DNA from: Gammaproteobacteria bacterium
GTDB lineage: Bacteria > Pseudomonadota > Gammaproteobacteria > Xanthomonadales > Wenzhouxiangellaceae
Direction of reading: 5' to 3'
Assembly: GCA_009908385.1 (NCBI GenBank)
Contig: JAAAPE010000088.1
Coordinates: forward strand, 1 to 34,982
DNA length: 34,982 nt
In this document: positions 1-34,982 of the stretch, piece by piece
Layout: the number at the start of each line of letters is the position of its first letter
How positions within the stretch are numbered: the first letter of the stretch is position 1
Program-made: the position numbers and the translations under genes
Notes under the pieces: model-generated
Told to the model about the DNA's origin: nothing
Databases searched by the model: none
Seen by the model: the letters and a program-made list of their open reading frames with translations, nothing else

Positions 1-1
1 C

Positions 2-3000
2 TATGATTTCACCGTCGAGGAGACCAACGGCGAGGACCCGGAGGGCCACGGCACGCACGTCGCGTCGACGGCGGCCGGCATTCCCCTGCAGTACACGCTC
101 GGTTCGACCGGCGACTTCCTCTACCGGACCACGGGCGTGGCGCCGCATGCCAACATCGTGTCCTACAAGGTCTGCTACAAGGATCATCCGACCAACGACG
201 ATCTCGACGACAGCTGCGAGACCAGCGCCATCCTCGATGCCTGGGACCAGGTGGTCGAGGACGGCGTCGACGTGGTCAACTATTCCATCGGCAGTTCCGC
301 CTTCGATCCCTGGCAGGGCGCTGCTCCGCTGCTCAACATGTGGTCGGCCGGCATTCCCTTCGTGACCTCTGCGGGAAACGAGGGGCCCGGCGAAGGTACC
401 GTCGGCTTTCCCGCCAACGCGCCCTGGGCCTTCGCGGTGGGGAGTTCGACCCACGGTCGCCTGACCGGCAACGCCGTGACGGTGGCCGGCGTTTCCGACA
501 TCTTCGTCACCTACGGCAGCGGTCCGTCGCTCCAGTCGGACCTGACCGCGCCGGTGGTGTCCGCCGAGTCGGTCGCCAGCGACATGTTCGGCTGCTCGGC
601 CTTCCCGTCGGGTTCCATGGACGGCGCCGTCGCCTTGATCCAGAGAGGCGGTTGCCTGTTCGTCGACAAGGTGTCGAATGCCGCCAACGCCGGCGCGGTT
701 GCCGTGCTGGTCTACAACAACGTCGACGGTGCGCCGATCGTCATGGGCGGACTCGAGGGCACGAGCATTCCCGCGGCGATGATGGACCTCGACAGCGGTG
801 AGGACGCCCGGATCGCCATTTCCCAGGCCTCGAGCCCGACGGCGACCCTGTCGTCTGAAGGTTTCGCGACCGACAACGCCGCCTGGCGCGACTACGTCTC
901 CGACTTCAGTGCCCGGGGCCCGGTGACCGAGCCCGAAGGCATCATGAAGCCCAATGTCGTCGCTCCGGGCGCGAACATCCTCGCCGGCTGGTTCGACGGC
1001 GAAAACTCGATCGCCTTCTCCAGCGGCACCTCGATGGCGAGCCCCCACGCCGCCGGCTCGATTGCCCTGCTGAAGTCCCTCAACCCCGACTGGACGCCGG
1101 ATATCCTCCAGTCGGTGCTGGAGACCACGGCCCAGAGCGATCCGCTGCGGTGGAACAACGGGCCGGCCGGGATCATCGACCGCGGCGCCGGGCGCATTCG
1201 CGTGGACCGTGCGGCCCGGGCGGGGCTCTACCTGCCCGTCACCCGCGACCAGTTCGAAGCCGCCGATCCTTCTGAAGGCGGCGACCCGCGCGAGCTCAAC
1301 CTGGCCGGGATGTGGGATGCCGAGTGCAGTCCCTCGTGCACGTTCACCCGGACGGTGCGGGCGCTGGGGCAGGGGAGCTGGAACGTCTCGGTGGAAAGCG
1401 ACCTGCCCGTGTCGGTCAGCCCGGAGAGCTTCAGCCTGAACGAGGGCGAGAGCCAGCAGATCGAGGTCACCGTGGAGACCGGCGGCCTGTTCGCCAACAC
1501 CGTGGGCGAGGGCGAGGTCTTCCTGACCCCGACCAGCGGCGGTTTCGTCGAGCAGAAGCTCACGTTGGGCGTGAAGGTCACTCCGGTCGAGCTGCCGGAG
1601 GCGCTGTCGCTTTCGGTGGGCAGCAACCGCGGCAGCCATCGCTTCACGGTGCCGTCTGGCCCCCTGCCCGAGCCCGTGTTCCGCAGCTCGCCCCTGATCG
1701 AACCGATCCGCGAGTCCTTCTCGCTCGAGCAGGATCCCTCCCCGGGCTCGCCCTACCAGGGCAGTGGGCGCGCGACCTTCCTCTACGACGTTCCCGAAGA
1801 CGCGCTGCTCGTCTACGCGGAGACGGCTTTCTCCGATGCCGACGACATCGATCTCTATGTCGGGCGCGACGACAACGGCAACGGAATCGCGAACTCCGGC
1901 GAGGAGGTTTGCCGCTCGATCAGTGCCAACGAGCTCGAGCGCTGCCTGATCGAAGCGCCCCAGGCCGGCACCTGGTGGATCATGGTGCAGAACTGGCAGG
2001 CCTCGGCGACCGGCGCCGACGACGATGTCGATCTCGACGTGGCGATTCTGGCCGAAACCAGCGGAACCTCGCTGGTCGCCTCCGGCCCCGGTCGTCACGA
2101 CGGCGGTGACCTGTCGGTCGACATCCACTGGGACCAGCCGGCGATGCGCCGGGGCCGGACCCGTATCGGCGCCGTGGGCTTCAGCAGCACCCCGGACGAT
2201 CCGAACGACCTCGGCGTCCTGCCCGTACTGATCACCCGAAACAGCGACAACACACCCGAACCGACCGCACTGTTCGAGGACGAGGCGCGCTGGGTGCCCG
2301 TGCCGGGCAATGCCGCTCACGACCGCTTGTTCGTCGACGTGCCCCCGTCGGCCACGCGGCTGGTCATTCAGGTCGAAGGAGACGATGGCGTCGACGCGGC
2401 ACTTCACCGCGTCGGCTTCGACGAAATCGCGGGGCACGCGCCCGGCACGCCGCCGGCGCCCGGAGGCGATCCGCTGGCCGGTGGTTCAGGCTCGGGAGCG
2501 GGGATCGACCTGTCATATCCCAGCGTCACCGGCGCCGGTCTCGATCCGGGTCGCTACTACATCGTGCTCGAGAACAACGCTTCCCAGGAACGCCTGGTCA
2601 AGGTGGCCGTCTCGATCCAGGAAACCGGCCCGGTCCTGCCGCGCTTCGGGCTGTGGAGCCCGCTCGACCGGAGCATCTTCCAGGGCTTTGAATGGAGCGC
2701 GGGCGCGGCCGGCGTGATCGTCTGGTACAGCTACGACGATCAGGGGCTGCCGGTGTTCTACAACGCCGTCGCCGGAATCGAGAACGGGCGCTCGACCTGG
2801 GCCGCAGATCTGCTGCGAACGACCAGCATCGGGACGCGCAACAACGTCGACACGGTCGGACGCATCGCGATCACGGCGCTGTCTCCGGACGACATGATCG
2901 TCGCCTGGCGCCTTAACGGCGCGCACGGCTCCGAGCGGCTCACGCCCGATATCTCCACGACCTGTCCGGAAGTCGGTGGCGAGCCGGTCAGCTACACCGG

Positions 3001-3361
3001 CCACTGGTACTCGCCCGCCGGTGCGCAGGGCGGCACGACCATGATCGTGACCGCCGAGGCGCAGGCGCAAGTCCGCTACTACTTCGACGCGCTCGGCGTC
3101 GGACGCTGGGTGATCACGACCGACGCCGCCGGCGGCGGCCCGCTCGCCGAGCAGCTCGACGTGCTCGAACTTCGCGGCTTCTGTCCGAACTGCGAACAGG
3201 GTGAAGTCACCATCGAGACGGTGGGCAGCTATGTTCGCATGTTCGACAGCGAGGACAGCGGCACCGAGATCCTGGAGTTCGAGTCCCGCCCGCCGCTGAA
3301 CGAGAGCTACTCGACCGAAGTGCCGATCAGCAAGCTGACCTCGCGACTCGGGTGCATGTAG
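2..3361 (+). CDS. Secreted subtilisin-like (S8) protease with inserted PA domain and PPC domain, 5' partial
   Basis: Extracellular serine endopeptidase; the start and catalytic Asp lie upstream of the window. About 1119 residues are visible, open from base 2. The His motif GHGTHVAS has catalytic His at bases 47-49, the oxyanion Asn lies in TSAGNEGPG near residue 125, and catalytic Ser lies in GTSMASPHAAG at bases 1031-1033 (visible residue 344). Between Asn and Ser sits a PA (protease-associated) insert, about residues 195-278, with the typical IQRGGCLF and NAGAVAVLVYNN stretches. A fibronectin-like region follows. Next is a pre-peptidase C-terminal (PPC) type domain, about residues 588-690, rich in Asp (DADDIDLYVG). 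The tail, about residues 880-1110, has W-Y and G-H-W-Y-S-P motifs like those of the metalloprotease at 21341-23569. This is the lactocepin/plant-subtilase arrangement. The natural substrate is unknown. Confidence 0.93.
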   Translation, partial: YDFTVEETNGEDPEGHGTHVASTAAGIPLQYTLGSTGDFLYRTTGVAPHANIVSYKVCYKDHPTNDDLDDSCETSAILDAWDQVVEDGVDVVNYSIGSSAFDPWQGAAPLLNMWSAGIPFVTSAGNEGPGEGTVGFPANAPWAFAVGSSTHGRLTGNAVTVAGVSDIFVTYGSGPSLQSDLTAPVVSAESVASDMFGCSAFPSGSMDGAVALIQRGGCLFVDKVSNAANAGAVAVLVYNNVDGAPIVMGGLEGTSIPAAMMDLDSGEDARIAISQASSPTATLSSEGFATDNAAWRDYVSDFSARGPVTEPEGIMKPNVVAPGANILAGWFDGENSIAFSSGTSMASPHAAGSIALLKSLNPDWTPDILQSVLETTAQSDPLRWNNGPAGIIDRGAGRIRVDRAARAGLYLPVTRDQFEAADPSEGGDPRELNLAGMWDAECSPSCTFTRTVRALGQGSWNVSVESDLPVSVSPESFSLNEGESQQIEVTVETGGLFANTVGEGEVFLTPTSGGFVEQKLTLGVKVTPVELPEALSLSVGSNRGSHRFTVPSGPLPEPVFRSSPLIEPIRESFSLEQDPSPGSPYQGSGRATFLYDVPEDALLVYAETAFSDADDIDLYVGRDDNGNGIANSGEEVCRSISANELERCLIEAPQAGTWWIMVQNWQASATGADDDVDLDVAILAETSGTSLVASGPGRHDGGDLSVDIHWDQPAMRRGRTRIGAVGFSSTPDDPNDLGVLPVLITRNSDNTPEPTALFEDEARWVPVPGNAAHDRLFVDVPPSATRLVIQVEGDDGVDAALHRVGFDEIAGHAPGTPPAPGGDPLAGGSGSGAGIDLSYPSVTGAGLDPGRYYIVLENNASQERLVKVAVSIQETGPVLPRFGLWSPLDRSIFQGFEWSAGAAGVIVWYSYDDQGLPVFYNAVAGIENGRSTWAADLLRTTSIGTRNNVDTVGRIAITALSPDDMIVAWRLNGAHGSERLTPDISTTCPEVGGEPVSYTGHWYSPAGAQGGTTMIVTAEAQAQVRYYFDALGVGRWVITTDAAGGGPLAEQLDVLELRGFCPNCEQGEVTIETVGSYVRMFDSEDSGTEILEFESRPPLNESYSTEVPISKLTSRLGCM

Positions 3362-3371
3362 CGTTTTATCG

Positions 3372-3409
3372 CCGCCGCCGGCCGAGTGCTCGACCTCGGC
3401 CGGCGGCGG
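3372..3409. terminator. Perfect 15-bp hairpin after the subtilase gene
   Basis: Two perfect 15-base GC-rich arms (3372-3386 and 3395-3409) enclose an 8-base loop, starting 10 bases after the protease stop codon. No T-run follows on either strand, so it is not a classical intrinsic terminator. It may stabilise the mRNA 3' end or act with Rho. It separates the protease from the downstream glycosyltransferase pair. Confidence 0.5.
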
Positions 3410-3451
3410 GCCCCGCACCGAGCAACGATTAGCCCACTGCCGTTCCGAGCC

Positions 3452-4195
3452 ATGATCAGAAATCACAAGGTCGTCGTGGTCATGCCCGCCTACAACGCGG
3501 TGCGGACGCTCGAGCAGACCCTCGACGAAATTCCGCGCGACATCGTCGACGAGATCGTGTTGGTCGACGACGCGAGCCAGGACGAGACCGCCGAACTGGC
3601 GCGCTCGCTCGGCATCGAGCACGTCATTCGACACGATCGCAACCGCGGTTACGGCGGCAACCAGAAGACCTGCTACCGCAAGGCGCTTGATCTCGGTGCC
3701 GACATCGTGATCATGCTCCATCCCGACTACCAGTACAGCCCGCGCCTGATTCCGGCGATGGCCGAGCTGGTGGCCAGCGGCCTGTTCCCGGTGGTTCTCG
3801 GTTCGCGCATCCTCGGCGGCGGCGCAATCCGAGGGGGCATGCCGTTCTACAAGTACGTCGCCAATCGGTTGCTGACCCTGTTCGAGAACGTCTGCACCGG
3901 TGCCAAGCTCTCGGAGTATCACACCGGCTATCGCGCCTATTCCGCCCGGGTGCTCGGAGAGATCGATCTCGAGGCCAACTCGGACGACTTCGTGTTCGAC
4001 AACCAGTTGCTGGCCCAGGTGCTCGGGCACGGTCACCGTATCGGTGAAGTGACCTGCCCGACCCACTACTTCGGCGACGCCTCGTCGATCAATTTCCGCC
4101 GTTCTGTGACCTACGGGCTGGGCGTGATCGGCGTTTCTCTGGGTTTCATGCTCGGTCGCGCCGGGCTGTTGAGGTCGCGGTTCTTCGCCGAGTGA
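3452..4195 (+). CDS. Family 2 glycosyltransferase, polyprenyl-phosphate mannose/glucose synthase type
   Basis: A 247-residue GT-A fold transferase of the DPM1/polyprenyl-phosphate glycosyltransferase group. It should transfer a sugar from a nucleotide sugar to a lipid phosphate at the inner membrane. The N-terminus carries VVVVMPAYNA, then the nucleotide-binding VDDASQDET. The acidic metal-site region is LHPDYQYSP, which matches the DPDxQ-like site of this family. No C-terminal membrane anchor like that of ArnC/GtrB is seen, so it resembles the soluble DPM1 form. ATG at 3452 is chosen because the conserved domain begins four residues later; an upstream in-frame ATG would add an arginine-rich stretch with no domain. 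The next gene begins inside its stop codon (GTGA overlap), so the two are very likely made together: lipid-linked donor synthesis followed by use. The sugar cannot be read from sequence. Confidence 0.88.
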   Translation: MIRNHKVVVVMPAYNAVRTLEQTLDEIPRDIVDEIVLVDDASQDETAELARSLGIEHVIRHDRNRGYGGNQKTCYRKALDLGADIVIMLHPDYQYSPRLIPAMAELVASGLFPVVLGSRILGGGAIRGGMPFYKYVANRLLTLFENVCTGAKLSEYHTGYRAYSARVLGEIDLEANSDDFVFDNQLLAQVLGHGHRIGEVTCPTHYFGDASSINFRRSVTYGLGVIGVSLGFMLGRAGLLRSRFFAE

Positions 4196-5844
4196 GGGCC
4201 TCGTTCTCCCAGGCCGTCGATCGTTCGGTGCCCCTGGCCTGGGTGCTCGTCGTGGTCGCCGGGTTGGCGCTTCGGCTCTGGCAGCTCGAGGCGCAGATCC
4301 TCATCGACGACGAGTGGCACGCCATTCACCGGTTGATGCAGGCCGGCTACCGCGACATCCTGCTGTCGCTCGGCCACGCTGATTACAGCATCCCACTGAC
4401 CCTGCTTTTCCGCTGGCTGGCGGAGAACGCAGTCCTCAACGATTGGCTTCTGCGGGCGCTGCCCCTGAGCTTCGGGCTGGCGACGATCGTGCTCGTCCCG
4501 CGCCTGCTTTCACCCTGGCTGGATACCCGCGAGCAGTTGGTGCTCGCGGCGCTGATTGCCGTATCCCCGCTGCTGATTCACTTCTCGCGCTACGTTCGCC
4601 CCTATTCGATGACCGTGCTGCTGGGATTCGTCGCCATGGTGATGCTGTGGCGCTGGTGGCACGATGGGGGTCGGTGGCGCGGCCTGCTGTTCGCGGTCTG
4701 TGCCGTTCTGGCGGCCTGGCTGCACGCCTTGACGGCGCTGTTCACCGGCGCAGCCCTGCTGTGGCTGACCGGCGCGGGACTGGTTCGCTGGCACCGTGGT
4801 GAGGGCACGAGGGATCTCCTGCGCGTCCTGGCACTCGGCGGGGCGACGACCCTGGCCTGTTGCGCCCTCGTCCTGCCGCCGCTTCTGAGCGACCCGCACT
4901 CGATCGCCGTCAAGGCCGGCAAGCACCGGATCGGCGGCGAAACGCTGCTGCGCTCCTGGGAGCTGGTCCTGGGCGTCGGCAGCCCGTGGCTGGGGGCGGT
5001 ATTGGCCGTGCCCGTGCTCGCCGGAATGGTCGAGCTCGGTCGGCGGGCGCCCGGGTTCCTGGCCTACTGGCTGTGGATGCTGCTGTTCTCGGTGGCGGCG
5101 CTCCAGGCGATCGGTCCGGAGTGGATTCTCAATGCGCTCGTCCTGGTGCGCTATACCGCGGTCGCCCAGCCGTTCGTCCTGGCCCTGGCGGCAGTCGGCC
5201 TCGTGGTGGGTTCGAAGCGCCTGCTGGCGCTAGCCGGCGCTCCCGCGGCCGGCCCCGCGGCGATGCTGGCCGCTCTCGCGGCCGTTGCGGGCCTGTTCCT
5301 GGCCGGGCCATTGCCAACCGTCTACAGCGGGGTCAACCAGTTCACCAACTCGGTGCGTTACCAGCTCGACTACGATTTCGAGCGCAGCGTCTACCACGAG
5401 CTGATGGGTGACCTCGAATTGCCCGAGGCCTATCGCCGCATGGCCGCCGAGCCCGGCGACTGGGAGATCGTCGAGACGGCCTGGCACTTCGAGTCTCACA
5501 ATACGCCGATCCACCAGTTCCAGATCGAGCACCGGATGCCCATCCGGATCGGCATGATCAGCGGCCTGTGCACGGACTTCACCTGGGGTGAGCTCGAGCC
5601 CGACAGCGATCAGGATATCCGCCTGTCGCGCATGGTCTTCCTCTCCGAGCTGCTGGAGCGGGAACGGCGCGACAACCTGTTCGTGGTGTTTCATCGGCGG
5701 CCGCATTTCGAACACAGCCGCGAGCTGCCCGATCTTTCCGCCTGCATCGCGGCCTTCCGCGAGCGCTTCGGGGCGCCCTGGTTCGAGTCCGATGGCCGGG
5801 TCGTGTTCAGGCTTCCGGGGTCAGCCCCGGCAGGCGATGCCTGA
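4192..5844 (+). CDS. GT-C fold membrane glycosyltransferase (GT39/ArnT-like)
   Basis: A 550-residue polytopic membrane protein. It has an N-terminal membrane helix (about residues 14-32), then DDEWHAIH at residues 39-46, which fits the acidic first-periplasmic-loop motif of GT-C enzymes that use polyprenyl-phosphate sugars. About nine further hydrophobic segments follow to residue ~385, then a soluble C-terminal domain of ~160 residues containing ETAWHFESHNTP. The GTG start overlaps the stop of the upstream GT2 gene by four bases, so translational coupling is expected; the pair forms a donor-synthase plus membrane-transferase unit, acting on glycans or proteins on the periplasmic face. The acceptor is unknown. 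Its last 38 bases overlap the end of the convergent TVP38 gene. Family-level assignment is good; subfamily is inference. Confidence 0.85.
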   Translation: MRASFSQAVDRSVPLAWVLVVVAGLALRLWQLEAQILIDDEWHAIHRLMQAGYRDILLSLGHADYSIPLTLLFRWLAENAVLNDWLLRALPLSFGLATIVLVPRLLSPWLDTREQLVLAALIAVSPLLIHFSRYVRPYSMTVLLGFVAMVMLWRWWHDGGRWRGLLFAVCAVLAAWLHALTALFTGAALLWLTGAGLVRWHRGEGTRDLLRVLALGGATTLACCALVLPPLLSDPHSIAVKAGKHRIGGETLLRSWELVLGVGSPWLGAVLAVPVLAGMVELGRRAPGFLAYWLWMLLFSVAALQAIGPEWILNALVLVRYTAVAQPFVLALAAVGLVVGSKRLLALAGAPAAGPAAMLAALAAVAGLFLAGPLPTVYSGVNQFTNSVRYQLDYDFERSVYHELMGDLELPEAYRRMAAEPGDWEIVETAWHFESHNTPIHQFQIEHRMPIRIGMISGLCTDFTWGELEPDSDQDIRLSRMVFLSELLERERRDNLFVVFHRRPHFEHSRELPDLSACIAAFRERFGAPWFESDGRVVFRLPGSAPAGDA

Positions 5845-6514
5845 GCAGCCAGGACACAGAAATCAGTGCCACCACCCCGAGCATGGGCAGGCCGATGGCC
5901 GGTTCCAGCAGCAGCGCGGGCGACAATACCTCGCGCGCCTCGAGCAGCGTGTCCAGGCTCGAGCCGACGCTGCTGTAGACGATGGCGGAGGGGGTCAGCC
6001 CGACCAGGGAAGCGATCAGGAATCGGGTGAAATCGATTCGCGTGATCGCCGCGCCGGCGTTGACCGCGAAGCAGGGAGCGACCGGCACGATGCGTAACAG
6101 GGTGACGTAGAAGATGGCGTTCCGGTCCATGATCTCGAAGATCATCCGGGCCCGTCCCTCGCGCAGGAACCTGCTGTCCTCCCGGACCTTCAGCAAGCGC
6201 ATCAGGCCGAAGGTGAGTGCCGCGCCGAGGGTCATGCCGGCCAGCGCCGCGGCCGAGCCGACACCGGCTCCGAAGAGGAAGCCCCCCGCGATGGTGAATA
6301 CGGTGGCCGCCGGCAGGGTGGCGGTAATCAGCACGGCGAACGCCATCATGTAGATCACCACGCCGGGCCAGTAGTGGCTGGAGACCACGCCCTCGAGCTG
6401 CCCGATCAGCTTCAGGACGCTGGCCTGCCCGAGATCGGTCAGTGCCACGGCAAAGGCCAGTACGACCGATAGGGCGAGCGCGCCGATGGCCAGTTTGATG
6501 CGCTTGTGCCGCAT
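5807..6514 (-). CDS. TVP38/TMEM64 (DedA/VTT-type) membrane protein
   Basis: A 235-residue inner-membrane protein of the TVP38/TMEM64 group, part of the VTT/DedA superfamily whose members are linked to lipid scrambling and envelope homeostasis. Visible features are an N-terminal helix (residues 7-25), the TLPAATVFTIAGGFLFG segment typical of the family, then a basic loop, FYVTLLRIVPVAPCFAVN with its conserved R-x-x-P, and two C-terminal helices. The ATG at 6514 lies 5 bases after the kynU stop, so the two genes form an operon. The open frame continues far upstream inside kynU in another phase; that extension is a shadow and not part of this protein. The 3' end overlaps the convergent GT-C gene by 38 bases. 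Exact substrate is unknown. Confidence 0.88.
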   Translation of the reverse strand: MRHKRIKLAIGALALSVVLAFAVALTDLGQASVLKLIGQLEGVVSSHYWPGVVIYMMAFAVLITATLPAATVFTIAGGFLFGAGVGSAAALAGMTLGAALTFGLMRLLKVREDSRFLREGRARMIFEIMDRNAIFYVTLLRIVPVAPCFAVNAGAAITRIDFTRFLIASLVGLTPSAIVYSSVGSSLDTLLEAREVLSPALLLEPAIGLPMLGVVALISVSWLLRHRLPGLTPEA

Positions 6515-6519
6515 TCGAT

Positions 6520-7782
6520 TCAGCGCCTGTCGGCGGCCAGCAGTCGGCCGGTCAGCTCGACGAAGCGCTCCACGTCCTCGTAATCGTTGTACAGGGGTGC
6601 CGGCGCCACCCGGATGATGTCTGGGGCGCGCCAGTCGCATGTGACACCGTGGGCCTCGAGTCGTTCGAAAAGACGACGGCCGGCCGACTCGCCGGCGTCC
6701 AGTCGAAGCGACAGCTGGCAACCGCGCCGGTGCGGTTCGAGCGGCGTGATGATGTCGATCTCCCCGTCCAGCCGTTCGTGCAGCAGATGCGCCAGATGCC
6801 CGCTGAGGTCGAGCGAGGCCTGCCTGAGGGCCGGGATGCCGCCGGCGTCCTCGAACAGCTGCAGCGACGCCAGCAGCGGGGCCGTGGCCAGGATCGGGAG
6901 GGTGGAGAGCTGCCAGCCGGCCGCGCCAGCCTCGGGGCGGAATCGCGGTCGCATCTGGAATCGCGTCTGGACATCCTGCCCCCACCAGCCGGCCAGCCGA
7001 GGTCCGTCGAAGCGGGCATGACGTTCGTGCACGAACAGCCCGGCGATCGCACCAGGCCCGGCGTTGAGGTACTTGTAGCTGCACCAGACCGCGAAATCGG
7101 GGCCGTCGTCGTGCAGGTTCAGCGGGACGTTGCCCACCGCGTGGGCCAGGTCGAGACCGACGGCCGCGCCGGCCTTCGCCGCCGCCCGGCAGATGCGGGC
7201 GGTGTCGAAGACCTGGCCTGTGGCGTACTGCACGCCGGGCCAGAGCACCAGCGCGACCTGGTCGCCGTAGCGCTCGAGATAGTCCTCGAGATCCTCTTCG
7301 TGCAGCAGGCCGTCGCGGCGCGGCGCCAGTTCGACCACGTCGTGATCCGGATCGAGACCGTGCAGGTGAACCTGGGAGGCGACGGCGTAACGGTCGGACG
7401 GGAAGCTCCCTTTCTCGACCAGGATGCGGCGTCGCTTGCCCCGCGGGCGATAGAAGCTGATCAGCATCTGGTGCAGGTTGGCCGTCAGCGTTCCCGTGGC
7501 AACGACCTCGGTCTCCTTCGCGCCGCACAGCCGTGCCAGAGGCGCCGTCAGCAGCTCGTGGTATTCGGTCCAGGCGGTGGGTCCGTCGAAATGACCGGCC
7601 ACGCCCAGGCGCGCCCAGCGTTCCAGCTCGGCGTCGACGGCGTCGACCGCGGCCTTCGGCTGCGCGCCGAGCGAGTTGCCGCACAGGTAGATGCCCGGCT
7701 GGCCGGCGCCGCCGTCCGGAATCCGGAAGCGTTCGCGGAACTGGCCGGGCGTGAAGGCAGGTTCTGGCTGGGTCTGGGTCAT
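6520..7782 (-). CDS. kynU: Kynureninase
   Basis: A 420-residue PLP-dependent hydrolase splitting L-kynurenine to anthranilate and L-alanine (and 3-hydroxykynurenine to 3-hydroxyanthranilate) in cytosolic tryptophan catabolism or NAD synthesis. Family signatures are [12 protein letters not shown] near the N-terminus, [17 protein letters not shown] and the PLP-lysine segment [13 protein letters not shown] with Lys at residue 237. Length fits the family (about 410-430). ATG at 7782 is preferred over an in-frame GTG at 7845 because the extra 21 residues show no conservation I can recognise. No other kynurenine pathway gene (tryptophan dioxygenase, formamidase, hydroxylase) is in the window. It is divergent from queA and co-oriented, 5 bases apart, with the TVP38 gene. 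Confidence 0.95.
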
Positions 7783-7903
7783 CGCTTCAGGTTCCGTGGC
7801 AGGGGTGAGGATAGCCGGATTCCGCGTCGTCCGAAACCCGGGCACAGGTTCGACGCCGGCGCGTTGGCGCCGCGTGAAGCGCCCGCCTGCGCGGTGGGGC
7901 GGC

Positions 7904-7909
7904 TACAAT
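7904..7909 (+). promoter_or_regulatory. Candidate -10 element for queA
   Basis: TACAAT lies 27 bases before the queA ATG in the kynU-queA divergent gap. No convincing -35 box sits at the usual distance. The same C-T-A-C-A-A-T word precedes the genes at 17189 and 27180, which supports it as a promoter element in this genome. Confidence 0.45.
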
Positions 7910-7936
7910 GTCGCCCTGTTCGATGGGCCGTTCGCA

Positions 7937-10128
<2,192 letters not shown>

Positions 10129-10136
10129 CGCCGCAA

Positions 10137-10160
10137 GGGCCGGGCCGGCGCTCCCGGCCC
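10137..10160 (+). terminator. GC-rich hairpin between tgt and yajC
   Basis: Arms 10137-10144 (GGGCCGGG) and 10153-10160 (CCCGGCCC) enclose an 8-base loop, 9 bases after the tgt stop. No T-run follows, so it may attenuate rather than end transcription before yajC. The rest of the 147-base gap holds an AATAAT word near 10201 but no clear promoter. Confidence 0.35.
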
Positions 10161-10275
10161 GTCGCAGGGCAGCGGTGTGGCCGAGCCCGGTCAGCTGTGC
10201 AATAATTGCGCGTTTGTATCGCGCAGCGATAGACCCCAAGTAATTTCAGACGCCAACAGCCCAAGGTAAAGCATC

Positions 10276-10608
10276 ATGGATTTTCTGATTTCCAGCGCCA
10301 TGGCGCAGGACGCGGCGGCCCAGGGCCCGTCCATGCTCGGCAGCCTGCTGCCGCTGATTCTGATCGTCGTCATCTTCTGGTTCCTGCTCATTCGACCGCA
10401 GATGAAGCGCAACAAGCAGCACCGCGAACTCGTGGCCGGACTGTCGGTCGGCGACGAAGTCGTGAGTGCCGGCGGCATGCTGGGCAAGATCACGGAGGTG
10501 GGCGAGAGCTTCGTCTCCGTAGAGCTGGCCGACGGCGTCGTCATCAAGCTGCAGAAGCATTCCGTCGCGCAGGTCGTGCCCAAGGGCACTTACGATTCGC
10601 CCAACTGA
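10276..10608 (+). CDS. yajC: Preprotein translocase accessory subunit YajC
   Basis: A 110-residue single-span inner-membrane protein of the SecDF-YajC complex that assists Sec-dependent export. One membrane helix covers about residues 16-38 (LLPLILIVVIFWFLLIRP), followed by the family motif RPQMKRNKQHRELV and a soluble beta domain with GDEVVSAGGMLGKI. An AAGG sequence lies about 10 bases before the ATG at 10276. Length matches E. coli YajC (110). It sits in its usual place just upstream of secD. Confidence 0.97.
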   Translation: MDFLISSAMAQDAAAQGPSMLGSLLPLILIVVIFWFLLIRPQMKRNKQHRELVAGLSVGDEVVSAGGMLGKITEVGESFVSVELADGVVIKLQKHSVAQVVPKGTYDSPN

Positions 10609-10659
10609 TCGCGTTGGCCGCCTGAACAGACACAAGAAACTGAAAACCGAGTTCGCCTC

Positions 10660-12522
10660 ATGAATCGATTTCCACCCTGGAAGTACGCCCTGCTGATCAT
10701 CATCCTCGGCCTCGGGCTCGTCTACGCCCTGCCGAACCTCTTCGGCGAGGATCCGGCCGTGCAGGTTTCCTCGACCCGTGGCTTCGAACTGCAGCCCCAG
10801 ATCACCGATCGGGTCGAGAACGCGCTGTCGACCGCCAACGTCGAATACGGCGCGGCCGAGTTCTCGCCGCAGCGTTTGATGATCCGCTTCGACAACACCG
10901 AGCGGCAGCTGCGTGCCGCCGACGCGCTGAGGGAGTCCTTCGGCGAGGACTACGTCGTGGCGCTCAACCTCGCGCCCGCGACGCCCGGCTGGCTTTCGGC
11001 GCTCGGCGCCGAGCCGATGGTGCTCGGTCTCGACCTTCAGGGCGGCGTGCACTTCCTGATGCAGGTGGACATGGACGCCGCCCGCACCCAGCAGCTCGAG
11101 AGCTACGTCAGCGACCTGCGCAATATTCTGCGGGACGCCGGCATCCGCTACCGCTCGGTTCGAGTCGATCGCGAGTCCGTGGTCGCCGAACTTCGCAGCA
11201 CCGAGGATAGATCCGAGGCGCGCGAGGCGATCGAGCGTGAGCTCGGCACCGAGCTGGTCATCGAGAGCTTCGACGGGTCGCAGACGCAGAACCTGCGCCT
11301 GACCATCGAAGAGGATTACCTGCAGGAGCTGCAGAGCAACGCATTGCGCCAGAACATCACCACGCTGCGAAACCGTGTCAACGAGCTCGGCGTGGCCGAG
11401 CCGGTCATTCAGCAGCAGGGTTCCAACCGCATCGTCGTTCAGCTGCCGGGCGTGCAGGACACCGCCGAGGCCAAGCGCGTCATCGGTGCCACCGCGACCG
11501 TGGAGTACCGCGCGGTCGACGAGCAGAACGATCCCTACGAAGCCGAGCGCACGGGTCGGGTTCCGCCCGGTTCGAAGCTCTACTATGACCGCAACGAGCA
11601 GCCGATCCTGCTCTCGCGAGAGGTGATCGCCTCCGGTGACAACCTGATCGGCGCGGCGGCCGGATTCGACCAGCAGTCAGGGCAGCCCAACGTCGTGGTC
11701 ACGCTCGATGGCGTCGGCGCCCGCCGCATGCTCGAGCACACGAGCGAGAACGTCGGCAACCGCATGGCGGTGGTGTTCATCGAGCACCGGCCCGAAACGC
11801 GCATGGTCGACGGCGAGGAAGTGCCCACGACCCGCCGGGTCGAAGAGGTCATTTCCGCCGCGGTCACTCGCGAGCCTTTCGGCAAGCGCTTCCAGACCAC
11901 CGGGCTCGGTTCGGCGACCGAGGCGGCCCAGCTGGCCATGCTGCTGCGTGCCGGCGCGCTTGCCGCGCCGATGCAGATCATCGAGGAGCGCACCGTCGGC
12001 CCGAGCCTCGGCCAGGACAACATCGACCAGGGCTTCCAGTCGGTGGTCATCGGTTTCGCCCTGGTGCTCGTCCTGATGGCCGTCTATTACCGGGTCTTCG
12101 GCCTGGTCGCCAACCTGGCCCTGACCGCGAACCTGGTGCTGATCGTGGCGCTGCTGTCGATGCTGGGTGCGACGCTGACCCTGCCGGGCATTGCCGGCAT
12201 CGTGTTGACGGTCGGCATGGCGGTCGACGCCAATGTGCTGATCTTCGAGCGAATCCGCGAGGAGCTGCGCAACGGCAATACGCCGCAGGCCTCGATTCGG
12301 GCCGGCTACGAGAAGGCCTTCTCGACCATCGCCGACGCCAACGTCACCACCCTGATCGCGGCCGTCGTGCTGTTCATGTTCGGCACCGGCCCGATCAAGG
12401 GCTTCGCGGTCACGCTTAGCCTGGGTATCGTGACCTCCATGTTCACCGCCATCCTGGGCACGCGCGGCGTCATCAGCCTGATCTACGGCGGCCGCAAGCG
12501 CGTCAAGTCCCTGACCATCTGA
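10660..12522 (+). CDS. secD: Protein translocase subunit SecD
   Basis: A 620-residue inner-membrane protein. With SecF it uses the proton gradient to pull exported proteins through SecYEG. It begins MNRFPPWKYALLIIILGLG (first membrane helix), has a large periplasmic P1 region with LGLDLQGGVHFLMQVD, and ends with five membrane helices after residue ~450 that include GIVLTVGMAVDANVLIFERIREE. Length fits gammaproteobacterial SecD (~615). It lies 51 bases after yajC and 16 bases before secF. Confidence 0.98.
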   Translation: MNRFPPWKYALLIIILGLGLVYALPNLFGEDPAVQVSSTRGFELQPQITDRVENALSTANVEYGAAEFSPQRLMIRFDNTERQLRAADALRESFGEDYVVALNLAPATPGWLSALGAEPMVLGLDLQGGVHFLMQVDMDAARTQQLESYVSDLRNILRDAGIRYRSVRVDRESVVAELRSTEDRSEAREAIERELGTELVIESFDGSQTQNLRLTIEEDYLQELQSNALRQNITTLRNRVNELGVAEPVIQQQGSNRIVVQLPGVQDTAEAKRVIGATATVEYRAVDEQNDPYEAERTGRVPPGSKLYYDRNEQPILLSREVIASGDNLIGAAAGFDQQSGQPNVVVTLDGVGARRMLEHTSENVGNRMAVVFIEHRPETRMVDGEEVPTTRRVEEVISAAVTREPFGKRFQTTGLGSATEAAQLAMLLRAGALAAPMQIIEERTVGPSLGQDNIDQGFQSVVIGFALVLVLMAVYYRVFGLVANLALTANLVLIVALLSMLGATLTLPGIAGIVLTVGMAVDANVLIFERIREELRNGNTPQASIRAGYEKAFSTIADANVTTLIAAVVLFMFGTGPIKGFAVTLSLGIVTSMFTAILGTRGVISLIYGGRKRVKSLTI

Positions 12523-12538
12523 GGAACGCGGAATCTTT

Positions 12539-13510
12539 ATGGACATCATCAAAAGCGACACCAAGATCAATTTCCTGCGCTTCAGCAATGTGGCGCTGAT
12601 GCTCTCGGCGCTGGTGCTCATCGCCGGCATCGTCTCGCTGTCCGTCCGCGGCCTGAACTTCGGTCTGGACTTCACCGGCGGCACCCTGATCGAGCTGCAT
12701 TATCCCGAGGCGCCGGAGCTGTCCGAAGTTCGTCAGGCGCTCGAGAACGAAGGCTTCGACGAGTTCGTCGTTCAGACCTTCGGAACGGCCAGAGACATCG
12801 TCGTGCGGATCCCCGTCGGCGAGGACGGCGAGACCAGCGCGGATGTCAGCACACGTGTCCTCGAGACCCTCTCGGGCCAGATGGCGAATATCGAGATGCG
12901 CCGTGTCGAGTTCGTCGGGCCGCAGATCGGGCAGGAACTGGCCGAGCAGGGCGGCCTCGCGCTGCTCTACGTGCTGATCGGTGTGCTGATCTACATTTCC
13001 TTCCGCTTCCAGTGGCGCTTCGCCGTGGGCGCGGTCAGCGCCCTGGTGCACGACGTGCTGCTCGTGGTGGGTGTGCTGTCGATCTTCCAGGTCAGTTTCG
13101 ACCTGACCGTGGTCGCGGCCATCCTCGCCGTCATCGGCTACTCGCTCAACGACACCATCGTCGTGTATGACCGCTTGCGCGAGAATTTCCAGACCAAGCG
13201 CAAGGGCTCGCCGGAGGAGCTGACCAACCTGTCGATCAACCAGATGCTCGGCCGGACCCTGATGACCTCGCTGACCACGCTGCTGGTGCTCATCGCGCTG
13301 TTCTACTTCGGTGGCGAGATCATCCACGCCTTCGCCTTCACGCTGATCGTGGGCGTGTTCGTCGGGACCTACTCCTCGGTTTACGTCGCCGGCAGCATGG
13401 CGGTCAAGCTCGGCGTCTCGAAGATGGACCTGATGCCGGTGCAGAAGGAAGGGGCCGACCAGCCGGATACCGAAGTCCTGCCGGAGCGATTCCGCAACCG
13501 CGATGCTTGA
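12539..13510 (+). CDS. secF: Protein translocase subunit SecF
   Basis: A 323-residue partner of SecD in the inner membrane. The family motifs are LNFGLDFTGGTLIEL near the N-terminus, then GYSLNDTIVVYDRLRENF and NQMLGRTLMTSLTTLL. Six membrane segments are expected and visible. A GAGGA lies about 14 bases before the ATG. Its last 8 bases overlap the start of an exported small protein, which suggests that gene is read from the same message. Confidence 0.98.
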   Translation: MDIIKSDTKINFLRFSNVALMLSALVLIAGIVSLSVRGLNFGLDFTGGTLIELHYPEAPELSEVRQALENEGFDEFVVQTFGTARDIVVRIPVGEDGETSADVSTRVLETLSGQMANIEMRRVEFVGPQIGQELAEQGGLALLYVLIGVLIYISFRFQWRFAVGAVSALVHDVLLVVGVLSIFQVSFDLTVVAAILAVIGYSLNDTIVVYDRLRENFQTKRKGSPEELTNLSINQMLGRTLMTSLTTLLVLIALFYFGGEIIHAFAFTLIVGVFVGTYSSVYVAGSMAVKLGVSKMDLMPVQKEGADQPDTEVLPERFRNRDA

Positions 13511-13961
13511 TGCCGCGGCCGGCCGGCGCTGCGCCTGCGGCCTGCTGGTAGCCATGCTGCTGGGCGCGTCGCCGGCGCAGGCGGCCGAACGCTACATGAT
13601 CGAGATGGCGCTGTGGATCGAGGGCAGCAAGCGGGGCGAGCCGATGCTGATCGTCGAGCCCGGAGAGCCCGCCGAAATCTCGTCGACCGATCCCGAAGGC
13701 GAAAACGGCTGGCGGATCGAACTCGAGGTCGAGCCCCCGGCCCCGATCGATGGCGGCGCCGGGGGTGCGATCTGGCTCCACCTGTCGATCCACCGGCTCG
13801 TCGACGGAAACTGGCAGTACCTGACCCATTCGATGCTCGGCGTGCCCGAGGGCGAAAGCAATACCCTCTCGGTGGCCAGCGGTGACGGGGAATCCGGACG
13901 GGACGATGCGCTCGTCCACCTGACCGCCGTCCTCTCCCGCTTGCAGCCCGCAGACGGCTGA
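13503..13961 (+). CDS. Small exported protein of unknown function, coupled to secF
   Basis: A 152-residue protein with a signal peptide (hydrophobic stretch about residues 12-25, cleavage likely after AQA). The mature part is beta-rich: RYMIEMALWIEGSKRGEPML, a VEPGEPAEI segment, an acidic DPEGENGWRIELEVE segment and SIHRLVDGNWQYLTHSMLGV. It has no cysteines outside the signal region and no catalytic motif that I recognise. The ATG at 13503 lies 8 bases inside the secF end, so translation is probably coupled to SecF. The position hints at an envelope or export role, but that is inference only. No family name can be given. Confidence 0.8.
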   Translation: MLDAAAGRRCACGLLVAMLLGASPAQAAERYMIEMALWIEGSKRGEPMLIVEPGEPAEISSTDPEGENGWRIELEVEPPAPIDGGAGGAIWLHLSIHRLVDGNWQYLTHSMLGVPEGESNTLSVASGDGESGRDDALVHLTAVLSRLQPADG

Positions 13962-13984
13962 ACCGCCTCCGGGTCGCCGGCCTG

Positions 13985-14002
13985 TGGCGGCATCGACCGC
14001 CA
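13985..14002 (+). terminator. Short hairpin between the secF-linked gene and the kinase
   Basis: A 6-base stem (TGGCGG 13985-13990, CCGCCA 13997-14002) with a 6-base loop lies 24 bases after the stop codon. It lacks a T-run, so it is a weak candidate only. Confidence 0.25.
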
Positions 14003-14046
14003 TCGCTTAACCTGTAGCCGTCCCAGAACGGTCGAGCCTTTCGCCC

Positions 14047-16482
14047 ATGGCCGAACGTCCAGCCGCCGATCGATATCGCGAGGCCAAGGCCATCGCTTTC
14101 GAAGCGCTCGATCTCGCTCCCGGCGAGCGAGAGGCCTTCGTGGCGTCGCGCTGCGCGGACGACGCCGACCTGCGGCGCGAGGTCGACTGGCTGATCGCCG
14201 CCGGCGAAGACGACAGCGACGACGACGTGCCCGAGAGTTTCCAGTCCGCGGCGCGCAGCGCCCTCAGGGACGTGTCGCTGGAAGTCCCGCTGCCGCGCAA
14301 CTACCGTCTTCTGCGGCGGCTCAGCCAGGGCGGCATGGGTATCGTCTACCTGGCCGAACGGGTCGACGGTGATATCCGGCAGCAGGTCGCGTTCAAGCTG
14401 CTCCACCTGAGTGAATCCGACAACCAGGCCGTTGCGCGTCGCTTCGCGACCGAGCGCGGCATCCTGTCGCGGCTCAACCACCCATGGATCGCCCACCTCA
14501 TCGACGGCGGACTGACGGCGGAAGGCCGACCCTTCCTGGCGACCGAATACGTCGACGGGGAGCGGATCGACCGCTGGTGCAGTCAGCGGGAGCTCGGCAC
14601 GGAGCAGCGGATCGAACTGTTTCTCAAGGTCTGCGAGGCGGTCGACTACGCCCACCGGCACATGGTCATCCACCGCGATCTGAAGCCGTCGAACATCATG
14701 GTGACCGACGCCGGCGAGCCGAAGCTCCTGGATTTCGGCGTCGCGCGCCTGCTCGACGCCGAAGAGCAGGCAGCGGAGGGAGGCGCCGGTCAGGCCCAGG
14801 GCCTGACGCTCGCCTACGCCAGCCCGGAACAGATCGAGGGCCGTGGATTGAGTGCGGCCACCGACGTCTATTCGCTGGGCGTGCTGCTCTACGAATTGGT
14901 CGCCGGACACGGGCCCTTCACGGGCCTGGAGTCCGAAGCTCGCCTGCGCGAAGCGGTGCTGGCGGGTGACTGGCCCGCGCCTTCGGAGCGCGGCGGGGGC
15001 GTCGAGGCGGATGTCGAGGCGATCATCGCCCGGGCCATGCACCGCGAGGTCGATGGCCGCTACGACTCGGTGCGGGCGCTGGCCGAGGATCTCAGGCGTT
15101 ATCTCGCGCATCGACCCGTCCGCGCCCGGGATGGCGGCGCCGTATATCGGGCCGGTCGCTTCATTCGGCGCCACCGCCTGGCCCTCGCCGTCGGCGTCGG
15201 CATGCTCTCCCTGCTCGTGGCCTTTCTCGCCGATCGTGAGATGCAGATCGACCGGATAGCCTGGGAAAGGGATCGCGCCGAAGCGGTCACGCGCTTCATG
15301 AACGAACTGTTCGCCGGCGCCGACTCCCTGCCTTCTCGCGGTAACGAAGTCACCGTGCGGGAAATCCTCGACCTCGGGACCCGGCAGCTCGAGCGCACGG
15401 GCGCCGATAACCCGGCCATGCTGGGATCGATGTACCTGGCCCTGGGGCAGGCCTACAACGGGCTGGGGCTGGGCGAGCAGGCGCTACCGCTGCTCGAGCG
15501 AGCCCGGGAGGTCCTGGCGTCCAGATCGGATCTGGCCGCCAGCGCGATGATCGAGGCCGAGCTGGCCGCGGCCTACGACTCGGCCGGTCGCGCGGCCGAC
15601 GCGATCGCCGCCGACGAACGCGCGATCGACCTGTTCGAGCGCGCGCCGGGTGACCACGACGACAGCCTGCTGCGTAGCGGCATAAGAAAGCTCCGCAACC
15701 ACGCCAACGTGCTCGACATACCGCTCGAAGAGGTCGTGGTGGGCCTGGAGGCAATCATCGCCGAACTCGAAGCACGCGCCGGCGCGGACCCCGAGCTGCT
15801 GTTCGAGGCCAAGGCGGCCCTGGTCGGCGCCCAGGTGGTGGGTCGCAATGCCGAGCAGGCCGTGGCGACAGCCGCGGAAGTCCGGGACCTGGCCGAGCGG
15901 CTCTACCGGGACGGGGACCCGCGGCGCCTCCGCGGCCGGTATGTCTACGCGACGGCGCTGATGCTGCGCGATCCCGAATCCGCGGTCGCGATGTTCGAGG
16001 ACCTGATCGCCGATCACGAACGGATGGTCGGTCCCAGCCAGCGCCTGGCCAATACCATCGGCAACTTCGGCGTGGCGCTGTCGAGAATCGGGCGCACCCG
16101 CGAGAGCATGGACTCGTTCGCGCGCGCGGCGGAGATGATCGAACGCACCGTCGGCCGCGACCACTACCTGTTCCGGCTGTCCATGACCAATCTCGCGGCA
16201 CTGCGCCTGCGCGCCGGTGAAGCGCAGGAGGCGGAGCGGCTGATTCGCGACATCCTGCCCGAGCTCGAAAGCCGCCACCTGGAGTTCGGGGGCGTCGAGA
16301 CGCGCTACTGGGCCTCGGCGCTCGAAGTCCTCGCCGGGGCGGAGCTGATGCAGGGCCGTGCGGACGGCGCCGCGTCCCGCTACCGCGCAGCCCTGGCCGT
16401 GCTCGAAGGAGAGGGCGAGGAAGAGTGGCCCGCGCTGCGGGCGCGAATCGCCGGCAAACTCGATCAGCTCGACGGTCGGTAG
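14047..16482 (+). CDS. Transmembrane Ser/Thr protein kinase with C-terminal TPR repeats
   Basis: An 811-residue Hanks-type kinase. An acidic N-terminal leader of about 85 residues precedes the kinase domain (about 85-355). Visible motifs are the glycine loop LSQGGMGIVYLAE, the ATP lysine in VAFKLLH (Lys117), HRDLKPSN (Asp211), LLDFGVA (Asp229) and the YASPEQ activation segment. The first glycine of the loop is replaced by Ser93; the other three remain. One membrane helix spans about 378-396. The remaining ~410 residues are helical with TPR-like repeats (MYLALGQAYNGLGLGEQALP), probably a sensor or partner-binding region. The gene ends 6 bases from the convergent ECF sigma gene. Kinases of this form are often beside such sigma factors, so the sigma is the likely partner or substrate. 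Confidence 0.93.
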   Translation: MAERPAADRYREAKAIAFEALDLAPGEREAFVASRCADDADLRREVDWLIAAGEDDSDDDVPESFQSAARSALRDVSLEVPLPRNYRLLRRLSQGGMGIVYLAERVDGDIRQQVAFKLLHLSESDNQAVARRFATERGILSRLNHPWIAHLIDGGLTAEGRPFLATEYVDGERIDRWCSQRELGTEQRIELFLKVCEAVDYAHRHMVIHRDLKPSNIMVTDAGEPKLLDFGVARLLDAEEQAAEGGAGQAQGLTLAYASPEQIEGRGLSAATDVYSLGVLLYELVAGHGPFTGLESEARLREAVLAGDWPAPSERGGGVEADVEAIIARAMHREVDGRYDSVRALAEDLRRYLAHRPVRARDGGAVYRAGRFIRRHRLALAVGVGMLSLLVAFLADREMQIDRIAWERDRAEAVTRFMNELFAGADSLPSRGNEVTVREILDLGTRQLERTGADNPAMLGSMYLALGQAYNGLGLGEQALPLLERAREVLASRSDLAASAMIEAELAAAYDSAGRAADAIAADERAIDLFERAPGDHDDSLLRSGIRKLRNHANVLDIPLEEVVVGLEAIIAELEARAGADPELLFEAKAALVGAQVVGRNAEQAVATAAEVRDLAERLYRDGDPRRLRGRYVYATALMLRDPESAVAMFEDLIADHERMVGPSQRLANTIGNFGVALSRIGRTRESMDSFARAAEMIERTVGRDHYLFRLSMTNLAALRLRAGEAQEAERLIRDILPELESRHLEFGGVETRYWASALEVLAGAELMQGRADGAASRYRAALAVLEGEGEEEWPALRARIAGKLDQLDGR

Positions 16483-16488
16483 GGGGCG

Positions 16489-17064
16489 CTATCCGCCCTC
16501 TGACAGGCGGCGCTTGAGCCAGGCCCGGGCCATCCGCCATTCGCGCGCCACGGTGGAGCGGGAAATGTCCAGGGTCTGGGCCGTTTCGTCCATGCTCAGG
16601 CCGGCGAAGTAGCGCAGTTCCACGATGCGCGCCTGGCGCTCGTCGATTTCGGCGAGTTGCTCGAGCACCTCGTCGATGGCGATCAGTTCCGAGCCCAGCG
16701 CCTCACCGGATTCCGACTCCTCGAATTCGACGCGCAGGTGCTCCTGGGGTCGCTTGTCGGCGTTGCGCTTGCGGGCATAGTCGACCAGGACGCGGCGCAT
16801 GATCGTGGCGGCCACCAGCACGAACTCGCTACGGTTCTGCCAGCTTTCATACTCCTGGCCGGCCAGGCGCAGGTAGGCTTCGTTGATCAGGGCCGTCGGC
16901 TGCAGAGTGTGGTCCTGCCGCTGCCGTGACAGCTGGCGGGCGGCTAGGGCGCGCAGCTCGTCGTAGACCAGGGGCAGCATGCTCGCCAGGGAAGCCTCCC
17001 CCCGCTCGGTACAGCGCCTGACGATGGCTTCCAGTTCGGCGGGGTGGTTCGGCGACGGCGGCAT
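16489..17064 (-). CDS. ECF-type sigma-70 factor of the TIGR02999-like group
   Basis: A 191-residue sigma factor with region 2 (about residues 22-90) and region 4 (about 135-185). Region 4 carries LRYFAGLSMDETAQTLDIS and the helix-turn-helix end RSTVAREWRMARAWLKRRL. In region 2 the usual acidic DAEDxxQE motif is absent; the aligned stretch is HTLQPTALINEAYLRL, with Thr53 and Thr57. In one studied ECF group (EcfP/PknT of Vibrio parahaemolyticus) a missing acidic motif is made good by threonine phosphorylation from a linked kinase. The convergent kinase gene makes the same scheme plausible here. ATG at 17064 is preferred; a GTG at 17127 would add 21 residues. No anti-sigma gene is visible. Confidence 0.9.
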   Translation of the reverse strand: MPPSPNHPAELEAIVRRCTERGEASLASMLPLVYDELRALAARQLSRQRQDHTLQPTALINEAYLRLAGQEYESWQNRSEFVLVAATIMRRVLVDYARKRNADKRPQEHLRVEFEESESGEALGSELIAIDEVLEQLAEIDERQARIVELRYFAGLSMDETAQTLDISRSTVAREWRMARAWLKRRLSEGG

Positions 17065-17122
17065 TCCGGTCGGATCGACGTGGGCGAGTCTCAATGCTAC
17101 CGCATTGTCGCGGCAGCGCGAT

Positions 17123-17152
17123 TTCACTTTATGTGTCCGACTGCACTACAAT
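17123..17152 (+). promoter_or_regulatory. Candidate sigma-70 promoter for the 17189 gene
   Basis: TTCACT at 17123-17128 and TACAAT at 17147-17152 are separated by 18 bases. The predicted transcript starts near 17159, and an AGGGG ribosome site lies at 17177-17181, before the TTG start. Confidence 0.5.
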
Positions 17153-17188
17153 GCCCGCAATGCAGATTCGCACGTCAGGGGACGCTTC

Positions 17189-17728
17189 TTGAAAATCGCC
17201 GCAGGCACGGCCGTCCTGTTGATGCTCGCGTGGTCGTTTCCGGCCGCCGGCGAGGATCGTCCCGGCTGCCTGATCGCACCCGGCGACCTGGCCGCGCGGT
17301 CGGCCTCGGACGGTCCGGCGATGATCGATCTGCCGGGTGGACCCGCCGGCGTCGAGCCTTCTTGCAGCGGCCTTCGCCTCGAAGGCGTAGCGGTGCGCCT
17401 GCCGCTGGGCAGTCGGCACGACATCACCCTGCATGTCAGAACGGGTCAGGGCGACTGGCGCGCGCTCGACGGCGAGGGCAGGGTGGTCGGCTGGGTCGGA
17501 ATCGACGCCAGCCGGCGCCATCCCGACAGCGTGGTCGTCAGCATCCGATCGCCCCGCGAAGGCGTCCCGGGAGAACGCTCGGACGCGACGCTGGTGTTCG
17601 AGCCGGCATCGGTCGCAGAAGATATCCTGACGATCCCGGTCGAGCTGGAACTCGTCGAGGAAGCGCCCATGTTCCGCGACGAGTTCGACGTCGATCCGGT
17701 CATCGGCCAGTTCAGCCTGGTTTACTGA
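17189..17728 (+). CDS. Exported protein of unknown function, TTG start
   Basis: A 179-residue predicted exported protein. No ATG or GTG gives a sensible start, but TTG at 17189 lies 7 bases after AGGGG and opens directly into a signal peptide (LKIAAGTAVLLMLAWSFPAAG). The mature protein has two cysteines (Cys in RPGCLIAPG and in EPSCSGLRLEG) that may form a disulfide, followed by a beta-rich region. It ends MFRDEFDVDPVIGQFSLVY. The MFRDEFD part resembles IFSDRFE at the end of the protein at 32204-32497. No family or function is recognised. It is divergent from the ECF sigma gene, so it is a possible target of that sigma. Confidence 0.75.
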   Translation: MKIAAGTAVLLMLAWSFPAAGEDRPGCLIAPGDLAARSASDGPAMIDLPGGPAGVEPSCSGLRLEGVAVRLPLGSRHDITLHVRTGQGDWRALDGEGRVVGWVGIDASRRHPDSVVVSIRSPREGVPGERSDATLVFEPASVAEDILTIPVELELVEEAPMFRDEFDVDPVIGQFSLVY

Positions 17729-17739
17729 TCGGTTCAGCC

Positions 17740-17759
17740 CGGGCCCGCTCCGGGGCCCG
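17740..17759. terminator. GC hairpin between the 17189 gene and convergent hutI
   Basis: A 7-base stem (17740-17746 and 17753-17759) with a 6-base loop lies in the 57-base convergent gap. No strong T-run is present on either side. It could serve both strands. Confidence 0.35.
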
Positions 17760-17785
17760 CACACCGCTTCATTCTCTAAACGGAT

Positions 17786-19006
17786 TCAGGCCGCGGCGAT
17801 CCATCGCCCGGACTTGAGCGTACGTCGACAGGCGTTGGGACGGAAGTGATACAGCCAGTGGTTGATGTCGGGGGCGTCGATCACGGCCAGGTCGGCGCGA
17901 TATCCCGGCATCAGACTGCCATGCGTTCCCGCCATGCCGATCGCACGCGCGGCGTGGCTGGTGACGCCTCGCAGGACTTCGGCCGGGCTCATCCGCTGGT
18001 GCACCGCGGCGAGCGTCATGGCCAGGTGAAGGTGGTAGCTCGGGGCCGAACCGGGGTTGAAGTCGGTGGCCACGGCCACCCGGGCGCCCGCCTCGATCCA
18101 CTTGCGCGCCGGCAGAAAGGGTTCACGCAGGTAGAGCGAGGCGATAGGCAGGCTGACGGCCACCGTATCGGCCGCGGCCATGGCCCGGATATCCGCATCC
18201 GAGGCGTACTCGAGGTGTTCGGCCGACACGGCGCCGAGCTCGGCGGCCAGGCCGGCGCCGCCGCCGGCGGAAAGCTGGTCGGCGTGGATCTTGACGCCCA
18301 GTCCGTTCGACCTGGCGGACTCGAGAATGCGTCGTCCCTCGTCCAGGCTGAAGGCCTTGTCCTCGATGAACGCGTCGCAGAAGCGGGCCAGCCCGCGCTC
18401 CGCGACCTCCGGGATCAGTGAGTCGCAGAGTAGCGAGACGTAATCGTCACGCTCGTCGCGGTACTCCACCGGCACGAGGTGCGCTCCCAGAAAGGTCGGG
18501 ATGATCTCGATCGGCTGTGCCGCTGCGAGCGCCCGATAGACTTCCAGCTGCTTGATTTCATTGTCTCGGTCCAGCCCGTAGCCGGATTTCGCTTCCACCG
18601 TCGTCACTCCGAGCCCGGCCATGTCGGCCAGCACCCGGGATGCTCTTTCGCGCAGCGTGGACGCGTCGGCTTCGCGCGTGGCCCGCACCGTCGCGTTGAT
18701 GCCCCCGCCGGCGGCCTGGATTTCCTGGTAGCTGGCGCCCTCGAGCCGGGCGGCGAATTCGTCGCCGCGCCAGCCGCCGAAGCACAGGTGGGTGTGGCAA
18801 TCGATCAGTCCGGGTACCACGCATCCCCCGCCGGCGTCGAAGGTCTGTGCTTCGGAGAATTGCCGGGGCAGTTCCGAGGCCGGACCCGCGTAGCGAATCG
18901 TGTCGCCTTCCCAGACGACCGCAGCGTCGTTTACAGCATCGACCTCGTCATGTGCACCGTCCGCCGGTACGCGGTACAGGGTCGATATGTTGGTCAGTAC
19001 CTGCAT
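17786..19006 (-). CDS. hutI: Imidazolonepropionase
   Basis: A 406-residue amidohydrolase that hydrolyses 4-imidazolone-5-propanoate to N-formimino-L-glutamate, the third step of histidine degradation, in the cytosol. Metal ligands are in VPGLIDCHTHLCFGG (H-x-H), with KIHADQLSAGGG and SAEHLEYAS farther on, and the acidic ligand in VATDFNPGSAPS. EAKSGYGLD is also typical. Length fits the family (~405). The ATG at 19006 follows AAAAGG by 6 bases on the minus strand. It is the last hut gene on this strand. A 183-base gap containing an inverted repeat separates it from hutH. Confidence 0.97.
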   Translation of the reverse strand: MQVLTNISTLYRVPADGAHDEVDAVNDAAVVWEGDTIRYAGPASELPRQFSEAQTFDAGGGCVVPGLIDCHTHLCFGGWRGDEFAARLEGASYQEIQAAGGGINATVRATREADASTLRERASRVLADMAGLGVTTVEAKSGYGLDRDNEIKQLEVYRALAAAQPIEIIPTFLGAHLVPVEYRDERDDYVSLLCDSLIPEVAERGLARFCDAFIEDKAFSLDEGRRILESARSNGLGVKIHADQLSAGGGAGLAAELGAVSAEHLEYASDADIRAMAAADTVAVSLPIASLYLREPFLPARKWIEAGARVAVATDFNPGSAPSYHLHLAMTLAAVHQRMSPAEVLRGVTSHAARAIGMAGTHGSLMPGYRADLAVIDAPDINHWLYHFRPNACRRTLKSGRWIAAA

Positions 19007-19019
19007 GGAGAACCTTTTT

Positions 19020-19168
19020 GTCCACAGATGAACACAGATAAAGACAGAAAATCAATAATATCAATTGATTGTGGATAGATCTTAAGTCAAGAATCGAACC
19101 TGGGTCGGTTCGGGACCCCTCCGGCCGAGTGTTCTTTCATCTGTGGGTACCTGTGTTCATCTGTGGAC
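19020..19168. repeat. 18-bp perfect inverted repeat pair in the hutH-hutI gap
   Basis: Arm 19020-19037 (GTCCACAGATGAACACAG) has its exact reverse complement at 19151-19168, with 113 bases between. A further partial copy (CATCTGTGGGTACC) sits beside the right arm, giving a 21-base spaced direct repeat. The left half of the interval is unusually AT-rich for this genome. The left arm lies next to the hutI ribosome site. Similar CACAGATGAACACAG words occur, from memory, as scattered intergenic repeats in many bacteria. It is probably a repeat element rather than a gene. Confidence 0.75.
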
Positions 19169-19189
19169 GATTGTCTTTTCAACGGAGAA

Positions 19190-20728
19190 TCATCGAAGCC
19201 CCGACACCGCCGATTGCACGGAGCCGACCAGCTCGCCGGAGCGCAGCAGCCGCGTGCATGTATCGATATCGGCGCCCACCTCGTAGTCCTCCTCGGCGTG
19301 GTGGATGTGATCGCGGACGAAGCGGTGCCCGGCGAGCACGCCCCGGCCGGGATTGAGCGGCTTTCGGAAGTCCAGGGCCTGGGCGGCCGTGAGCAGTTCC
19401 ACGGCCATGACGCGCTCGACGTTGTGCAGCACTTCGAGCAGCTTGAGCGCGCTGATCGAACCCATGGAAACATGATCTTCCTGGCCCAGACTGGTGGGGA
19501 TCGAGTCGACGCTGGCAGGGTGGCACAGCACCTTGTTCTCGCTCACCAGGGCGGCGGCCGTGTACTGGGGGATCATGAAGCCCGAATTGATGCCGGTATC
19601 GCTCATCAGCAGCTTGGGGAGACCGTCGTGGCCTTCCAGTAGCAGATAGGTGCGCCGTTCGGAAATGCTGGCCAGCTCGGCCAGCGCGATGGCGGCGTAG
19701 TCGAGTACCAGGGCGAGCGGCTGGCCGTGGAAGTTGCCGGCCGAGATGATGTCGCCGTCGCCGGCTTCCGCTCCGGCGCTGTCTTCGAAGACCAGGGGGT
19801 TGTCGGTGACCGAATTGATTTCGCGCTCGACGACCTCGATGGCGTGGGCGAGCGCGTCCCGGCTGGCGCCGTGGACCTGCGGAATGCAGCGCAGGCAATA
19901 GGGATCCTGCACCTTGCCGCAGTGGCGATGCGATTCCAGGATCTCGGAGTCCGTCAGCAACTCGCGGACGTTGGCCGCTACGGTGATCTGGCCGGGGTGG
20001 GGGCGAATCCGGTGGACCCGTTCGTCGAACGGCCGCGCCGAGCCCTGCAGCGCCTCGAGGCTCATGGCGCCGAGTATGTCGGCGGCCTTCACCAGGTGAA
20101 CCGCCCTGTGCAGGACGAAGGCGCCGTAAGCCGACATCAGCTGGGTGCCATTGATCAGGCCGATGCCGTCCTTGGCGCCGAGTTCGATCGGTTCGAGACC
20201 GTATCTTGCGAGGGTCTGCGCGGCTGGTTCGGGCCCGTTGTGTTCGGCGTCCCAGCAACGGCCCTTGCCGATCAGCGGCAGACACATGTGGGCCAGGGGC
20301 GCCAGGTCGCCGGAGGCGCCGACGCTGCCGCGGCTGGGAATGAACGGCAGGATGTCGAGTTCGCAAAACTTCAGAAGCCGTCTGAAGACTGGCAGGGAAA
20401 TACCTGAATTCCCTAGACCGAGCGCGTGCACCTTCAGCTGCATCATCAGGCGCGTGATCTCGGTCGGCACCGGATCGCCCGTGCCGCAGGCATGGCTGAG
20501 CAGCAGGTTGCGCTGCAGCTGCCCGAGCTGGTCGCTGGCGATGCGCTTGTTGGCGAGCGCCCCGAAACCGGTATTGACGCCGTAAATGGCCTGCTCGCGG
20601 CGAAGCGCGGCTTCGACCACGCGGCGTGATGCGGCGACCGCCGAATCGTCTGTCGACAGCCCGGAGAGCCGGCTTTCGAGTTCCTGGTGAAGGTGCGGGA
20701 TGCTGACGGGAACGGCTGGGGTTTGCAT
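19190..20728 (-). CDS. hutH: Histidine ammonia-lyase
   Basis: A 512-residue enzyme that deaminates L-histidine to urocanate, the first step of the Hut pathway. It carries the prosthetic-group motif RGSVGASGDLAPLAH, where Ala138-Ser139-Gly140 cyclise to MIO. Other family segments are YGVNTGFGALAN, LLLSHACGTGDPV, NGTQLMSAYGA and QDPYCLRCIPQVHGA. Length fits (~510). The ATG at 20728 lies only 7 bases after a TAGACT element on the minus strand, so the message may be almost leaderless. No Shine-Dalgarno sequence is apparent. Confidence 0.98.
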   Translation of the reverse strand: MQTPAVPVSIPHLHQELESRLSGLSTDDSAVAASRRVVEAALRREQAIYGVNTGFGALANKRIASDQLGQLQRNLLLSHACGTGDPVPTEITRLMMQLKVHALGLGNSGISLPVFRRLLKFCELDILPFIPSRGSVGASGDLAPLAHMCLPLIGKGRCWDAEHNGPEPAAQTLARYGLEPIELGAKDGIGLINGTQLMSAYGAFVLHRAVHLVKAADILGAMSLEALQGSARPFDERVHRIRPHPGQITVAANVRELLTDSEILESHRHCGKVQDPYCLRCIPQVHGASRDALAHAIEVVEREINSVTDNPLVFEDSAGAEAGDGDIISAGNFHGQPLALVLDYAAIALAELASISERRTYLLLEGHDGLPKLLMSDTGINSGFMIPQYTAAALVSENKVLCHPASVDSIPTSLGQEDHVSMGSISALKLLEVLHNVERVMAVELLTAAQALDFRKPLNPGRGVLAGHRFVRDHIHHAEEDYEVGADIDTCTRLLRSGELVGSVQSAVSGLR

Positions 20729-20735
20729 GGCCGGT

Positions 20736-20741
20736 AGTCTA
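20736..20741 (-). promoter_or_regulatory. Candidate -10 element for hutH
   Basis: On the minus strand TAGACT ends 7 bases before the hutH ATG. The predicted transcript start would fall at or next to the start codon. No clear -35 box was found. Confidence 0.35.
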
Positions 20742-20828
20742 GCAGTCCACGGGCGTGTCGGGTCCGGCCGATCCTGTCGCCGCGAAGGCGGATCCGCGCC
20801 GCGTCGCCCCCGGATTTGCCGGTCCGGC

Positions 20829-20834
20829 TAGAAT
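20829..20834 (+). promoter_or_regulatory. Candidate -10 element for the PA-metalloprotease operon
   Basis: TAGAAT lies 49 bases before the GTG start at 20884 in the divergent gap with hutH. The -35 position is not recognisable. An 11-codon open frame (ATG 20841, stop 20874-20876) lies in the predicted leader. Confidence 0.35.
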
Positions 20835-20883
20835 GAGGCCATGTTGGGTTTCCGATCGCCGCAATCGCCGCAGTGAGTCGCTT

Positions 20884-21339
20884 GTGTTCCTGAATCACCG
20901 ATCCGGACTTTCGCCGTCTGTCCCCTGCCGCTGGGCACTGGCCGGGTTCCTGATCTGTCTGGCCTCGCCCGCCCTGTCTTTCGACAGCAGTCGCTACCTC
21001 GAACTCGAGCGGGCGGAACTGCGGGCGGCCGAACGGCGGCTGTCCCAACTCGTCGATCGCGAGACGGGCCGCGTGCTCGAGACGCCGCGCAACGCCGCCG
21101 AGCGTTACGTGGTCGAGCGCGAGCTGCACTGGCGCGCCGAACTGACGCGCGAGCCGGTGCGTCGAGAACGCGACGACGGCAGCGTTGTGCTCGACGGGGT
21201 GCCCGACGCGACCGCGACCTTCGTCACGACCGACGAGAACGGCGAGCCGGTATTCGTCTGCACCGATGCCCGGGCGCAGTTCGATCCGGGCATCCGGCTT
21301 CGGCAGTCGACCGGCGGCGATCGACTGTTGAGGCGCTGA
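20884..21339 (+). CDS. Small exported protein paired with PA-metalloprotease
   Basis: A 151-residue predicted exported protein. A GTG start at 20884 gives a signal peptide (hydrophobic WALAGFLICLASPALS, residues about 20-35). The mature part begins with a charged helix (SSRYLELERAELRAAERRL), then VDRETGRVLETP, and ends in a strand-rich region with DDGSVVLDGVPD and DENGEPVFVCTDA. The order D-x-E-T-G, then D-G-S, then D-x-x-G plus a late Cys recalls the family called post-PEP-CTERM-1 in some annotations, but I hold that only weakly. The stop is one base before the metalloprotease start, so they are one operon. A chaperone, propeptide-like inhibitor or partner role is possible but unproven. Upstream in-frame ATGs at 20755 and 20833 would precede or overlap the promoter element. 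Confidence 0.72.
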   Translation: MFLNHRSGLSPSVPCRWALAGFLICLASPALSFDSSRYLELERAELRAAERRLSQLVDRETGRVLETPRNAAERYVVERELHWRAELTREPVRRERDDGSVVLDGVPDATATFVTTDENGEPVFVCTDARAQFDPGIRLRQSTGGDRLLRR

Positions 21340-21340
21340 C

Positions 21341-23569
21341 GTGACCTTCGCCCGCCTGCTCGCCCCCTGGGTCGTCGTGTTCGGCCTGTTTCCGACGATC
21401 GCTTCGGCCGACGTGTTCGTGCCCCGGTATGCCGATCCGGAAGGCTTCGGGTTCCGGGACGAGACGCCGGCCGAGCCGCTTCCGGGCAACCCGGCCCAGA
21501 CCCTGGGCGGGCAGCGCCGGGCCGCGCTCGAAGCAGCGTTCGGCATCGTGGCCTCGCACGTCGACAGCGAACTGCCGATCCGGATTCGGGCGACCTTCGA
21601 GGATTTCGGGTGTCCCGACGACGGAACCGGCGTCGTGGCGCGCGGCGGCTTCTTCTATTCGAGTGCCAATTTCGCCGAGGCGCCGGTCTCCAACGTGTAT
21701 TACCCCGGTTCCCTGGCGTCTCACATGGCCGGGGAGTACCGTTCCGGCAGTCAGCTGGAGGGGCGCATCATGATCAATGCGCGTACCGAAGAGCCGGACT
21801 GCTTCGATTCCATTCCCGACGGCTTCTGGTACGGCATCGGCGAAGCACCGCCAGCCGGAACACGGGCCAAGCCCTTCGTGCCCCTGATCCTGCACGAACT
21901 CGGACATGCCATGGGCGTGAGCACTCTCTACGACCGCGATACGGGCGAACTCGGTGCGCAGTGGCCGGACGTGTTCGCCACGCACGTCTACGTGCCGGGC
22001 AACGAGACGCTGTGGCCCGACCTGACCCGGACGCTCCGGCGCGTCAACGCCCGTTTCGGTAACAACGTGGCCTGGCTGGGCGAGCATGCGAGCACCTGGG
22101 CCGCCGAAGTGGCGGTGCCGCCGCCGGTCGTTCGCGTCGATCCCCAGGTGGACGGCGTGTCCGAGTTCGGGGCCCTGGTCCACGGGCGCCGCCCGTTCCT
22201 GCCGCGCCGCGGGCTCTCGGGGCGCCTCGTCGTGGCCGACAATCCGGCCGAGGAGTCCGGCATCGACGGCGTGACAGACGAGCCACGGGATCCGGCCGAC
22301 GCCTGTCAGGCCCTCTCCAACGCCGCCGACGCCGAAGGCGCCGTGGTTCTGGCCCGACGCGGCGGCTGTTTCTTCCGCACCAAGGTGTTTCAGGCCCAGG
22401 CCGCCGGCGCGGTCGCGCTGATCGTGGTCGATTCCCATCCCGCCAGTGACGAGTCCGCCATCAGCGGCAACCAGAGCATTCTCGTAGCCAAGGGAATGAC
22501 GATCCCGTTGTGGACAATGGCCATGGCCGACGGCGAACGCCTTCTCGCCGATCCGCCCGCCAGCGTCGAACTGGCCTATGACGAGACCGAGCCGGCCGTC
22601 GGGTCGATCGACGGTCTGGTCCGGCTGGAAACGGATTACGACAATCTCGAGTCCAACATCGTCCACGTGAGCCGGCGTTCCGTGCCGGCGCCTTTCATGG
22701 CCGGCGGCACGGGCAGCCAGCACGATCTTCATCTCGGTCCGGTCGACATGATGCCGGGACTGCTCGCCGACCTGGGCTGGCAGCTGGCCGGCGGCAAGCT
22801 CGACCAGTGGACCGGCAACTGGTTCGATCCCGCGCGCGCAGGCGAGGGTTGCCAGCTCACCCTCGAGGCCGACGGCCTGACCTGGATCCTGACCTGTTAT
22901 CTCTACCGCGAGGGCGAACCGATCTGGCTGATCGGGTCGGCCGTCAAGCGTGCTGGCCGCATCGTTTTCGACGACGTCAGCATTACGTCGGGCACCGGCT
23001 ACGGGCCCGAATTCGACCCCGAAGCGGTCGAGATCACCCACTGGGGAACCATCGCGATCGAGCTCTACGACTGCAATACGGCGTTCTTCCAGTTTCTGCC
23101 CGAACTGACAGGCTTCCGGCCGATGTACCGGAAGCTGAGTCGGATCGTGACCGGGGACTGCAATCGTCCGGCTTCCGAGCATCCGGATCGAAGCCTGAGC
23201 GGCAACTACTTCAATCCGCAGCGCGCCGGCGAGGGGATCCAGCTCGCCGTGGAGGCCAACGGGCAAGCGGTGGTCATGACCTGGTACAGCTACCACGAGG
23301 GCAGGCAGTTCTGGGCGATCGGAACCGGCTACCACGACGCCGCCGGAGACCGCGTCGTGGTCGATGAGTTGTTCATCACCCGCGGGGGCGACTACGGGCC
23401 GGGCTTCGATCCCGACGAGGTCGAGATCGTTCCCTTCGGCTCGGCCACCGTGGCGTTCGGGGAGTGCGGTCAGATCCAGGTCGGTATCGATTCTGCACTG
23501 GAGCCGTTCCCCGACATCGAGCAGCCCATGGAGCGACTGGTCGCGGGGGAGTGCGCAGGGGAACCCTGA
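21341..23569 (+). CDS. Secreted zinc metalloprotease with PA domain and two C-terminal repeat modules
   Basis: A 742-residue protein, GTG start, with a signal peptide (about residues 1-23, ending IASA). The zinc motif LHELGHAMG has HELGH at 185-189; no metzincin-type third His follows at the usual place. Next come WPDVFATHVYVPGNETLW and NVAWLGEHAS. A PA domain (about 320-412, with VVLARRGGCFF and AAGAVALIVVDS) is followed by SNIVHVSRRSVP, where His442 is a candidate third zinc ligand, and DMMPGLLADLGW. So the PA domain seems to be inserted inside the catalytic domain, an arrangement similar to the long insertion of M8 peptidases. Two repeats of about 120 residues close the protein, starting TGNWFDPARAGEG (~490) and SGNYFNPQRAGEG (~619), each ending in GDC or GEC. 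The substrate is unknown. Confidence 0.85.
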   Translation: MTFARLLAPWVVVFGLFPTIASADVFVPRYADPEGFGFRDETPAEPLPGNPAQTLGGQRRAALEAAFGIVASHVDSELPIRIRATFEDFGCPDDGTGVVARGGFFYSSANFAEAPVSNVYYPGSLASHMAGEYRSGSQLEGRIMINARTEEPDCFDSIPDGFWYGIGEAPPAGTRAKPFVPLILHELGHAMGVSTLYDRDTGELGAQWPDVFATHVYVPGNETLWPDLTRTLRRVNARFGNNVAWLGEHASTWAAEVAVPPPVVRVDPQVDGVSEFGALVHGRRPFLPRRGLSGRLVVADNPAEESGIDGVTDEPRDPADACQALSNAADAEGAVVLARRGGCFFRTKVFQAQAAGAVALIVVDSHPASDESAISGNQSILVAKGMTIPLWTMAMADGERLLADPPASVELAYDETEPAVGSIDGLVRLETDYDNLESNIVHVSRRSVPAPFMAGGTGSQHDLHLGPVDMMPGLLADLGWQLAGGKLDQWTGNWFDPARAGEGCQLTLEADGLTWILTCYLYREGEPIWLIGSAVKRAGRIVFDDVSITSGTGYGPEFDPEAVEITHWGTIAIELYDCNTAFFQFLPELTGFRPMYRKLSRIVTGDCNRPASEHPDRSLSGNYFNPQRAGEGIQLAVEANGQAVVMTWYSYHEGRQFWAIGTGYHDAAGDRVVVDELFITRGGDYGPGFDPDEVEIVPFGSATVAFGECGQIQVGIDSALEPFPDIEQPMERLVAGECAGEP

Positions 23570-23600
23570 GTTCGGCCGTGTCGGGCAGACCCGCCGTTTT

Positions 23601-25262
23601 TCAGGACAACATGGGGATGTCGACGCCGCGCTCGCGGGCGGTTTCGACCGCCTCGTCGTAGCCGGCATCGGCGTGCCGCATCACGCCCAGGCCGGGATCG
23701 GCGGTCAGAACGCGCTGCAGGCGCTCGTAGCCGGACGAGGTGCCGTCGGCCAGGCTGACCATGCCGGCATGCAGTGAATAGCCGATGCCCACGCCGCCGC
23801 CGTGATGGAACGACACCCAGCTGGCGCCGCAGGCGGTGTTGGCCAGGGCGTTGAGAATGGGCCAGTCGGCGATCGCGTCCGAACCGTCGGCCATGGATTC
23901 GGTCTCGCGGTTGGGCGAGGCCACCGAGCCGCAGTCGAGATGGTCGCGGCCGATGACGATGGGCGCTTCGACCTTGCCCTTCTCGACCAGCCAATTGAAC
24001 TTCTCGCCGGCTTCGGCGCGCTCGCCGTACTCGAGCCAGCAGATGCGCGCCGGCAGTCCCTGGAAGTGGATCTTCTCCTGCGCCTTGTGGATCCAGCGCG
24101 CGAGATGTTCCTTTTCCGGGAACAGTTCGAGAATGGCCCGGTCGGTGGCGGCGATGTCGGCGGGGTTGCCCGACAGCGCGGCCCAGCGGAACGGCCCCGC
24201 GCCCCGGCAGAACAGCGGACGGATGAAGGCAGGAACGAAGCCCGGAAAATCGAAGGCCTCGCTCATGCCGCGGAGGTCGGCCACCTGGCCCCGGAGGTTG
24301 TTGCCGTAGTCGAATGTGATCGCACCGCGCTCCTGCATCTTCAGCATGGTTTCGACGTGCACGACCATCGAGTCGAGAACGCGTTCGTCATAGCCGCGGG
24401 GATCCTTGGTGCGAATCGCCTCGGCCTCGTCCAGAGACAAGCCGACGGGGATGTAGCCGTGGCGCAGGTCGTGGGCCGAGGTCTGGTCCGTCAAGGCGTC
24501 CGGCACGATGTCGCGCTCGAGCATCTCCGGCAGCACTTCCGCGATGTTGCCCATCAGCCCCACCGAGACCGGTTCGCTGGCTTTCGACACGATGTCCATC
24601 GCCTCGTCGAGCGATCGCGCCTTTCGATCGCAGTAGCCGGTTTCCACGCGGCGGTCGATGCGCGTCTCGTCGACTTCCACGGCGATACAGTGACCCTCGT
24701 TCATGGTCACGGCCAGCGGCTGGGCGCCCCCCATCCCGCCCATACCGGCGGTAACTGTGAGCTTGCCTCTCATCGAGCCGCCGAAATGCTGCCGGGCCAG
24801 CTCGGCGAAGGTCTCGTAGGTGCCCTGGACGATGCCCTGGGAACCGATGTAGATCCACGAGCCGGCCGTCATCTGACCGTACATGGTCAGGCCGCGGTCC
24901 TCGAGGTCGCGAAAGACGTCCCAGTTTGCCCAGCGTCCGACCAGGTTGGAATTGGCGATCAGCACGCGCGGCGCCTGGTCGTGGGTGCGAATGACGCCCA
25001 CCGGCTTGCCGGACTGCACGAGCAGGGTTTCGTCGTCGGCAAGGCGCTGCAGCGTGCGCACGATGGCGTGGTAGCAGTTCCAGTTACGCGCCGCCTTCCC
25101 GGTGCCGCCGTAGACGATCAGGCGTTCCGGGTGTTCGGCCACCGCCGGGTCGAGATTATTCATCAGCATTCGCAACGCCGCTTCCTGGTGCCAGCCGCGG
25201 CAGTTCAGTGACGCACCCCGGGGGGCGCGCACGACGGGGGCGGACGAGTCCTGCTGTGGCAT
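23601..25262 (-). CDS. hutU: Urocanate hydratase
   Basis: A 553-residue NAD-dependent enzyme that converts urocanate to imidazolonepropionate, the second Hut step. Family segments are [37 protein letters not shown] (split by the NAD-site region), [20 protein letters not shown] and [20 protein letters not shown], which holds the conserved Cys. Length fits (~555). The ATG at 25262 follows GAGGAAC by 5 bases, and a TATACT element lies 46 bases upstream. Although it belongs with hutH and hutI, 2.9 kb carrying two opposite-strand genes lie between hutU and hutH, so it must have its own promoter. No hutG, hutF or hutC is in the window. Confidence 0.98.
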
Positions 25263-25307
25263 TGCTGTTCCTCGGTGATTATTTCGGTGATTGCTGCAAA
25301 CCGCAGG

Positions 25308-25313
25308 AGTATA
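25308..25313 (-). promoter_or_regulatory. Candidate promoter -10 for hutU
   Basis: TATACT reads on the minus strand 46 bases before the hutU ATG; CTGAGC stands 17 bases upstream as a weak -35. Two direct copies of CGGTGATT (25273-25280 and 25285-25292) lie in the predicted leader, 12 bases apart, and might be an operator. Confidence 0.45.
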
Positions 25314-25332
25314 GCAATGCCTGGGGAGCCGC

Positions 25333-25635
25333 TCAGCGGTTGCGGATATGGCGCCAGACCACGTCGGCGATCAGGTAGGGGATCAGGCCGATGACGCCGG
25401 CGGCCGCCAGCAGCATCCATTTCGGCGCACCGGGCAGCACTCTTTCCGGCCAGCCCGCCGTGAGTTGGAAGCCGAAGCCCAGAATGTCCCACACCGGGTT
25501 GAGAATCGACGGCGAGCCCACGTTGGAAAGCAGCGCGAACAGCGCCAGGCCGGAGAGAAAAGCCGCGCACAGGAACGGATTGTCGCGGATCATCTCGATC
25601 AGGCTGCGGGAGTTGTTGCGGCGAGAGCGCAGCAT
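25333..25635 (-). CDS. Small membrane protein of unknown function
   Basis: A 100-residue protein with two predicted membrane helices (about residues 22-40 and 72-90) and basic ends ([10 protein letters not shown] and WRHIRNR). The middle holds [25 protein letters not shown] sequence lies 8 bases before the ATG at 25635. It is co-oriented with hutU, 70 bases away, but hutU appears to have its own -10 in that gap. No family is recognised; it could be a real small membrane protein of unknown role or part of a longer hut transcript. Confidence 0.65.
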
Positions 25636-25691
25636 GGCGACTACTCCGGTGAGCGGTTGGCGGGCCGAGACTGGCCTGGCCGAGGCCCCTG

Positions 25692-25697
25692 TATACT
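25692..25697 (+). promoter_or_regulatory. Candidate -10 element for the lipoprotein hydrolase
   Basis: TATACT lies 27 bases before the ATG at 25725, in the divergent gap with the small membrane gene. No good -35 box is seen at 16-18 bases. Confidence 0.45.
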
Positions 25698-25724
25698 ACG
25701 AAGCGATCCGTTCCGGCAAGGCAG

Positions 25725-27101
25725 ATGCAGGCAAGATCGAGCATACCCAGGCATGTCCCGCGGGCCCGTGACCGGGCCGCTGTTTCGGCGATCGGCCGGT
25801 ACGCCGCGCGGCTGGCGCTGGTCGTGCTCGCTGCGATCTTGGCAGGCGGCTGCATGCTGCGCGATTTGCAGCAACAGGTCCGTCTGATGGATCGCACCTG
25901 CCTCCTGGAAGGGCGGGTCGAGCGCGGCGAGAACGAGGGACGGTCGGTGGTCGTGGCGCTGGAGGGCGGCCCGGGCGGGTCGGAGGAGCCGCTGCCGCGG
26001 CCGGTCGATTTCACCCTGCCCGACGGCCAGGGCGGCTATGCCTTTGCCCTCGCCCCGGGCTCCTATGTCGTCCTGGCTTTCATCGATCACGACGATGATC
26101 TCGAACTCGACGCTCGGGAACCGGCCCGGCAGGCGAATGGCGGGCGACTGATCGAATGCGGCGCCGGTGGCCAGGTCGAAACGGAAGCCATCGTGCTCGA
26201 AGACGGAGACCGGGTCGCCGGGCGGACCGGGCTGTCGGCGCCGGGAAGCCGCCACCTCGTCGAGGATGCGCTGGAATCGGCAGTGAGCCTTGGACAGCTG
26301 ACCGCGTTCGGCGAAGTCGTTCCACTGGCCGATCCTCGCTTCGATCCCGAACGCGCCCGCGACAGCCTGTGGCGTCCGCTGGATTTCCTGCGCGGAGGTC
26401 ACGCCGGAGTCTACCTGGCGCGCCCCTACGTTGAGTCGCGGACTCCGGTGCTCTTCATACACGGCATCAACGGTTCTCCGCGGGTGCTCGAACCCCTGAT
26501 CCGGCACCTCGACGGTGAACGATTCCAGCCGCTCTACTTCTACTATCCGTCGGGCCTGCGCATCGGCCAGACCGCATGGCACCTGGAACGGATCATGCGA
26601 GAACTCGAACACCGTTTCGGGATCGATCGATTCCACGTGGTTGCCCACAGCATGGGCGGGCTCGTTGCAAGAGCCTGGCTGCTGCGGCGCGGTCAGCCTG
26701 GCGACCGGGCCCGCGTTGGGGCTTTCGTCAGTCTCTCGACGCCCTGGGAAGGGTATCCCTCGGCACGCCAGGGCGTGGCGCATTCGCCGGTGGTCGTCCC
26801 CGTCTGGCGCGACATGGCGGCCGGCAGCGACTTTCTCGCGGGCCTGTTCGCCGAAGACGCGCCACCCTCGAGCCAGCCGCCGCACCACCTTCTGTTCAGC
26901 TTTCGCCAGTCCGGTTGGATTCCGAGCGCGACGAACGACGGCGTTGCGGCGTTGGCGAGCATGCTTCCGGTGGCGGTCCAGAGACAGGCCGCCTCGGTTT
27001 TCGGGGTCGACGCGGGCCACGTCGAGATCCTCGCGGACCAAACCGCTCAGGCACGCGTGGAATCGATCCTCCTGCAAAGCGAGGCGGGTTCAAGCCGCTG
27101 A
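25725..27101 (+). CDS. Lipoprotein alpha/beta hydrolase (lipase/acyltransferase-like)
   Basis: A 458-residue predicted lipoprotein. A long basic N-terminus precedes the hydrophobic stretch and lipobox LAGGC (Cys43), so the protein is likely membrane-anchored outside the cytoplasm. Residues about 55-150 form a beta-rich domain with acidic DHDDDLELDAREP, which might bind calcium. The hydrolase domain follows at about 235-450: LFIHGINGSP (oxyanion region), FYYPSGL, the nucleophile elbow VVAHSMGGL with Ser309, STPWEG, and late Asp/His candidates in NDGVAAL and DAGHVEIL. The fold resembles PGAP1/lipase-type esterases. The substrate may be a lipid or an ester, unknown. ATG at 25725 is preferred as it alone gives the full lipoprotein signal. 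Confidence 0.85.
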   Translation: MQARSSIPRHVPRARDRAAVSAIGRYAARLALVVLAAILAGGCMLRDLQQQVRLMDRTCLLEGRVERGENEGRSVVVALEGGPGGSEEPLPRPVDFTLPDGQGGYAFALAPGSYVVLAFIDHDDDLELDAREPARQANGGRLIECGAGGQVETEAIVLEDGDRVAGRTGLSAPGSRHLVEDALESAVSLGQLTAFGEVVPLADPRFDPERARDSLWRPLDFLRGGHAGVYLARPYVESRTPVLFIHGINGSPRVLEPLIRHLDGERFQPLYFYYPSGLRIGQTAWHLERIMRELEHRFGIDRFHVVAHSMGGLVARAWLLRRGQPGDRARVGAFVSLSTPWEGYPSARQGVAHSPVVVPVWRDMAAGSDFLAGLFAEDAPPSSQPPHHLLFSFRQSGWIPSATNDGVAALASMLPVAVQRQAASVFGVDAGHVEILADQTAQARVESILLQSEAGSSR

Positions 27102-27166
27102 CCGGCGTGATCGAAACGGTATTCGCGAACCGCTTCGAAACGTCGTTGTCCCAATGCAGAATTGAC

Positions 27167-27172
27167 TACAAT
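27167..27172 (+). promoter_or_regulatory. Candidate -10 element for dsbB
   Basis: TACAAT ends 7 bases before the first ATG of dsbB, so transcription could begin at or next to the start codon. A weak CGTTGT lies 17 bases upstream. No Shine-Dalgarno sequence fits between. Confidence 0.45.
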
Positions 27173-27179
27173 TTCCACC

Positions 27180-27701
27180 ATGATGAATCCAATCCGGGGA
27201 AGAACCCCATTCACGATCGTTTTCCTGGCCTGCGCCGGCTTGCTGGGCTACGCCTACTATGCGCAGTTCGGCCTCGGCCTCGAACCCTGCCCGCTGTGCA
27301 TCCTGCAGCGCCTGGGCTTCATGGTCATGGGGGCCTTCGCCCTGGTCGGGGCGATTCACGGGCCGAAGTCCTGGGGACGCTGGGTCTACGGCATTCCTAT
27401 CCTGGCCGGCGCCGGTTGGGGGATCACCACGGGCGCGCGCCACGTTTGGCTGCAGAACCTGCCGGCCGACCAGGTCCCGGACTGCGGTCCGGGCATGTAT
27501 TTCATGCTCGAATACGATTTCCCGCTCATGGATATCCTGCGCGAGGCATTCACCGGTGCGGGTGAATGCGCGGAGGTGGACTGGAGCTTCCTGGGCCTGT
27601 CGATGCCGATGTGGACGCTGATCTGGTATGTTGGACTTTCGATATTCATCCTGTGGGCGCTGGTCGTCGGCAGGAACGGTTCCAGGAGCCGAGCAAGATG
27701 A
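27180..27701 (+). CDS. dsbB: Disulfide bond formation protein DsbB
   Basis: A 173-residue inner-membrane protein that reoxidises DsbA and passes electrons to quinone. The first periplasmic loop has EPCPLCILQRLGF (C-x-x-C), followed by membrane helices. The second loop carries the DsbA-reactive pair in VPDCGPGMYF and GAGECAEVDW. Four membrane helices are visible and length fits (~175). Two tandem ATGs (27180 and 27183) start the gene; no ribosome site precedes them and the -10 element is very close, which hints at a leaderless message. Its stop overlaps the ATG of the DAHP synthase gene (ATGA). No dsbA lies nearby. Confidence 0.96.
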   Translation: MMNPIRGRTPFTIVFLACAGLLGYAYYAQFGLGLEPCPLCILQRLGFMVMGAFALVGAIHGPKSWGRWVYGIPILAGAGWGITTGARHVWLQNLPADQVPDCGPGMYFMLEYDFPLMDILREAFTGAGECAEVDWSFLGLSMPMWTLIWYVGLSIFILWALVVGRNGSRSRAR

Positions 27702-29068
27702 GCGAGAAGTTCAGGACGATCACGCCGGCGAAGGGCTGGCGCTCCGATTCGTGGCAGCAGCACGAGGCGGGCCAGCAGGCGAGCTATCCCGACGAGATCG
27801 CATTCCGGCATACGCTGGGCCGGCTCGCGTCGATGCCGCCGCTGGTCACTTCCTGGGAGATCCTTTCGCTCAAGGAACAGATCGCCGAGGCGCAGGCCGG
27901 CAAGCGCTTCGTGTTGCAGGGCGGCGACTGCGCCGAACTGTTCGATGATTGCGAACCGACGATCATCGCCAACCGCCTCAAGGTGTTGCTGCAGATGTCG
28001 CTCGTCCTCCTGCACGGCATGGAAAAGCCGGTCGTGCGTATCGGTCGCTTCGCCGGGCAGTACGCCAAGCCGAGGTCGGACGACATGGAGACCCGCGATG
28101 GCGTGACCCTGCCGAGCTATCGCGGCGACCTGATCAACGCACCGGAATTCACCGAGGCCGCCCGCACGCCGGATCCGGAGCGACTGCTTCGTGGCCACGC
28201 GAGTTCGGCGATGACCATGAATTTCGTGCGTGCGCTGGTCGACGGTGGTTTTGCCGACCTGCATCACCCCGAGTACTGGAACCTTGGCTGGCTCGAGCAT
28301 TCGCCGCTGGCCGCCGAGTTCGAGCGCATCGCCGACAGCATCGGCCACTCGGTGCGCTTCATCGAAACCATCACCGGCCAGCAGCCGGGCAGCCTCCGAC
28401 GCGTGGACTTCTTCACCTCCCACGAGGCGCTGCACCTGCACTACGAGCAGGCGCTGACGCGCCGCGTGCCCCGGCAGTGGGGATGGTTCAACCTGTCGAC
28501 CCATTTCCCCTGGATCGGCATGCGCACCGCCGAGCTGGAGGGTGCGCACGTCGAGATGTTCCGGGGCGTGCGCAACCCGATGGGCGTCAAGGTGGGGCCG
28601 GGCATGAGCGCGAGCTGGCTCAAGAGCCTGATCCATACGCTCAATCCCGACAACGAGCCGGGGCGCCTGGTGCTCATCCACCGGATGGGCGCCAGCCAGA
28701 TCGCCGACAAGCTCCCGCCGCTGATCGAGGCCGCGCGCTCGACCGGTTCGCCGGTGCTGTGGATCTGCGACCCCATGCACGGCAACACCGAGAAGACCGA
28801 AAACGGCTACAAGACGCGGCGTTTCGCCAACGTCGTCTCCGAAGTCGAGCAGGCCTTCGATCTCCATGCGGCCTGCGGGTCCCGCCTGGGCGGCGTGCAC
28901 CTGGAATTGACCGGCGAGAACGTGACCGAATGCATCGGCGGCGCACGCGAGCTCGGGGAGCGCGACCTCGGCCGCGCTTACAAGACCACGGTCGACCCCA
29001 GGCTCAACTACGAGCAGGCGCTCGAGCTGTCGATGCGCATCGTCGGAAAGCACCGAAGCCTGGCCTGA
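27698..29068 (+). CDS. Class II 3-deoxy-7-phosphoheptulonate (DAHP) synthase
   Basis: A 456-residue enzyme joining phosphoenolpyruvate and erythrose 4-phosphate, the first step of aromatic amino acid synthesis, in the cytosol. It is the class II (plant-like) type: segments RSDSWQQHEAGQQASYPD, SWEILSLKEQIAEAQAG, FVLQGGDCAELF with the metal-site Cys, RIGRFAGQYAKPRS and VHLELTGENVTECIGG are characteristic. Length fits (~450-460). The ATG at 27698 overlaps the dsbB stop by four bases, so its translation is coupled to DsbB, a pairing without obvious metabolic sense. A strong terminator follows 27 bases after the stop. Confidence 0.97.
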   Translation: MSEKFRTITPAKGWRSDSWQQHEAGQQASYPDEIAFRHTLGRLASMPPLVTSWEILSLKEQIAEAQAGKRFVLQGGDCAELFDDCEPTIIANRLKVLLQMSLVLLHGMEKPVVRIGRFAGQYAKPRSDDMETRDGVTLPSYRGDLINAPEFTEAARTPDPERLLRGHASSAMTMNFVRALVDGGFADLHHPEYWNLGWLEHSPLAAEFERIADSIGHSVRFIETITGQQPGSLRRVDFFTSHEALHLHYEQALTRRVPRQWGWFNLSTHFPWIGMRTAELEGAHVEMFRGVRNPMGVKVGPGMSASWLKSLIHTLNPDNEPGRLVLIHRMGASQIADKLPPLIEAARSTGSPVLWICDPMHGNTEKTENGYKTRRFANVVSEVEQAFDLHAACGSRLGGVHLELTGENVTECIGGARELGERDLGRAYKTTVDPRLNYEQALELSMRIVGKHRSLA

Positions 29069-29095
29069 CACGCCCGTCCGGCACGGGTCATTGAC

Positions 29096-29124
29096 AAAAA
29101 AGCCCGGCACCGCCGGGCTTTTTT
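29096..29124. terminator. Strong bidirectional intrinsic terminator
   Basis: A perfect 13-base stem (29096-29108 and 29112-29124) with a 3-base loop. It has an A-run on the left and a T-run on the right, so it works on both strands. It ends the dsbB-DAHP synthase operon (+) and the mdh-DUF4399 operon (-). Confidence 0.95.
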
Positions 29125-29149
29125 CTTGCGGCGCTTTCGGCCGCCGCGA

Positions 29150-29587
29150 TCACTCCACGGTAATCGTGATCTTCTCCGACATCACCGCCGGGTCGTGCGG
29201 GACGTGGCGGAAGTCGCCCAGCATCAGCTGCAGCGTATGCTGACCCGGTTCCAGCTCGATGCTGACCTCGGTCTGGCCACCGCCGAAGTGAACCACGTTG
29301 TCGCTGGTCGGCAGCGGCCGGTCCATGGGCGGCATGTTCGATTCATCGACGTTGATCAGCAGGTGATGGTGACCGGTGTGTTCCTGGTTCACGCCCGCCG
29401 GGGCCACCCCCATGCCGTCCAGGCCGAAGCGGATGGTGACCGGGCTGCTTACCGCTTCGCCGTCGTTGGGCGAAATGAAGTACACCCGAGCGTCCGCCGG
29501 AGCGCTCGCTCTCTCGAGGCCCTGAGCGGGCGCAATGGCCGGCAGGAGCATCAGGACCGGTACTGCCAGCAGTTTGAGTGTTTGCAT
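29150..29587 (-). CDS. Exported DUF4399 protein
   Basis: A 145-residue exported protein with a signal peptide (MQTLKLLAVPVLMLLPAIAPAQ, split after about residue 21). The mature protein has ARVYFISPNDGEAVSSPV and the DUF4399 mark EHTGHHHLLINVD, a run of histidines that may bind metal, followed by GGGQTEVSIELEPGQHTL. The role is unknown; family members are periplasmic. A strong GGAGGAGG lies about 5 bases before the ATG at 29587, which decides this start over an upstream ATG at 29602. It is 20 bases after mdh, same strand, so it is probably co-transcribed, and it ends at the shared terminator. Confidence 0.9.
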   Translation of the reverse strand: MQTLKLLAVPVLMLLPAIAPAQGLERASAPADARVYFISPNDGEAVSSPVTIRFGLDGMGVAPAGVNQEHTGHHHLLINVDESNMPPMDRPLPTSDNVVHFGGGQTEVSIELEPGQHTLQLMLGDFRHVPHDPAVMSEKITITVE

Positions 29588-29607
29588 GACGACCTCCTCC
29601 AATCGAG

Positions 29608-30588
29608 TCAGAGTAGCGATTCCACGGCCTGTCTTTCTTCGCGCAGTTCCTGGTCGGTCGCGTCGAGACGCGCCCGGGAGAACTCGTTGATCTCGAGGCC
29701 CTGGACGATTTCCCAGCGGCCATTCTCACACGTGCAGGGGAAAGAAAAGATCACGCCCGGCTTGATGCCGTAACTGCCCTCGGAAGGAACGGCCATCGAT
29801 ACCCAGTCGTCGCCGTCGGTGCCCAGCATCCAATCGCGGATGTGGTCGATTGCGCTCGAGGCGGCCGAGGCGGCGCTCGAGGCGCCGCGCGCCTTGATGA
29901 TGGCCGCGCCGCGCTGCTGGACGGTCGGAATGAAGTCGTTTTCGTACCAGTCGCGGTCGACCTGGTCGGTGGCCGTCTTGCCGTCGACGTTGACGTGGTG
30001 GAGGTCGGGATACTGGGTCGAGGAATGATTGCCCCAGATCGTCATCTTCTTGATGCGCGTGTGGTGCGACCCGGTCTTGCTCGCCAGTTGCGCCAGGGCC
30101 CGGTTGTGATCCAGCCGGGTCATCGCGGTAAAGTTCTCCGGCGGCAGATCCGGCGCGTTGGCCTGCGCGATCAGGGCGTTGGTGTTGGCCGGGTTGCCGA
30201 CGACCAGCACCTTGACGTCGCGACTGGCCACGGCGTTGAGGCTCTTGCCCTGCGGGCCGAAGATCTTGCCGTTCTCCGCCAGCAGATCGGCGCGTTCCAT
30301 GCCGTCGCCGCGCGGCTTGGCGCCGACCAGGAGGGCGACATCGGCGTCCTTGAAGCCTTCGTCGAGCTCGGTCGTCGTCACGATGCCGTGCAGCAGGGGC
30401 AGGGCGGCGTCCTCGAGTTCCATGGCCACGCCGCGCAGCGCGTCGATCGCCGGCGGAATCTCGATCAGCTGCAGGATCACGGGCTGGTTTGGGCCCAGCA
30501 TGTCGCCGGCGGCGATTCGAAAACACAGCTGGTAACCGATCTGGCCGGCGGCACCGGTAATGGCCACTCGAACTGGCGGGTTGTTCAT
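29608..30588 (-). CDS. mdh: NAD-dependent malate dehydrogenase
   Basis: A 326-residue enzyme that interconverts malate and oxaloacetate in the TCA cycle. It has the NAD-binding [14 protein letters not shown], the substrate segment [37 protein letters not shown] and the catalytic His in [13 protein letters not shown]. It belongs to the ~328-residue cytosolic type of proteobacteria. AGGAG lies 7 bases before the ATG at 30588, and a TAAAAT element lies upstream at 30623-30628. An upstream in-frame extension has no homology. DUF4399 follows 20 bases downstream. Confidence 0.98.
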
Positions 30589-30622
30589 GGACGGCTCCTG
30601 GATTGTCGGGTGAAAACTCCGC

Positions 30623-30628
30623 ATTTTA
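30623..30628 (-). promoter_or_regulatory. Candidate -10 element for mdh
   Basis: TAAAAT on the minus strand stands 35 bases before the mdh ATG in the divergent gap. The -35 region is poor. Confidence 0.4.
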
Positions 30629-30696
30629 ACGCAAGCCGGGCCCGCGGCTCCGGCCAGCACCCCGTTTCCGGTTTTCGAACCGGCCTCCGGCGACGG

Positions 30697-30702
30697 TATA
30701 GT
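30697..30702 (+). promoter_or_regulatory. Candidate -10 element for the 30733 operon
   Basis: TATAGT lies 30 bases before the ATG at 30733; TTCGAA 17 bases upstream is a weak -35 candidate. A GGAG ribosome site follows before the start. Confidence 0.45.
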
Positions 30703-30732
30703 GTCGGATTGCTGAATCAACTGGAGATCGTG

Positions 30733-31299
30733 ATGCGTCTTGCTTTCTGCCTGGGATCGATGCTGCTGTTTTCCTGCCTTCGGGCCGAGCCGGTCGACGA
30801 GTTCTGGGCAGGCCTCCAGGCCCTGTGCGGCCAGGCTTTCGAGGGCAGGCTGGTAGAGGCACCCGCCGGAGAACGGGATTTCGCCGATCAACGACTGCTG
30901 ATGCATGTGCGCGAATGCTCGGACGACCGGATCCGCATTCCCTTCATCGTCGGCGAGGACCGCTCGCGCACCTGGATACTGAAGCGTCACGGCGATCGCC
31001 TCCAGCTCGAGCACGATCACCGGCACGCCGACGGTTCGCCGGATGCCGTCACCCTGTACGGCGGAACCAGCACCAACGCGGGTCGGGCCGGGGAACAGTA
31101 CTTCCCGGCCGACGAAGCGACCCGTCGCATGATCGAGGCTGCCTTTTCCAACGTCTGGACCATCCAGGTGGATGCCGGCAGGACGTTGACCTATGGTTTG
31201 AGGCGACTGGGCACGGAACGCGTCTTCCGGATCGATTTCGATCTGGCCATGCCGGTCGATCCCCCGCCGGCACCCTGGGGCTGGGAGGATGAATCATGA
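30733..31299 (+). CDS. Conserved exported protein of unknown function, coupled to tesB
   Basis: A 188-residue protein with a signal peptide ([20 protein letters not shown]; cleavage near residue 18). The mature part has [54 protein letters not shown] and [11 protein letters not shown], and [18 protein letters not shown] near the end. The paired Cys in QALCGQ and VRECSD may form a disulfide. I recall similar proteins in many proteobacteria without a known role. GGAG sits 6 bases before ATG 30733. Its stop overlaps the tesB ATG (ATGA), so the two are translationally coupled, though one is exported and the other cytosolic. Confidence 0.83.
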
Positions 31300-32168
31300 A
31301 CGACGCGCTGGCTTCGGTCATCGACCTGCTCGACCTCGAGCGCCTGGAAGACAACCTTTTCCGGGGTCAGAGCCACGATATCGGCGCACCTCAGGTCTTC
31401 GGCGGTCAGATCCTGGGTCAGGCCCTCTCGGCCGCCCACTGCACGGTCGAGGCACGGGCGCCCCATTCGCTTCACGCCTATTTCCTGCGACCGGGCGATT
31501 TCAACCAGCCGGTGGTCTACCAGGTCGAGCGATCGCGCGACGGCGGCAGTTATTCGAACCGGCGCGTCGTGGCGGTCCAGCACGGCCGGCCCATTCTCAA
31601 CCTGGCCGCTTCGTTTCACGCCGGGGAGTCCGGTTTCGATCACCAGTTCGACATGCCGGGGGTGCCGGGGCCCGAGGGGCTGTCGAAGAGTATCGACATC
31701 CAGGATTCGATCATCGACCGGGTCCCCGAGAAGATGCGTAGGCTGCTGGCCCACAGGCCGCCGCTGGAATTCCGTCCCGTCGAGCCGCCGAAGTTCATCG
31801 ACCCGGAGTCGCGGCCGCCGCGCAAGCACGTCTGGATGCGCGCCTGGGACCGGCTGCCCGACGATCCCGAGCTGCATCGCAACCTGCTGACCTACGTGTC
31901 CGATTACGAGCTGTTGGGGACGGCGACCCTGCCGCACGAACTGGACTTCAGCACGCGGCCGGTACAGATGGCCAGCATCGACCACACGCTATGGTTCCAT
32001 CGGCCGTTCCGGGTCGACGATTGGCTGCTTTACGCCTGCGATAGCCCGACCAGCCACGGCGGGCGGGGATTCACGCGCGGACAGTTCTTCAGCCGGTCCG
32101 GTGACCTGGTGGCATCGACGGCGCAGGAGGGCGTGATCCGGCCCTGGGATCCGAGCAAGGCGGGTTGA
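31296..32168 (+). CDS. tesB: Acyl-CoA thioesterase II
   Basis: A 290-residue double hot-dog thioesterase that hydrolyses acyl-CoAs to free fatty acids and CoA in the cytosol. Conserved segments are QVFGGQILGQALSAA, HSLHAYFLRPGD, SDYELLGTA (catalytic Asp), SIDHTLWFHRPFR and VASTAQEGVIR (catalytic Gln). Length matches the E. coli enzyme (286). The ATG at 31296 overlaps the stop of the upstream exported protein. Confidence 0.96.
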   Translation: MNDALASVIDLLDLERLEDNLFRGQSHDIGAPQVFGGQILGQALSAAHCTVEARAPHSLHAYFLRPGDFNQPVVYQVERSRDGGSYSNRRVVAVQHGRPILNLAASFHAGESGFDHQFDMPGVPGPEGLSKSIDIQDSIIDRVPEKMRRLLAHRPPLEFRPVEPPKFIDPESRPPRKHVWMRAWDRLPDDPELHRNLLTYVSDYELLGTATLPHELDFSTRPVQMASIDHTLWFHRPFRVDDWLLYACDSPTSHGGRGFTRGQFFSRSGDLVASTAQEGVIRPWDPSKAG

Positions 32169-32203
32169 TCACCAGCGGAAGTCCGTCGGGCGACTTGCCT
32201 CGC

Positions 32204-32497
32204 TCAGGGTGATTCGGTGCTTCCCGAGCTGCCCTCGAAGCGGTCCGAGAAGATGAAGTCTGCCAGGGCCTGCAGGACATCGGCCCAGAAGCCGCCGGTC
32301 AGGCGCCATTGTCCGCCGCTCAGCTCGCGAGCTTCGGTCGCTTCCCATTGGCCGATCGTGCCCTTCAGCGTCCAGTCGTCACCGGTACTTTCCATGGTGC
32401 CGCCCGACGCGATGGTCCACCGGGTGATTTCGTAGTCCTGGGCGATCGCCGGCGCGGCAAGTACCGCCAGCAGCAGGAGCAGGGCGAGCTTTTTCAT
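32204..32497 (-). CDS. Mini secreted protein with GTIGQ/GGFW module and short C-terminal tail
   Basis: A 97-residue exported protein. A signal peptide (MKKLALLLLLAVLAAPAIAQ) is followed by one module, TRWTIASGGTMESTG then LKGTIGQWEA then SGGQWRLTGGFW, which I recall as a repeated W-T-x-x-x-G-G ... G-T-I-G-Q ... G-G-F-W unit of larger bacterial surface proteins. The end is DFIFSDRFEG plus a Ser/Glu tail. GGAGG lies 8 bases before ATG 32497, favouring it over an ATG at 32524. It is convergent with tesB and separate from the deacylase gene. No function can be given. Confidence 0.8.
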   Translation of the reverse strand: MKKLALLLLLAVLAAPAIAQDYEITRWTIASGGTMESTGDDWTLKGTIGQWEATEARELSGGQWRLTGGFWADVLQALADFIFSDRFEGSSGSTESP

Positions 32498-32582
32498 GGC
32501 CTGACCTCCGAATTGCGCAGTCATGTTCGAACCTACACCTTCTATCGCGAAGCATCAAGCGAGCGGCTCATCCAGCGGCGCT

Positions 32583-33626
32583 TCAGGTCTGCTCGCCGTA
32601 GGGGAAATCCTCCGATTCGAGCGACTCGGTATAGTCCCCGACGCGCTCGTGGGCGATGTCGGTCCGGTAGAAACGTGCGATGTGGTAGACGGCGTCGCCT
32701 TCGTTGACGAGGGGAAGGTTGAGCCGGCCGATCACGATACCGCTGAACGGCGCGACGACTTCGCGTTCCTCCTCGCCGAAGGGGTCGGAGACGACGCCGA
32801 GTACGGTTTCATCGCGGGTGACCCGGTCGCCCAGCTGCACCCAGGCCCGGAAGAGGCCGCTCTGGGGTGCCCGAACCCAGCTGCTCGACCGCGCGACCAC
32901 CGGCGTCGGCGGCGGCTTCTTGCGGGTCCGCGGCAGCATACCGAGCTCGCGCAGGACCCGGATGATTCCCTCGACGCCGCCGCGAATGGCCACCTCGTCG
33001 AAGCGCAGGGCCTCGCCGGCCTCGTAGAGCAGGGTGGGGATCTCGTGGTCCATGGCCGCCATGCGCAGCGAGCCGTCGCGCAGTGCCGAGTTCAGTATGA
33101 CCGGCGTTCCGAATGCCTGCGCCAGGCGCAGGGTTTCCTCGTCGTCGAGGTTGGCCCGAATCTGCGGCAGGTTGCCCCGGTTGATCGCGCCGGTGTGCAG
33201 GTCGATGCCGTGCGTTGCCTGGCTGACGATTTCGGTCATGAAAAGTCGCGCCACGCGCGCCGCCAGGGAGCCGCGCTCGGAACCCGGGAAGCTGCGGTTG
33301 AGATCGCGGCGGTCGGGCAAGTACCGCGACAGGTTGATGAAACCGTGCAGGTTGACGATCGGCACCGCGATCAGCGTGCCCTTGAGGCGCTTGAGCTGGC
33401 GTACCTTGAGCAGTCGGCGGATGATCTCCACGCCGTTGAGTTCGTCTCCGTGGATGGCCGCGGAAATGAAGACGACCGGTCCGGCGCGGCGCCCGCACAG
33501 GACCTGCACCGGCATGGTCGTCGGCGAATGCGTGTAGAGCCGGCCCACTTCGAGGTCGATGCTGCGGCGCTCGCCCGGCTCGACGGTGACGCCGCCGATG
33601 GTGAGGGGGGTGTTCTTGCTCGTCAT
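32583..33626 (-). CDS. Succinylglutamate desuccinylase/aspartoacylase family protein
   Basis: A 347-residue M14-type zinc deacylase. Zinc and active-site segments are AAIHGDELNGVEIIRR (H-x-x-E), RDLNRSFPG and GIDLHTGA (second His). The conserved Glu is likely in TLLYEAGEALRF. Residues about 265-330 form a barrel-sandwich region with APFSGIVIGR and NLPLVNEGDAV, similar to lipoyl-type folds. The true substrate is unknown; family members remove acyl groups from amino acids or act on peptides. ATG 33626 is preferred because family homology starts there. It begins 5 bases after the MgtC/DUF4010 stop, so it is the second gene of an operon. Confidence 0.9.
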   Translation of the reverse strand: MTSKNTPLTIGGVTVEPGERRSIDLEVGRLYTHSPTTMPVQVLCGRRAGPVVFISAAIHGDELNGVEIIRRLLKVRQLKRLKGTLIAVPIVNLHGFINLSRYLPDRRDLNRSFPGSERGSLAARVARLFMTEIVSQATHGIDLHTGAINRGNLPQIRANLDDEETLRLAQAFGTPVILNSALRDGSLRMAAMDHEIPTLLYEAGEALRFDEVAIRGGVEGIIRVLRELGMLPRTRKKPPPTPVVARSSSWVRAPQSGLFRAWVQLGDRVTRDETVLGVVSDPFGEEEREVVAPFSGIVIGRLNLPLVNEGDAVYHIARFYRTDIAHERVGDYTESLESEDFPYGEQT

Positions 33627-33631
33627 GGCGT

Positions 33632-34906
33632 CTATCCGGTGAAGTGCGTGGCGAATGCTGCGGTGAGAGCGAGCACTGATCCGGCGGCAAGTGGCAGGAG
33701 TACGCGAAACCCGAGGGGCCTGCCGCCGATGCTCAGGGCCATGCCGCCCTTGACCAGAGAGTTGGCTCCGGCCGCGATCACGATGCCCACGGTGGCGACC
33801 TGAAGCGAAATGTCCTGCTCGCTCATTCTGGCCAGCGACAGGGTGATGGCATCCACGTCCGCCAGGCCGGACGCCGCCGCCAGGGCCCAGAGCCCGGCGT
33901 CGCCGGCCCATTCGGAAAGCGCCTTGCCCAGCAACATGATCAGTGCCAGCAGGCCGCCGAAGAGCAGCGCCGATTTGAGCTCCATCGGGTTGCGTATCAG
34001 GGCTTCCTCGCCTTCGGCCGGCTTTCGCGACAGTCCGCTCATCAGGTAGAAGCCGACCGGTGCCAGCGTGGCGCCGAGCAGGAGCAGTGCCGGCAGCCAC
34101 AGCGACTCGAACAGCGGGGCGTGAATCAGCGTGGCCACAGCCATCATGCGGGCGATCATCGCGCCGCAGGCCAGCAGGATCCCGGCCGCGAGCACCGGGG
34201 AAAGCACGGGTTCGCGTGCGCCGATCCGGGCAAAGGCCAGCGTCGTGGCGGTGGACGAGGCCATGCCGCCGAACAGGCCGCCGAAAATGATGCCGCGGCT
34301 CGCGCCGAACACGCGGATCGCGATGTAGCCGAAGAACGAGATGCCGGCGATGAGCACGACCATGAGCCAGATCACGTAGGGATTGAGCGCATCCCAGGGG
34401 CCGTAGCCGCGGTCGGGGAGCATGGGCAGAAGCACGACCGAAATCAGAAGGAGCTTCAGGCCCGCCGTCAGTTCCTCCCGCCGGAGCACGTCGAGCATGC
34501 CGTGGAGTCGTTCCTTGTAGCCGAGCAGCATGGCCATGACGATGGCCGCTGCAGACGCCAGGGCGATCTGGCCGACGCCGGCCAGGGCCGCGAACAGGAA
34601 GGTGGCCATCGCCGCCGTTTCGCTGGTGATGCCGAAGTCGTGGCCGGCGCGCGTGGTCACCACGTAGGCGGTCGCGCTGGCGATGGCCAGGCCGATGAAG
34701 ACCAGGCCGATGAGCCAGTAGGCGCCATCCTGGCCGAGGTATCCGACGACGCCGCCGATGAGACCGATGAGCGCGTAGGTGCGCAGGCCCGCCACACGCT
34801 GGCCTTCCTCGATCTCGCGCCGTTTCCAGCCGCGTTCGACGCCGACCAGCAGGCCGATGGCCAGGGCCACCGCCAGGCGGGCGAACGGTTCGATTTCCGC
34901 ACTCAT
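33632..34906 (-). CDS. MgtC/DUF4010 family membrane protein
   Basis: A 424-residue polytopic inner-membrane protein. The N-terminal part (about residues 1-140) is MgtC-like with AIGLLVGVERGW and GLRTYALIGLIGG. The rest is DUF4010, with GGLFGGMASSTATTL, SGLADVDAITLSLARMSE and about ten helices in all. The fold suggests ion or small-solute handling, but the substrate is unknown. ATG at 34906 follows AGGG by about 8 bases; a GTG two codons upstream (34912) is possible. The deacylase gene lies 5 bases downstream, so they share a message. The 76 bases upstream of the start show no clear promoter. Confidence 0.9.
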   Translation of the reverse strand: MSAEIEPFARLAVALAIGLLVGVERGWKRREIEEGQRVAGLRTYALIGLIGGVVGYLGQDGAYWLIGLVFIGLAIASATAYVVTTRAGHDFGITSETAAMATFLFAALAGVGQIALASAAAIVMAMLLGYKERLHGMLDVLRREELTAGLKLLLISVVLLPMLPDRGYGPWDALNPYVIWLMVVLIAGISFFGYIAIRVFGASRGIIFGGLFGGMASSTATTLAFARIGAREPVLSPVLAAGILLACGAMIARMMAVATLIHAPLFESLWLPALLLLGATLAPVGFYLMSGLSRKPAEGEEALIRNPMELKSALLFGGLLALIMLLGKALSEWAGDAGLWALAAASGLADVDAITLSLARMSEQDISLQVATVGIVIAAGANSLVKGGMALSIGGRPLGFRVLLPLAAGSVLALTAAFATHFTG

Positions 34907-34982
34907 GCTCACAACCCTATCGTCACACGATCGAAACCACAGCGTAGCGCGAACGCGCCCGGAATGAATGCCAGCCGAGGCC

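Follow-up and report, generated by a model that had tools for sequence, protein, structure and literature searches.

Organization of the locus

The window, by which we mean the whole stretch of 34,982 nucleotides that was analysed, makes up a complete contig, C130; the genome to which it belongs has 2.9 Mb and is 85% complete. The features considered here are as follows.

14047..16482, plus strand: transmembrane Hanks-type Ser/Thr kinase, 811 amino acids, PknS-like (PF00069, 1.5e-40; TPR_12, 1.1e-14)
14302..15105, plus strand: catalytic domain of the kinase, residues 86 to 353, main catalytic motifs present
15175..15234, plus strand: hydrophobic segment, residues 377 to 396 approximately, predicted membrane span (hydropathy)
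15235..16479, plus strand: TPR region, predicted periplasmic sensor (TPR_12 and TPR_10 matches)
16489..17064, minus strand: ECF43-type sigma factor, 191 amino acids (TIGR02999, 186.9 bits; PF07638, 159 bits)
16726..16728, minus strand: linker residue Glu113 (between sigma2 and sigma4), opposite the second EcfK phosphosite, T106, in the alignment
16891..16902, minus strand: neutral QPTA (residues 55 to 58) replacing DAED (alignment)
16894..16896, minus strand: Thr57, equivalent to EcfK phosphosite T51 (as aligned with an EcfK relative)
17121..17153, plus strand: ATTTCAC-N19-TACAATG, a conserved promoter-like element with two boxes before the divergent gene (pattern in orthologous upstream regions)
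17189..17728, plus strand: small exported Ig-like protein, divergent from the sigma factor gene, TTG start assumed
17672..17716, plus strand: conserved tail FRDEFDVDPVIGQFS of the secreted protein, predicted to be unstructured

The stop codons of the kinase gene (16480-16482) and the sigma factor gene (16489-16491) are separated by 6 bp, in agreement with the tail-to-tail spacing given in an earlier note on this DNA. Since the two genes are convergent, they are not co-transcribed.

The neighboring kinase resembles PknS

The kinase had been described as intact looking, transmembrane, and TPR bearing, and its sequence agrees: the main catalytic motifs are present, there is one strong hydrophobic segment, and TPRs follow. 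An N-terminal extension of 85 amino acids is followed by the kinase domain (residues 86 to 353 approximately), which carries the glycine loop GGMG at 95, K117, HRDLKPSN at 209, and DFG at 229, by a single transmembrane segment (hydropathy maximum of 2.22 at residue 378 with a 19-residue window), and by the C-terminal TPRs. The best match in the PDB was 9eed (E value of 1e-44 over residues 6 to 353), the closest solved relative, which is named as PknS of Xanthomonas citri in the available part of PMC13147305. PknS likewise has an N-terminal extension, one transmembrane segment, and a TPR sensor, and by analogy with its description there, the TPR region of the window kinase is predicted to lie on the periplasmic side. 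The architecture is thus that of PknS/PknT-type kinases, and its orientation and catalysis are predicted from these relatives.

The sigma factor has a neutral motif in place of DAED

In family-model searches, the sigma factor exceeded both curated cut-offs (126.15 for TIGR02999 and 21.1 for PF07638). We take these two models to correspond to ECF43. Among TIGR02999 (Sig-70_X6)/PF07638 sigma factors, it looks like an ordinary member, with no difference seen; it is 83% identical to the sigma factor of a Wenzhouxiangella metagenome-assembled genome (MAG) and 82% identical to that of Wenzhouxiangella sediminis, whose locus coordinates match those of a genome of the same genus in our set (G003). By these matches, the window genome is probably that of a Wenzhouxiangella. 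The gene coordinates and the motif reported previously proved correct: the stretch HTLQPTALINEAYLRL comprises residues 52 to 67, the numbering of T53 and T57 is right for the ATG at 17064, and the neutral QPTA stands where canonical ECF sigma factors have DAED. In these columns, two canonical ECFs encoded elsewhere in the genome read DTED (L008) and ETQD (L012); among the other four ECFs with weak PF07638 matches, three were gapped and one (L009) was not recovered in the alignment. Some acid remains in region 2.2 of the window sigma factor, because Glu62 is retained, as it is in 100 of the 101 unique relatives.

The two-domain ECF structure and E62 are shared with canonical ECFs that are controlled by a membrane anti-sigma factor. 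Those combine DAED with an anti-sigma factor, whereas the window sigma factor combines QPTA with the lack of any anti-sigma Pfam family among the nine neighbors scanned (tgt to the PA-domain protein), in line with the earlier claim that no anti-sigma gene is present. Two of the nine, 13503-13961 and 17189-17728, had no Pfam match at an E value of 0.1, and either might be imagined to restrain the sigma factor as an unrecognized anti-sigma protein. However, the product of the latter has an N-terminal hydrophobic segment and an Ig-like body and, therefore, no obvious cytoplasmic sigma-binding part, and the former gene was found in only 3 of 17 orthologous loci, several of which may fall short because of their contigs. 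We regard restraint by either protein as extremely improbable.

Thr57 aligns with a known phosphosite

To place the candidate residues, we used an EcfK relative. The PknS chain was searched in 398 genomes of the order; one genome matched at 99%, and the sigma factor adjoining this match, with its start set at the fitting Met, was taken as the relative. It carries 11 of 11 EcfK residues taken from PMC13147305 (Y29, R33, T35, Q49, T51, E52, H55, T104, T106, S108, and S110). When the two sigma factors are aligned, T57 of the window protein faces T51, A58 faces E52, and T53 faces Gly47. Thr57 is thus homologous to the residue that is phosphorylated in EcfK and EcfP, for both of which direct phosphorylation of the equivalent Thr is reported (PMC13147305 and PMC8999054, as far as their text was available). 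Of the two residues proposed earlier, only Thr57 stands. The position is occupied by Thr in 97 of the 101 unique relatives, and the four exceptions include L105, a wrongly picked fragment that was left out of the tree; among the 118 rows of the tree, 113 have Thr. Thr53 is Thr in 93 of 101 but is absent from several paralogues and is Gly in the EcfK relative, and we rejected it as the phosphosite. In the tree, which was midpoint rooted without an outgroup, the EcfK relative falls among the family rows on a long branch (1.71).

The window sigma factor combines five hallmarks of ECF43: the family match, an uncharged DAED position, Thr at the T51 position, a kinase neighbor, and no anti-sigma family among the nine neighbors scanned. 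In X. citri, EcfK with T51A alone still works according to the available part of PMC13147305, so that T57 of the window sigma factor may likewise not be essential.

Kinase genes accompany most sigma factors of this family

All seven strong PF07638 sigma factors of the window genome have an adjoining PF00069 kinase gene and T57, versus one adjoining kinase gene (on C27) for the six weaker matches, which are other ECFs; the weak match on C47 sits on a 3.7-kb contig. The adjacency of sigma factor and kinase genes thus exceeds chance. In three complete congeners (G026, G027, and G018), a kinase gene was found at most 3.5 kb from 28 of the 31 TIGR02999 sigma factors over the cut-off (15 of 16, 5 of 6, and 8 of 9 per genome), and T57 was kept in 28 of the 31. 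Among loci from named genomes, 69 of 79 had a kinase gene within 3.5 kb (80 loci minus L105); L038 gave no sigma factor in the separate tally that covered the window paralogues.

Three kinase-paired sigma factors of G026 lack Thr57 (L191, NTRV; L196, EPRM; L199, DTVA). Moreover, among 53 unique loci flanked by 3 kb or more on either side, seven lack a visible kinase gene, and all seven keep T57, so T57 does not strictly track an adjacent kinase. Two of the three kinase-less sigma factors of the congeners hold acids flanking the Thr (L193, DPTE; L203, DATE), which would fit a weaker dependence on phosphate. Three cases do not establish this, however, and C113 has DPTE together with a kinase. 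That T57 is conserved speaks for phosphorylation by the neighboring kinase but is no proof of it.

The likely counterpart of the second EcfK switch is already acidic

According to the available part of PMC13147305, EcfK is phosphorylated at five sites, of which T51 or T106 alone is enough, T106 being the sole linker residue with a demonstrated effect. Glu113 of the window sigma factor is the likely counterpart of T106, as judged from a linker alignment that is free of gaps but short. Of the 118 tree rows, 97 have S, T, D, or E in this column. The 22 clade rows listed, some of them near-duplicates, comprise 16 with D or E, 5 with S, and 1 with Q. Since E113 already holds the second switch position, T57 would be expected to act as the only decisive switch, in the manner of EcfP; with Ser in 5 of the 22 listed clade rows and Gln in one, this idea does not extend to the whole clade.

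These data also bear on a sigma factor that is controlled by a kinase through a decisive phosphosite elsewhere, be it Ser117/Ser119 in the linker or several residues, with T57 serving mainly a structural role or a direct contact. Ser117 does align with EcfK phosphosite S110, and the number of EcfK sites (PMC13147305), the kinase-paired relatives without T57, and the persistence of T57 in loci without a visible kinase all speak for such an arrangement. On the other hand, the T106 position is already Glu here and D or E in most clade rows, and T57 aligns with the one site common to EcfP and EcfK. We consider a decisive site other than Thr57 unlikely.

The tail-to-tail order is conserved in one clade

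The convergent order was found in 15 of 17 named clade loci, and L083 shows a kinase tail on the opposite strand; L083, L085, and L089 lie near contig ends, with L089 stopping 707 bases downstream. The clade had a support of 100/95 in the midpoint-rooted tree and comprised 21 rows, 20 of which had been labelled convergent beforehand. Outside the clade (62 named loci), the kinase gene was downstream on the same strand in 48 loci, upstream on the same strand in 4, convergent in 2, and not found within 3.5 kb in 8. At least two convergent cases (L122 and L129) exist outside the clade, and three G026 paralogues have a further order, with the kinase gene upstream on the other strand. This distribution fits a single origin of the tail-to-tail order in this clade.

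The same distribution weighs on the notion that the neighboring kinase is not the regulator at all and that sigma factor activity depends on how much of the protein is made or on a kinase encoded at a distance. Convergent genes that are not co-transcribed would be compatible with coincidental neighbors, and other kinases are at hand, with 17 kinase matches over the cut-off in the window genome. However, while the pair stays together in 15 of the 17 clade loci, with a kinase tail in a 16th, the neighbor hutI is found in only 6 and secF in only 3 (several of the contigs are short; we named hutI and hutH after their amidohydrolase and aromatic lyase matches). The clade support and the kinases beside all seven strong paralogues also argue against coincidence, which we therefore hold to be most unlikely.

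A secreted protein is encoded beside the sigma factor

Relatives of the divergently encoded protein (17189-17728) were found at the same place in 13 of the 17 named orthologous loci, the weakest with an E value of 9e-4. When a profile of these 13 sequences was searched in 61 relative genomes, 23 genomes yielded a total of 24 matches below 1e-15, and 22 of these matches lie directly beside the clade sigma factor. Thus, the protein is kept beside the sigma factor in 22 of the 25 genomes with a best sigma factor match below 1e-60; 13 of the 22 had supplied profile rows (judged by matching coordinates) and 9 were outside the profile. A match was missing in G014, G025, and G015, where the locus is near a contig end, and strong matches away from the clade sigma factor were seen at G010:C331 and G002:C60 (tail part only). 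In Wenzhouxiangella-like loci, identity to the window protein was 21 to 34%, compared with 58 to 83% for the sigma factor and 51 to 65% for the TPR region of the kinase; by these sequence comparisons, the secreted protein is fast evolving.

Hydropathy indicated the N-terminal hydrophobic segment, and the AlphaFold model consists of beta strands with a mean pLDDT of 72.2. Foldseek returned mostly Ig-like domains, with TM-scores of at most 0.39 by query length among the 50 matches listed, and no function follows from a fold match at this level. Ten columns are invariant across the 13 sequences, two Cys among them. Seven invariant residues lie in the tail (F162, R163, F166, P170, G173, Q174, and F175), in which the model has no helix or strand after residue 156 and a pLDDT of about 62 to 64. 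The tail follows the near-invariant pattern FR[DN]xFx[VI]xPxxGQF (FRDxF...GQF).

The tail also resembles [ILV]FxDRFE, a tag that numerous exported proteins of these genomes carry at the C terminus. A general association of this tag with ECF43/kinase loci was suggested by the window genome but was not upheld in the three complete congeners: circular-shift P values for tags within 6 kb were 0.25 (G026), 0.03 (G027), and 0.48 (G018) for sigma factors and 0.56, 0.09, and 0.42, respectively, for kinases, and 2 of 24 tag P values were below 0.05 (0.027 and, for G026 sigma factors with a tag within 10 kb, 0.0095).

Upstream of the divergent gene, and reading towards it, lies the two-box element. Its relaxed form was present in 14 of 22 upstream regions and its strict form in 9 of 22, compared with 0.03 expected for the relaxed form in base shuffles; the pattern was written after the alignment had been seen, the sequences are related, and base shuffles were the control. 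The exact form occurred once each in G000, G003, and G026, always at this locus, and was absent from the other four of the seven genomes searched; a reversed control occurred once, in G018. With only this locus in three of seven genomes and none elsewhere, we rejected a multigene regulon defined by the element. The element scores 9 of 12 to the sigma-70 hexamers and may be a housekeeping promoter.

The secreted protein may be the target of the sigma factor or the signal of the kinase; both the two-box promoter as a sigma factor target and the nature of the signal are surmised from the arrangement of the genes. A wider picture, which we put forward as a doubtful conjecture, is a three-part, lineage-specific circuit of the kinase, the tail-to-tail sigma factor, and the secreted protein expressed from the divergent promoter, in which the tail would be read by the periplasmic TPR region, so that the kinase would keep watch over whether tagged proteins are exported or anchored and would adjust transcription accordingly.

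A probable kinase-activated sigma factor

The earlier note had proposed a kinase-activated sigma factor of the EcfP/PknT kind. The family models, the DAED position, the alignment with the EcfK relative, the PknS-type architecture, and the kinase adjacency all fit this proposal. We therefore consider it likely, by analogy with these relatives, that the locus encodes an ECF43-type unit in which the membrane kinase phosphorylates Thr57 and switches the sigma factor on; we infer the kinase activity, the phosphorylation, and the activation from those relatives. As long as it is unphosphorylated, the sigma factor would have a low affinity for core RNA polymerase, since QPTA does not offer the acidic charges by which the beta' clamp is contacted. 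The kinase would sense something via its C-terminal TPR region, autophosphorylate, and then phosphorylate Thr57 in region 2.2, where phospho-Thr57 would supply the charge and turn the sigma factor on. The activated sigma factor would probably drive the gene for the secreted protein from 17121-17153.

The mechanism as such is not new but has already been published for ECF43 sigma factors (PMC8999054, PMC8103513, and PMC13147305, each available in part). EcfK/PknS of X. citri belongs to the same sigma factor family and has T51 aligned with the window T57, but its motif QATE keeps an acid and is accompanied by the second switch T106, in place of QPTA and E113 here (PMC13147305). The EcfK relative and its kinase are encoded on one strand, whereas the window pair is convergent. 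EcfK controls a type VI secretion system (T6SS) according to the available text of PMC13147305, whereas none was found among the neighbors scanned around the window pair. EcfP of Vibrio parahaemolyticus, also an ECF43 member, has STTA (PMC8999054), which is acid free like QPTA, a likeness seen at the level of the motif. Its phosphorylated Thr is the third motif residue, as T57 is here, and the polymyxin regulon described for EcfP/PknT has no known counterpart in the window (PMC8999054 and PMC8103513, in the parts available). A conserved secreted partner is not mentioned in the available parts of the three ECF43 accounts (PMC13147305, PMC8999054, and PMC8103513), and a literature search for Wenzhouxiangella and sigma factors gave nothing related, as judged by title.

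If the proposed phosphorylation takes place, direct sigma factor phosphorylation would extend to a genus with 5, 7, 8, and 15 kinase-paired sigma factors in the four genomes counted, and this genus would offer a natural test bed for the insulation between parallel kinase-sigma factor pairs. The window sigma factor, with QPTA and E113, is a probable single-site switch to compare with the two-site EcfK, and the conserved secreted neighbor is a concrete candidate for the output or the signal of an ECF43 system.

Variation among ECF43-like sigma factors and their kinases

In the ECF43 group, the acidic DAED motif of region 2.2 is replaced and a Ser/Thr kinase is encoded next to the sigma gene. At three loci of the congener G026, the region 2.2 threonine is absent from ECF43-like sigma factors and the adjacent kinase is kept; the motifs at the threonine site are NTRV (L191), EPRM (L196) and DTVA (L199). 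At two further loci of the congeners, the threonine of the ECF43-like sigma factor is flanked by acids on both sides (DPTE in L193, DATE in L203) and no kinase is in view. These two sigma factors are perhaps kinase independent.

In the source genome, G000, a sigma factor outside ECF43, with an acidic ETQD motif, adjoins a TPR kinase at locus L038 on contig C27:

G000:C27:18805-19278, non-ECF43 sigma factor, ETQD motif
L038:3673-6591, TPR kinase, HGD catalytic loop

The catalytic loop of this kinase has HGD in place of HRD, and further HGD kinases of G000 are found on contigs C35 (two) and C135 (one).

Between secF and the kinase of the window lies one more gene:

13503-13961, small protein with a hydrophobic N terminus

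Its product had no match in a Pfam scan at E 0.1, and the gene was found in 3 of the 17 orthologous loci, several of which are on short contigs that may not reach it.

A C-terminal motif of predicted exported proteins

Throughout G000, many predicted exported proteins carry [ILV]FxDRFE at the C terminus, a few residues before the stop (for example, at loci L155, L158, L161, L162, L166, L181 and L183). The corresponding DNA pattern occurred 31 times, whereas the reversed control gave no match, and an in-frame stop followed within 15 residues in 25 of the 30 places read. The congeners G018, G026 and G027 had 26, 81 and 29 occurrences, respectively, against a single match of the reversed control, in G026. 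A literature search for the motif under three spellings gave no match, and a wider one gave none fitting by title among the 8 of 14 matches listed. Six tagged proteins were scanned; two had no family match and four matched choice-of-anchor Q, two of these below the cut-off. [ILV]FxDRFE has the look of a sorting or anchoring tag.
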